Shown: positions 1-41,048 of the stretch, in pieces
Layout of the letters: each line of letters opens with the position of its first letter
Position numbering within the stretch: position 1 is the stretch's first letter
IMG/VR virus record: IMGVR_UViG_3300034107_001011
Span: 1-41,048 of that record
Source: a virus
Length of the DNA stretch: 41,048 nt
Direction: 5' to 3' (one strand)
Made by a program: the position numbers and the translations under genes
The notes under the pieces: model-generated
Told to the model about the DNA's origin: nothing
Database searches by the model: none
The model's input: only the letters and a program-made list of their open reading frames with translations

Positions 1-2
1 TT

Positions 3-56
3 ACCAAATACGCTCGCACAATAACCGTACCAACAGCCCCATACCCCAACGCATAA
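3..56 (+). CDS. C-terminal end of a gene truncated by the window start
   Basis: Frame 3 is open from the first bases and ends at TAA 54-56, giving a 17-residue tail. The next gene starts 9 bases later with AAGG about 8 bases upstream, the spacing seen between genes of this operon, so this is probably the end of a larger late gene. Its function cannot be told. The missing portal gene must lie outside the window, possibly upstream of here. Confidence 0.45.
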   Translation, partial: TKYARTITVPTAPYPNA

Positions 57-65
57 GGCGCAGTC

Positions 66-644
66 ATGCAATATTGCCAAGTCAATCCAAACGGTCAAAT
101 CTCCGGCCCACAGTGGCTACCACAGTCCTTCACGACTGTATCCAATTTCAACGCCCTCGACGATGCAAGTTTAGCCACATACGGCTATTACCCATACACC
201 TCGTCGCCCATACCATCGTTTAACCCTGCCACACAGCGACTCTCCCAGAGCTTTGCCTTTGACGGCACATCTGTGAGCGATACATGGGCGGTCATTAATC
301 TGACAGCGGAAGAACAGCAAGCATACGTCATTCAAAGGCTCACCGAAATCGGTAACGGCATCGGCTCATTTCTTGACCAAGCAGTGTCTGTCAAGCAATA
401 CGATTCCATCCTGTCAGCCACAAGCTGGACGCTCTCCAACATCACAACTTACAAGTCTGAAGGTGATGCCGCAATCGCTTATCGCGACTCCATCTGGAGT
501 CTGTTTTACAACATGGTTCAGGCTGTTCAGGCGGGTACTCAGGCTGTCCCTACGGTGGGCGAGTTCTTTGCATCCCTGCCACCACTCTGGCCAACAAACA
601 ACGGCAACGGAACAGCCAACGGAACAGCTAACGGGCCAATCTGA
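66..644 (+). CDS. Tail-fibre-associated protein, DUF4376-like C-terminal part
   Basis: A 192-aa protein. Roughly residues 80-175 show the pattern of small phage tail-fibre or fibre-assembly proteins: a segment ending in YDSILSATSW, then an EGDAAIAYRDSIWSLFYNMV-like helix, then a PTVGEFFASLPPLWP-like end. The last 15 residues are a low-complexity NGNGTANGTANG tail. It is the first complete gene of the late operon and overlaps the next start (TGATG). The resemblance is to a pattern I recall rather than a measured hit, so the role as a virion or fibre-assembly component is tentative. Confidence 0.55.
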   Translation: MQYCQVNPNGQISGPQWLPQSFTTVSNFNALDDASLATYGYYPYTSSPIPSFNPATQRLSQSFAFDGTSVSDTWAVINLTAEEQQAYVIQRLTEIGNGIGSFLDQAVSVKQYDSILSATSWTLSNITTYKSEGDAAIAYRDSIWSLFYNMVQAVQAGTQAVPTVGEFFASLPPLWPTNNGNGTANGTANGPI

Positions 645-853
645 TGACTTTCAGTGCTGCCGCCAAGAACTTTGTCTTTCTCATCACAGTTGCAATCTTG
701 TTGCTGATTGTTGATCTGATCAAGTGGCAAAGCGGCGGCGTGACATGGTCTGAAGCGATCTGGGAAGTCAATCAGCACAGTCTCAGCTTTGCACTCGGTG
801 TTGGAATCGTCCTGGGCCACTGCTTCACCGTTCCAAGAGGGCTATCCAAATGA
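644..853 (+). CDS. Small membrane protein, holin-like
   Basis: A 69-aa protein with two likely membrane segments, about residues 7-25 and 47-60, separated by a short polar loop. It is the first of three consecutive small hydrophobic or mixed genes ahead of a secreted protein and a protease. Size and topology fit a class II-type holin, but holins share little sequence, so the call rests on topology and context. The start overlaps the previous stop (TGATG). Confidence 0.5.
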   Translation: MTFSAAAKNFVFLITVAILLLIVDLIKWQSGGVTWSEAIWEVNQHSLSFALGVGIVLGHCFTVPRGLSK

Positions 854-1095
854 CTGGCAGAGAATTTCTTGACTGGATGCTAGGCAGACAAAAGCCAAGC
901 CTTGAAGAAATGGCTAAACGTCTAGCACGCCAAAAGGCTATTGAGCGGTATTCCGTGGATTCCAGACGGCATGCCCAATTGGTCACCCAGCTCGTCAATG
1001 TGCCTCCACCAGTGTTCCAACACTATCTGGACGATCCAAATTACGTCTGGAACCCCAGCGTCATCCCAGTACCACCTAAACCAAGGCCGATCTGA
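850..1095 (+). CDS. Small basic protein of unknown function
   Basis: An 81-aa protein not recognised. The N-terminal half is rich in Lys and Arg and predicted helical; the C-terminus is Pro-rich (VPPPVFQHYLDD, then VIPVPPKPRPI). It overlaps the previous gene by 4 bases (ATGA), indicating translational coupling inside the membrane-protein cluster. No signal peptide or membrane segment is visible. It may be a spanin-like or accessory lysis factor only by position. Confidence 0.6.
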   Translation: MTGREFLDWMLGRQKPSLEEMAKRLARQKAIERYSVDSRRHAQLVTQLVNVPPPVFQHYLDDPNYVWNPSVIPVPPKPRPI

Positions 1096-1108
1096 AACAG
1101 GAGAATTG

Positions 1109-1372
1109 ATGATGAGTGACGACGATTTAAAGGGATTGCCATCGGTTTATGGATATCTAAATATCCAAGAGTTGTCGAAAACTTTGCTAAATGCGCTTCA
1201 GGTCGGGAGTTTTTCTGCTTTCGCGCTCACCTTGCTGACCGTTATACTGGATAACGCGAATGCGATTTACGTTGGGCCTAAAGCAGCACTTGTCATCTCG
1301 ATAGCCTCTATGCTAGCTACCGTGCTAAGGGCGCGACAAGTCGGATCAAGATATCTACATGAAGGCGAATAA
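1109..1372 (+). CDS. Two-segment membrane protein, holin-like
   Basis: An 87-aa protein with two hydrophobic stretches, about residues 30-47 and 55-72, and a basic C-terminus. AGGAG lies 5 bases before the first ATG (1109) and 8 before a second in-frame ATG (1112), so either may be used. Together with the 644 and 1375 genes it forms a run of small membrane proteins beside the C1A protease gene, which is why a holin/antiholin role is suggested. Confidence 0.55.
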   Translation: MMSDDDLKGLPSVYGYLNIQELSKTLLNALQVGSFSAFALTLLTVILDNANAIYVGPKAALVISIASMLATVLRARQVGSRYLHEGE

Positions 1373-1374
1373 GC

Positions 1375-1659
1375 ATGACAGGTGACGAACATCAACTGCA
1401 AGATCTCGGCTGGCTCGCGGCACCGATGTGGATGCTCCTTTCCGCTGTTGAAATTGCTGGTGCTGTTTCCGAACCTGTCAAGCCTGCCATGAGCCTTGCT
1501 CACCACCTGATAGATGCCCTGCCGGGCTTGATTGCCGCAGGTATAGGCATACTTCACTGGTGGTCTATCAATAAGTACCGCGAAAAGAAGCTCGAAAACG
1601 AGTTGAAAATCGCTGAACTTGAGGTGCAACCGCGCCGCCGACCCGGCCCATCGTCGTGA
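1375..1659 (+). CDS. Small membrane protein with cytoplasmic coiled tail
   Basis: A 94-aa protein with one or two hydrophobic segments (about residues 11-32 and 46-63) followed by a charged helix rich in Lys and Glu and an RRRPG end. It starts 2 bases after the previous stop. The topology fits a holin or a membrane anchor for a lysis factor. A perfect 12-bp hairpin follows shortly after the stop. Confidence 0.55.
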   Translation: MTGDEHQLQDLGWLAAPMWMLLSAVEIAGAVSEPVKPAMSLAHHLIDALPGLIAAGIGILHWWSINKYREKKLENELKIAELEVQPRRRPGPSS

Positions 1660-1687
1660 GACGAAAGGTCGGTTACTTCCAGGCAAG

Positions 1688-1715
1688 ATGTTCCCGAAAT
1701 CTGTTTCGGGAACAT
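1688..1715 (+). terminator. Perfect 12-bp hairpin after the membrane-protein cluster
   Basis: ATGTTCCCGAAA pairs with TTTCGGGAACAT around a four-base TCTG loop. No T-run follows on either strand, so it is not a textbook intrinsic terminator; it could pause RNA polymerase, stabilise upstream mRNA or block exonucleases between 1375-1659 and the gene at 1753. Confidence 0.5.
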
Positions 1716-1752
1716 ACCTTAAGTCTCTATCCCAAGAAGGGTAAGGTGATCT

Positions 1753-1995
1753 TTGTTCGCTGAGTACCTGATCTATACCGTTCAGTCATGCCAGACAGGG
1801 CAATGCCCAGTTGCCAAGGAATCCTCGGTGGTTGCCACAACGACCACCACAATCGAGCAAAAAGGGGTCACGGTTCAATTCCGGCCTCCCCGACCGATCA
1901 ACGGCAAGCCACGACCACCAAGAGCGTTAATCGTCAAACCAAGGCTGTTTGGGCCAAGGTTGATTTATCTCCAGCCAGTCGAGGATGCCAAATGA
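1753..1995 (+). CDS. Small Pro/Arg-rich protein with a Cys pair, TTG start
   Basis: An 80-aa protein not recognised. The only sensible start in this frame is TTG, preceded by AAGGGTAAGG at good distance. An SCQTGQC cysteine pair sits near residue 12, a Thr-rich stretch follows, and the second half is a Pro/Arg-rich tail (FRPPRP, KPRPPRA). The stop overlaps the next ATG by 4 bases, which supports its being translated. No signal peptide is clear. Confidence 0.5.
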   Translation: MFAEYLIYTVQSCQTGQCPVAKESSVVATTTTTIEQKGVTVQFRPPRPINGKPRPPRALIVKPRLFGPRLIYLQPVEDAK

Positions 1996-2180
1996 TCAGC
2001 AAGATCATCATCCGGTTGCTGACGCCCATCATCGTAGAGGTGATCCGCGAACTGCTTTCCAAGCTAGCCAACGGTGAGCTAGTCTCTATCGACGAATCCA
2101 GCGTCAAAACAGCGATGAACCAGCGTGAAGACTCGATTCAGTCCCAACTTAAATCTGTAAAGTGGGATGTAGGATTATGA
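1992..2180 (+). CDS. Small amphipathic or membrane-associated protein
   Basis: A 62-aa protein starting with a hydrophobic/amphipathic helix (MISKIIIRLLTPIIVEVI) and ending with a charged helix. It is coupled at both ends by ATGA overlaps, so it belongs to the same transcript as the secreted protein and the protease. Function unknown; a membrane-binding role is inferred from the N-terminus. Confidence 0.55.
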   Translation: MISKIIIRLLTPIIVEVIRELLSKLANGELVSIDESSVKTAMNQREDSIQSQLKSVKWDVGL

Positions 2181-2707
2181 AGCGAATCATTGCCGTTTGC
2201 CTTGCGTTGGTTCTGGCTATGGGTGCCTCCCCGATGGATTTGGGGAACATTCAGAGTCGATCTTTGCCAGTTTTATCAGAGCCTAGTTGGACGTTCTCTG
2301 ATGCTGGAAGCACGTATTTCATAGGCAAGTTAAGCGGCAATGTCATTATTGTGAGATCGGGGGACAACCCGTCCCCCGCTCCCATACCTCCACCGATTCC
2401 TGACGAGAACAAGCCAGTCCCAATCGCTGGTGCCAAGTGGTTTAGCGTGATTGTCGATGCCAACAAGCCGGAGCAACAGGCATGGCGAACCGATGCAAAA
2501 TTGCGAAAGGCTCTGTCAGATCGAGGGATCGAGTTCAGGTCGTATACAAGCGAGGAAGCGGACATAAACACACTCGGCTTTCAGACTATCGTTGGGCAAA
2601 CAGGCATGCCGTGCGTGATTGTTCAGGGCGAGATGGGAAACACTTTGAAGTCGATCAGCCCGAAGACGATTGATGATATCCAAAAGATTGCCGAGGTACT
2701 CAAATGA
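2177..2707 (+). CDS. Secreted thioredoxin-fold-like protein
   Basis: A 176-aa protein. The start at 2177 overlaps the previous stop and gives a clear signal peptide: Lys-Arg, then a hydrophobic core (IIAVCLALVLAMGAS) with cleavage likely near residue 18-22. A Pro-rich linker follows near residues 70-85, then a domain of about 90 residues with an alternating beta/helix pattern ending in a GQTGMPCVIV segment, resembling a thioredoxin-fold core with a cis-Pro region but without a CxxC pair. It is ATGA-coupled to the cysteine protease, suggesting joint action in the cell envelope. The fold call is visual only. Confidence 0.5.
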   Translation: MKRIIAVCLALVLAMGASPMDLGNIQSRSLPVLSEPSWTFSDAGSTYFIGKLSGNVIIVRSGDNPSPAPIPPPIPDENKPVPIAGAKWFSVIVDANKPEQQAWRTDAKLRKALSDRGIEFRSYTSEEADINTLGFQTIVGQTGMPCVIVQGEMGNTLKSISPKTIDDIQKIAEVLK

Positions 2708-3498
2708 GCCTTGATGTATGGATAGTACCCAACGGCGATCCACGGTTCCTCGGCAGTTTCCCTGCCCCTAACGGACTTAAACTTTCAACGAAATTCGTCT
2801 TACCTGATTTGCTCGATTCCGAAATCAAAGAGTTCGATTTACGAACTAACCCAGGCTATCCCGTATGCGTCAAAGATCAAAACGGCAGGGGTGCTTGCAA
2901 CGGTCATGCCGCAGCGTCGAGCTTTGAAGATGCTTGGTGGATCGCAGGGCAACCGTATAAACCCATGTCAGCATGGTCAATTTATGCGCCTTTGTGCAAC
3001 GGATGGGACGTTGGCTCAAGTATTGCAGAGGCATTGCAGCTGCTCCAAGAAAAAGGCGTCTCAGAAGAGGCTCTGGTTCCCTATGGCACCATCAATCCCA
3101 ACAATTTGAGCCGGGCGGCTTTAACCAATCGTGGACGATACCGGATTGAAATTGGTTGCAAGCTGACCTCATTTCGAGATATGGTTGTCGCTTCGCATAT
3201 GCGGTTGCCGTTTAACTTTTCCGTTCCCGTAAATAGTGGATTCAACAATCTTGACGCTGAAGGCGTACCTAACAACAGGCCCGGCGTTCACAATCATGCT
3301 GTTTCTGGTGGATTTGCCTTGAAATGGTCGGCCAAGTACAAATGGTTGATCCCAACACGCAATTCCTGGTCGGAAAAATGGGGCTTGAAAGGTTACTTCA
3401 ATACCGCTGAAAAGACGGTACAAGGCACGCATTTTGATGCTTATTGCGTCATGGCGACAATCACCGACCCAGAAGGCTTGCCTCCAGCAATCAGGTAA
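2704..3498 (+). CDS. Papain-like (C1A family) cysteine protease
   Basis: A 264-aa protein with the C1A catalytic set in order. The oxyanion Gln and nucleophile lie in DQNGRGACNGHA (Q59, C65), the catalytic His in VHNHAVSGG (H198), and the Asn in TRNSWSEKWGLKGYF (N220), where papain has NSWGxxWGxxGY. The length matches a mature C1 peptidase with a short N-terminal extension and no signal peptide. It follows several small membrane proteins and a secreted protein, where phages usually place the endolysin, and no muramidase or amidase is seen in the window. A lytic role against a protein-rich envelope is inferred; virion proteolysis is the alternative. Confidence 0.85.
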   Translation: MSLDVWIVPNGDPRFLGSFPAPNGLKLSTKFVLPDLLDSEIKEFDLRTNPGYPVCVKDQNGRGACNGHAAASSFEDAWWIAGQPYKPMSAWSIYAPLCNGWDVGSSIAEALQLLQEKGVSEEALVPYGTINPNNLSRAALTNRGRYRIEIGCKLTSFRDMVVASHMRLPFNFSVPVNSGFNNLDAEGVPNNRPGVHNHAVSGGFALKWSAKYKWLIPTRNSWSEKWGLKGYFNTAEKTVQGTHFDAYCVMATITDPEGLPPAIR

Positions 3499-3577
3499 GT
3501 TTTTCCGGTTTTACATTTCGTAGCATCAACATACCCAGATATTCTTGAATGAGAATATAAACAATGGGGTATGTATC

Positions 3578-4336
3578 ATGCCAGAGCTAGAGAAGGTCTA
3601 CAAGCAGTCACTCATTCTGGAACGCTCCACAGATAACCCCTCAGGTGGTTTTTCTGGCTATGGCAGCGTTTTTCATACGCTTGACTTCCACGGCGACATC
3701 GTTGCCAAGGGTGCTTACAAGGATGATATACCCCGATTCCTGAAATCGGGCTTTGTAGGTGGCCCAGACCACAATCACGCCAACCCCATTGGCCGATTCA
3801 AGACGGCATCCGAGGATGAGCGTGGCCTTTATGTCGAAGCTGTTTTCTCGTCTACTGCGTTTGCCCAAGAGGCTCGCACAAACATTTCGGAAGAAGTCGT
3901 CAAGTTCCTCTCAGTAGGCATCATGCCGTTACAGGTCAAGCGGTTCAAGACCAAGAATGAGGTTTTGAAATACTGGACTGAAAACGGTTATAAGCCAACG
4001 GAAGAAGAAGTTGTGCGTGCTGAGGGTGGTGCCAGGTTGATCAAGCGAGCCAGGTTGCTCGAGATTAGTCCAACAGCCTTACCAGCAAACGAGAACGCTG
4101 AAATTACAAGTTACAAAGCTGGGCGAATGATATCGGCCAGTAACGTGGACTTAATCAATCAGTCGGTTACTGAAATGAAAATGTCAATACAGAGGCTGGA
4201 GGACTTGGTAGCCAGTGTGGTTGCCGCTCAAGCCAAAGAGGAAGCGGAAGAAGCATCTGAGATCACTGTGATCAATGATCCGCTGGAAGTTTTCGAGGTC
4301 ACTTTAGCCTCTTTCAAATCATTTATCGAAGGATAA
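3578..4336 (+). CDS. HK97-type prohead maturation protease
   Basis: A 252-aa protein of the U35/HK97 prohead protease family (herpesvirus assemblin fold). A GYGSVFHTLDFHGDIVAKGAY start is followed by GPDHNHANPIGRF, which holds the catalytic His (H65 or H67), and VKFLSVGIMP, which holds the nucleophile Ser (S112). The typical LLEISPTALPANENA segment follows. It cleaves the scaffolding delta domain of the capsid protein encoded 6 bases downstream. ATG 3578 is preferred over the upstream TTG at 3545 because GGGG precedes it and similarity begins there. The last 60 residues are acidic and helical. Confidence 0.92.
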   Translation: MPELEKVYKQSLILERSTDNPSGGFSGYGSVFHTLDFHGDIVAKGAYKDDIPRFLKSGFVGGPDHNHANPIGRFKTASEDERGLYVEAVFSSTAFAQEARTNISEEVVKFLSVGIMPLQVKRFKTKNEVLKYWTENGYKPTEEEVVRAEGGARLIKRARLLEISPTALPANENAEITSYKAGRMISASNVDLINQSVTEMKMSIQRLEDLVASVVAAQAKEEAEEASEITVINDPLEVFEVTLASFKSFIEG

Positions 4337-4342
4337 ACAACG

Positions 4343-5668
4343 ATGAGTACACTACGATTGAAAGCCGATTTCAAGTCGGCTCTGGCCGAAGCTGAAGCTC
4401 TGAAACTCAAGGATAATCGCGACGATACTGATGTCGCACGGTTCAAGCATCTTGCTGAGACCACCTTGCCAGCCCTCAAATCTCAGATCGAAGCGCAAGA
4501 ATCTGTGGATGCATTTTCACTCGATTCCTATGCCGATCTCACCAACAAGTCTGTTGGCACGCCATATAGCGCGGGCCGCGCCGCTGGTTCCGTTCGTGTT
4601 TCAGCCGATGGAGAAGCCGAAGATTTTGGGCCAGGTTCGCTGACAGATCGTCAGTTCAAGAACATCTCAAAGCCGGAATACAAGAAAGCGTTTCGCGCCT
4701 TCCTGCACTACGGCGAAGACAAGATTCGCGACCGCTACCCGTCTACCTTCAAAGCTCTTGTTGAAGGCATTGATGAAGGTGCTGGGTTCTTCGTTCCCCC
4801 AGATATGCTCTCCGAAGTCATTCAACGCAAGCCTGCCCCAACAAGCATGCGTGGCCGAGTTCGTCAGATCTCAACCACATCTAACCGTGTGACGATGCTG
4901 CGGACAAAGTACTATGATCCGATCTACACATCGCCTATCACAGGGCAGTGGACGGGTGAGGCTGGCAATCCTGCTGAGTCGGCAGTACCAACCTTTGGTG
5001 AATGGCAGATCCCAATCCATGAGTACATGGGTCGTCTGTCCCTCTCCAACACCCTGATCGACGATTCAGGATTCTCTATCGAAGGTTATCTGGGCCAAGA
5101 AATTGGCAACTGGATGGATCTTCACTATGAGCAGTTTCTGACCAACGGTACTGGTATCGGCCAGCCTAAGGGTGTTTGGGCAACGGCAGGACTGCCGCTT
5201 GGCCCAGGTGCGCCGGGTTCTGTTCAAACTGCTGCTTCTGGCGTACTTGATCCCGATGTTGTCAAATCCATGCGGTTTAACATCTTACCTCAGTACGAAC
5301 AGAAGAACTTTTCGTTCATCATGAACCAAAGCTCGGCCAAGGTCATCAGCCTGATGAAGTCAACGGGTGGCGTTTACCTGTTCCAGCGGGGACAGAACTA
5401 TCCCGGCATCGTCGAGCCAGTACCTGATTCCGTAGACGGTTTCCCAATCGTTTACAACCAGTTCGCACCTGATATTGCTGCTGGTAGCTATCCGATCCTG
5501 TTCGGCTCGCTACAGGGCATGTTCATGCCACAGCGTCTCGGTCTCACCATGCGGGTTCTCAACGAAATCGAAGCAGTCAACAATCGCCGGGTATACCTCT
5601 TCCGTTTGCGATGGGGTTCTGACCTGATTCAAGAGCAATATCTGAAGTTCTTGCAAATCAAACCTTGA
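4343..5668 (+). CDS. Major capsid protein, HK97 fold
   Basis: A 441-aa protein. Residues 1-105 are highly charged and helical, the expected scaffolding delta domain. The core begins near residue 115, with the typical EGIDEGAGFFVPPDMLSEVI turn at 141-160, then beta-rich segments and a C-terminal region (RVLNEIEAVNNRRVYLFRLRWGSDLI) common to HK97-like capsids. It lies directly after its protease, with GAAGGA before the start. The gene is followed at once by a copy of the TGTCAACGCT motif. Confidence 0.93.
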   Translation: MSTLRLKADFKSALAEAEALKLKDNRDDTDVARFKHLAETTLPALKSQIEAQESVDAFSLDSYADLTNKSVGTPYSAGRAAGSVRVSADGEAEDFGPGSLTDRQFKNISKPEYKKAFRAFLHYGEDKIRDRYPSTFKALVEGIDEGAGFFVPPDMLSEVIQRKPAPTSMRGRVRQISTTSNRVTMLRTKYYDPIYTSPITGQWTGEAGNPAESAVPTFGEWQIPIHEYMGRLSLSNTLIDDSGFSIEGYLGQEIGNWMDLHYEQFLTNGTGIGQPKGVWATAGLPLGPGAPGSVQTAASGVLDPDVVKSMRFNILPQYEQKNFSFIMNQSSAKVISLMKSTGGVYLFQRGQNYPGIVEPVPDSVDGFPIVYNQFAPDIAAGSYPILFGSLQGMFMPQRLGLTMRVLNEIEAVNNRRVYLFRLRWGSDLIQEQYLKFLQIKP

Positions 5669-5669
5669 T

Positions 5670-5689
5670 TGTCAACGCTATGACCAAAC
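5670..5689 (+). promoter_or_regulatory. Stoperator-like motif copy 1, after the capsid gene
   Basis: An exact TGTCAACGCT (5670-5679) followed by ATGACCAAAC begins 2 bases after the capsid stop codon. It reads along the coding strand. No -10 box is correctly spaced from the TTGACA on the other strand, so this copy is not a promoter. A small GGATCA/TGATCC hairpin follows at about 5696-5711. Confidence 0.7.
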
Positions 5690-5743
5690 CGTGGGGATCA
5701 TTTTGATCCTCGCGGCTTTATCTATACGAAAGAGGTATGACCC

Positions 5744-6181
5744 ATGAATGCTCCTAGTCAGATTTCCAGCCATGTTCAAGTTCGCAACCTGACGTTTACT
5801 TCTGGGAACAGCAACTCGATTGACTTGCTGAATTTCCGTAACGTCCTGTTCTGTGTCAGCTACAGTGCTGGCGCATCCACATTGACAATGCAGGCATCGC
5901 CTGATGGCACCACCTGGACGACCGTCCAGCCGGGCTATTACACAAGCAGCACGGTGACCTCTCCAACCAGCGGTACCAGCGCGAACCTGACTGCATCGGC
6001 AACAGCCACTGCCGGGCAATTTCTTGCCGTCTCGCTGAACCGTCCTCTGTCAACCCAGCGATATTTCCGAGTTGTTGCAACGGGAACGACCACAGGTGGT
6101 GTTGCTCTTCTGGGCAATCCGCTCTTGTCGGCCCCTACTCAGCCCGATTTTGCTGTCGCCGAAACCAAAGGCACGTATTGA
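5744..6181 (+). CDS. Capsid decoration or head-fibre-like protein
   Basis: A 145-aa Thr/Ser/Ala-rich protein with predicted beta-strands and no helices; no catalytic motif. The pattern ASPDGTTWTTVQPG then LNRPLSTQRYFRVVATGT resembles single-domain beta-sandwich surface proteins. Its position directly after the major capsid gene is where decoration/cement proteins are encoded in HK97-like phages. GAAAGAGG precedes the ATG. Function is inferred from position and composition. Confidence 0.6.
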   Translation: MNAPSQISSHVQVRNLTFTSGNSNSIDLLNFRNVLFCVSYSAGASTLTMQASPDGTTWTTVQPGYYTSSTVTSPTSGTSANLTASATATAGQFLAVSLNRPLSTQRYFRVVATGTTTGGVALLGNPLLSAPTQPDFAVAETKGTY

Positions 6182-6211
6182 TTTAAAGGTGCGCTCCACC
6201 TTTCGCTGGAG

Positions 6212-6235
6212 GGATGGGAGGATTTCCTCCCGTCC
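6212..6235 (+). terminator. 10-bp hairpin between decoration and connector genes
   Basis: GGATGGGAGG pairs with CCTCCCGTCC (one G-T pair) around ATTT. Only a weak T-rich stretch (TTCTGGTTTA) follows, so partial termination that lowers expression of the neck genes relative to the capsid genes is plausible. A true full stop is unlikely because the operon continues. Confidence 0.45.
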
Positions 6236-6262
6236 TTCTGGTTTATCCTGACTGGAGATAGC

Positions 6263-6916
6263 ATGAGCCTGATCACAGACGCAGAATTATTGGCATATGT
6301 TCCCGATCTCTCGTCGGTGAGTCAACCTATTCGTGCAACCTACATCAACGCAGCATCTGACGCTATTGAGCGATATTGCAATCGCCAGTTCAGCTATAAC
6401 CAAGTCACAGAGCGAATCGCTACGGGTAGCTTGACAAGGCTTTACCTGAAGCTCTACCCAGTCGATTATATCATCAGCATTTCGCTTTATTCGCTATCAC
6501 CAGCAGCATGTACGTCCTATCCGGCGAGCAACGATGATGCCACCAACATGCAAGAGACTCTGATCTCATGCAACACGCCATATACGCTCGATAAATCCAA
6601 CGGCATGGTCAATTTGTTTCCCTCCAGCTTACCCATTGTGACATGGTATGCCAGCCGAGAGGTACACCGGGTTGTCACTTACTGTGGTGGCTTTAAGGAG
6701 ATCCCAGACTCCATCAAACTGGCAACCGCATTGCTGACCAAGCAGCAGATCAACGCCAGCCAAGTTGACCCATACATGAAGAGCGAAAAGATCGGCGATT
6801 ACTCGTATGAGTCCTTTGGCACGCCAGATTCCATGGTCGGCCTATCCATCTTTAACGGCTCGGTGATTTCGCAACTGATTGCACCATACAAGCGTTTGGG
6901 AGCAAATGGCTTATGA
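6263..6916 (+). CDS. Head-tail connector (gp6-like adaptor)
   Basis: A 217-aa protein. The start LITDAELLAYVPDLS, then INAASDAIERYCNRQF, is the typical N-terminus of phage gp6/gp15-type adaptor proteins that bind the portal ring: a first helix, then an A..IE.YCNR.F motif. The C-terminus (residues about 150-200) carries the later helix (SIKLATALLTKQQIN) of the same family. It is ATGA-coupled to the next neck gene and preceded by GGAGATAGC. Confidence 0.8.
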   Translation: MSLITDAELLAYVPDLSSVSQPIRATYINAASDAIERYCNRQFSYNQVTERIATGSLTRLYLKLYPVDYIISISLYSLSPAACTSYPASNDDATNMQETLISCNTPYTLDKSNGMVNLFPSSLPIVTWYASREVHRVVTYCGGFKEIPDSIKLATALLTKQQINASQVDPYMKSEKIGDYSYESFGTPDSMVGLSIFNGSVISQLIAPYKRLGANGL

Positions 6917-7236
6917 GCCTCAGGAAATTCATGCGACAGGTTGCAGGGATATTCACGCTTCAATCGGCCAAGGATACCTCTGGTGGCGTATATCAGACCT
7001 GGGTTCAGCAGGATCAAGTTCCCTGCCTTGTTCGACCAGTCTCTGGTGGCGTTGAACGCGAGATGTCCAAAGATGGCTCTGCCGCAACACACATCATTTA
7101 TCTGATGGGATCTTGGCCTTTGGATGCCAGCAATCAGATCCATGTTGGCGCGAATATCTATAACGTCATCCGAGCCAAAGATATCAATTCGCTGGGGCAT
7201 CATACCGAAATCGAATGCCTTCTGGAAACGAGCTAG
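6913..7236 (+). CDS. Head closure / head-tail joining protein
   Basis: A 107-aa protein with the small beta-barrel pattern of SPP1 gp16-like stoppers: DTSGGVYQTWVQQDQVPCLVRPV near the start and a SNQIHVGANIYNVIRAKDI segment near the end, where the family has a conserved D-x-I..G..Y.V strand pair. It acts under the connector ring and seals the head after packaging. It overlaps the connector gene by 4 bases. Confidence 0.75.
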   Translation: MSLRKFMRQVAGIFTLQSAKDTSGGVYQTWVQQDQVPCLVRPVSGGVEREMSKDGSAATHIIYLMGSWPLDASNQIHVGANIYNVIRAKDINSLGHHTEIECLLETS

Positions 7237-7238
7237 CC

Positions 7239-8084
7239 ATGGGAATCAACGATGCCCTAAATTTTCTGACTCAAAATGCCGTAACGGTGACTGGCAAAGG
7301 CAAAGGTTTGCTTCAGGGTGGTGGCAGAACGATCAGCATGAGCCAGCAGGAGTTTGACCGGGCCAACAAGGTTGCCTTGGATGCAGTCGCCACATTTGCC
7401 GTTTCTGCCGTCAAGAGCATGCTTTCTCGACCATTTCCCCCGTCATCCGCGCCAGGCGATTCACCAGCACGCAGAACAGGTACGTTGCGAGATTCCATCC
7501 ACTGGCGTGTAGGGCGATCCAGCAGGCAGTTTCCAGGCCCAGTCCCAAGGGATATGTCTCCTGCATCGATCAAGCGATTCAAGGCTGATGATCCTGACAA
7601 ATACGGTTGGTATAAAGAAATCAAGAATCGTGCATATAAAGATAGGTCGATCATTCAGCCATATCCAAAAGCTGATGTTGCAAGGGATATCGTTCGTGTG
7701 ATTGAGGTTGATCCCAGTGCGCCTGATCGCTCTGATCGGCAAAGACTGGAGTATTATAGCTATTACCTCGAAACAGGATGGCATAGCAATCGGAATAAGC
7801 AGTTTCGCGATAAAGGCACAAAGAATGCGGCACCTGTAAGGGTGAATACGGCACGCCCACAGCGAAACACCAGTATTGGTGGCTGGAATCCACCTCGCCC
7901 TTATTTGATGAAATTGGCTCGCCCCAATTACAAAGCGGCGATGGAAGTCTTATATCAACAAGTGTTGATGCGTGAACTACCCATGAATTTGCGAAGTTTA
8001 GCATTTCGCGCACGCCTTACGGTGACCTACAATCATTCATTACGAGTGCCGTATGTCTCAAACAACAAGGCTTTACTGGATTAA
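7239..8084 (+). CDS. Neck / tail completion protein, HK97 gp10-like
   Basis: A 281-aa protein, long for this family (usually 130-160 aa). Family features are the ARRTGTLRDSIHWRVG segment (residues about 76-91), a YYSYYLETGWH segment near 178-188 and a NPPRPYLMKLARP end near 223-235. The extra length lies in an N-terminal helix and an insert at residues 110-165. ATG 7239 is chosen over 7215, which would overlap the previous gene by 22 bases without a better ribosome site. Confidence 0.72.
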   Translation: MGINDALNFLTQNAVTVTGKGKGLLQGGGRTISMSQQEFDRANKVALDAVATFAVSAVKSMLSRPFPPSSAPGDSPARRTGTLRDSIHWRVGRSSRQFPGPVPRDMSPASIKRFKADDPDKYGWYKEIKNRAYKDRSIIQPYPKADVARDIVRVIEVDPSAPDRSDRQRLEYYSYYLETGWHSNRNKQFRDKGTKNAAPVRVNTARPQRNTSIGGWNPPRPYLMKLARPNYKAAMEVLYQQVLMRELPMNLRSLAFRARLTVTYNHSLRVPYVSNNKALLD

Positions 8085-8086
8085 TC

Positions 8087-8455
8087 ATGCTGCCATTCAG
8101 CGAACTTGTTCAACGATGGGCCAGTAAATCACAGGTGCCGATTTATGTCGGCTCTGTGCCAGAAGGCACTCTCACGCCCTATGCCAGTTTAAATGTACTT
8201 CAGTCCAATCCTGTGCGATTGAGTAGCAATACGATTGCGTACACAGAAAGCCTGATGCACCTGGTGATTGTGGCAGACAAGTTAGTCGATGCTCAGGCTC
8301 TGGGACAACAGGGACTGGACGCTTTCGACAAGTTTGCAAATGCAAAGATACTCGACTGCGTGTATATGAATCAGGCTTTTGAGTATTCAGACCGTCCGAG
8401 TCTGTCGGGAAATCGTCCTTGGAGTTCCATTCAAGAGTTTCGTATCCGAAACTAA
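8087..8455 (+). CDS. Tail terminator protein (DUF3168-like)
   Basis: A 122-aa protein with the small alpha/beta pattern of tail terminators: an N-terminal helix, the VYVG..P.G...PYA strand segment around residues 20-35, then a strand and helix with D-A-Q-A-L-G-Q-Q-G. It lies exactly between the gp10-like gene and the major tail protein gene, the conserved position. It caps the tail tube and stops its polymerisation. Confidence 0.72.
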   Translation: MLPFSELVQRWASKSQVPIYVGSVPEGTLTPYASLNVLQSNPVRLSSNTIAYTESLMHLVIVADKLVDAQALGQQGLDAFDKFANAKILDCVYMNQAFEYSDRPSLSGNRPWSSIQEFRIRN

Positions 8456-8468
8456 GGAGAGTTGAGCA

Positions 8469-9080
8469 ATGCCTAATTACAGAAAAACACCTGCGTCCAA
8501 CTATGCGTTGGGACGCGAAACCACAGTGACCCTCTGGTTCAAGAGTCAAACTTCATCGGCACAGGATGTCAGTTTTGACATTTGTATTTCGCAAGGCTCT
8601 GTATCGATTGATACGGATACCATCGAAGTACCATCGAATTGCCAAGCTGGATGGAAGATCAAACTCCCCGGCCTTAAGGGCGGCACAATCTCGGCAACAG
8701 GCTATATCGCATCCAGCAATATTGTCGGGTTGAACACCGATGCAACCGCTCTTGCAACTGGCAATTCGACGACAGAGAGCATGCTTAACATCATGCAATA
8801 TCTCTCTCAGCCATGTGGCGTTGTCATTCTGGCGCATAACTACAATGCTGCTGGCTATACCGGAAACGTCTCTGCCAATACCCCAGGCGATATGCCTCTT
8901 CGCGTTGCCTATAAATCAAGCAATCCATACAACGGTTTCTTGAAATCGTGCAATGTGTCGATTAGCCCTGACGATGCTGTGAAAATCGATTTCTCGATTG
9001 AACTATCCGGCGAATCTGAACTTCGCGGTCTCATGGCAATTGCTGTTGGTCAAAACGGCACTGCTGCAAATTACGCCTGA
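8469..9080 (+). CDS. Major tail tube protein
   Basis: A 203-aa beta-rich protein. It begins with a family-like RKTPASNYALGRETTVTLW stretch; the middle is Gly/Thr-rich, and the C-terminal third has alternating strands (LKSCNVSISPDDAVKIDFSIELSGES) typical of tail tube proteins. GGAGA precedes the ATG. The position between the tail terminator and the chaperone supports the call. A regulatory motif copy lies 7 bases after its stop codon. Confidence 0.8.
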   Translation: MPNYRKTPASNYALGRETTVTLWFKSQTSSAQDVSFDICISQGSVSIDTDTIEVPSNCQAGWKIKLPGLKGGTISATGYIASSNIVGLNTDATALATGNSTTESMLNIMQYLSQPCGVVILAHNYNAAGYTGNVSANTPGDMPLRVAYKSSNPYNGFLKSCNVSISPDDAVKIDFSIELSGESELRGLMAIAVGQNGTAANYA

Positions 9081-9086
9081 CAAATC

Positions 9087-9106
9087 TTGTCAACGCTATA
9101 ACCAAA
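9087..9106 (+). promoter_or_regulatory. Stoperator-like motif copy 2, after the tail tube gene
   Basis: The best example of the extended motif, TTGTCAACGCTATAACCAAA, lies between the major tail gene stop (9080) and the next start (9132). It reads along the coding strand, like copy 1. On the opposite strand the TTGACA has no -10 at 16-18 bases, so a promoter is unlikely here. Confidence 0.75.
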
Positions 9107-9131
9107 TCCTCTCGAAAGGTGGATACAACTC

Positions 9132-9602
9132 ATGGCTACGTTTCACATTGATCGTCTTGCAAACGCTGGTATTGCCATCACAATCAACGGCAAGTCGTAT
9201 ACGGCACGCCAATTAACGATGCGTTCACAGGGGCGTTTGCAAGCGATCATTCGCAATATCGAACCCGATCCATACAAGGAAGCGGCAGAGCTTACCAAAG
9301 GCATGCCAGAGTCGGTGGTCAAAGAGATCATGAAAGATGCCCGAAAGGCAGCTTTGACATATCCTACGCCAGTGACATCACCGGATGGTATTGCCAAGGT
9401 CATCGGCTGCGAAGAAGGTCAAAAGGCAATTTTGAAAGCCTCGCTGAATCTATCGGATGACGAAGTAGAACAAGTGATGGATACCATCAACTACGCTGAA
9501 TTCATGCGATTGGCAGCGATTGCCATCAGTGGCGAAGATCCTACCGATGAGGGTGAAGACGACCCAAAAGCAGTGATCCCCATGAATCCAGAACCGGAAT
9601 GA
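9132..9602 (+). CDS. Tail assembly chaperone, upstream frame (gpG-like)
   Basis: A 156-aa protein located between the tail tube gene and the tape measure region, where siphophages encode the tail assembly chaperone. The protein is helical, with an N-terminal strand pair (ITINGKSYTARQLTMRSQGRLQ) and an acidic C-terminus. Near the end, a C-CCA-AAA heptamer (9563-9569) sits in frame as X-XXY-YYZ; a -1 shift there enters the frame of the downstream 54-aa gene. These chaperones bind the tape measure protein during tail assembly. Confidence 0.72.
   Translation: MATFHIDRLANAGIAITINGKSYTARQLTMRSQGRLQAIIRNIEPDPYKEAAELTKGMPESVVKEIMKDARKAALTYPTPVTSPDGIAKVIGCEEGQKAILKASLNLSDDEVEQVMDTINYAEFMRLAAIAISGEDPTDEGEDDPKAVIPMNPEPE
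9563..9569 (+). other. Candidate -1 programmed frameshift heptamer
   Basis: CCCAAAA is read in the zero frame as C-CCA-AAA. After a -1 slip the reading continues without a stop (AGC AGT GAT CCC CAT) into the ATG of the 9599 gene and on to its TGA at 9761-9763, giving a fused gpG-T-like chaperone of about 210 residues. This matches the known -1 frameshift of tail assembly chaperone genes in lambda-like phages. Efficiency cannot be judged from sequence. Confidence 0.6.
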
Positions 9603-9763
9603 ACCATCAGCAGATGATCCGCAATCTGGTCGTTGATGGGCATCTTCGTTATGAGGATGTCCTGGATTTGACTCCATACCAGATCGCGGCCCTGTTGGCT
9701 GAAGAATCTACATGTCCCGGCGAAATTGACGTTGACGACTGGAAGAGGGTGATGCATGCCTGA
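9599..9763 (+). CDS. Tail assembly chaperone, downstream frame (T-like)
   Basis: A 54-aa reading frame whose ATG overlaps the previous stop by 4 bases. Its YEDVLDLTPYQIAALLAEES segment resembles the C-terminal T part of tail assembly chaperones. It can be made alone by coupled initiation or fused to the upstream protein through the -1 frameshift at 9563-9569. It overlaps the following ATG (9756) by 8 bases. Confidence 0.68.
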   Translation: MNHQQMIRNLVVDGHLRYEDVLDLTPYQIAALLAEESTCPGEIDVDDWKRVMHA

Positions 9764-11498
9764 TCCTGTATATGATCCTAATGACGCAATACCGTTAGAT
9801 CCTCTTACCATTGCGTGGCCCAGTGGAAATGCATGGCAAGATGCCGGAGGCGATCAAGGTTTAAATTGGTGGCATTGGAATGAGATTCCTGCTCTTAAGC
9901 CTGATCTTGAGGAGACATCAAGCAATCCGAATTGCTTGAACTACAGGATACTCGCCCAGCATTCAGAAGAATGGGTGCCTGAGATGTCTGGATGGTCTGT
10001 TGAGTACGATGATCAAGGGTTGGCCTCCTGTACTCAATCTTGGATTGCGCCTGCGGCAGCACGGGTTTCCTTGACATCTGATGTGCCTAATCTTACAAGT
10101 CCGCTGGTGCCATTATCGATGGCAACACGTCAGCTTTTAAGCTGGAACAGAGAACTCTATAGCACCCTGACGCATTTCTTTGACACAGAGTATAATTCGG
10201 CAGATTTTACAGTATTGAATTCAACGGGCAATTTGTGCATGCAACCCGGCAAGCCAATGGCTCAGAATTTGATGGTGCCGCTGGTTCCAGTGCAGGTTGA
10301 GCTTGTACCGCGAGTTGACTTGATGGATGCAAATCACGAAAAGAAGAGGCAGTCTGAAGCATCGCTCACTTCGCTGGCAGTGATGTCCAGGGTTCCTGTG
10401 CGAGATAACGCATGGGATGCCGGAAGTACGACGATTGTTCGCGATGAAGGAAATTACTTGGGTACTGTCAGAAGGCAAATGACTGTCATTGGGACTCCTA
10501 ATCCGATCACAGGAGTGACATCTGAAGTCCGCGCTGTTAGACCAGTATTCCCCCGACTGAGGTCTCAGTATTATCAAGTCAATATTCAGTTCAAACGCGA
10601 TCCATACGTCAATCGCTATGGCATCCGCTATGCCCATGTTGAGGTCAAGCCATCGACTCGCCTTCAGGCGATGAAAAATGCTCCGGTAGGAGTTATTCCA
10701 ACTGATACCAGAGGTCAGCCAAACACAAGAGCAGTTTATAGTCGCCCTACCGTAGATGAAAAGAAAACGCCACCCGTTCAAAAGGGTGCTGCCATTATTG
10801 AGCATATTGACACAGGATTTCCATTCAGAGAAAGTCTCGTTGAGTACCGGATTACTTATCCTTGGGTATCAATGGAAACGCTCCTGAAAGCCGGGCCGAT
10901 AGGAAACCCTGGTCAAAATACAGCTGTTACCTCTGGGTTGGTCAATCCGTTTGTTCTTGACTCAGGAATGTGGTTGGGGTCAGTAAACCTTCGATCATTC
11001 CTTGGTCATAGCCGAGGCAGGGTATTGTTTAACTCTTGCGACATAGAGCCAGCGACAAGCCCTGTCACAGGAAAGATCGGTTGGAAGGTGACGCATGAAT
11101 TCATAGCCAACCCCACGATGGAATGGAATCAAGTAAGATACAACGGTTCATACGACCCAAAGCTAGATCCTAACAGGCCAGATCCTGGAGATACCACTGC
11201 TACGCAACCGGCTTGGCGAACAGGCTATGTTATGGCTCTTAACAAGAACCCAATATATTCGGAGAAATATACGGACGGAGGCGTTGAAAAGACCCGGTCT
11301 ATATACCATCCAATATGGACGTATCATTATGAGTCTGATGCAGTCCTTCAGACGACCCCCAAAAGGTATTCCAAGAATTACCCAGTTTTCCCGTACCCCT
11401 ACAGGGATTTTTACAAAGACGCAACCAATACAGGATTGCTGTACTACGGATATGTCGGCGATTTTGAGCCACTAGACAAGATCAAAGAGGAAGGCTAA
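9756..11498 (+). CDS. Virion protein of unknown role between chaperone and tape measure
   Basis: A 580-aa protein, Pro/Trp/Tyr-rich, mostly predicted beta, with no catalytic motif, signal peptide or membrane segment. It is not a portal: no clip/stem helices are visible. In most siphophages the chaperone is directly followed by the tape measure, so the insertion of a large beta-rich protein is unusual. The context suggests a structural tail or baseplate component. The next gene starts 3 bases after the stop. Confidence 0.6.
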   Translation: MPDPVYDPNDAIPLDPLTIAWPSGNAWQDAGGDQGLNWWHWNEIPALKPDLEETSSNPNCLNYRILAQHSEEWVPEMSGWSVEYDDQGLASCTQSWIAPAAARVSLTSDVPNLTSPLVPLSMATRQLLSWNRELYSTLTHFFDTEYNSADFTVLNSTGNLCMQPGKPMAQNLMVPLVPVQVELVPRVDLMDANHEKKRQSEASLTSLAVMSRVPVRDNAWDAGSTTIVRDEGNYLGTVRRQMTVIGTPNPITGVTSEVRAVRPVFPRLRSQYYQVNIQFKRDPYVNRYGIRYAHVEVKPSTRLQAMKNAPVGVIPTDTRGQPNTRAVYSRPTVDEKKTPPVQKGAAIIEHIDTGFPFRESLVEYRITYPWVSMETLLKAGPIGNPGQNTAVTSGLVNPFVLDSGMWLGSVNLRSFLGHSRGRVLFNSCDIEPATSPVTGKIGWKVTHEFIANPTMEWNQVRYNGSYDPKLDPNRPDPGDTTATQPAWRTGYVMALNKNPIYSEKYTDGGVEKTRSIYHPIWTYHYESDAVLQTTPKRYSKNYPVFPYPYRDFYKDATNTGLLYYGYVGDFEPLDKIKEEG

Positions 11499-11501
11499 AT
11501 C

Positions 11502-14500
11502 ATGGCGAATTCCGTTAACATCACGGGTAGTGATTTCAGCCAGTTAAACAACGCTCTGGATCAAGTTGCCAAGCGGTCAGCACAGTCTGTCCGCTTCATG
11601 TCCCGATTGTTTAACACTGATTACTCTAACGGAAAAACGCTCAGCAGTTTAGACAAGCTATGCAACAAGCTCAAAGAAACAAACCTTGAGGCAGTAGCCC
11701 TCAACAATACGCTCAGGAGTGTTGGCTCAGTCGTCATTCGTACCCCATCGGCAGCATCAGCCCGCGCTAATGTCTCTGGTGGTTCTGGAGGAGCAGGATC
11801 AGGAGGAGGAAAGAAGGCTGGTGGTGATGCCGGAGGCGATGAGGATTTTGAACTAAAAGCAATGACGAAATACCGGCGTTCGTTCATTAAGTTTGAGAAA
11901 AGGGAGGCCGACTTTCTTGCCAAGCAGCGAGAGAACTCAGCAAATGAGACGTACAAAAGGATTGTCGCAAAGTCTAAGGAGGAAGAGAAGTTAAAGCAAA
12001 AGTTGGCAGCGGATGCCAAGAAGAAAGAAGATCTGGAACTACGATTACAGAAGAAGTCTGCAAGCAAAATTGATGTGCCTGAGCTAGGCCTTTACAAAAA
12101 AGCAGGGTCTTTTTCAGACAAGATTGCCAAGACTACTGCCAAGACGGCAGCATCAGACGCCAAAAGGATCGAAAAGCTAAAAGGACAGGAAGGTTCCGAT
12201 CTATTTGTCGGCCCACTTAGCCCAAGTTCAGCGCAAAAGCGTGATATCAAGAATGCTGAAAAAGCATTGATTGCCGATGAACGTGCCAGAATCGCCGAAA
12301 AGTTAAAGCTGGAACGAGAAATAAGGCAACTGGATCGCCAGACTGCCAAAGAAAATGCTCAGGAGGCCAAGAAGGCTAAGGCTCAAGCAGCAATCATTCG
12401 AGCCAATCAGGCTCAATCAATCGCATTCGACAGGAAGATGCAAGCGTTACAGTCTGGCGAAATGGCTGGCCTATCAGCCACTCGCAACGCTATCCGGCGT
12501 GCTGAAGCAAATGCTGCCGCGACCAAATCTCGCCTTGGCTTAAGTGGTATGGGTTTGCTCGGGCCAATGGCTAAAGGCCAAATGTTTAACTTTATGAACG
12601 AACGAGCCTTGGAACGAGCCTTCAACTTTAAATCTAGAATTGCCTCCTATGGTTCTAACGCAGGATCCATGGTCAGCAAGTTTGGCAATCCTGGTCAGAT
12701 GCCTCTATTCTCGCGTTTTCGAGTATTCCAGCGACCATTCCCCGGCTCTGAACGCAATCCGTTCTCACTGGGTGATACTGGCAATATCGCAAATAACGCC
12801 ATCTTTGGTATTTCAAGCGGCGTTCGAAAAGCCTTTGAGACGATCACAACAGCTGGAACAGATGTCGTACGTGCATTCTCTGGCGTGGCTCAGGCTGGTA
12901 TCTCGATAGGGGCAAAACTTCTTACTTCTGTAGGCAGCATGCTTGGGAATATTCCAACAATACCAGGGCAGATCGCATCGGCTATTTTCGGTGCATTTGG
13001 CACTGTTCTTGCTGGCCTCGGCTCGATTGTAGGTGCTGTGACAGATGCGTTCACAGGTCTGCTTGACGCTTTAAGCAAGGTTATCGGTGAGACGATCACA
13101 GCATTAGGCACAGTGGCTCTAGGATTGGCAGGGTTCGCTCACCGCGCGGTAGTAGCAGCATCAACCCTCACAGAACTTAAGAACGCAGCAGCGATCTATG
13201 TTGGGCCATCTGGTGCCAAGGCTATGACTGCAACGGCAGTAGAGTATCAGCAGAACTATGGTCTTTCAGCCTCTGACTCACTCAAATTGATGATGCGGTT
13301 TGCTGGACAGATTCGTCAGACAACAGGCGTTGGTTCGGATCAAGCTGCCAAGGAAGCACAGGCGATTTTCAAAGCGGCAGCAGATGCCGGATCAGTTCTG
13401 AACATGGATCTTGCCGATATTGGCAATATTGCCCAGTCTGCCATGGCTGGAAGGTATACTCCTCTGAGACGCATGGGCGTTACAGTGAGTGCTGACTATT
13501 TGGATACCGTTGCCAAGCAACAGGGTTTTGACAAGGATGCCAAGACTCCCTTTGCAGCTCGTACCAAGGCGTTAGAGTATGAGATTCTTCGGCAAACCAA
13601 GGGGTTCATGGGTGACTTGGCAGCGACTCAATACGAATTCGCCAATCAACAGCGGAAACTGCTGGGTATCTTTGAGGCAGCATTCGTGCATGTTGGGCGA
13701 GCCTTGGAACCATTTGCCCGGGTTATTATGATTGCTTCGACAACAGTAGGTAGTATCTTCGTGAAGCAGTTGGAGGCATTCGGCGATTGGGTACAGAGTT
13801 CCTTCCAGGATATGGTGGATTTCAAAGATGGTGGCAAGTTGCAAGTCTATCTGGCAGCAGTCACTAAAGCAGCGGCAAGAGCAGCAGACTATCTGTTGTT
13901 TTTTGCAGACAAGATATACGAAAACAAAGATGTGATTTACGAGTTTGTCAAAAAGGTTGGCGAGACTCTTTACTCGTTGGCACTGGATCTGATGCGATTC
14001 TCGTTGACGATGATTGCTATGATGGCAAGTTTCTTCAAGATGCTGCCAAGCGTTTTTAACGCACTCAAGACTTTTGGCGAGGTGCTTGAAGAGTTAGCGA
14101 AACGCTTGGACAAGGCTTTTAATTTAGGTATAAACGACGATGCCGAAATGAAAGCGATTAAAGAGGAAGAGCAGATTGAGAAAGGCAAGAAGCGAAACCA
14201 GGAAGATGAAGAGGCGATCAAGAGGGGCAAATTTCCAGGCATCATGGGCAATAAGCTGACCAAGTGGGATGTCGCCGATCTCCAGAACGATATTGCAAAA
14301 CGCAACAAGAAGATAAAGGAGATGGAGGACAGGAAAGCACAGGTAAACGCCCTTGTTGCTGGCGGCATGAATCGCAAGGATGCTCAAGAAAAGGTATTTG
14401 GAAATGATGGCAAACTGCCTTGGGCTGACAATATGGCAGCAGGGTTAGAGAACATGGCTATCAGGGGCAAGAAGGCTCTGGACGACCTTGAAAAGAATGG

Positions 14501-14810
14501 CCTTGATGGCATTATCCCAAATGTCCCCCGCAGGGTTGATCCTGAAGATTTATGGGGTAACGTGCTGATGCAAATGGGCAATCGCCCTGATTTCGCTGAT
14601 CCCGAGCCATTCAAAGGTAAGGGCGGCAGACTATCCCAGTATTTTGATCCAGCAGCATATCGAGATGAAATTCAAACGCGAGAAATGACTGCCGTTGAAC
14701 AAACTGCCGTAAATACTGGTATAATTGCCGACGAAATGAAGGGCTTTGGCGATGTCGCTAGAATGATGGCTCGGCCAGGCATCGGTATGGCGGCAGTAAC
14801 AGTTGTCTAA
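11502..14810 (+). CDS. Tail tape measure protein
   Basis: A 1102-aa protein, the longest in the window. Order: a Gly/Ser-rich linker near residue 90, long charged coiled coils (about 120-330), a strongly hydrophobic Gly/Ala/Ile region (about 440-555) with several membrane-like segments, an alpha-helical domain (YQQNYGLSASDSLKLMMRF and TTGVGSDQAAKEAQAIFKAA; similar to tape measure cores), then another membrane-like stretch (about 820-860) and a charged C-terminus. It sets tail length and helps DNA enter the cell. The length predicts a tail of roughly 165 nm at 1.5 angstrom per residue (an inference). Confidence 0.88.
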   Translation: MANSVNITGSDFSQLNNALDQVAKRSAQSVRFMSRLFNTDYSNGKTLSSLDKLCNKLKETNLEAVALNNTLRSVGSVVIRTPSAASARANVSGGSGGAGSGGGKKAGGDAGGDEDFELKAMTKYRRSFIKFEKREADFLAKQRENSANETYKRIVAKSKEEEKLKQKLAADAKKKEDLELRLQKKSASKIDVPELGLYKKAGSFSDKIAKTTAKTAASDAKRIEKLKGQEGSDLFVGPLSPSSAQKRDIKNAEKALIADERARIAEKLKLEREIRQLDRQTAKENAQEAKKAKAQAAIIRANQAQSIAFDRKMQALQSGEMAGLSATRNAIRRAEANAAATKSRLGLSGMGLLGPMAKGQMFNFMNERALERAFNFKSRIASYGSNAGSMVSKFGNPGQMPLFSRFRVFQRPFPGSERNPFSLGDTGNIANNAIFGISSGVRKAFETITTAGTDVVRAFSGVAQAGISIGAKLLTSVGSMLGNIPTIPGQIASAIFGAFGTVLAGLGSIVGAVTDAFTGLLDALSKVIGETITALGTVALGLAGFAHRAVVAASTLTELKNAAAIYVGPSGAKAMTATAVEYQQNYGLSASDSLKLMMRFAGQIRQTTGVGSDQAAKEAQAIFKAAADAGSVLNMDLADIGNIAQSAMAGRYTPLRRMGVTVSADYLDTVAKQQGFDKDAKTPFAARTKALEYEILRQTKGFMGDLAATQYEFANQQRKLLGIFEAAFVHVGRALEPFARVIMIASTTVGSIFVKQLEAFGDWVQSSFQDMVDFKDGGKLQVYLAAVTKAAARAADYLLFFADKIYENKDVIYEFVKKVGETLYSLALDLMRFSLTMIAMMASFFKMLPSVFNALKTFGEVLEELAKRLDKAFNLGINDDAEMKAIKEEEQIEKGKKRNQEDEEAIKRGKFPGIMGNKLTKWDVADLQNDIAKRNKKIKEMEDRKAQVNALVAGGMNRKDAQEKVFGNDGKLPWADNMAAGLENMAIRGKKALDDLEKNGLDGIIPNVPRRVDPEDLWGNVLMQMGNRPDFADPEPFKGKGGRLSQYFDPAAYRDEIQTREMTAVEQTAVNTGIIADEMKGFGDVARMMARPGIGMAAVTVV

Positions 14811-14825
14811 CGAAAGGTAATCAGC

Positions 14826-15323
14826 ATGTCAGATCGATGGAGAGCCGGAGAACCCCTGAGTGCCTCAAAGCTGAATCGGCATAGTGCATCCAATGCCCAG
14901 ATCAATTTCAGCGGCAATGGCTACATGGAACGCACAGGGAATAACTGGGGCATTGATAATCCATCTCCATCAGCAGTGGAATCATTCTGGGTGAGCGTGG
15001 ATCGGGAAGAGGCGATTACGTACGAGACCTCAACATCAACTCCCTATACGCCCGGCTCGCCATCCACCACAACGAATCATTCCCGTACCGTTTATCGTTA
15101 CGAATGGACAGAGGTCAGGTTTGATAAGACGTTTGGATGCTGGACAAAGACAGGCGTGACCGGGCATATGGGTGCTGATCCACTCATGAACTATGATCCG
15201 ACTCAGAGGATACCGCTCACAGAAGATGCGGTGACATCCCCGTTTTCGGGGATGCCCATAGTAAAAGGCATCGTTCCAGTGGTGCGAGACCCTCAATGTG
15301 GTCAGCTCTTTTTTTTTTCCTAG
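14826..15323 (+). CDS. Distal tail or fibre protein, N-terminal part before the T10 tract
   Basis: A 165-aa frame that begins like phage tail proteins (WRAGEPLSASKLNRHSASN, a common start of distal tail and fibre proteins) and ends in a run of phenylalanines followed at once by Ser and TAG at the T10 homopolymer. GAAAGG lies before the start. The end is abrupt, and the next frame continues with compatible sequence, so this is best read as the first part of a protein of about 810-820 residues joined at the T tract. Confidence 0.65.
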   Translation: MSDRWRAGEPLSASKLNRHSASNAQINFSGNGYMERTGNNWGIDNPSPSAVESFWVSVDREEAITYETSTSTPYTPGSPSTTTNHSRTVYRYEWTEVRFDKTFGCWTKTGVTGHMGADPLMNYDPTQRIPLTEDAVTSPFSGMPIVKGIVPVVRDPQCGQLFFFS

Positions 15324-17262
15324 AGGGTGCAAATTCCCAACGGCACCGAAGTGGCCTTGCTACAAATATGGGTTTGGCGGCTTGATGGAGTTTGTTTATT
15401 TAGATCTTAAAGATCCTGATACTGGTGAATGGTATCCCAATCCGGCGATCTTCAATCCCGACGAAGTCTTCCACGTTCAAGATTTTCGCGTTGGCGATGT
15501 GATGGGTACCGATGGTGAAATGCACCGGGTAAGAGGATACTCTGGTTGGTATTTTCAAGCCATGGCATCAACGGCTCAGGTCGATGTGAATGCTAGCCAA
15601 CAGGCAGAGGCAGATCCGCAGGAGCGAGCCAACTGGAAAAACCTTGTAGATTACTGGTACGACCGACCACAGTTTGTTGATCCACCTGTTCACGATGGCA
15701 AAGAATTTTACAACCTTGATTATCTATGGAAAGGAATACCTGAGTTTGAGGGCAATTCGTTTGTTGCTGTAAACTCTATAACTGGTGGAGGCTCTGGCAA
15801 TCCGGGTGGAGGTTCTGGTGGTACGACATTGCCTGGTGGCGGATATAACGACTGGGATATGGGTTATGGTGCGTATACATTTCCAGGCCCAATTTCGATG
15901 AGCTATCTTTATGGCTGGCATGGTGATACTAGATGGCAAGGCGAAGCTAACCCCGCTTTAAATCATACGATGCGGTTTAGCATGGCTGGAAAGTGCAAGG
16001 TCAGGTTACATGGCAGAACGCCCATTATGGGCGATTGGTCTACTGGTGGCTCATGGTTGCCAGAGGGCGAGAACGACAAAATCAGCATCATGCCCGGGCA
16101 AGACAAACTGATCGTCATTGATGGTATGCGAGGAATCAGAATACGAACGTCTGGGTGGTTTGCCCACTTTGGCGATCACGTTATTAAGTCGAGAAAGTAT
16201 GACCCTAATTTCATTTTCTGGGGATCTGGGAATTCTGTGAACTGGTATAACGAAGGCCAGCCAGTGCCTTGTGAAGGCGATTTATATGGGCAAGGAACTG
16301 ACGCATATAGCTTTGACCAGCAGGGAAATATCGTTTACAATAACGCGATGGAGGTTGCCGCTCAGCATCACTGGTGGATTGGTCAATGGTGCGACAACAA
16401 CCCTAACAGCGGACTGGATCGTTACAGCCTTGATGCAACGCTGAAACTCTGGAAGAAGAATACCCAGCTAAATCAGAGGGTGCCTGATCCTTACAAGGTC
16501 ATCATAAGTGCATCGCCGTATAACGCTCAGTACTATGATACGCCTGCCGATGCAGTCGTTTACGCAAAAGCTCAGGAAAGGCAGTCTGTACACGAATTTA
16601 ATCCCAATCACGATCCTAACGGAATTGAATGCGAGCCAAACTACGCCAAATCAATTGGCATCATTTTCAATCTACCTGAAACGCGAGATAAGTATAGTTA
16701 TGGGCATATCGAGATCAAGCACAAGGGGCATATCGTAGGCTCATGCTTTTGCAGAGCGTATTCTGGCTATTTAGGGTGGGCAACGCTCTTTAACGATGCA
16801 ATCAGATGGCGTCCAACCGACAACAGCATCTTCCCTAATTATGGTGGTGGATTGCCGATTCCAAGCACTGAGAAAGACCCAAACCAAGAAGGCACGCCTA
16901 TGCAAAGGCACGATGCCATGACCATCGCGATGCCGTTCGGCGATCAAAACATGGATTTCCTGCCCAAATGCGGCATCCATATCACCACCGTTGGCAAGAC
17001 AAATGTACCCTATGTCATCAAGTCGTTCACCAATATCCCATCAAACATAGCAACGCCGAATAGCGTTACCATTGACTGGGGGGATGGCTCGGCAACGGAA
17101 AATGCCACGACAATTGGCACAACCTTCACGCATACCTATACTGCCAAAGGCTACTACAAAATACGCATCACGATCAACTATACTCTAGTACCCGGCGTAA
17201 CAACGGATTTTGTCGTGCAATCTGGCAACGAACTGACTCACATTCTCGTAAAGGATGCATAA
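15298..17262 (+). CDS. Tail fibre / adhesin-like protein, C-terminal part with PKD-like domain
   Basis: A 654-aa frame overlapping the previous one by 26 bases. The apparent GTG start has no ribosome site and its first codons encode the same Phe run, so expression probably comes from a frame change at 15309-15318: a 9-T version would read GQLFFFPRGCKFPT without a break. A Gly/Ser linker (GGGSGNPGGGSGG) near residue 160 separates two halves. Near residues 590-628 a PKD-like domain is visible (DWGDGSATENA, then HTYTAKGYYKIRITI), typical of surface adhesins. A host-binding role is inferred. Confidence 0.68.
   Translation: MVSSFFFPRGCKFPTAPKWPCYKYGFGGLMEFVYLDLKDPDTGEWYPNPAIFNPDEVFHVQDFRVGDVMGTDGEMHRVRGYSGWYFQAMASTAQVDVNASQQAEADPQERANWKNLVDYWYDRPQFVDPPVHDGKEFYNLDYLWKGIPEFEGNSFVAVNSITGGGSGNPGGGSGGTTLPGGGYNDWDMGYGAYTFPGPISMSYLYGWHGDTRWQGEANPALNHTMRFSMAGKCKVRLHGRTPIMGDWSTGGSWLPEGENDKISIMPGQDKLIVIDGMRGIRIRTSGWFAHFGDHVIKSRKYDPNFIFWGSGNSVNWYNEGQPVPCEGDLYGQGTDAYSFDQQGNIVYNNAMEVAAQHHWWIGQWCDNNPNSGLDRYSLDATLKLWKKNTQLNQRVPDPYKVIISASPYNAQYYDTPADAVVYAKAQERQSVHEFNPNHDPNGIECEPNYAKSIGIIFNLPETRDKYSYGHIEIKHKGHIVGSCFCRAYSGYLGWATLFNDAIRWRPTDNSIFPNYGGGLPIPSTEKDPNQEGTPMQRHDAMTIAMPFGDQNMDFLPKCGIHITTVGKTNVPYVIKSFTNIPSNIATPNSVTIDWGDGSATENATTIGTTFTHTYTAKGYYKIRITINYTLVPGVTTDFVVQSGNELTHILVKDA
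15309..15318 (+). other. T10 tract: frame-change or slippage site
   Basis: Ten consecutive T residues sit exactly where the frame of the 14826 gene ends and that of the 15298 gene takes over. Loss of one T (or gain of two) joins the frames. It may be programmed transcriptional slippage, phase variation of a receptor-binding protein, or a homopolymer sequencing error. Confidence 0.7.
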
Positions 17263-17264
17263 AC

Positions 17265-17585
17265 ATGGATACATATGAAATATCTGTCATGCGTGTGAAG
17301 CAAGTACTCGCTCAGGGAATCACAGAGATGCCCTGTTACTGGAAAGGCGAATTACTCCGCGATGAACATGGATTCGTCATGAAACGCCGCAACGAAGGTT
17401 GCTGTGGGCAAGGCCCATCGACTGTTGAGCGTTACGAATGCTTTCATCCACGCATCGCGGAGGGAGAGACCAACTGTGAAGCACGTTGCCATTTCGTCAG
17501 GGCATTGACATCAGAACATATTCTTCTGTTCGCCCCAGAGGGCGATGCAGAGGGCATCGCTCTCCCCGTCAGTGATCTTCCCTAA
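17265..17585 (+). CDS. Small Cys-rich protein at the end of the late operon
   Basis: A 106-aa protein not recognised. Seven Cys residues occur, including CCGQG, RYECFHP and NCEARCHF, compatible with metal or disulfide binding. It starts 2 bases after the fibre gene stop. Its last 75 bases overlap the convergent RuvC-like gene on the minus strand, so the two operons meet tail to tail without a terminator between them. Confidence 0.55.
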   Translation: MDTYEISVMRVKQVLAQGITEMPCYWKGELLRDEHGFVMKRRNEGCCGQGPSTVERYECFHPRIAEGETNCEARCHFVRALTSEHILLFAPEGDAEGIALPVSDLP

Positions 17586-17978
17586 GCCGGGAAATCTCGC
17601 CTTACAGTAGGCCAATGATCGCTTCTTGCCAAGATCAAGCGGAATGCCGTTCAGGATATCTTTCATCCATCGCTGGGGGGTGACCTCAATGATCGGTATC
17701 GCTAATCCTGCGGCAATCCCCTTGATTGATCCATAGCCTTCACCAAAGGTAAAGACACTTGTTACACCCTGTTTGGGCATAGCGTGTACTTTTTCGATGA
17801 CAATCAAATCGATCTGGGATGCAATATCTCTTAGCTTAGAGGCAATCTCGTTGAGATCCAGAATCGATTTCGTGCCATCTTTGATGACTGGCATACGGCA
17901 GCAATCCACATAGCCACCTTTATGAACGGATGCCATGCCACCTTTTAGGCCAGGATCAAAGCCAATAATCAGTCCCAT
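17511..17978 (-). CDS. RuvC-like Holliday junction resolvase
   Basis: A 155-aa protein of the RuvC/RNase H nuclease fold. IIGFDPGLKGGMA carries the first catalytic Asp (D8), LIVIEKVHAMP the Glu (E62), and TDGESDALCIALW the C-terminal acidic pair (E139 or D141). It resolves branched DNA before packaging. The start at 17978 (AAGGGGA upstream) overlaps the previous stop as TAATG. It is the last gene of the long early operon. Confidence 0.85.
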   Translation of the reverse strand: MGLIIGFDPGLKGGMASVHKGGYVDCCRMPVIKDGTKSILDLNEIASKLRDIASQIDLIVIEKVHAMPKQGVTSVFTFGEGYGSIKGIAAGLAIPIIEVTPQRWMKDILNGIPLDLGKKRSLAYCKARFPGLGKITDGESDALCIALWGEQKNMF

Positions 17979-18253
17979 TAGTCGTTCCCCTTGTAAACTT
18001 CGCACTGGTAAGAGTCGTTACTGTCAAAAGGCCGAAAGAACAGCTTTGGCCCATCTATCGTTTGCACAAGATCACCTTCACGTATTCGCCTAGCCACATA
18101 TAACGGTGGTGATACGATTCCTTTGTGAATGGCTGTTGTGGCATATTGGGCGATGAGTGCTGCCTCTTCAGGATCCATGGTCGCAGGGGCGTAGGCCTCT
18201 ATGACATCCTCTGGCATAACCTCATAGGTTTGATGCATCACGATGGGTCTCAT
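17978..18253 (-). CDS. Small protein of unknown function
   Basis: A 91-aa protein not recognised; acidic N-terminal half (PEDVIEAYAPATMDPEEA) and a small beta-like C-terminus (REGDLVQTIDGPKLFF). AAGGAGG stands 8 bases before ATG 18253, which overlaps the previous stop by 4 bases. It is next to the resolvase, with no visible catalytic motif. Confidence 0.6.
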   Translation of the reverse strand: MRPIVMHQTYEVMPEDVIEAYAPATMDPEEAALIAQYATTAIHKGIVSPPLYVARRIREGDLVQTIDGPKLFFRPFDSNDSYQCEVYKGND

Positions 18254-18639
18254 CCTCCAACCTCCTTTGTACAAGATTGGCGAAACTCATGATTGCTGAA
18301 TGAGTCGCGGAAATTTGTGATCTCTCGTCGGCGTGCATCGTCTTTTTGGAACGCCTCATATGATGCCTGAGCCTTCATTTCAACACGCTCAACCTCTTTG
18401 TTTAACAATACAGCAGAAGTGAAATATTCTTCATTGCGTATTGCGTTGACAAGGTCGTCTAAACGTCCGATGCTGTTGGGAACCAGTTTGCTCACGGTAT
18501 CACTTTCGTTTTGGGGAGGGCTGACCAATCCGGCCTTGTAGGCGATATTTAGGGATATTGCCAGATACACGCATGACGATTTTGTCCAGTCGGGAAAGGC
18601 TTTCTGAACCGATTTGGCATCAAAAATATAGTCAGTCAT
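18250..18639 (-). CDS. Helical protein of unknown function
   Basis: A 129-aa protein not recognised. It is helical and charged with no clear domain; its C-terminal third is rich in Arg/Asp/Lys (KDDARRREITNFRDSF). It overlaps both neighbours by 4 bases. Inside it, 18442-18451 matches the regulatory 10-mer at nine of ten bases in coding orientation, probably by chance. Confidence 0.58.
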   Translation of the reverse strand: MTDYIFDAKSVQKAFPDWTKSSCVYLAISLNIAYKAGLVSPPQNESDTVSKLVPNSIGRLDDLVNAIRNEEYFTSAVLLNKEVERVEMKAQASYEAFQKDDARRREITNFRDSFSNHEFRQSCTKEVGG

Positions 18640-18977
18640 TCTGTGTCCCTGATATCAGTAACACGTTGGTTATAGTGCATCCTCTTTCGAGCAGCATCAA
18701 CAATCATCGCCCACTGATCTTGGTCAAGTTTTTTACGACCTGCGAGATCGTCCATCAGCAATTTGACCTCTTCGTCCGTATAGAAAACAGGATCAATGCC
18801 ATAGACAGTTGTTCGCTCAGACGCATTCATTTTAGCCTCGTTAGCCTGAATCTTGTTGATCATGGCGAGTAGTAGGGTTGTGGGAATAACGATTCGTTCC
18901 CGATAGTTCTCCAGTTGCGCAGTTGCAACACGTTTCCAACCATCGACGACTTCTGGTGTTAGTAACTCCAGGCTCAT
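18636..18977 (-). CDS. Helical protein of unknown function
   Basis: A 113-aa protein not recognised. A helical N-terminal half (VVDGWKRVATAQLENYRERI) is followed by a charged segment. AAGGAG lies 8 bases before ATG 18977, which is preferred over the upstream GTG. ATGA overlaps with both neighbours place it in the early operon. Confidence 0.58.
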   Translation of the reverse strand: MSLELLTPEVVDGWKRVATAQLENYRERIVIPTTLLLAMINKIQANEAKMNASERTTVYGIDPVFYTDEEVKLLMDDLAGRKKLDQDQWAMIVDAARKRMHYNQRVTDIRDTE

Positions 18978-19615
18978 TTTTTCCACTCCTTATCGATGAG
19001 GTGATTGACTCCAGATCCCAGGCTGCTCCATTTGTATGGCTCAAGATCGTCCATCCCACCCCATAACCTCACGTTCTCCGTGAAACTCTTTATGTAACGC
19101 TTTGTCATCTCGCAAATTGCTAGCTCCCAGTTCCTAGACCTTGAATCCATCGCATGCGAGACTATTTCTATCGCTGTTTTCAGCACCCTGAAGTCGCCCA
19201 GATATGTGTCGTTGGTTGCGTTGTTAGCGGCGATCTCGATTAACAGGCTGCAATCTGGGCATCGAATTGTTTTTACTTCATCCTCCGGTTCTGGTGGATC
19301 AGGTTGAGCTTTCGTCTTGGATTCCAGTTCGGTCTCAAGGTTTTTAATGTGATCCAAAGCTGCCTTTGCAGTCATATCTCCGACTATGCCGATCTCATTA
19401 TCCATGAGGTACTGGTTAAGCTCCCCTATACCGCTGATAGCATCAGCCTCCCGCCTTGTAAGCTGGTCTATCTCTTTCTTCTGCCCTGCCGCATGCTCAA
19501 TCATTCTTGTTGCAAGCAATTTCTGCTCTTCGTACCGAGCCTCAAGCTCAACGATTTGGTTGCGTTGTTCGACGACTACTGCTATTAGCTTTGAAGCCAT
19601 GTCGCTATTACTCAT
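18974..19615 (-). CDS. Coiled-coil protein with a Cys pair
   Basis: A 213-aa protein. Residues about 10-105 form a long coiled coil (VVVEQRNQIVELEARYEEQK and on), followed by a Pro/Glu linker and a TIRCPDCSLLIEI segment, which looks like half of a zinc ribbon. GGAGG is 8 bases before ATG 19615, inside the end of the previous gene. Function unknown; a scaffold or DNA-associated role is possible. Confidence 0.6.
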   Translation of the reverse strand: MSNSDMASKLIAVVVEQRNQIVELEARYEEQKLLATRMIEHAAGQKKEIDQLTRREADAISGIGELNQYLMDNEIGIVGDMTAKAALDHIKNLETELESKTKAQPDPPEPEDEVKTIRCPDCSLLIEIAANNATNDTYLGDFRVLKTAIEIVSHAMDSRSRNWELAICEMTKRYIKSFTENVRLWGGMDDLEPYKWSSLGSGVNHLIDKEWKK

Positions 19616-20078
19616 CCTCATCACCTCCGTCAGAGATTCCAGCCAGGGATTCCAGCGTTGGGTATTCGTCATTTGTGAGCATGCTGCTCATCCAGACAAC
19701 CTTGCCTTCAGCCTCTATTTCGCGAGGGAAAAACGTGTTATCTATAATCGCCCAATAAGCCGAAAGTGCCGCTTGTTTGACCGTTTCGTGATCTTCCGTG
19801 TAGGCGGAATAATGCATTCTTCCACGCAGGATCACAGAAGGTTTTGGCTTCTCAGCCTCTTCTTGAGCATTGATTTTCTCAATCTCGTCCAGGCAAGCCT
19901 TTTTAGCCTCTTTGATGCAGTCGAATTTGCCAATAAAACCATGCCCTTCCCAGTCCTCTTCTCCAACACTCCAGACGCCGGAGACGTAAGTTGCATTATC
20001 GTCGCGAAGATAGATATGGGCCATTTTGTCACCGATTGTAATCGACCAGGATTTACCGTCAGTTGTTGTCCAGTTCAT
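19608..20078 (-). CDS. Protein of unknown function, acidic tail
   Basis: A 156-aa protein not recognised. The first 60 residues look like a small beta-domain with Trp/Gly/Tyr (WTTTDGKSWSITIGDK, then YVSGVWSVG), the middle is charged and helical, and the end is very acidic (SDGGDEDE). It is ATGA-coupled to the previous gene. Confidence 0.6.
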   Translation of the reverse strand: MNWTTTDGKSWSITIGDKMAHIYLRDDNATYVSGVWSVGEEDWEGHGFIGKFDCIKEAKKACLDEIEKINAQEEAEKPKPSVILRGRMHYSAYTEDHETVKQAALSAYWAIIDNTFFPREIEAEGKVVWMSSMLTNDEYPTLESLAGISDGGDEDE

Positions 20079-20281
20079 TTTCTTTTCCCTTTCTCGTACT
20101 TGATCAAGTTGTCGCTGAATACCCCGCTAAATGTTGTCCTATGCCCCAGCGAATCCTCGACTGTAATGTTTGTCCAGAATCTCCCGTCAAGATCAGCATG
20201 GCTTTCGATTCCGTAGACCTTGCCTATAATATTGCTGCCTATCAGATGGACAGTATCTCCAAGTCGTAAAGGTGCTTGCAT
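20075..20281 (-). CDS. Small beta-barrel-like protein
   Basis: A 68-aa protein whose pattern (RLGDTVHLIGSNIIGKVYGIESHADLDG, then TNITVEDSLGHRTTFSG) looks like a small SH3-like or KOW-like barrel. No family is identified. The stop and start overlap with neighbours by 4 bases or less. Confidence 0.55.
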   Translation of the reverse strand: MQAPLRLGDTVHLIGSNIIGKVYGIESHADLDGRFWTNITVEDSLGHRTTFSGVFSDNLIKYEKGKRK

Positions 20282-20475
20282 CAGTCAAACTCCACTTCGT
20301 TCAGAACCATTTTGGCAACCCGATAGCTGTTCTGAGCTTCGTTAAATGCCATCCAGACAGCATATCTCTGTTGCATAGCGTAATAGAATTCTGGATCGTC
20401 ATATTTTCGCAATTCTCTTTTAGCCCATAGCAATCTACGAGCCAGGTGAAACACGATTTCTCTACTCTGATCCAT
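20281..20475 (-). CDS. Small helical protein of unknown function
   Basis: A 64-aa helical protein with an aromatic- and Arg-rich middle (YYAMQQRYAVWMAFNEAQNSY). Start and stop are closely packed between neighbours (2-base gap upstream). No recognised domain. Confidence 0.52.
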   Translation of the reverse strand: MDQSREIVFHLARRLLWAKRELRKYDDPEFYYAMQQRYAVWMAFNEAQNSYRVAKMVLNEVEFD

Positions 20476-20477
20476 CT

Positions 20478-20702
20478 CTAACTCCTCTCAATCATGGGTG
20501 ATACACGATCCACCATTCGCTTGAAATGTATTTGAGCTTTCCAGTAATCGCCGAAAAAGCATGGGTCTTCACCTGTCATGATTCTCGGCGCGGTGCGAAG
20601 GGTGTAAGGCAAGCCCAAGGGGCAATCTATCTCTTTGACCAACTCGATGGTGATGCCGTTGACTGTCAAAGAATTGATCGTGATCAGGTCATTTTCAATC
20701 AT
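20478..20702 (-). CDS. Small protein of unknown function
   Basis: A 74-aa protein, beginning with a beta-like stretch (LITINSLTVNGITIELVKEID). ATG 20702 is preferred to 20708 because AGAGG lies 7 bases before it; both are inside the end of the previous gene. No recognised family. Confidence 0.52.
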   Translation of the reverse strand: MIENDLITINSLTVNGITIELVKEIDCPLGLPYTLRTAPRIMTGEDPCFFGDYWKAQIHFKRMVDRVSPMIERS

Positions 20703-20973
20703 CGTCATCCTCTTCCCATAGTGACTGAATCCTTGCTGAATCCATGTCCCATCTATTTATTAACCTGTGGTAAATCATCTCAGGCACATCAGAATCAGCC
20801 ACAAAGACAAAAATATGCATCATTTCTCGATCAGCCTTGTCTGCGAAATCTATCAGATCATTCAGGTCTGCCTCCATAATCCCTTTCGCGCACCCAAGAT
20901 AGACATAGAAATGTCCAGCGTGCAGAATTCGGTAACCGAGGAATACTCCGCAACTTAGCTCAGGGATTTGCAC
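20695..20973 (-). CDS. Small protein with poly-Asp tail
   Basis: A 92-aa protein with a strand-rich N-terminus, a helix (EADLNDLIDFADKADREMM), a strand (HIFVFVADSD) and a C-terminal EEDDDD tail, suggesting a compact alpha/beta fold. It overlaps both neighbours. No recognised family. Confidence 0.55.
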   Translation of the reverse strand: MQIPELSCGVFLGYRILHAGHFYVYLGCAKGIMEADLNDLIDFADKADREMMHIFVFVADSDVPEMIYHRLINRWDMDSARIQSLWEEDDDD

Positions 20974-21169
20974 TAAAATCGTCTCCGAATATGCCAGAAA
21001 TCAGACCGTCCAGATAACGTAGTTCCGTAATTGTCGCCAAGGATTCACCCTCTTGAGTCTGTTCGCACAACAGCACGAAATACTGGTTTAGGTGGAGTTG
21101 GATAAGCCTCAGGTGCTTCGGCTGGATGCCGATTAGAGAGTGGAGAGTTTCGTCTTTAATCTTCGTCAT
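20960..21169 (-). CDS. Small protein of unknown function
   Basis: A 69-aa protein from ATG 21169, which overlaps the GIY-YIG stop by 4 bases and has AGAAGGG upstream. Composition is mixed (HLRLIQLHLNQYFVLLCEQ helix). No recognised family. Confidence 0.52.
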   Translation of the reverse strand: MTKIKDETLHSLIGIQPKHLRLIQLHLNQYFVLLCEQTQEGESLATITELRYLDGLISGIFGDDFSANP

Positions 21170-21864
21170 TTGCAAAACCCTTCTTCTGGATCGTAACAAT
21201 TCTCGCAATGAATTGCCCAAAAGGTCGTGTTGACTGTCATTTCGCCAGCATCGCACCAACTTCTACAGGATTCGCAAAGAATCTTGCCTTTATGCTCCCC
21301 ACACTTTTGTGTAGCGGAATCAAGCATCTCGCGTTCTTGGAATCCTTCACCATAATATTCTTCAATCAGATCGCAATCCAAGGTCGCGTTGCAAGTTTGA
21401 ACAAGATCACGTACGACAGGGTTAAACACGCCCTCTGGCTCGTTGCGTGTAAAAGGGCTGTTTATTGCAGACGAATATTCCACAACACGCCTAGAAACAA
21501 TCTGGGGTTTGCGGTTCAACTTCTCGTTGACAAGATTAGCTCCAAGGTTAGCGTAATGTAATTGCCAATGCTGTTCCGCTGAGTCAAGCTCCCCCGTATT
21601 GCCGCATTCAGCTAAAACGACAACTAATGGTGCTAGATCCTGATTTGTCAGGCTGGAAACCCATCGCCCTCGTTTGCTCCTGTCCCTATTGCTTGTTCGC
21701 AAATGCGATCTATAGCGGCGTGCAATATCTTTGGACTGCCCGACATACTTGGTCTCTCCGCTCACAGGATCAATCAGCGAGTAAACGCCACATATGCCCG
21801 GCGGCGGGCAATCCCTGTAAAGTTTGGCGATAGGCTTGTAACTCGGTTTAACGCTACTCATCAT
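21166..21864 (-). CDS. GIY-YIG family nuclease with C-terminal zinc ribbon
   Basis: A 232-aa protein. GVYSLIDPVSGETKYVGQS is the GIY-YIG pair (residues about 26-44), followed by the catalytic Arg region (ARRYRSHL) and a Glu in AEQHWQLHY. The C-terminal 60 residues hold two Cys pairs and further Cys (CGEHKG, CESCRSWC, CENCYDPEEGFC), likely a zinc-binding DNA-recognition module. It may be a homing-type or resolving nuclease. ATG 21864 or 21861 lies inside the preceding Cys-rich gene. Confidence 0.78.
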   Translation of the reverse strand: MMSSVKPSYKPIAKLYRDCPPPGICGVYSLIDPVSGETKYVGQSKDIARRYRSHLRTSNRDRSKRGRWVSSLTNQDLAPLVVVLAECGNTGELDSAEQHWQLHYANLGANLVNEKLNRKPQIVSRRVVEYSSAINSPFTRNEPEGVFNPVVRDLVQTCNATLDCDLIEEYYGEGFQEREMLDSATQKCGEHKGKILCESCRSWCDAGEMTVNTTFWAIHCENCYDPEEGFCK

Positions 21865-21988
21865 CAGTCTCGATCTCCCATCCGCACAAGCATTTCTCTT
21901 GATGTTTGCCGCACTTCTCGCAATAAGCATCGCACTCACACAGCACCCAGATTTCTTCGCAATCTGGGCATTTGTCGTCAGAGTTCAT
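21854..21988 (-). CDS. 44-aa Cys-rich zinc-binding protein
   Basis: A short gene with AAGGAG 6 bases before ATG. Eight Cys occur in pairs (CPDC, CEC, CEKC, CLC), a double zinc-ribbon-like arrangement. It overlaps the upstream gene by 4 bases (ATGA) and the downstream GIY-YIG gene start by 8-11 bases. Strong ribosome site, coupling and Cys spacing make it convincing despite its size. Confidence 0.7.
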   Translation of the reverse strand: MNSDDKCPDCEEIWVLCECDAYCEKCGKHQEKCLCGWEIETDDE

Positions 21989-22179
21989 CGGCACTCCTTG
22001 CAACGACTATCCGCAAAGCCATATCGCATATATTCGTGATCACCAACTTCACGCCCACAGATACGGCACCAGTCCTTATGAGATGGCTTGCTCATGTTGA
22101 TGCAATACCGATCCCATTCCCTCTCGTTCATTCTGCACTCAGGTGGCTTTCCCCGTTCAATCATCGCTTCTTTGCTCAT
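21985..22179 (-). CDS. Small zinc-ribbon protein
   Basis: A 64-aa protein with a C-terminal CRICG...CKECR pair set (WCRICGREVGDHEYMRY, SRCKECR), a treble-clef or zinc-ribbon-like module. ATG 22179 has GAGG 6 bases upstream and lies in the end of the previous gene. It forms a pair with the 44-aa Cys-rich gene. Confidence 0.62.
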   Translation of the reverse strand: MSKEAMIERGKPPECRMNEREWDRYCINMSKPSHKDWCRICGREVGDHEYMRYGFADSRCKECR

Positions 22180-22414
22180 TTTGATCCTCAAGCACTTCTT
22201 TCGCGATTGTTAGATATTGCTCAGACGTAAAATCTTCTGCGTTAGGATCCGGTGGCGAAATGACCTCTTTCATATCGCTGGCCCATACCTGAGCCACATT
22301 CAGGTCATGCATTGCCAGTTCCAAGGCTGTTTCCATCAGCAACATCTTGTTGTACATCGCTGTGATCGTCGCTCTCGCTTCTTCCAGATTCTGCACAGGT
22401 GGATATTCGTCCAT
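22157..22414 (-). CDS. Helical protein of unknown function
   Basis: An 85-aa acidic helical protein. AGAAGGAG is 6 bases before ATG 22414, one of the best ribosome sites in the operon, yet the start lies 110 bases inside the frame of the CsrA-like gene. Not recognised. Confidence 0.58.
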   Translation of the reverse strand: MDEYPPVQNLEEARATITAMYNKMLLMETALELAMHDLNVAQVWASDMKEVISPPDPNAEDFTSEQYLTIAKEVLEDQNEQRSDD

Positions 22415-22595
22415 CAGTAACTCCTTCTAAAGTGTCTATTTCTCGCCTCCAGAACATCGTGTCAAACGATTTACCCAAACAGCCGATCTTGACCTGACCA
22501 TTTTTATCGATCTTGGTGACCGTGATCGTGGCAATCCATTCGCCATTATGGCGTATGATCAGGTCTTCATGCCTCTTCCGTGCAAGTACCAACAT
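22305..22595 (-). CDS. CsrA-like RNA-binding regulator 1
   Basis: A 96-aa protein. The start MLVLARKRHEDLIIR and the strand pattern IATITVTKIDKNGQVKIGCLGK then FWRREIDTLE match CsrA/RsmA, which binds GGA in hairpin loops near ribosome sites. The usual RxxI end of strand 1 and the RE near residue 51 are recognisable; the usual PxxVxVxR segment is altered. A 38-residue extension without similarity overlaps the next gene. It lies 3 bases after the thyX stop, with AAAGGTG upstream. Confidence 0.75.
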   Translation of the reverse strand: MLVLARKRHEDLIIRHNGEWIATITVTKIDKNGQVKIGCLGKSFDTMFWRREIDTLEGVTDGRISTCAESGRSESDDHSDVQQDVADGNSLGTGNA

Positions 22596-22598
22596 GGG

Positions 22599-23405
22599 TT
22601 ACACCTTTGGATAAGTGAGTTCTACCGATTTCCTGCCGTCAACATCCACAATGATGCTGACATCCTGCATGCAATTTGGGGCAATCTCTACGAGCTTTTC
22701 AGCAATCACAACAGCCAGTCGCCTGATCTCAAGATCGGCGTGAATCGAGCCACGAAGGGCTATGATATGTCGCCATGCTCGTAGGTTAGCGGTCATGAAC
22801 ATGTGCGTTTCTGTGGCATTTGGCAAGATCGCCCGTGCAGACTCTCTCGCTCGCTTTCGGATCAATGTCAGATCTTTCTTGTCAGCATGCACGCCGGGGT
22901 TTGCCATCAACCATCGCTCGGATTCGTACTGAGTCCCTGCCACCACAGCACTCTGATATTCCTCCCAAGCTGATTGGAACGATGCGGCAAAATACGTCTT
23001 CTGGTTGTCGTCCTCAATCGCCAGAGGTGGCAATACAAAGCCAACATCTTCAGGCTCATAGTAACGCTGGGATAGCTCAGAGAATGCCGTTCCTGCCCTG
23101 TGCCGAATCATTTCATGCGTCAGGCTACGACTGATCCCCGTAAATATAAACCCAACGTATGAATGTTCAAGGATAGAGCCATGCCCCATTTCCAGTACAT
23201 TCTTCAGATACGTTTTTTGACCACCTGGACGAGGGTTCTTGAACGACTGGTAGCAAAGCCTTCCGGCAACTTCAGGAATACTATCCAGACCAGAGTTCGA
23301 GCAATATATATCCGTACTTAGATTCGCGTATTCAAGCACACTGGTTGACCCAACCAGGCTGTTGCAAGACGCAAGAATCACTTTCGGTTCTTCGATCAAT
23401 CTCAT
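22599..23405 (-). CDS. thyX: Flavin-dependent thymidylate synthase
   Basis: A 268-aa protein that methylates dUMP to dTMP using FAD and methylenetetrahydrofolate. The ThyX signature is present as RHRAGTAFSELSQRY (residues 101-115), one residue longer than the classical RHRxxSxxxxSxRY. Upstream MGHGSILEHSYVGF is the other hallmark. The later RANLRAWRHII-type region (NLRAWRHI) is also seen. It supplies thymidine for phage DNA synthesis. ATG 23405 overlaps the previous stop by 4 bases. Confidence 0.93.
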   Translation of the reverse strand: MRLIEEPKVILASCNSLVGSTSVLEYANLSTDIYCSNSGLDSIPEVAGRLCYQSFKNPRPGGQKTYLKNVLEMGHGSILEHSYVGFIFTGISRSLTHEMIRHRAGTAFSELSQRYYEPEDVGFVLPPLAIEDDNQKTYFAASFQSAWEEYQSAVVAGTQYESERWLMANPGVHADKKDLTLIRKRARESARAILPNATETHMFMTANLRAWRHIIALRGSIHADLEIRRLAVVIAEKLVEIAPNCMQDVSIIVDVDGRKSVELTYPKV

Positions 23406-23779
23406 GAAATCCATCCTTTCGCTCTTCTCAACACATCAACAGTTGTGCATATCCATTCCACAGCATCTGATATGGCAAGACTGGGTTCTATAGGCACATG
23501 CGTCCACCAGAATGCTGCTTCCTTATCATGCTCTGTCATATGCTCTTTGATGCCACATCTGAAGTAATGCTCGGCAAATGCAATCAGGCAGTGAATTTCC
23601 CATGCTGTATGACCGGAATTGCTCAGATATGGTTCGATGCATGTGCTTGAAAACTGCCAGAACTCCATTGGAACCGCAGGACATTCATCTCGCCCCGGTA
23701 GCAGATAGTACTCAGGACACTCAAACGCATCAGCCCGATCCATGCATGTATGACAGTAGCACCAAAGATCGTGTGTCAT
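23402..23779 (-). CDS. Cys-rich protein of unknown function
   Basis: A 125-aa protein. The N-terminus (LWCYCHTCMDRADAFECPEYY) has several Cys and may bind a metal; the rest is helical with Trp/His-rich segments. ATGA overlap with the AP2-domain gene. Not recognised. Confidence 0.6.
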   Translation of the reverse strand: MTHDLWCYCHTCMDRADAFECPEYYLLPGRDECPAVPMEFWQFSSTCIEPYLSNSGHTAWEIHCLIAFAEHYFRCGIKEHMTEHDKEAAFWWTHVPIEPSLAISDAVEWICTTVDVLRRAKGWIS

Positions 23780-24291
23780 GCCTTCTCCTCCCTTTCTCTC
23801 AACAGTCGCTCAATTGTAGGCCTTGCTCTGGATCGACCCCGTTTGATACGGATGACATGCGTCCAGTCAATCACGCCCTCGTCAACCAGTTCTGCTGCCG
23901 GAATAGAACACAGAACCGCAAGATCTTTGCGCATCTCAGACTCAATTCCGTTGTACCACCGGGCAGCTTCAACAGCAGTGTCAAAGGTTTCTACGTAGTG
24001 CTTACGATCCAGTTCAACCCGCCCCATCCACTTATTCCGGTAATAGCTGATTCCGCACAAGCCATAAGCCATGTTGCGTTTGGTCAGACGGGCCAAGTGA
24101 GGTGCAACTGAATCAGTACCACCTATCAAGTTCCGAATCTTCACCGGAATCGGCAGGGCGGCATCAAGCTCCCATTCTTCTGGCACAATCCCCGATTTCC
24201 GCTTGCAATCCATTGCATATGCAATTCGCTTATCCATGTAAGCTCGATAGCGTGGATCTTCGTTTGTGTCTACAAAGTTTGGTCGCGTCAT
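23776..24291 (-). CDS. AP2/ERF-type DNA-binding domain protein
   Basis: A 171-aa protein. Residues 76-117 carry the AP2 pattern: YGLCGISYYRNKWMGRVEL then KHYVETFDTAVEAARWYN, three strands and a helix ending in AA..YN. In bacteria and phages this domain usually sits in HNH homing endonucleases; no HNH motif is seen here, so it may be a stand-alone binding protein. The C-terminus is basic (RIKRGRSRARPTIERLLRER). Confidence 0.75.
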   Translation of the reverse strand: MTRPNFVDTNEDPRYRAYMDKRIAYAMDCKRKSGIVPEEWELDAALPIPVKIRNLIGGTDSVAPHLARLTKRNMAYGLCGISYYRNKWMGRVELDRKHYVETFDTAVEAARWYNGIESEMRKDLAVLCSIPAAELVDEGVIDWTHVIRIKRGRSRARPTIERLLREREEKA

Positions 24292-24494
24292 GCCTTCTTG
24301 TTGTTTCTAGCGATGAGTTTCTCAATGTCAGGAAGGGAGTATTTGCTTTTTCGGATACCAACGAGCCATTTTCGGATCAGCCCCTGCCTTGCCATATTCC
24401 AAACAGTATGAGTGCCTGTCCCCATGCGTTTGGCAGCATCAGCCAACGTGATCCACTGTTCTGGGTGATCAACCGGATTGCTTGTTTTAGCCAT
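24288..24494 (-). CDS. Helix-turn-helix protein, excisionase/MerR-like
   Basis: A 68-aa protein with an ITLADAAKRMGTGTHTVWNMARQGLIRKWLVGIRKSKYSLPDIEKLI-type winged helix: the turn after TLADAAKRMG, the recognition helix, then a wing and a D-I-E-K-L end. Such genes are excisionases or small regulators. ATG 24494 follows AAGGGC at 6 bases; an earlier ATG at 24533 overlaps the helicase stop and would add 13 residues. Confidence 0.7.
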   Translation of the reverse strand: MAKTSNPVDHPEQWITLADAAKRMGTGTHTVWNMARQGLIRKWLVGIRKSKYSLPDIEKLIARNNKKA

Positions 24495-24529
24495 TTTCTT
24501 GCCCTTAAGACTTGTGATAGATATCGCCC

Positions 24530-26119
24530 TCATGAGTTGATCCGTAGACTTGAGATGGTTTCGGTAGCTTCCTGGAATGACATGTGCCGCGCTTTGTCCG
24601 GCTTAACCCCCAAAGATATGAGGTAATTCAGCTGACGCAGCGAACACAGGCCACCTGTACGACGACTAATGATCTTGCTGATCAATTCGCTTGCCTGACG
24701 CTTGGATATATTGCCCAGATCCCCCATGCCTGATTTGGCTAGGAAACTGATTTGTGGCTCGCTGGCAAGCTCTGAAAATGAGTTCGATGTGAGTTGATTC
24801 TGGTTGCTGCCCAGATTTATCATCGTTTGAAATGGGTTGACCTCAACCCGACGATACTCCATCGATTCCATCCGGCTCACAGGAACGTGAAAGATCCTGC
24901 GTTGTTTCTTATTCTCCTCGTTGCGTTCAATAGCCCCCCAGAGGTCGCCGTCATGGTCTTGATCCACCAGCTTATCAATCGCCTTGGCATCCTCTATATC
25001 AGCCACAGCAAGGCTTGCAGGGCCAACCAGATCAAGATCTGACGTATGGCTGAAGTCGATGACCAGACAATCTTTCTTTCCGGGAAATAACCTTGTTCCA
25101 CGCCCAACAGCCTGTGCATAGGCAACCCTCGAGCGGGTAGGTTTAAGGACAACGGTATCAGTCTCTTTATCATCAAACCCCTCTAGGAGTAACTGGCAAT
25201 TCACAAGGATCTGCAATCGACCCTTTTTGTAATCCTGAATTACCTGGTCTTTATCCTTACGATCACCACTAACCCAGTCGGCTCGAAAGCCAAGGTCTTT
25301 CAATGCATTCGCCATCGCCGTGCTTGATCCAACGCAGGGCATAAACACGATGATCTTCTGACGATCTGCTATTTCCTTGGCGATTGCGTTTGCAAAGATT
25401 TCAATGGCTGGCTGAATCCTCTTGCCAAGCTCAGCAGCGTCGAAATCACCTTTGTGACCAATAGTGCGGCACCCACGCAGATCAACGCCAACGTCACAGC
25501 GGACAAATCGGACAGGACTGAGAAATGGGCCTTGCGGGTCATGGATGGCATCGAACAGGTTATACGAGAAAACGACTTCGTCAAAATGCGTCATGTCCTT
25601 TCCATCAGGCCGATCAGGTGTTGCTGTGACTCCCAATAACTTGGCAGTGTCAAAATACTCCACCAATCCACGATATTGCTTGTTATCCCATGAAAAGTGG
25701 TGATGCTCGTCAACCAGGATCAGATCAAAATCCTTCGGCTCATATTTGGCCTTACGCACTGCCATCGACTGTACCGTAGAGCAGATAATGTTTGGGTTGC
25801 AGAGTGCCATGCCATGCTGAGATCCCTGCTCACGACCAACAGCCAGTCCGGCAAGTTCAAAGGTCTCGATAGCTTGTTTAACAAGTTCATTACGGTGAAC
25901 GACAAACAAGGCGCGGTTAATCTGCTCGGTGATCACCAGATTTCGGACTAGTTCAGCCATGACCACAGTTTTACCTGTACCCGTTGCCAGCACAAGACTT
26001 GCAGCCTTTCTGCCTTTTTCGTAGAAGTGGGTGGTCACCGACTCGATGGCTTTAGTCTGATAGTGGTGCGGAGTAAACGCAGAATCGTGCAAAGTCTCAA
26101 AGGCAAGCTCAGATGACAT
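24530..26119 (-). CDS. SF2 DNA helicase (DEAD/DEAH, type III restriction-like)
   Basis: A 529-aa ATPase. Q-motif-like YQTKAI, Walker A ATGTGKT (45-51), Walker B DEHH (137-140), motif III GVTATP (163-168) and motif VI QAVGRGTR are all present. The C-terminal 100 residues contain two copies of a pattern (PQISFLAKSGMG...ASELISKII and LRQLNYLISLGV...ATETISSL) seen at the ends of phage replication helicases. It likely unwinds DNA for phage replication or recombination. ATG 26119 has AAAGGGG upstream and overlaps the previous gene by 11 bases. Confidence 0.9.
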   Translation of the reverse strand: MSSELAFETLHDSAFTPHHYQTKAIESVTTHFYEKGRKAASLVLATGTGKTVVMAELVRNLVITEQINRALFVVHRNELVKQAIETFELAGLAVGREQGSQHGMALCNPNIICSTVQSMAVRKAKYEPKDFDLILVDEHHHFSWDNKQYRGLVEYFDTAKLLGVTATPDRPDGKDMTHFDEVVFSYNLFDAIHDPQGPFLSPVRFVRCDVGVDLRGCRTIGHKGDFDAAELGKRIQPAIEIFANAIAKEIADRQKIIVFMPCVGSSTAMANALKDLGFRADWVSGDRKDKDQVIQDYKKGRLQILVNCQLLLEGFDDKETDTVVLKPTRSRVAYAQAVGRGTRLFPGKKDCLVIDFSHTSDLDLVGPASLAVADIEDAKAIDKLVDQDHDGDLWGAIERNEENKKQRRIFHVPVSRMESMEYRRVEVNPFQTMINLGSNQNQLTSNSFSELASEPQISFLAKSGMGDLGNISKRQASELISKIISRRTGGLCSLRQLNYLISLGVKPDKARHMSFQEATETISSLRINS

Positions 26120-26507
26120 AGCCAGCCCCTTTGCACTCCATGCACTTGTCAACCTGAGCATTCTCTCCAGATCCACGGCAGTAGCTGCAAACAGCCCACT
26201 CAGTCGGTGGCGTGCAAAATCGTTTTAGCAGTCGCGTCACAAGTGGGCCGAGCTTTTCATCGTCAGGGATATAAGCAAACGCAATCGTCCGTATTTGGGC
26301 CAAGGTGCCACTGACCTCACGGTATAGCTCGTAATCTGCGGCAAGCCTCATGCGTGCCTCTGTGGGCAACTGTGTGCGAATGCGGTCATATGCTGCCAAA
26401 TCAATGTCGCCAGTCAGAATCATGTCTGATTTGACGAATGATGGTTGAACGTCCTGTGCGTTTCTCTCGGCATCCTCTATCAGCTTTTTAAGATCGTCGC
26501 CAGTCAT
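26109..26507 (-). CDS. Protein with DnaJ-type Cys-rich zinc motif
   Basis: A 132-aa protein. The C-terminus has two CxxCxGxG repeats (CSYCRGSG, CMECKGAG), the DnaJ zinc-centre signature, but no J domain. The first 100 residues are helical. AAAGGAG precedes ATG 26507. Placed between the SSB-like and helicase genes; a role in protein-DNA complex assembly at the fork is possible but unproven. Confidence 0.7.
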   Translation of the reverse strand: MTGDDLKKLIEDAERNAQDVQPSFVKSDMILTGDIDLAAYDRIRTQLPTEARMRLAADYELYREVSGTLAQIRTIAFAYIPDDEKLGPLVTRLLKRFCTPPTEWAVCSYCRGSGENAQVDKCMECKGAGYVI

Positions 26508-26561
26508 AATCCGTTCTCCTTTAAGAGCCAGTAGAGTGAGGATCAAAATAACCCTCACTAC

Positions 26562-26582
26562 ATTTGGTTAAAGCGTTGACAA
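26562..26582 (-). promoter_or_regulatory. Stoperator-like motif copy 3, after the SSB-like gene
   Basis: Read on the coding (minus) strand this is TTGTCAACGCTTTAACCAAA, nearly identical to copy 2, and it begins 1 base after the stop codon of the SSB-like gene. The exact 10-mer is 26572-26581. No promoter spacing is seen on the opposite strand. Confidence 0.75.
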
Positions 26583-26583
26583 G

Positions 26584-27258
26584 TTAGAACCCAAAGCTAT
26601 CAGGATTAGCACCCGATGATGCCCATGGAGGCTGCGCACTGCGCTCGGCAGACGCTTGAGGTGCGAAATTCACGGCAGAATTAGGCACTTGCTGACCGAA
26701 GGCATACTGCGGTTGAGTCGTGTTGCCATGCTTGGCTTTCCACTCGGTACTCGTCATGACAATCTTTTGCAACCGTTGTGGCAGCTTTTGAATGTCATCG
26801 CGTCTGACATCCCATTTGATCTCGGCAAGCTCTTCTTGGAACCGATCTGCTGATGGGAAAACAGCCTTAACCTTGTCGTAGGTCTTGGTCGTTCCATCAG
26901 ACTGCGGGGCATATGTATTTTCGATCTCCAGCCAGACAAATCTGCCAGCCAGACTTGTGACATCAAAAGCCAGTGCTTCGGCGTTGGACAAGGTACGACT
27001 TTCAATCGTCTCAATCATCTGACGCAGAGATGCCGAGGCGTGCATGGATGCCTTGAGAGGCTTATAGATGGTGGCATGCTTACCGGATGGGGCTTTGTGG
27101 TTGACTTCAAAAGCAATTTGCAAAGATGGCTCATCTTTATTCTGGAACTTATTCCAGATATTGCCAACGAATGCCACGGTACAAACCCTTGCCAAGTAGC
27201 GACCTGGAGGAATTGCAGCATAAGGAGTACCGTTGCCACCACCTGTTGAGAAATTCAT
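26584..27258 (-). CDS. DUF669-like single-strand DNA-binding protein
   Basis: A 224-aa protein. The pattern PPGRYLARVCTVAFV then EPSLQIAFEVNH then ESRTLSNAEALAFDVTSLAGRFVWLEIEN is that of the phage DUF669 family, whose genes lie beside helicases and primases. The C-terminal 50 residues are low-complexity and end in PDSFGF, comparable to the acidic-aromatic tip of SSB proteins. It probably coats single strands during replication or recombination. Confidence 0.75.
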   Translation of the reverse strand: MNFSTGGGNGTPYAAIPPGRYLARVCTVAFVGNIWNKFQNKDEPSLQIAFEVNHKAPSGKHATIYKPLKASMHASASLRQMIETIESRTLSNAEALAFDVTSLAGRFVWLEIENTYAPQSDGTTKTYDKVKAVFPSADRFQEELAEIKWDVRRDDIQKLPQRLQKIVMTSTEWKAKHGNTTQPQYAFGQQVPNSAVNFAPQASAERSAQPPWASSGANPDSFGF

Positions 27259-27259
27259 G

Positions 27260-28132
27260 TTAGCTCTTTCTTAGTTCTGTTTTCGCATCATCGACACTTA
27301 GGAACGCTCCCAGCAGCACCAATGCTTGCCAGAAACCAACGCCCCCATGCACCGATGTCCAGAGAATCGATCCATCACTACGTACCGAAGCGCTTGGCAC
27401 TCGGTCATCATCGCCGGGCCGGAAACAAGGAATCCAGCCACTTGGGTTTGCTCGGTTGGTCGCAAGTCGTAATCCATAACGCACAAGCACAGCTAGTTTG
27501 TCATGCACTTCAAAACCGCGATCAAATTCACTGCCAGTCGAAAAGAATAGACCAGTCGGTGAGTCTAACGGGACGGCAATAGCCTTTGGCTTTTGTTGCA
27601 AAGCCATAATCTCATCCATCAACCACTCAGGGCATCGTGCCAGATCAGAGTTAAGCGGATGTTTGCTACCCGTCCATTTATACTGTCGCCCTTTAGCATA
27701 TCGGCTCGGAGGGCATGTTGCCAAAGATCGGTCACCCAGTACCAAGATCTCCTCATGCTTGCCATCGCCTTTCCATATGCGGCATTTTCCTATGGGACGC
27801 TGAATGTACTCGGGCATGCGATACCACAAGTGACGACCACCCGATGAGGTGATAACTTGCCATGACACTGGCAGCACAGGCCTTGCCGCAAAATAGTTCC
27901 GAATCAACTCATCAGGCCCATCAAGATCGATAACGATCAAACGGCTAACAAGCCCCGGCAATGCAGCAATATTCTGTGGACTGAGTTCGTTCATAGCACT
28001 CGAGGGAAACCCGCTCCACCATTGACTTGTATAAATCTGGGGACGTTTCTCGCGATCATCCATCGGGACTGATTGAACACCATGTTTACGCAGTACATCA
28101 GCCCACTTAGCTCCCAGTCGTTTGGCTTGCAT
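27260..28132 (-). CDS. Primase-polymerase (prim-pol) domain protein
   Basis: A 290-aa protein of the bifunctional primase/polymerase N-terminal family. LIVIDLDGPDE holds the metal-binding Asp pair, SSGGRHLWYRMPE the SGG-H motif, and GDRSLATCPPSRYAKGRQYKW the later GxxxxxPPS region. It makes primers and may extend them. With the helicase and SSB-like genes it forms the replication core. No C-terminal helicase is fused. Confidence 0.85.
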   Translation of the reverse strand: MQAKRLGAKWADVLRKHGVQSVPMDDREKRPQIYTSQWWSGFPSSAMNELSPQNIAALPGLVSRLIVIDLDGPDELIRNYFAARPVLPVSWQVITSSGGRHLWYRMPEYIQRPIGKCRIWKGDGKHEEILVLGDRSLATCPPSRYAKGRQYKWTGSKHPLNSDLARCPEWLMDEIMALQQKPKAIAVPLDSPTGLFFSTGSEFDRGFEVHDKLAVLVRYGLRLATNRANPSGWIPCFRPGDDDRVPSASVRSDGSILWTSVHGGVGFWQALVLLGAFLSVDDAKTELRKS

Positions 28133-28316
28133 AGGGATTAATTGATGGTGCCACCAACTCTGATCTCAGCACAACGACATCCCTTCCCGCATCAATCCCA
28201 ACGCCAATCCCCATCGATCCACGATCATCCGTTATCACAACCCGTGCAATATGATGACCCGTCTTGCGGTCAAACAAATCAACGGATTGATTGATCTTAC
28301 GTCCCAATACAAGCAT
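28107..28316 (-). CDS. CsrA-like RNA-binding regulator 2
   Basis: A 69-aa protein, the normal CsrA length. MLVLGRKINQSVDLFDRKTG matches the first strands and HIARVVITDDRGSMGIGVGIDAGRDVVVLRSEL the rest, including the R-E-like end (RSEL). ATG 28316 has AAAGGAG 9 bases upstream. It lies second in the operon, so it is made early. The two CsrA-like proteins of the window are clearly diverged from each other. Confidence 0.82.
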   Translation of the reverse strand: MLVLGRKINQSVDLFDRKTGHHIARVVITDDRGSMGIGVGIDAGRDVVVLRSELVAPSINPYASQTTGS

Positions 28317-28342
28317 GAGTCCTATCTCCTTTAAGTACAGAA

Positions 28343-28876
28343 TCAGAATGCCGGCATATTGTTCAACGACTGAGCATAGTTCGCGACATTGTTTGGCAAA
28401 GAGTTCCAATGCTGGGCCAGCGCGGCACCCTGTTGCTGCCAGTTTGCATCATCAACGCTACCGTTGATAAAGACTCGGTAGAAGTAATTGACAAGGCTTT
28501 GAGGGCTGATTGCAAGCTCGTTGGACGTTGCAGCTAGGAAATCTCGGAAAGCATAACCAGTAGTCGGTTGTGCCGGAGTAGCCACCTTTGCCACAGGACT
28601 AATAGCCTGAGGATGCATCGTTTCGACCTGTACTTTCGGTACCAGATTTGGGCCATCAACGTCACGGCACTCCCATGCAATTCGGGCATCAACAGCCTGT
28701 TGAATCTTGTTGTAAATCTCTCCAATAAGATGTGGGAACTGATCATCGGTCATCGATGCCAGATTGGTCGTAATCTCAATATTCAGATTTGCCTCATATG
28801 AAGAGTAGTTGGGTCGGCCAACCTTCTTGGAAATTCCACAATTGATCTTGCATTCAGTATCATTCAGTGCAGGCAT
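28343..28876 (-). CDS. First gene of the early operon, unknown function
   Basis: A 177-aa protein not recognised. The first 60 residues have a strand/helix pattern (YEANLNIEITTNLASMTDDQFPHLIGEIYNKI), then a Pro-linker, then a helical C-terminal half with Asn/Gln. AAAGGA stands before ATG 28876. It is the first product of the strong leftward promoter and so a candidate early regulator or single-strand-annealing partner. Confidence 0.68.
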   Translation of the reverse strand: MPALNDTECKINCGISKKVGRPNYSSYEANLNIEITTNLASMTDDQFPHLIGEIYNKIQQAVDARIAWECRDVDGPNLVPKVQVETMHPQAISPVAKVATPAQPTTGYAFRDFLAATSNELAISPQSLVNYFYRVFINGSVDDANWQQQGAALAQHWNSLPNNVANYAQSLNNMPAF

Positions 28877-28986
28877 CTCTATCCTTTCGTAGGTGGTGAA
28901 AAGTCCAGGCTAATCGCCATACCTGTACGGATCTCACAGGAACCACAGTGAGGCTACAGATCAATACCTCGTTGGGCGATAAGAGT

Positions 28987-29015
28987 ACTATAGTAACTAT
29001 TGTCACGAATGTCAA
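28987..29015 (-). promoter_or_regulatory. Strong leftward sigma70-like promoter of the early operon
   Basis: On the minus strand, TTGACA (29010-29015), a 17-base spacer and TATAGT (28987-28992). A full -35 match and good -10. It would start transcription near 28980 and drive about 25 genes down to 17511. The sequence around -35 (GCATTGACATT) resembles the regulatory motif complement (GCGTTGACATT). Confidence 0.82.
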
Positions 29016-29098
29016 TGCAAAGAATCCAGATAATCGAAATAATTCTGGCGACCTGATCTTGGTCACGCAAACAATCCAAACAATCCAAATAATTTCTA

Positions 29099-29127
29099 TT
29101 GACGTATGGAGAGTCGTCGCCTATACT
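29099..29127 (+). promoter_or_regulatory. Rightward sigma70-like promoter
   Basis: TTGACG (29099-29104), 17 bases, TATACT (29122-29127). It would produce a leader of about 45 bases before the ATG at 29180. It faces away from the leftward early promoter. Confidence 0.8.
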
Positions 29128-29179
29128 ACATTTGTTGGTAGTGGTCAGACCGAATCGGAAATATTTACAAGGAAGCAGC

Positions 29180-29440
29180 ATGAGCTTTTCACTATCCCAT
29201 GGGCCTCGCCTAAATGCGAGAACGACCCCCAGAATCCACCGCGCCACAAAGGTGCTTGTTAATCGTCTATGCGTTGATGGCTATACGTTTGATGGCCGAA
29301 TCATCACGGTCGAGTCTTTGATTAGCACTGTCCTGAAAGGATTTCTCGATTTGCCGTATGAGTCACAGAAAAAGTTCATGGATAAAGTGACTCCAGAGCT
29401 AGCCAAAGAGTGCCAAGAAACGACCATCGACGAGCAATAA
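29180..29440 (+). CDS. Small regulatory-like protein opposite the early operon
   Basis: An 86-aa protein not recognised. It is basic at the N-terminus (PRLNARTTPRIHRATKVLVNR) and helical after residue 40 (VESLISTVLKGFLDLP), a pattern compatible with a small DNA-binding dimer such as ribbon-helix-helix, but not diagnostic. GGAAGCAGC precedes ATG. Its position next to the divergent promoters makes it the first candidate for a repressor or Cro-like switch protein. Confidence 0.6.
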   Translation: MSFSLSHGPRLNARTTPRIHRATKVLVNRLCVDGYTFDGRIITVESLISTVLKGFLDLPYESQKKFMDKVTPELAKECQETTIDEQ

Positions 29441-29650
29441 CTGCCGCTAAAACGCCTCGAAATTTCATTTTTGGGGCGTCATAAGTCGTTTGCCAACAAG
29501 AACTTCCATGTTGAGGAAACCACTTTGGACGCTTTCCAGCTTTGGCGTCACCAGGCTATGACAAGTCTTTGCGAACAAAGCGTTTATGGAATTCGCGACT
29601 TGCCTAAAACCCCTTTACACATGTAGTGCGATCACGCAGAGGATACCATC
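29441..29650. other. Gene-free region upstream of integrase; possible arm-type sites
   Basis: Contains an imperfect inverted repeat (ACGCCTC at 29452-29458 with GGGGCGT at 29473-29479) and two imperfect direct repeats: AAGTCGTTTGCCAACAAG at 29483-29500 and AAGTCTTTGCGAACAAAG at 29563-29580. Direct repeats near an integrase gene could be arm-type binding sites; no core site is evident. No clear promoter for the integrase was found. Confidence 0.35.
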
Positions 29651-30517
29651 ATGACCAAGATCACTGTCTCAGAGCTTATCGGCCACTATCTTACGTGGCT
29701 CAAAACCAATCGTTCCCCTTGCACAAACCTCTCGGCACGAAGGCTTATCAAGCTATTTACCGATGAGCTAACGCCCAAGATTAAGGTTGATGCCCTGCGA
29801 CCTTACCATGTCACACAGGTTGTTGCCCAAAACCCCCAGTGGTCTAAATCTTCTCAACGCGATTTTATTGGTGCCGTAAAGCGTGCTTGTGTTTGGGGGT
29901 ATGAGCAGGGCTACATCGACAGTAATCCGCTTCAACGATTAAAACCACCCGCTCGGGAGAACAATGAGGAGTTTGTGACCAGCGAGGAGTTCTCTTCGAT
30001 TATTGGCCTTTCTCCATCCCGAGAGTTTCGTGACGTTGTAACATTCGCTTGGGAAACCGGAATTCGACCCCAAGAAGCTCGCCTCATTGAGGTTGGTGAT
30101 CTTGATGTCGATCAATCCATCATATTGCTACCCAAAGAACGAGCAAAAGGCGGCAAGAAAGCTCGATTGATTTATCTGACTCCACTGGCGTTAGAACTGG
30201 CAAAAGCCTACGCAATCGGTAAGAAGTCTGGCCCGCTTTTCCTTTCGCCGAGAGGGTGCAGATGGCAAGCCAGGAACCTCCACAACCATTTTAAGACGCT
30301 TTCACGTAAGACAGGCAAGCTATTCCGTTTCGGCCATCTACGTAAGGGATATGCGACCCAAGCGTTAATCAACGGCGTAGATGTCATCACCCTGAGCCAC
30401 CTGATGGGTCACACTGACACAACCATGCTCGCCAAGCACTATGCCAAAGTTCACAAGAACACCAAGCACATGGCCGAGTCGGCACTCAGGGCGAAAGGTG
30501 GCGTAAACAAGCTATAA
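29651..30517 (+). CDS. Tyrosine site-specific integrase
   Basis: A 288-aa recombinase. An N-terminal SAM-like core-binding domain (residues 4-95) is followed by the catalytic domain with R139 (ETGIRPQEARL), a basic stretch KGGKKAR near 167-172, R231 in FGHLRKGYAT, H254 in LMGHTDTTM and nucleophile Y264 in AKHYAKV. The usual H-x-x-R is replaced by H-x-R (H229, R231), a one-residue shift. AGAGGA precedes ATG. It suggests a temperate life or plasmid-dimer resolution. Confidence 0.9.
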   Translation: MTKITVSELIGHYLTWLKTNRSPCTNLSARRLIKLFTDELTPKIKVDALRPYHVTQVVAQNPQWSKSSQRDFIGAVKRACVWGYEQGYIDSNPLQRLKPPARENNEEFVTSEEFSSIIGLSPSREFRDVVTFAWETGIRPQEARLIEVGDLDVDQSIILLPKERAKGGKKARLIYLTPLALELAKAYAIGKKSGPLFLSPRGCRWQARNLHNHFKTLSRKTGKLFRFGHLRKGYATQALINGVDVITLSHLMGHTDTTMLAKHYAKVHKNTKHMAESALRAKGGVNKL

Positions 30518-30524
30518 CCATGCG

Positions 30525-30609
30525 TAGAGGCATTTTGCGTCAAAAGTGCGTGAGATCTTGAAAAAAACTTTCAAAATTCTTTCGCACTTTTGCCCAGAAA
30601 TCACCTCTA
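30525..30609. repeat. Nested inverted repeats after the integrase gene
   Basis: TAGAGG (30525-30530) pairs with CCTCTA (30604-30609), and inside them CAAAAGTGCG (30541-30550) pairs perfectly with CGCACTTTTG (30583-30592); a TTGAAA/TTTCAA pair lies between. It could be a terminator-like structure for the integrase transcript or part of an attachment site. A 13-base C tract follows at 30646-30658. Confidence 0.5.
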
Positions 30610-30703
30610 TACACGCTAGTAATAGTATGCATTCCTTGCATATTGCCCCCCCCCCCCCATCTTAACACGCGATGATTCTCCCGTAATCTTCTCGAAAAAC
30701 AGC

Positions 30704-30731
30704 TTGACACTGAACGGATTTACACTAATAT
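30704..30731 (+). promoter_or_regulatory. Sigma70-like promoter for the 30784 operon
   Basis: TTGACA (30704-30709), 16 bases, TAATAT (30726-30731). A leader of about 45 bases leads to the ATG at 30784. No copy of the regulatory motif is present. Confidence 0.78.
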
Positions 30732-30783
30732 GGGTGAAGTACCACCTATTACATACGGAACATAGCATCAAAGGATGAACTGA

Positions 30784-30987
30784 ATGATTCGGTTTAAGCG
30801 TAACGGACTGCTACTTGAGATGACTGAAACAGGCGAGATCATGATCAACGGATCAAGCTCTGCCGCGACTGAACAACTTGAAGAACTTTACTCCCAAGAG
30901 TACACTGACTCTGACGATACACCACAGGACAAGCTGCTCGATCTATTCTGGGTCGCTTACTTTTCAGAGGATCAGAGGAATGGCTAA
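30784..30987 (+). CDS. Small acidic protein of unknown function
   Basis: A 67-aa protein with a short strand pair at the start (RFKRNGLLLEMTETGEIMING) and an acidic helix behind it. AAAGGATG precedes the ATG. It overlaps the ribbon-helix-helix gene by 8 bases and is co-transcribed with it, so an antitoxin- or regulator-partner role is possible. Confidence 0.6.
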   Translation: MIRFKRNGLLLEMTETGEIMINGSSSAATEQLEELYSQEYTDSDDTPQDKLLDLFWVAYFSEDQRNG

Positions 30988-31462
30988 GAAACGTCTCAAA
31001 TTCAGCGGGGCTTTGCGAGGCCCAACTGCCAACCAAAATCGGGTACCTACTCGGCGACTATCCATTGAACTATCCGAACGAGTCTGGGGACGACTCAAAA
31101 GCGTTGGGATGGAATCACAATCTGCTATCAACAAACTTGTCGAAGAAGCATGTATCAAAGTCTATGGGAAAGCCACCGAAAGCGAACTGGTACTTCTCTA
31201 TCAAGGTATGGCTGGCATCCGCGATGTTGAGTATGAAGCACCTAGCCCCCCTAAGCGTACAGACTTGCCGCATGTTACCGAGATTGCCCCAAACCTGTAT
31301 GCTTCGTACGTTATCGAAGCGGCGACATCTGTTTATCCTTCGGGGTATGAGGCGAACCAACCAGTGCCAAAACCAGAACCCCGGCCAGCACGCCTGGACG
31401 GGGAAGGTATGAAATGCTCAAAGGCCACGATCAAGGTTATCCAAGACCTATTTGGCCTGTAA
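30980..31462 (+). CDS. Ribbon-helix-helix DNA-binding protein
   Basis: A 160-aa protein. After a basic N-terminus, RRLSIELSERVWGRLKSVGM then SQSAINKLVEEAC (residues 25-57) fits the ribbon-helix-helix (Arc/MetJ) fold: one strand, helix, turn, helix. The remaining 100 residues are Pro-rich and lack a known domain. ATG 30980 has AGAGG 9 bases upstream. It ends 15 bases inside the convergent exonuclease gene. A candidate repressor for the dispersed motif. Confidence 0.68.
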   Translation: MAKKRLKFSGALRGPTANQNRVPTRRLSIELSERVWGRLKSVGMESQSAINKLVEEACIKVYGKATESELVLLYQGMAGIRDVEYEAPSPPKRTDLPHVTEIAPNLYASYVIEAATSVYPSGYEANQPVPKPEPRPARLDGEGMKCSKATIKVIQDLFGL

Positions 31463-32350
31463 CAGCTTCGGGCTTGTTCGCTTCAGAGCAAACCGATAAG
31501 TACCTGATTCGGAGTAATACGGGGCGACCAAGTCGCCCTGTTCTGCTTTTAACCGATCAGTATCCAGCCGTTTGCTGGCAACCCATGTCATATCCAACTG
31601 GTAATCAGTCGTTTTGATCCGGTATTCCTTCTGGTCAGGCCCGATCATTTCCATGATCTTCTCTTTGGCTTTATCCTTTTTGTCTTTCCATAACCTTTCG
31701 CTTTCCAGCGCATCCAAGTACTCTTCCATCAACTCTGTCGGAATCTCAGTCGTCTTTTCCCGTACGATTTCCACCCTCTCTGGAGCAATCCCCTTCGTTA
31801 CATAATCCATCCAGAACCCTCTGACCTTGACAAGGCACTCATCAAACCATGCCTGATGATCCTTCATTTCAATCAGAAAGCTCTTGAACTTGGTTTCCTT
31901 GGTTGACCAGACAACCAGATATCCATGCTCCAACCCGCAACACCACATCTGTACCAATACCTGAATCAGGTAATAGTCTGGAATCGCGTTATACAAGTTG
32001 GTGCTGATCGTCTTTGCCTCAACCACCGCTGAAACCTTCTTATCACCAATCATGACTTCGGCAATCGCATCAAGCGTAGCAGTCGCCCAGCTTTCCGTAT
32101 GGTGAGCAATCCTCACCTGTTGGCCGACAATCTTTGTCCCTGGAACCAACGGCAATCGCTTTTCGGCAAGATTCAGCACGAAATTCTCAGTATCATTTCC
32201 ATCAGCCATCCGAGGCGAAAAAAAGGATCCTGAGTCTGAGCCTGTTTTAGAGGCGAATATCTTGTAAGCATCCGAAAAGGGGCTTATCCCCAGTACTGCT
32301 GCCCATTCGCTGGCACCTAAACTTTGCCGTCTTGTTTTTGGATCAATCAT
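31448..32350 (-). CDS. YqaJ-type phage recombination exonuclease
   Basis: A 300-aa protein of the lambda-exonuclease/YqaJ family (PD-(D/E)xK). SLGASEWAAVLGISPF near the start is the typical S.iga.lG.sp pattern; E55 in GNDTENFVL, D94 in ATLDAIAEV, E111 and K113 in VVEAKT, and Q130/Q134 in YLIQVLVQMW form the active-site set. It resects double-strand ends for recombination. It overlaps the 55-aa upstream gene by ATGA. Confidence 0.88.
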   Translation of the reverse strand: MIDPKTRRQSLGASEWAAVLGISPFSDAYKIFASKTGSDSGSFFSPRMADGNDTENFVLNLAEKRLPLVPGTKIVGQQVRIAHHTESWATATLDAIAEVMIGDKKVSAVVEAKTISTNLYNAIPDYYLIQVLVQMWCCGLEHGYLVVWSTKETKFKSFLIEMKDHQAWFDECLVKVRGFWMDYVTKGIAPERVEIVREKTTEIPTELMEEYLDALESERLWKDKKDKAKEKIMEMIGPDQKEYRIKTTDYQLDMTWVASKRLDTDRLKAEQGDLVAPYYSESGTYRFALKRTSPKLLQAK

Positions 32351-32514
32351 TTTCTCTTGCCCCGCTTTGCTGGTGGATTCACAGGATGGTCGTCAATCAG
32401 TAGTGGTAACTGATCTGGTAACGGCTTTCTCGCTCGCTTGGGCTTTATTTCAAGCAGATTTACTGGCTCGGGAATCTCGTTTGATGCCTTGCCACGGTAT
32501 ACCTTCTTCATCAT
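32347..32514 (-). CDS. 55-aa basic leader protein before the exonuclease
   Basis: A short gene with AGGG 5-8 bases before a double ATG (32514, 32511). The protein is basic and Pro-rich (KPKRARKPLPDQLPLL, PPAKRGKRK), likely disordered. Its stop overlaps the exonuclease start. It is probably translated and may be a small partner of the exonuclease; no family is recognised. Confidence 0.62.
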   Translation of the reverse strand: MMKKVYRGKASNEIPEPVNLLEIKPKRARKPLPDQLPLLIDDHPVNPPAKRGKRK

Positions 32515-32644
32515 TTGCCCTCTTTATCGTTGTCAACGCTATAATTGTAATGTCAACGCTAAGTGTCATCAACTCATTTCGCAACAAATATTAATATGCG
32601 ATCATATAAGCGTTAACCAATTCTTGATCAACCGAGAAACAATC
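32515..32644. promoter_or_regulatory. Divergent region with two tandem motif copies, 20 bp apart
   Basis: Exact TGTCAACGCT at 32531-32540 and 32551-32560, in the same direction and exactly 20 bp (two helical turns) apart. On the minus strand TTGATG, 17 bases and TACAAT form a plausible promoter for the exonuclease genes that overlaps the motifs. On the plus strand the TATAAT at 32541 lies within the pair, but its -35 spacing (19) is poor. TerS transcription could start here. Confidence 0.6.
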
Positions 32645-33394
32645 ATGACTGAAGATTTTATGCCTCTGGAAGAACCGGATAACGACAAGGATATAGAGCA
32701 GTTTGTGCAGGAGGCTGAACAAGTCGTCAAACGCAAACCCGGTCGCCCTCGCATCCATCCCGTTAAGCCAAAGGTCGTGCATGAACCAGAGATTATATCT
32801 GGCCTTGAAATTCAGGCTGAAATGGAAATCATGGCGGGTTCGCCAAGATGGAAGGAAAAGCGGAAAAGAGGTCGAGTCCGGTCAGAGGATATGATTAACG
32901 ACCTGTGGTCAACGATCCTGCAAGCAGCGCGGAATGGTTATACCATGCAGGAGGTCAGCGCGTGCCTCAAAATTAGTCGCAAGACTTTCAACGATTATCT
33001 AAATAAATATCCCTCTCGCCGTGCTGAAATGTACCGTGCCAAATTCGCCCTAAGAGACGAAATGCTGGAGCATATCATCACTGCTGCGAGATCCGGCAAA
33101 GCCTGGGTTGCTGCCGCCTGGACACTGGAACGACTGTTCCCTGCTACCTTCGCCAAGCCTGAAGTTAAAGTACAAATGTACGACCGCTTGATCAACAAGG
33201 AAATTGTTGAACAAAAAATTGGTGGCAAGACCGTTCAAGAAATTCGCCAAGAACTGGAAGTACAACTAAAGGAGCATCCTGATGAAAGAGCAAGACGATT
33301 GGTTCTTCAACCCGGATCTGGAGATGGAACGACAGGACATAACGAGCCTGTACGGCACGATGAAGAAGGATACGCTGGTCAAGAGGACTCATAA
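32645..33394 (+). CDS. Terminase small subunit
   Basis: A 249-aa DNA-recognition protein. An acidic N-terminus is followed by an AT-hook-like KRKPGRPRIHP (residues 29-39) and a basic KRKRGR (72-77), then an HTH (YTMQEVSACLKISRKTFNDYL, about 99-119) and a helical oligomerisation region. Placement directly before and overlapping the large subunit supports the call. The C-terminal 38 residues are read from DNA that also encodes the start of TerL (113-bp overlap). Confidence 0.78.
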   Translation: MTEDFMPLEEPDNDKDIEQFVQEAEQVVKRKPGRPRIHPVKPKVVHEPEIISGLEIQAEMEIMAGSPRWKEKRKRGRVRSEDMINDLWSTILQAARNGYTMQEVSACLKISRKTFNDYLNKYPSRRAEMYRAKFALRDEMLEHIITAARSGKAWVAAAWTLERLFPATFAKPEVKVQMYDRLINKEIVEQKIGGKTVQEIRQELEVQLKEHPDERARRLVLQPGSGDGTTGHNEPVRHDEEGYAGQEDS

Positions 33395-34565
33395 TATTGA
33401 GACCTATACCCTGCCGCAGTTGCAGTTCTGGACATCGTGCCTGAACAACCGCATCTCGGCGTATATCGGTGGTGTTGGGGCTGGCAAGACCTTTGCCGGA
33501 TGCGTGCAAATGCTCAACGCTAAAGAAGGATCCACCATCCTTGCCATCTCACCGACCTATTCCCAGATGCGGGACTCCAGCCTCAAGCTGTTCATGGAGA
33601 TTTACGGAGAATCCGGCTTAATCGAGTCCCATAACAGCACAAATATGGAAACCCGTGTTGCTGGGAATCGTACGATCCTCTGGCGATCTGCGGATAACCC
33701 CTCACGATTACGGGGAAGCAACTGCAATTTTGCATGGCTCGATGAAGCTGCGTACATGACCGAAGAACTCTTCCACGTTGTTCTGGGACGCCTCAGGCGT
33801 GCGCCGGGTAACATGTTCATCACGACCACTCCACGGGGCAAAAACTGGCTTTATCGCAAGATCCAGGATGGCATGATCCACATGACCAAAGCCAGTACTG
33901 CCTCAAACAAATTTAACCCAGAAACCTACCTTGAATCCATGAAAATGGCCTACACAGGCTCGTTTGCGTCACAGGAACTGGAAGGGGAATTTGTCGATAC
34001 TGATGGCTCGCTGATGGCAGCATCAAAATGGGTCAAGCCATGGGTTGACGAGCTACCAAAAATGGTCATCTGCCGTGCCTTTGACTCTGCTGCTACCCGG
34101 CATGGTGGTGACTGGAACGCATCGGTCAAAATGGGCCTGATCGTAGGTACCAATAAGGTGATTATCCTCGATGTCACCCGCATCAAACTCGATGCTGCCT
34201 CTGTTGATCCTGATATGCTCACCCACGCAGAACTTGACGGCAAGAAATGCAACATCGTCCTAGAGCTAGAGCCAGGATCAGCCGGAAAACGTCTCATCAA
34301 TCACTGCCTGCAATTGCTCGCAGGATATCCCGTCAATTGGTACGCAAACTCATCGAACAAGATCACCCGCTGCGTTCCATTTGCCCGCGCTGCTGCCGCT
34401 GGTGAGGTCTTCTATCTTCCTGACAAACCTTGGGCAAAGGCCTATTTTGAGGAACTTGACCAATTTACGGGTACGGATGCCGACGAGCATGACGACCAAG
34501 TAGACGCAACAAGTCTTGCCTATAATCACCTCACAGGCCGTATGAGAAAGGTTATTGCCGTATGA
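33282..34565 (+). CDS. Terminase large subunit
   Basis: A 427-aa packaging ATPase/nuclease. Walker A GGVGAGKT (63-70), Walker B NFAWLDEA (149-156), coupling motif TTTPRG (181-186), then the RNase H-type nuclease with D268 in RAFDSAA and DEHDDQVDA (401-409). AAGGAG is 7 bases before ATG 33282, so the long overlap with TerS is real. It drives DNA into the prohead and cuts it. Confidence 0.93.
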   Translation: MKEQDDWFFNPDLEMERQDITSLYGTMKKDTLVKRTHNIETYTLPQLQFWTSCLNNRISAYIGGVGAGKTFAGCVQMLNAKEGSTILAISPTYSQMRDSSLKLFMEIYGESGLIESHNSTNMETRVAGNRTILWRSADNPSRLRGSNCNFAWLDEAAYMTEELFHVVLGRLRRAPGNMFITTTPRGKNWLYRKIQDGMIHMTKASTASNKFNPETYLESMKMAYTGSFASQELEGEFVDTDGSLMAASKWVKPWVDELPKMVICRAFDSAATRHGGDWNASVKMGLIVGTNKVIILDVTRIKLDAASVDPDMLTHAELDGKKCNIVLELEPGSAGKRLINHCLQLLAGYPVNWYANSSNKITRCVPFARAAAAGEVFYLPDKPWAKAYFEELDQFTGTDADEHDDQVDATSLAYNHLTGRMRKVIAV

Positions 34566-35086
34566 GAACAATTGTTAAACAAGCAATTGAAATCAGCCGC
34601 GAGCGTTACGCTAATCTTGGATATACTGTCTGGGGCGGGCTTGCCCCTGAAGATTGCGTTGAAGCAATCCGATGCCATATTGACGAATGGCAGGAAATGA
34701 CCCAAACGGAACAGCGACTGATCATTGATAGTATGTCCCTGCGTCTTGCTGCTGGCTATGAACTAAGCTCCACCGTACTCAAAAACGGCTATACAAAGAT
34801 CAAAAAAGACAAACATAAGCCTCGGCATAGATCTACTATCCTCGTTCGTGATGGCATGCGATGTGTTTACTGCAACGGAATCGGCCCACTGCATATTGAC
34901 CATATCGTGCCTCGCGCCAAAGGTGGTACTGACCGAGCCGGGAATCTCGTCGCAGCATGCGATAAATGCAACCAGATCAAAAGCAGCACAACCCTGGATA
35001 GCGAGCCAGAATGGCTCGCCTTTGCATCGGAAGCGAACAAAAGGATCAAACTGCCAGATCATACAATCATCGAGCTACACGCCTGA
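34562..35086 (+). CDS. HNH endonuclease next to terminase
   Basis: A 174-aa protein. The HNH core is in the C-terminal half: RDGMRCVYCNGIGPLHIDHIV, PRAKGGTDRAGNLVAACDKCN, with two CxxC pairs for structural zinc and the H-N-H residues. Such genes beside terL assist packaging cleavage in many HK97-like phages. The N-terminal 80 residues are helical and unassigned. It is ATGA-coupled to TerL. Confidence 0.88.
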   Translation: MRTIVKQAIEISRERYANLGYTVWGGLAPEDCVEAIRCHIDEWQEMTQTEQRLIIDSMSLRLAAGYELSSTVLKNGYTKIKKDKHKPRHRSTILVRDGMRCVYCNGIGPLHIDHIVPRAKGGTDRAGNLVAACDKCNQIKSSTTLDSEPEWLAFASEANKRIKLPDHTIIELHA

Positions 35087-35117
35087 TACGCTGCCTTAAA
35101 AACATGCCTTCCTGGAT

Positions 35118-35145
35118 GCCCAGTCACTTGACTGGGCTTTTTTAT
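35118..35145 (+). terminator. Intrinsic terminator after the terminase operon
   Basis: GCCCAGTC pairs with GACTGGGC around a four-base loop, followed by TTTTTT and TATT. A textbook intrinsic terminator acting rightward only; the opposite strand lacks a T-run. It separates the terminase operon from the convergent leftward operon that ends at 35142. Confidence 0.88.
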
Positions 35146-35396
35146 TGGGACTGATATCTCAGGTCGTAGAGCATGTCGATGGATACTTTCAGCGCGGCAC
35201 ATCGGTTATCGGCAACCCAGTCGCCTATGCGTTGTAGGATCATCACTTCGTGCATTGGGTATTGTTCAGCCATCTCAAAATAAATCGATATCAAAGCTGC
35301 CTCATGACCCAATCTCAATCGGTCAACTTGCTCGTTTAAACGTGAATCCAACCGCTGAATGATGATCCGTTTTTGTTGCTTGCTGAAATCGCTCAT
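35142..35396 (-). CDS. Small helical protein of unknown function
   Basis: An 84-aa helical protein, basic at the N-terminus (FSKQQKRIIIQRLDSRLNEQ) with an acidic end. AAGGAGG is 8 bases before ATG. It has its own promoter (35555-35583) with a long leader that contains a hairpin. The last gene of the leftward small-protein block. Confidence 0.65.
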   Translation of the reverse strand: MSDFSKQQKRIIIQRLDSRLNEQVDRLRLGHEAALISIYFEMAEQYPMHEVMILQRIGDWVADNRCAALKVSIDMLYDLRYQSQ

Positions 35397-35473
35397 GAGT
35401 CAGTCCTCCTTGGTAGATTTTAGCATAGACCTGATACGCTGCTAAATCTATATGCCCTCCTGTACCAACAGAA

Positions 35474-35500
35474 ATGCCCCGCGAATCATTCGCAGGGCAT
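35474..35500 (-). other. Hairpin in the leader of the 35396 gene
   Basis: ATGCCC-GCGAAT and ATTCGC-GGGCAT pair with one mismatch around a single-base centre. On the minus strand a weak T-rich stretch (ATTTCTG) follows. It lies in the 158-base leader between the promoter and the gene, as expected for an attenuator or partial terminator. Confidence 0.45.
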
Positions 35501-35554
35501 CTCCACCACTCCACCACTACCATCGTCACGTCACATCTCACGGAGGACATTAAC

Positions 35555-35583
35555 ATGATAGTCAACGCTATAACCATTGTCAA
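35555..35583 (-). promoter_or_regulatory. Leftward promoter overlapping a motif copy
   Basis: On the minus strand TTGACA (35578-35583), 17 bases, TATCAT (35555-35560). The spacer contains a nine-of-ten match to the motif (AGTCAACGCT at 35560-35569 plus ATAACCA), placed so that a bound protein would block polymerase. It drives the 35396 gene. Confidence 0.7.
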
Positions 35584-35601
35584 GATAAAAAAACGCAAAT
35601 G

Positions 35602-35946
35602 CTAACCAATATGCTCCTGATCAAAGGCTTTGAAATCTACCATCAATTCATCGCCATGCGGAAAATCGACCAGATGGCTCATACTGTCACCCATGCCACG
35701 TATCAAAGCCACACACTGATTTATTGTTGCTGCCTCCTGAGGATTCAAATTCCTGGCCTTATCACCGATCAGCTTTCGAGCCATGGCTCGTAGATTCAGT
35801 GCAAAATTGTACACGCTTGGATCAGCCATACCTTCTCCCTTGTCTTCAGGCGCGAACGCCTTCATCCGGTGCCGCTCAACCTCCAAGGTTAAGCCAAACC
35901 CTGATAAACTGAGGTTCCACTTCGTCTCACGCTTGGGCCTGTCCAT
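35602..35946 (-). CDS. Helical protein of unknown function
   Basis: A 114-aa protein, not recognised. A strand pair at the start (KWNLSLSGFGLTLEVERHRM) is followed by helices (YNFALNLRAMARKLIGDKA, AATINQCVALIRGMGD). GGGAG precedes ATG. Member of the leftward small-protein operon. Confidence 0.62.
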   Translation of the reverse strand: MDRPKRETKWNLSLSGFGLTLEVERHRMKAFAPEDKGEGMADPSVYNFALNLRAMARKLIGDKARNLNPQEAATINQCVALIRGMGDSMSHLVDFPHGDELMVDFKAFDQEHIG

Positions 35947-35991
35947 GGCCTTTAACTCCCTGCATAGTATTAAAGATTTCGGTCAGAAATT

Positions 35992-36507
35992 TCAGTCGCC
36001 TTCACCGCTGTTATCATTCTCGCAATCCGGCTCAGCTTCACCCTCAACAGATGCCCAAGCACTAACCACAGGCCATGGTGCCAGTTTGGGATCAAGCTCA
36101 CTGGTGAACGACTCAGGCCACTGATTATAGGCCTCCTCAAAGGCATCACCCTTGCTGGCCGCGCGGACATGCCCGAGATGCTCCACCTGACCATTCGGCT
36201 TATGCTGTTCTACATTCCAGACGCGCGGCATCTTCCAAAATGACATGCGTGAATCGAATAACTCTTGATCATCAACGGTCAGGTTATAGCCCTCACGCTC
36301 GGCAACCAATTCCCCATAAGAATCAGGATCGGCAGGATAAGAACCTTGGTCGTCCCAGTCTTCAGGCGCTGATTCAAGGCATAAGAACTCTCTGAGGGTA
36401 TCCGTAGAACAGGCATGTTCGCTGGATCGCTGCCCATCTTTGAGCAGCAAAATCGTGTCATAACCGTTGTTTGTTCGCCACTGCAATTTATATTCTGGCT
36501 CGCTCAT
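35992..36507 (-). CDS. Very acidic protein of unknown function
   Basis: A 171-aa protein with many Asp/Glu and Trp residues; the end (EGEAEPDCENDNSGEGD) is almost purely acidic. No domain recognised. It is preceded by AGAGGATTGATATG, a leader shared by its neighbours. The composition is reminiscent of DNA-mimic inhibitors, but that is speculation. Confidence 0.62.
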   Translation of the reverse strand: MSEPEYKLQWRTNNGYDTILLLKDGQRSSEHACSTDTLREFLCLESAPEDWDDQGSYPADPDSYGELVAEREGYNLTVDDQELFDSRMSFWKMPRVWNVEQHKPNGQVEHLGHVRAASKGDAFEEAYNQWPESFTSELDPKLAPWPVVSAWASVEGEAEPDCENDNSGEGD

Positions 36508-36527
36508 ATCAATCCTCTATCCGTTGG

Positions 36528-37007
36528 TTAATTGGTCAATTGGTCAGCAACATGCCGCAACAAAGCAGCAACAATCAGACTTGTCGCGCGGGAATCCTCA
36601 TCCAGCCCATGCTCATCCTCGAGCCATTCCGCAAAATCTGCCAGAGAATCCAACTTGATCGTGTTGTCCCCATAGTAGGTATCAATCAGCAAAGGGGCAA
36701 CCTCTGCCGCACTGGCCCATCTGTAAGACTGGTAATGCAACACGGCACCGTCATGCCGAAACAGCTTGATCGAGGCATCTGGCAATTCGCTATTGAGTTC
36801 AGCAGTCTCCCATACAGAATCGTCAGAGGGATCAGCTTGCCACTCGCCGACTAAGGTGCCGATATATTCTTCGCCCCATGTGGCCTGTCCACCGTTAGGA
36901 CGGTAAATCTGTGCCAGTAGCACAGTGTCCAAAGGCTGGAGATCCTCAAACTCTTCGATCAACGCTTCAATCTCTTCAGCCGACTCAACAACCTTTAAAT
37001 CGCTCAT
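36528..37007 (-). CDS. Very acidic protein of unknown function
   Basis: A 159-aa acidic protein (SAEEIEALIEEFEDLQPLD at the start; EWLEDEHGLDEDSR near the end) with an alpha/beta-like middle. AGAAGAGAATTGAG precedes the ATG. Not recognised; part of the acidic operon. Confidence 0.62.
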   Translation of the reverse strand: MSDLKVVESAEEIEALIEEFEDLQPLDTVLLAQIYRPNGGQATWGEEYIGTLVGEWQADPSDDSVWETAELNSELPDASIKLFRHDGAVLHYQSYRWASAAEVAPLLIDTYYGDNTIKLDSLADFAEWLEDEHGLDEDSRATSLIVAALLRHVADQLTN

Positions 37008-37049
37008 CTCAATTCTCTTCTAGGATCATTCCGATCCTGTTGATTTGTG

Positions 37050-37571
37050 TCAGGCTAGTTTAATGGGGTTAGGTGCATGTTCTGGGCCATCGTTCCAGCC
37101 TTTGACTTGCTGCATGCTATCGTAATCTTCAACTGTGATCATGAGCCGGCTTCTCTCGTCAAACTTGGCTTTAAGCGATGGGCGAACCTGTTCGAGTTCC
37201 CACCAGTACGACTCTTCCTCTGGCTGCTCGAAATCTTCGTCAATCCGCACCTCAACCCATTCGACGCCACGGTCGTCCACCCACTTGGCAACCCAGTCAG
37301 GATCGCCAACATCGTCAATCAATAGACAGTCTTCGTCGTACTCGCAACAGGCCGGAGGTGACTTCCAGTCGCCCCAATCAGATTGTCCACCATCAGCCGA
37401 AAAAGCTCCACGACCATCAGGCCAACGGGTCATCACGCCGCCGAGCCAATTCTCGCCAATTTTAAAAGTCACGTCCCATATCTCGCAACCGATTTCAAGC
37501 TCTTCAACCTGATCCATTACGCTGAAAGTCAATTGCGCCATCTCAAGATCTGCTGCGTTATTAATCTTCAT
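37050..37571 (-). CDS. Very acidic Trp-rich protein of unknown function
   Basis: A 173-aa protein, highly acidic (EYDEDCLLIDDVGDPDW, EVRIDEDFEQPEEES) with many Trp. ATG 37571 follows AAAGAGGATTGAG, the leader shared with neighbours, and is preferred over the longer open frame. Not recognised. Confidence 0.62.
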   Translation of the reverse strand: MKINNAADLEMAQLTFSVMDQVEELEIGCEIWDVTFKIGENWLGGVMTRWPDGRGAFSADGGQSDWGDWKSPPACCEYDEDCLLIDDVGDPDWVAKWVDDRGVEWVEVRIDEDFEQPEEESYWWELEQVRPSLKAKFDERSRLMITVEDYDSMQQVKGWNDGPEHAPNPIKLA

Positions 37572-37622
37572 CTCAATCCTCTTTCCTATGTTTGGAAACC
37601 ACACTCATGATACTGGCCAGAA

Positions 37623-37721
37623 TCACAATGATCCTAGCCCCAACTGCCTGTAAAACCGTTTTGATTCGGCGATATGCCGAAAAACCAGCACAATCGATAA
37701 GCCATACAGTGCCAAAAACAT
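37623..37721 (-). CDS. 32-aa small membrane peptide
   Basis: A short frame with a perfect AGGAGG 4 bases before ATG. The first 15 residues are hydrophobic (FLALYGLSIVLVF), then a basic/polar tail. It lies 22 bases after the 89-aa gene stop. A single-pass membrane microprotein; size makes it less certain. Confidence 0.45.
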   Translation of the reverse strand: MFLALYGLSIVLVFRHIAESKRFYRQLGLGSL

Positions 37722-37743
37722 ATGCCCTCCTGTCATGCTTAGC

Positions 37744-38013
37744 TCAAAGTTGTTCAACGGGTGGGACGTATTTGCACTCTAACAAGGCAGCATGCATACG
37801 ACCGTTTTCAGACTGCTCAGTCGTCAAAAATCGATGCGAAATCATGCCAATTGCCAAATTTGCACCGCTCTCGCAATGCTCGAGCAAATCTTCCCAACGC
37901 GAAAACACGCCGTATACCTCGCCAATGTACAAAACATGTGGCCCCTCAAGCAAATAGACTTCGGTAGGCCCAAGGCCTGTCTGTAGCAAAACTGTTTCGT
38001 GACGTACTGACAT
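37744..38013 (-). CDS. First protein of the acidic operon, unknown function
   Basis: An 89-aa alpha/beta protein (ETVLLQTGLGPTEVYLLEGPHVLYIGEVYGVF, then a helix). GAGGAG precedes ATG. It is the first gene behind the operator-bearing promoter at 38063-38090. Not recognised. Confidence 0.66.
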   Translation of the reverse strand: MSVRHETVLLQTGLGPTEVYLLEGPHVLYIGEVYGVFSRWEDLLEHCESGANLAIGMISHRFLTTEQSENGRMHAALLECKYVPPVEQL

Positions 38014-38062
38014 GATTCCTGTCTCCTCTTGTTTAATGACTTACTTCCCCCTCGACACTTTC

Positions 38063-38094
38063 AGTATAGCAATCATCGTAACAATGTCAACGCT
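38063..38094 (-). promoter_or_regulatory. Leftward promoter with motif over the -35 box
   Basis: On the minus strand TTGACA (38085-38090), 16 bases, TATACT (38063-38068). The -35 box is part of an exact motif copy (TGTCAACGCT, 38085-38094 on plus). A protein bound to the motif would cover -35, as the L5 repressor does at its early promoter. It drives the acidic operon. Confidence 0.82.
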
Positions 38095-38176
38095 TACTCC
38101 AGATTATTTGGATCGTTATTATTGTGACTTCAACGTAAGTGCTTGATGCACAGCGGATAAAAACTTTAAAATTTTC

Positions 38177-38205
38177 TTGTAGATGGCGTGTACTTTTGGT
38201 ATACT
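38177..38205 (+). promoter_or_regulatory. Rightward sigma70-like promoter of the structured leader
   Basis: TTGTAG (38177-38182), 17 bases, TATACT (38200-38205). Transcription would start near 38212 and run into three strong hairpins. It diverges from the promoter at 38063-38094. Confidence 0.7.
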
Positions 38206-38253
38206 GTGTGATGTCGCTACAGAGGTTTCCCTGCCAGTTAAGCCCTTAGTAGC

Positions 38254-38333
38254 TCTAGACCGCAAAGCGGTCGAGATCTCGCCAGCCTTTGGCTGGCTTG
38301 AGCGATTTGGTACCTTGGTCACGAAGACCTAGG
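38254..38333 (+). ncRNA. Structured RNA leader with three consecutive hairpins
   Basis: H1: GACCGC-AAA-GCGGTC (38258-38272) extended by 3-4 pairs. H2: GCCAGCC-TTT-GGCTGGC (38281-38297). H3: CCTTGGTC with GACCTAGG around ACGAA (38313-38333, one mismatch). They directly follow a promoter and precede a short gene. This may be a regulatory leader or a small RNA; no known RNA family is recognised. Confidence 0.45.
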
Positions 38334-38379
38334 GCAATAATTGGCTGACCAAACCCTTTACCAGATCAAGGATCGTCCA

Positions 38380-38718
38380 ATGTCGAATAACATTGATGCT
38401 CAGCTTGCCATCGATCTTGGTAAAGTCACCCATTTGCTGGCAAGGGCTTTGCAGCCCCTGATGGAGCAATTGGCCGGATGGGCAAGCTGCCGGATGATCT
38501 TACGAAACGCTGTTCCTACTGATGCTGATGCTTCAGTGGGTTTCCCGGGCAACGGGCAGGTGATTGATCCTGCATTGGGACTACGCCCCGGTCAACGATG
38601 TCATACAGGCAACTTGCCTGTTAAAAACAGTGAGCGAAGTACTGATCACGATGCATTCCTCTTCTCAGATAATGGTTCTTGGCCCAATCTGGGCCAGTTG
38701 CGGTTTTGCTCTTGCTGA
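38380..38718 (+). CDS. Putative small protein in a hairpin-rich transcript
   Basis: A 112-aa frame. The first 38 residues look like a real helix (LGKVTHLLARALQPLMEQLAGW); the rest has no clear structure. AAGGAT precedes ATG. The DNA contains further perfect hairpins (GGGCT/AGCCC at 38444-38457, ACAGGCAA/TTGCCTGT at 38605-38621, TGGCCCA/TGGGCCA at 38680-38696), so the transcript may act as RNA instead. Confidence 0.4.
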   Translation: MSNNIDAQLAIDLGKVTHLLARALQPLMEQLAGWASCRMILRNAVPTDADASVGFPGNGQVIDPALGLRPGQRCHTGNLPVKNSERSTDHDAFLFSDNGSWPNLGQLRFCSC

Positions 38719-38992
38719 TACAGATTGCTAATAACTCTTACGAGTATCTCTCAATCACCCTAGCAGGATCAACCCCACAAAAGAACTATTATGACACTGG
38801 GAAGTCCCTTCTGTTGCTATACATATAAGCGGTTGTTTATATGTTCGGTTTGTTAGAATTGTGATTATCCTGATAACATGACCTATACCGAAAGAGCGTC
38901 TAGCGGTATATACCGACATACTCTTGTAGCTCTCACTGATGGTTCGCAACACGATTTGTAAAAAAGCCAGAGCTTTCCTATCTTGCCCAGTC

Positions 38993-39050
38993 AATCATAC
39001 ACAAACAGGTGATGATTAAACCCTGAATCATACACAACTAGGTGATGATT
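38993..39050. repeat. Two 25-bp dyad-containing direct repeats
   Basis: Units at 38993-39017 and 39026-39050, 23 of 25 bases identical, 33 bp apart (three helical turns). Each begins AATCATACACAA and ends AGGTGATGATT, so each carries an AATCAT/ATGATT dyad. Likely binding sites of a dimeric protein. Confidence 0.7.
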
Positions 39051-39138
39051 GAGAGAGGCTGTAAACATGGCCCTGATGGGCCGAATCCTGAGGGCAGAGA
39101 GGTGATAATGGACACACTGCCACTAAATCAAAAAATTA

Positions 39139-39226
39139 GGCTCCCCTAAACCTAAAGCTTGCTCACCCAAATCCAATGTTTAGGCAACCCAAAACCAAGG
39201 TTTTGGTCACCAAAAACTATAAAGAT
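39139..39226. repeat. Four degenerate 22-bp tandem units (iteron-like)
   Basis: Units start at 39139, 39161, 39183 and 39205 with exact 22-bp spacing and a shared core CCC.AAA.CC. Pairwise identity to the third unit is about 12-15 of 22. 22 bp is a usual iteron length. An AT-rich stretch (CTATAAAGATTCCTTTATC) follows. Confidence 0.5.
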
Positions 39227-39576
39227 TCCTTTATCTTCGATCATCCTGCCCCAGAGCCGCGCTGGTCGCGCCTCGATCCTGCCCCATCCCCCCAGCCCCC
39301 CAGCACCTGATGCAACCCCCCAGCTTGCCAGATTCGGCACCTTGCCACCATCGCCAGTGACCTTGCCAGAAGCGCTCCCCTGCCACCAGATTTGCCACGC
39401 CAAAACAGGCCTGATCCATCACCCTGGCACTTTGTGCTTTTTTTCACAATATGGCGAACCCGCTACTAACGATTTCTACATTGTTCCATAACGTCATAAT
39501 CCACAATAACTTACATAACGCAATATACTGCCACATCGCCATATTTCACACATTGCCACTTATTTTCACGCTGACA

Positions 39577-39624
39577 CACTGCCACAGCCATACACTGCCA
39601 CAGCCACACACTGCCACTGATATA
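39577..39624. repeat. Three 16-bp tandem units with CACTGCCAC
   Basis: Units begin at 39577, 39593 and 39609 with exact 16-bp spacing; the first two are nearly identical (CACTGCCACAGCCA). Related CACTGCCAC words occur at 39115 and, with changes, near 39526 and 39551. Confidence 0.6.
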
Positions 39625-39710
39625 GCCACAGGCCCACAGGCCAGCAGATCAGCACAGGCCAGCACCTGATCACAGGTCAGCCTCACCCGCCCTCGGCCCC
39701 GATGGTCCAG

Positions 39711-39720
39711 AGCGTTGACA
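39711..39720 (-). promoter_or_regulatory. Motif copy in the origin region
   Basis: An exact motif (read TGTCAACGCT on the minus strand; AGCGTTGACA on plus). No -10 box follows at proper distance, so it is an isolated site between the repeat region and the GP88 gene. Confidence 0.62.
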
Positions 39721-39814
39721 AGCAACATCCGGCCAGCCTCCTGGCCGTAGCCTCGGCCATCGAACCCCCTTGTTTTTAAGCACTTAAAAGAATTGTTTAA
39801 CATCATCCATTACG

Positions 39815-39842
39815 TTGACATTGTTTGAATTGTCGATATATT
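39815..39842 (+). promoter_or_regulatory. Promoter of the GP88 gene
   Basis: TTGACA (39815-39820), 16 bases, TATATT (39837-39842). The stretch CGTTGACATTGTT is shared with the 38085 promoter, so this may be a weaker target of the same regulator. Confidence 0.75.
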
Positions 39843-39847
39843 CCTGA

Positions 39848-39865
39848 TGGCGGAATTGTCCGCCA
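39848..39865 (+). other. 5'-terminal hairpin of the GP88 transcript
   Basis: TGGCGGA pairs with TCCGCCA around ATTG, exactly where transcription from the upstream promoter should start. A 5' stem-loop of this type could stabilise the mRNA or act as an operator. Confidence 0.5.
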
Positions 39866-39900
39866 AAGCTTCAACCAACGCAAGAAAAGGATAAGAGATC

Positions 39901-40716
39901 ATGGCTTACGATATCCCACAATATTCCACCGATGAACTAGTGACCTACATTCAGAAGAATAGACTTCTGACTTCTGGCATAAACAATGTGAAGCTTGCCA
40001 AGTCTTACGGTTACGGATACTTGGTTTACAATCTATCGTTAATGCCTTGGAAATATAGTGGTTACCAGACTTGCCCAAATGGCCAGTCTTGTCATGCTGA
40101 CTGTATCGGCCATAAGTCTGGAAACAATGTTTTCAAGACTACCCAAATAGCTAAAATAAAGCGCACCCAAGCTTTTTTCAAGGTTAGAGACGAGTTTATG
40201 AGAGTCTTGCAGGAAGACTTGGATAAAGCTTCAATTCGTACGATTGACACATCTATTGTTGTAGCATGTAGGTTAAACACCTATTCCGATATTCAATGGG
40301 AATCGGTAGCCGTCACTAATACCGATAATTTTATTGACCGGAACTATGGAACAATGTTTTACGATTATACCAAGCTTTTTAGTAGGGTATCCGTAAGGGC
40401 TTGCAAGAGGTCAAATTACGATTTGACCTATTCCCTATCGGCCCAACGCCATAACATGGAACATATCAACGATATTGCAAGATATCAACGATGCGCTTTA
40501 GTAGTCTCTAGAGATATCTACAAAAAAGTTAAGCAGAATTTTTCCAGCGATGAACGATTCAATCGGAACGGATTGAATTACTACAATGGCGAAGAACATG
40601 ACCTTACGTTTATTTGGCCGAAGAATGGTGTTTTAGTCTTAAAAGAGAAGTATGTGAAAACACCACAAGAACCTAGCCCACTTGTTTATCGGTCACTAGA
40701 GTCTATCGGATTATGA
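39901..40716 (+). CDS. GP88-family protein
   Basis: A 271-aa protein of the phage/plasmid GP88 type, function unknown. The family pattern is seen in order: TSGINNVKLAKS, LSLMPWKYSGYQTCPNGQSC with C58/C64/C68, the KTTQIAKIKRTQAFF helix, CRLNTYSDIQWES, and MFYDYTKLFSRV, then a DLTYSLSAQ strand. Three conserved Cys suggest a metal or cluster site. It is common on plasmids and phages. The gene has its own promoter and terminator. Confidence 0.8.
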   Translation: MAYDIPQYSTDELVTYIQKNRLLTSGINNVKLAKSYGYGYLVYNLSLMPWKYSGYQTCPNGQSCHADCIGHKSGNNVFKTTQIAKIKRTQAFFKVRDEFMRVLQEDLDKASIRTIDTSIVVACRLNTYSDIQWESVAVTNTDNFIDRNYGTMFYDYTKLFSRVSVRACKRSNYDLTYSLSAQRHNMEHINDIARYQRCALVVSRDIYKKVKQNFSSDERFNRNGLNYYNGEEHDLTFIWPKNGVLVLKEKYVKTPQEPSPLVYRSLESIGL

Positions 40717-40781
40717 GGTTTTTTATCGTCGCCATTTTGATTGCCTGTATCATTGAAAACAGTTTCCCAAAGTCAAAATAA
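40713..40781 (+). CDS. 22-aa hydrophobic peptide coupled to GP88
   Basis: A very short frame whose ATG overlaps the GP88 stop (ATGA). The peptide is a single membrane-like helix (RFFIVAILIACIIE) with a short polar tail. It ends 6 bases before the terminator stem. Such coupling suggests translation, but the size leaves doubt; it could be a small toxin-like or membrane-anchor peptide. Confidence 0.45.
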   Translation: MRFFIVAILIACIIENSFPKSK

Positions 40782-40787
40782 CCAAGT

Positions 40788-40816
40788 AACCTGCCAGCAA
40801 TGGCAGGTTTTTTTTG
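40788..40816 (+). terminator. Strong intrinsic terminator after GP88
   Basis: AACCTGCCA pairs perfectly with TGGCAGGTT around a GCAA tetraloop and is followed by a run of T (8 in total with the stem end). A textbook intrinsic terminator. Confidence 0.92.
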
Positions 40817-40819
40817 TTT

Positions 40820-41048
40820 CCTGCCAGCCCTGAGGGCTGGCAGATCATGGCAGATCATATCAACAGGGCACCTGCCAGCCCTGAGGGCTGGCAGATCATG
40901 GCAGATCATATCAACAGGGCACCTGCCAGCCCTGAGGGCTGGCAGATCATGGCAGATCATATCAACAGGGCACCTGCCAGCCCTGAGGGCTGGCAGATCA
41001 TGGCAGATCATATCAACAGGGCACCTGCCAGCCCTGAGGGCTGGCAGA
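40820..41048. repeat. 4.5 perfect copies of a 51-bp hairpin repeat at the window end
   Basis: Units start at 40820, 40871, 40922 and 40973 and a partial one at 41024; all visible copies are identical. Each unit holds CTGCCAGCCC-TGA-GGGCTGGCAG (10-bp stem, 3-base loop) and two copies of GGCAGATCAT. The stem resembles the preceding terminator stem. The window ends inside the array, so the true copy number is unknown. Confidence 0.9.

Follow-up and report, generated by a model that had tools for sequence, protein, structure and literature searches.

To our knowledge, the final step of nearly all known lysis systems of double-stranded DNA phages is carried out by a peptidoglycan hydrolase. In holin–endolysin cassettes, small membrane-protein genes are followed by the gene for a signal-less soluble hydrolase, within the structural (late) block. 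The locus described here has the same outline but differs in its enzyme, with a C1A protease and an inserted exported partner where those cassettes carry a peptidoglycan hydrolase. CHAP and NlpC/P60 phage endolysins share the papain-like fold and Cys-His catalysis with C1A enzymes, but they belong to other families and cleave peptidoglycan. PeiW and PeiP, the pseudomurein endoisopeptidases of methanogen viruses, are cases in which a papain-superfamily cysteine peptidase serves as the viral lytic enzyme; we know of no thioredoxin-like partner for either, and they differ from the protease studied here in family (C71) and in substrate (pseudomurein). Both are mentioned in PMC10318531 and PMC12596118.

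Among viral C1A proteases, the baculovirus cathepsin V-CATH digests host protein structures and thereby helps progeny to spread (PMC9965964); it differs in belonging to an insect virus, in its eukaryotic cathepsin origin and in acting with a chitinase. Acquisition of xylellain-type C1A peptidases by Caudoviricetes and Mimiviridae has been reported, with one sentence on such genes in tailed phages (PMC10380794). In the literature searched, we found neither the pairing of a C1A protease with a thioredoxin-fold partner nor its placement behind holin-like genes. On the Priestia megaterium plasmid NZ_CP085450, a C1 peptidase gene (24.9% identity to our protease) likewise lies beside a small partner gene; there the partner is a chagasin-type (I42) inhibitor encoded downstream, whereas ours is thioredoxin-fold-like and encoded upstream.

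A conserved cassette between fibre and head genes

The window, the whole 41,048-nt stretch of IMG/VR record IMGVR_UViG_3300034107_001011, comes from an HK97-type tailed phage on the evidence of terminase, portal, S78 protease and HK97 capsid protein genes, the portal being present in a relative only. This relative, IMGVR 3300034121_001926, is about 87% identical to the window and near-complete (119 bp are common to both its ends), and it carries the portal and tail-fibre genes that are absent from the window, which is missing 7 kb. Eight ORFs at 644–3498, co-directional with the structural gene block, lie between a tail-fibre-side gene and the gene for the HK97-type prohead protease:

66..644, +, 192-aa protein closing the tail-fibre block (ORF call; no family)
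644..853, +, 69-aa small membrane protein, holin-like candidate (hydropathy peaks 2.53 and 1.58)
850..1095, +, 81-aa soluble protein (no family; dN/dS 0.065; 4-nt overlap with the preceding gene)
1106..1372, +, 88-aa protein with two TM segments (hydropathy peaks 1.89 and 1.78; dN/dS 0.23)
1375..1659, +, 94-aa protein, charged at its C-terminus, whose two hydrophobic segments are marginal (peaks 1.53 and 1.46)
1690..1713, no strand, perfect 10-bp inverted repeat, GTTCCCGAAA-TCTG-TTTCGGGAAC (one match versus 0 expected)
1753..1995, +, 80-aa protein with a TTG start (78% identity in the relative, dN/dS 0.30; 4-nt overlap with 1992..2180)
1992..2180, +, 62-aa protein with one N-terminal hydrophobic helix (4-nt overlap with 2177..2707)
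2177..2707, +, 176-aa predicted exported protein, protease partner (N-terminal hydrophobic segment)
2704..3498, +, 264-aa C1A (papain-family, apparently xylellain-type) cysteine protease (PF00112, E 4.9e-10)
3545..4336, +, HK97-type prohead protease (S78), following the cassette (PF04586, E 1.1e-13; PHROG head maturation protease)
4343..5668, +, major capsid protein (HK97 fold), opening the head/tail block (PF05065, E 1.6e-40)

The relative has all eight cassette ORFs in the same order, and their dN/dS of 0.065–0.30 indicates purifying selection, so we regard them as genes; chance ORFs are ruled out. The relative carries an extra CxxC-rich ORF between the first and second genes. Upstream, the stop of 66..644 overlaps the cassette start (TGATG), and its homologue in the relative comes after the fibre genes (90% identity, dN/dS 0.11). 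The initial annotation described one continuous series of start/stop overlaps; the ORFs stand at their coordinates, but they form two coupled runs. The first joins 66–644, 644–853 and 850–1095 (overlaps of 1 and 4 nt) and is followed by gaps of 10, 2 and 93 nt; the second joins 1753–1995, 1992–2180, 2177–2707 and 2704–3498, each overlap being 4 nt. The hairpin at 1690–1713 sits in the 93-nt gap that separates the runs, and the same gap in the relative holds a different hairpin. A tRNA search found none, and promoter and terminator scans gave background levels.

The three small membrane proteins initially described are only partly upheld: 644–853 and 1106–1372 have clear segments, but those of 1375–1659 are marginal. 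The first has two TM segments, one strong and the other weaker (dN/dS 0.14 against the relative), and the two-segment protein of 1106..1372 is, judged by its sequence, the best holin-like candidate of the cassette. In the relative, 1375..1659 is 95% identical (dN/dS 0.16) and the single-helix protein of 1992..2180 is 76% identical (dN/dS 0.13). None of the small membrane proteins matches a holin in Pfam, PHROG or NCBIfam, their likeness to holins being one of topology. A search for conventional cassettes sharing the holin-like genes found relatives only in 3300034121_001926, with no match from phage records.

The protease and its exported partner

The enzyme that closes the cassette is confirmed by sequence as a papain-family (C1A) protease, in line with the initial annotation: PF00112 matches at E 4.9e-10 (40.3 bits versus a cut-off of 20.7) and the catalytic Q59, C65, H198 and N220 are intact. 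These four residues are invariant across five phage relatives, can also be read in two further sequences (L028 and L031) and are kept down to about 26% identity. At E ≤ 0.001 the protease profile matches 119 distinct PDB sequences, the best being 3ois (E 1.2e-13), which is the sole PDB profile match under E 1e-12. We take 3ois to be xylellain; with this bacterial protease as its best solved match, the window protease looks xylellain-type, and like 3ois it is short and single-domain with no recognisable I29 propeptide domain (no Pfam match). It has no signal peptide, about 40 aa lie ahead of the mature domain, and its dN/dS of 0.066 places it among the most constrained cassette members. An AlphaFold2 model built from four sequences reached a pLDDT of 31.6; alignments for folding were built from window and viral-contig sequences only.

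Directly upstream, the partner consists of a signal-like N-terminus, a proline-rich linker and a putative C-terminal thioredoxin-fold-like domain. Its model, of low confidence (pLDDT 48), shows a thioredoxin-like order of secondary structure, and thioredoxin-fold structures are among its top Foldseek matches, none of them under E 0.001. The partner has no match among PDB sequences and no database family, and its only cysteines are C8 and C146, so that the redox-active CxxC motif is absent. What holds of the earlier description as a secreted thioredoxin-like protein is the signal-like N-terminus and the secondary structure; it falls short in the missing CxxC and family and in the low-confidence model.

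The pair recurs elsewhere. Partner and then protease, in the same order and with a 1- or 4-nt overlap, are found in LR756511, L010, L011, L028/L029 and L031. LR756511 is a 595-kb jumbo-phage contig that has almost nothing else in common with the window: in tblastn with all window proteins, only the protease, a CsrA-like and an HNH protein match it, which points to transfer of the pair as one unit. The proteases of the small-phage and jumbo-phage groups are 24–30% identical, and hhalign relates both the window protease (probability 99, E 2.1e-18) and the window partner (probability 95, E 2.6e-8) to their jumbo-phage counterparts. The jumbo-phage pair stands first in an operon of predicted exported proteins, some cytochrome-c-like, with no obvious holin in its surroundings. 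This recurrence argues for a conserved two-gene module that is probably envelope-directed.

Search for a peptidoglycan hydrolase

The initial annotation saw no muramidase, amidase or other peptidoglycan hydrolase in the window, and family and profile searches of the window bear this out: none is recognisable. For the missing part no normal endolysin came to light, which would have spoken against a protease-based lysin: the relative covering those 7 kb has none recognisable in Pfam, single-protein and family searches. No lysozyme, amidase, SLT, M23, NlpC/P60, M15 or Amidase_3 match was found in 3300034121_001926, and Pfam scans of the rest of that genome gave no lytic family; NlpC/P60 is absent from window and relative alike, and CHAP had no match in the Pfam scans. 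For one protein group the PHROG scan covers the best 25 of 87 families, the Pfam list being complete, and fibre-block proteins and three proteins without a family were rescanned singly as a PHROG supplement. Very divergent endolysins would go undetected by such profile searches. The GH19 search gave no signal in any control genome and is not used as evidence.

No cassette member matches a known holin, spanin or endolysin family; the recognisable holin and the peptidoglycan hydrolase of a holin–endolysin cassette are both missing here. No other conserved membrane-protein cluster stands out in the window and relative. Portal relatives have portal and prohead protease without tail fibres and cassette inserted between them; at another site they retain a gene annotated as an amidase or as lysozyme-like.

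Possible roles in progeny release and envelope attack

By elimination and position, the best reading of the cassette is as a lysis system encoded among the late genes of a temperate HK97-type phage, in which small membrane proteins and a module of exported partner and C1A protease would promote progeny release. We put the probability of this reading at about 0.4. The partner would be exported early into a periplasm-like space, and the protease, signal-less like a holin-released endolysin, would accumulate in the cytoplasm. Permeabilisation of the inner membrane by at least one of the small membrane proteins may then give the protease access to the envelope, where it could cleave envelope proteins or peptide cross-links, with the partner assisting, anchoring or restraining it, and promote release of progeny, presumably by lysis. 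Papain-family enzymes cut proteins and not glycan strands, so a peptidoglycan-walled host could be lysed only through a peptide substrate. The lack of matches to holin, spanin and endolysin families, the jumbo-phage operons with no obvious holin and the M23-type peptidase of LR756511 also speak against this reading.

A wider form of this proposal, in which the partner/C1A protease pair replaces the endolysin in both small temperate and jumbo phages through envelope proteolysis, probably in Planctomycetota-like hosts, is doubtful. The host with a protein-rich envelope that was first suggested gains no more than indirect support from planctomycete-type cytochrome (PSCyt1) genes adjoining the pair in three jumbo contigs. 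Peptidoglycan synthesis is now established for Planctomycetes. Scans of cellular genomes found no relatives pointing to a host.

The pair could instead modify the envelope during infection (superinfection exclusion, or shedding or processing of surface proteins) and have no part in lysis, the upstream membrane genes being separate. We consider this rather improbable, although several observations would suit it: the jumbo-phage pair leads an exported-protein operon with cytochrome-like members and is not beside holin-like genes, the 93-nt gap with its hairpin parts the membrane-protein run from the run of the pair, and the partner is predicted to be exported while the protease has no signal peptide. 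However, the window pair lies within the structural block, no other lysis enzyme is recognisable, and a signal-less protease would need another route to the envelope.

The site between fibre and head genes suits a virion protein too. A protease associated with the virion or its tail and digesting a proteinaceous surface layer on entry would fit a gene placed directly after the tail-fibre genes and ahead of the head genes, the missing signal peptide, and hosts with a protein coat, which are plausible. It is nevertheless unlikely: at 264 aa the protease is small, no domain for fibre attachment or carbohydrate binding is recognisable in it, an exported protein as its translationally coupled partner is a poor fit for a virion part, and the jumbo pair lies inside an exported-protein operon. 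Quite unlikely, too, is that lysis depends on an unrecognised divergent endolysin, or on a lysis protein of the single-gene type, encoded elsewhere, and that the protease gene is accessory or a moron. Family assignments are lacking for several conserved window proteins, highly divergent enzymes escape profile searches, and LR756511 encodes a separate M23-type peptidase at 258 kb; yet window and relative show no second conserved membrane-protein cluster, and the whole cassette is conserved, the protease being one of its most constrained members. A second morphogenesis protease, trimming fibre, portal or tail proteins in assembly, would account for a gene adjoining the S78 prohead protease in the structural block but is very unlikely, given the dedicated prohead protease already there, a coupled exported partner ill-suited to cytoplasmic assembly, and the same pair kept in jumbo phages of very different gene content.

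The presence of xylellain-type C1A genes in tailed phages was already known (PMC10380794); new here are the coupling of a predicted secreted partner with the protease and its recurrence in jumbo-phage contigs. Recurrence of the pair in unrelated giant phages suggests a conserved mode of attack on the host cell envelope. If true, a conserved protease-based module common to unrelated phages would release progeny or attack the envelope by a different route. It would make directly testable what C1A proteases, until now noted in tailed phages only as acquired genes, do there, and it would offer a handle on hosts whose phages have barely been studied.

Layout and conservation of the cassette

The window record is a temperate HK97-type tailed phage (an IMG/VR virus record) that encodes an integrase, terminase, S78 prohead protease, HK97 capsid protein, head-tail connector and tail proteins, together with a YqaJ nuclease, primase, helicase, ThyX and two CsrA-like proteins. 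Both of the latter resemble one place in LR756511, a 595-kb uncultured phage. A tail-region protein (15298-17262) has a weak PKD-domain match in its C-terminal part, and a GIY-YIG nuclease ORF (21166-21939) occupies a region without conservation in the relative IMGVR_UViG_3300034121_001926. ORF calling places eight ORFs, the cassette, between the tail-fibre block and the prohead protease.

Features of the window
66-644: gene ending the tail-fibre block; start of the first coupled run
644-853 and 850-1095, + strand: cassette ORFs continuing the first run (overlaps of 1 and 4 nt)
1106-1372 and 1375-1659, + strand: cassette ORFs between the coupled runs, preceded by 10- and 2-nt gaps
1690-1713: perfect hairpin in the 93-nt gap parting the two runs
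1753-1995, 1992-2180, 2177-2707 (partner) and 2704-3498 (protease), + strand: second coupled run, every overlap 4 nt
3545-4336: prohead protease
22305-22595 and 28107-28409: CsrA-like regulators, two in one temperate phage

The relative (46,570 bp; nucleotide identity mostly 80–94% over aligned stretches) carries all eight ORFs in unchanged order, with an additional CxxC-rich ORF directly after the first of them and a hairpin of other sequence in the corresponding gap. Cassette dN/dS between the two phages ranges from 0.065 to 0.30, and the protease, at 0.066, is under constraint similar to that on the prohead protease (0.085). The initial annotation of a single lysis-like cassette is sound with corrections: the eight genes are present and conserved in order, but they form two coupled runs rather than one.

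The protease matches PF00112 (E 4.9e-10), and a profile from five phage relatives matches papain-family structures (best 3ois, E 1.2e-13), with Q59, C65, H198 and N220 invariant across the aligned phage relatives. Structure prediction gave a pLDDT of only 31.6, so the probable papain fold rests on sequence, in which neither a signal peptide nor a recognisable propeptide domain was found. The partner has a signal-like hydrophobic segment at its start, a proline-rich linker and a domain whose strand/helix order is thioredoxin-like in a weak model (pLDDT 48). Thioredoxin-fold structures are frequent in the Foldseek list for this model, none passing E 0.001. Since the partner sequence lacks CxxC, a redox role is unlikely.

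Search for lytic enzymes in the window and the relative

Profiles for lysozyme, Amidase_2, SLT, M23, NlpC/P60, M15 and Amidase_3 gave no matches in the window or the relative but did in controls, in agreement with the earlier observation that the window shows no peptidoglycan hydrolase. At its end (40820-41048) the window runs into a perfect tandem array, 4.5 identical copies of a 51-bp unit, and stops within it. The two ends of the relative's contig likewise fall in a repeat rich in palindromes, located between portal and GP88 gene, which suggests that the two assemblies broke at the same place. The relative has the portal and tail fibres absent from the window, directly upstream of the cassette, and is probably circular or close to complete because its two ends share 119 bp, although this shared sequence is itself repetitive and leaves closure short of proof. 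Its additional genes (portal, fibre, head-fibre, structural proteins and small ORFs without assignment) include no recognisable lytic enzyme. The absence of a recognisable endolysin therefore holds past the window. A divergent endolysin is possible, and lysis by such an unrecognised enzyme is a live alternative.

The partner-protease pair in unrelated phages

LR756511 encodes homologues of both partner and protease, with order and 4-nt overlap as in the window. The pair also occurs, in this order and with a 1-nt overlap, in five further viral contigs: L010 (from a 187-kb contig), L011 (51 kb), L028 (341 kb), L029 (103 kb; near-identical to L028) and L031 (19 kb). Profile comparison between window and jumbo phages backs homology of the protease (E 2.1e-18) and the partner (E 2.6e-8). 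When every window protein was searched locally against the entire LR756511, matches were confined to the protease, CsrA-like proteins and an HNH nuclease. The pair therefore seems to have been transferred as one block among phages that differ greatly.

Tailed phages were already known to carry C1A genes: acquisition of short xylellain-type C1A peptidases by Caudoviricetes has been reported (PMC10380794). In the open-access papers searched, we found none that connects either phage lysis cassettes or the partner with C1A proteases, and PMC12596118, which surveys the lytic proteins of prokaryotic viruses, mentions neither papain nor planctomycetes. On the small Priestia megaterium plasmid NZ_CP085450, a C1 family peptidase gene adjoins a chagasin-type I42 inhibitor gene (L037:4983-6177).

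Hosts and function

In the jumbo phages, genes 3′ of the pair encode a 149–221-aa helical protein, an exported ~620-aa protein, an exported cytochrome-c-like protein and a repeat protein.

Exported cytochrome-c-like proteins directly downstream of the pair in jumbo-phage contigs
L010:9245-10108
L028:9646-10563
L031:9579-10460

PSCyt1, a planctomycete-type cytochrome domain, scores above cut-off downstream of the pair in 3/6 records and in 0/14 control genomes, a hint that the jumbo phages infect Planctomycetota-like hosts, with no direct bearing on the window's host. Phage-encoded planctomycete-type cytochromes would be unusual. Scans of cellular genomes found no cellular relatives naming the window's host, and phrase searches on Planctomycetes phages returned no open-access papers.

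We favour an envelope-directed, release-promoting module formed by the pair and the small membrane proteins, because of the position in the structural block, the adjoining membrane-protein genes, the lack of another recognisable lytic enzyme and the signal-less protease. The exported partner would lie outside the cell membrane, and the protease would be kept inside until the small membrane proteins open the membrane, allowing proteolysis. Against this, those small proteins lack any holin match, the gene setting of the pair differs in the jumbo phages, and LR756511 has an M23-type peptidase (202 aa, L014:1408-2016, at ~258 kb) amid nucleotide and methyltransferase genes, possibly a separate endolysin of that phage. 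Superinfection exclusion or surface processing by the pair, and a role as a virion protease, are also live. The lysis interpretation is plausible but unproven. Apparent movement as a unit argues that partner and protease work together, and their conserved pairing across unrelated phages is new and a stronger point than the lysis reading.

Follow-up and report, generated by a model that had tools for sequence, protein, structure and literature searches.

In Escherichia coli, csrA is known to repress its own expression at the Shine-Dalgarno sequence, and L4 and R44 are described as important residues of the CsrA protein (PMC7652899). Phages carry csrA as well. A census reports it in 30 of 2517 phages (PMC7366521), phage CsrA has been proposed to act against CRISPR-Cas (PMC8450108), and a knockdown has probed its function in a single phage (PMC11879866). 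As to why phages carry it, the idea in print is that it controls host genes, and one knockdown phenotype is on record. A search of the open literature by title and start of abstract, with preprints and most subscription journals outside its scope, returned nothing on two CsrAs in a single phage or on a hairpin in the leader of a phage csrA. Phage CsrA is already known; what is new here is the presence of two copies and a covarying putative self-site.

The window, the whole stretch of DNA that was analyzed, is an IMG/VR record of 41,048 bp, a genome of tailed-phage type with an integrase, a terminase, and an early operon on the minus strand. Behind the promoter, the operon runs through a 177-aa gene, P0002, a Prim-Pol gene, two unknown genes, a helicase gene, and an HTH gene, followed by more small genes, thyX, and then P0001 (Table 1). 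An earlier note on this DNA had read P0002 and P0001 as two diverged CsrA-like regulators in one phage operon. Both open reading frames are confirmed at the places claimed, P0002 as the second gene behind a sigma70-like promoter and P0001 beginning 3 nt past the thyX stop, and both are kept in a sister phage, L003, whose DNA is 84-88% identical to the window over long stretches. Several records of the phage group described below carry sample numbers that we take to mean a freshwater habitat.

Table 1. Features of the early operon discussed in the text, with the basis for each.
Feature	Coordinates	Strand	Basis
Sigma70-like promoter of the early operon, TTGACA-17-TATAGT	28987..29015	-	Consensus match only
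Early operon gene 1, 177 aa, unknown; kept across the group	28343..28876	-	Group comparison
Shine-Dalgarno region of early csrA, counterpart of the relatives' GGA-loop hairpin; here CUUA-[AAGGAGA]-UAGG	28321..28335	-	Leader alignment
Alternative weak hairpin GAG-[AUAGGA]-CUC abutting the start codon; identical in L003; -1.6 kcal/mol	28317..28328	-	Fold energy
Early CsrA-like gene P0002, 69 aa, operon gene 2; 26-nt overlap with the Prim-Pol gene	28107..28316	-	Pfam, alignment, model
Prim-Pol gene (PF09250); start within early csrA, without Shine-Dalgarno	27260..28132	-	Pfam
Helicase gene, early operon	24530..26176	-	Annotation
thyX (PF02511), adjoining P0001 on its upstream side	22599..23414	-	Pfam
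Second CsrA-like gene P0001, 96-aa ORF; conserved core about residues 1-58	22305..22595	-	Pfam, dN/dS, model
Overlap of P0001 tail and next gene, 110 nt; constraint on the next gene's frame	22305..22414	-	dN/dS
Next gene, 85 aa, without Pfam match; own Shine-Dalgarno within P0001	22157..22414	-	ORF, dN/dS

The two proteins share the MLVL.RK type of start that had been noticed, as MLVLARK and MLVLGRK, and they are as strongly diverged as claimed: BLASTP gave no alignment of P0001 with P0002, and identity in a common alignment is 24%. Across 13 aligned phage CsrAs, the invariant positions are M1, L2, R6, one glycine, the R44 equivalent, and a glutamate two residues further (E46); R6 is important for CsrA. 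Position 4 is occupied by L in P0001 and P0002, whereas L011 and L051 have V there. P0002 scores 28.4 bits with Pfam CsrA (PF02599), above the curated cut-off of 27, and has L4, R6, and R44, the RNA-binding residues of CsrA. The best six PDB matches of its AlphaFold model (pLDDT 80; canonical phage CsrAs were included in the input alignment) by Foldseek are CsrA/RsmE, with probability 1.00 and E 0.02-0.1. VIA-align gives Z of 4.5-6.0 for seven CsrA/RsmA entries and 3.0 for the nearest unrelated entry. As a lone query, P0002 found no relative in viral contigs or INPHARED. It is 80% identical to its L003 counterpart, with 24 synonymous and 19 nonsynonymous changes (dN/dS 0.18). By profile and model P0002 is a member of the CsrA family, with RNA binding predicted.

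P0001 matches Pfam CsrA at 22.6 bits (E 1e-4), below the cut-off of 27, and no other Pfam family is matched; by alignment it keeps L4, R6, and R44. Its model has a mean pLDDT of 66, with residues 1-40 at 80-90. CsrA is absent from the top 50 Foldseek matches of P0001; the top seven VIA-align entries are all CsrA/RsmA (Z 4.4-5.6), with the next entry at 3.5. The beta2-beta4 meander appears in both AlphaFold models; CsrA is matched first by Foldseek for P0002 and only by VIA-align for P0001. Searches of PDB sequences with P0001, and with the alignment of the window and L003 proteins, did not find CsrA. The group profile A3 did find it, as did profile A6, which contains canonical phage CsrAs and hence is not independent. 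INPHARED gave one weak match only for P0001 (E 0.05). The protein is 85% identical to its L003 counterpart, and its 60-codon core differs by 19 synonymous and 5 nonsynonymous changes. The resulting dN/dS of 0.05 denotes strong purifying selection and is similar to that of the helicase (0.04). Given conservation in L003 and the dN/dS values of P0002 and of the P0001 core, neither gene is therefore a chance open reading frame. P0001 is probably a diverged CsrA member.

The 38-residue extension of P0001 singled out by the earlier note does not hold up as a functional part. The tail overlaps the next gene. When the window is compared with L003, synonymous and nonsynonymous changes number 2 and 11 in the tail frame (dN/dS 1.6) and 9 and 4 in the overlapped frame over the same stretch (dN/dS 0.08); the extension is therefore an overlap by-product. 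A functional tail, for example one that binds a partner, has hardly any credence with us. Its reading frame is open up to an identical stop in L003, but the constraint lies in the other frame and model pLDDT is below 50 across most of the tail.

Queries with thyX, primase, and CsrA brought in 18 more records with the early operon besides L003, so that the group numbers 20 records and splits into three lineages, A with 16 records, B with L051 and L052, and C with the window and L003. Of the 20, 19 carry an early CsrA as gene 2 of the replication operon, and the only record without it, G014, is a truncated contig that starts within the helicase. Pfam CsrA was above cut-off in 12 of 14 records found by thyX or primase and in 11 of 11 found by CsrA or primase. 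P0002 is a phage-adapted CsrA and a standing part of the group's replication operon. P0001, on the other hand, occurs in 2 of the 20 records, both of lineage C. A six-frame profile search across all compared loci gave no further CsrA copy behind thyX outside lineage C. The open reading frames behind thyX in L013 and L051 are unrelated to P0001. Two CsrAs were never seen in 8 of 9 remaining records searched, which include six CsrA-bearing records from outside the group and the CsrA-free G015. One query of INPHARED gave 80 records with 80 csrA places, a single copy each. As for the host, no relative turned up in two scans of genome contigs that used alignments of the primase and the helicase.

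The origin of P0001 can be considered from its nearest sequences. A 5-6 residue insertion behind beta2 is common to P0001 and the group's early CsrAs and is missing in L053, L055, L059, L060, and the named phage CsrAs. P0001, which does not align with P0002, does align with the early CsrA of L051 (36% identity, E 9e-8). Trees place it with the same protein (UFBoot 79, FastTree 0.91), on a long branch and with moderate support. Plasmid records gave no match for P0001. The origin that agrees best with these comparisons is a csrA allele captured from a relative. In that case lineage C would have acquired P0001, a diverged second csrA from within the same phage group, and placed it behind thyX.

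In the 16 relatives read, of 17, from two lineages, the Shine-Dalgarno sequence of early csrA lies within a GGA-loop hairpin. In lineage A this is TGATCAGGAGGATCA (UGAUC-AGGAG-GAUCA), a 5-bp stem whose loop AGGAG is the Shine-Dalgarno sequence, in 14 of 14 leaders read (L007-L018, L061, and L062, out of 15 records having csrA). Both records of lineage B have CGAC-AGGAG-GTCG (RNA CGAC-AGGAG-GUCG). Between the two lineages three stem pairs are replaced on both sides and the loop is unchanged, and when eight leaders are aligned without gaps, AGGAG is the sole invariant stretch. Over these eight leaders, lineage C included, 92% of stem cells are paired and four of the five pairs are changed two-sidedly somewhere. 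The covariation score, counted over only five distinct rows (lineage C included) from three lineages, is 0.90 versus 0.27 in shuffles, with 0 of 500 shuffles as high and slid controls at 0.16 or less; flank shuffles attain the sum of pairs at 2.5e-5. All 15 hairpin nucleotides are identical between L007 and L011, where the surrounding leader has diverged and csrA synonymous sites are saturated. A GGA-loop hairpin over a Shine-Dalgarno sequence is a classical CsrA site and points to csrA autoregulation. The alignments thus suggest that early csrA limits its own production through a putative leader site.

In lineage C itself the hairpin is weak, with four CUUA/UAGG pairs, one of them G-U, and an A-A mismatch bordering the loop; the window and L003 also have the alternative 3-bp stem listed in Table 1. 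In an energy ranking that covered nine csrA rows and left out those of L008, L010, L051, and L060, the csrA row came first in L007, L011, L012, and L018, second in the window and L003, 3 of 9 in L053, 8 of 15 in L055, and 9 of 17 in L059. L055 is an unrelated 153-kb phage record whose csrA has a 4-bp GGA-loop stem. Of seven csrA leaders from named phages, the five with GGA have stems of 1-2 bp and two, from Vibrio phages, lack GGA. The proposal that phage mRNAs are regulated is supported indirectly, by the covarying hairpin of the relatives, which has a weak counterpart in the window. It is also conceivable, though we think it rather unlikely, that the hairpin folds by chance or serves as a DNA operator, its conserved letters reflecting the Shine-Dalgarno sequence and shared descent, and that CsrA is inactive on its own mRNA. 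Only three lineages are compared, the window version is weak, TGATCAGGAGGATCA is a near-palindrome, and 4 of 20 non-csrA AGGAG Shine-Dalgarno sequences in the same loci also have at least four of the five pairs. Because of these other sites, the case for an RNA hairpin rests on the exchange of pairs from lineage A to B, with both sides altered around an identical loop. A DNA operator would hardly retain an altered-letter palindrome placed exactly around the Shine-Dalgarno loop.

The earlier note had proposed a search for GGA hairpins near phage ribosome sites, and such hairpins were sought genome-wide as further phage targets. Apart from the csrA leader of the relatives, a genome-wide excess is slight at most. 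The window has 32 GGA-loop hairpins versus a mean of 22.6 and a maximum of 31 in 20 shuffles, and eight relative loci have no excess, remaining at shuffle level. Stems of at least 4 bp occur at other Shine-Dalgarno sequences at a low background rate, and the other window phage genes searched have no convincing conserved GGA hairpin. No CsrB/RsmY-like decoy RNA was found in the window by Rfam, and none is obvious by GGA density. Two Rfam mir-2012 matches, far under the gathering score, lie on terminal repeats and were rejected.

The lack of a convincing conserved hairpin at any other window gene would fit phage CsrAs that mainly target host mRNAs (metabolism, motility, or defence, e.g. cas) or host CsrA antagonists, the csrA hairpin only controlling dose. 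Campa et al. 2021 (PMC8450108) proposed that phage RsmA/CsrA acts on host mRNAs. In phage PTXU04, knockdown of the csrA homologue is described as giving smaller plaques and its expression as among those that were toxic or hindered infection (PMC11879866). We regard host targeting as a serious possibility, although short of an even one. The gene lies inside the replication operon and overlaps the primase, a position that phage-internal control fits at least equally.

The Prim-Pol start lies inside csrA by 26 nt (window and L051) to 44 nt (L012), and all eight primase leaders read overlap csrA and lack a Shine-Dalgarno sequence. A CsrA of the P0002 type would bind the leader hairpin and repress its own translation, and this repression would carry over to translation of the primase. 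The brake probably reaches the primase because the primase start is within csrA and has no Shine-Dalgarno of its own. The Shine-Dalgarno sequence of P0001, AAAGG, is without GGA, and P0001 would therefore escape csrA feedback. A division of labour, one of two arrangements offered in the earlier note, is plausible, with P0002 as the core gene with a GGA Shine-Dalgarno and P0001 as a lineage-specific extra. The whole explanation, in which P0002 is the core CsrA, its self-brake is passed to the primase, and P0001 is a gained copy outside the feedback, stands in our judgment evenly balanced between right and wrong. The other arrangement, a heterodimer, would make P0001 an antagonist that weakens RNA binding by P0002 or host CsrA through dimerization with them. 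CsrA is active as a dimer (PMC7652899), and the APxDV stretch ahead of beta5 is lost from P0001 and largely kept in P0002. However, P0001 retains the L4, R6, and R44 expected of an RNA binder, and its core is under the strong constraint given above; we consider antagonism very unlikely.

Early csrA also differs sharply between close relatives. L007 and L012 are 99-100% identical over the 200 bases preceding csrA and 86-96% following it, yet within the gene identity falls to 45-67% across the first 180 bases. Between them dS is 2.3 and dN 0.31 for csrA, versus 0.23 and 0.04 for the primase. The csrA of L008 is L012-like in its first 120 bases and L007-like in the remainder. Along 8.5 kb, similarly low windows occur only at the integrase and in the integrase-operon interval. 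The pattern shows apparent allele exchange of early csrA between near-identical phages, and such exchange would point to selection on CsrA target choice. More tentatively, and we think it unlikely as a whole, csrA may serve as a swappable allele cassette, controlled by a hairpin to which its own product binds and which throttles the replication operon. It would be exchanged among near-identical phages, and the window lineage would have stacked two alleles, one feedback-controlled and one free, to time replication. On the question of carriage, the group provides a candidate phage-internal CsrA target, a short hairpin on csrA itself that has a natural compensatory variant and is coupled to the primase.

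Compared with bacterial CsrA/RsmA/RsmE (PF02599), P0002 is alike in profile, in L4, R6, and R44, and in predicted fold, and the relatives' GGA-loop hairpin lies on the Shine-Dalgarno sequence. The phage proteins differ in the insertion behind beta2, no CsrB-like RNA was found in the window, and P0001 is under the Pfam cut-off, has one extra residue, and is without the APxDV stretch. As in E. coli csrA, a CsrA site would lie over the gene's own Shine-Dalgarno sequence; the E. coli leader is described with four sites (PMC7652899), whereas the present phage operon has a single hairpin and the following start codon lies within csrA. The Pseudomonas plasmid protein RsmQ is likewise a CsrA homologue on a mobile element that assumes regulatory control. 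RsmQ is plasmid-borne and has demonstrated host targets (PMC9928087), whereas the present proteins are encoded by a phage. The phage CsrA/RsmA proteins of Pseudomonas F116, phi297, Vibrio phages, and PTXU04 resemble these in that phage genomes encode them by small genes of the CsrA family. In contrast, the named examples are single-copy in the INPHARED search and host-CsrA-like, and in none of the seven leaders read does a GGA hairpin reach 4 bp; here a diverged csrA forms part of the replication operon as a core gene, joined by a second copy.

Among the near-identical lineage A phages L007, L008 and L012, the early csrA, the CsrA-like second gene of the replication operon, has diverged far more than its flanks. 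From the allele sequences, the L008 copy looks like a recombinant of those of L012 and L007.

Immediately upstream of the sigma70-like promoter that precedes the early operon in the window, TTTGGATTG is repeated. These repeats, also kept in the sister phage L003, are a possible operator. Tandem repeats also occupy the contig end, where the minus strand reads as a repeated peptide, and an ORF of the window resembles, as judged by eye, a papain-type cysteine protease.

Coordinates of the features described
Feature	Record	Position	Strand
Early csrA	L007	3755-3973	
Early csrA	L008	1428-1646	
Early csrA	L012	2942-3160	
TTTGGATTG repeats	window	29066-29100	
Contig-end tandem repeats	window	40703-41047	
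Protease-like ORF	window	2704-3498	
GGA-loop hairpin, 7 bp	L055	7562	minus
GGA-loop hairpin, 5 bp	L055	7938	minus
Interrupted thyX	L018	6780-8516	
Interrupted thyX	L019	1838-3574	
Helicase gene with in-frame insertion	L013	5044-7512	

In L055, an unrelated 153-kb phage record, two csrA-adjacent genes carry strong GGA-loop hairpins at their Shine-Dalgarno sequences, making these neighbours possible CsrA targets. CAKLQH020000034.1 (L097) is filed as an Acinetobacter phage; the gene order at the match is thrA-csrA-rnhB, resembling a bacterial chromosome contig.

About 900 bases split thyX in L018, a lineage A relative, and in L019, possibly an intein or mobile insertion. Several group A relatives, L013 among them, carry the helicase insertion, which is absent from the helicase genes of the window and L007. 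With Cys as its first residue and HN-Cys at its end, it looks like an intein.
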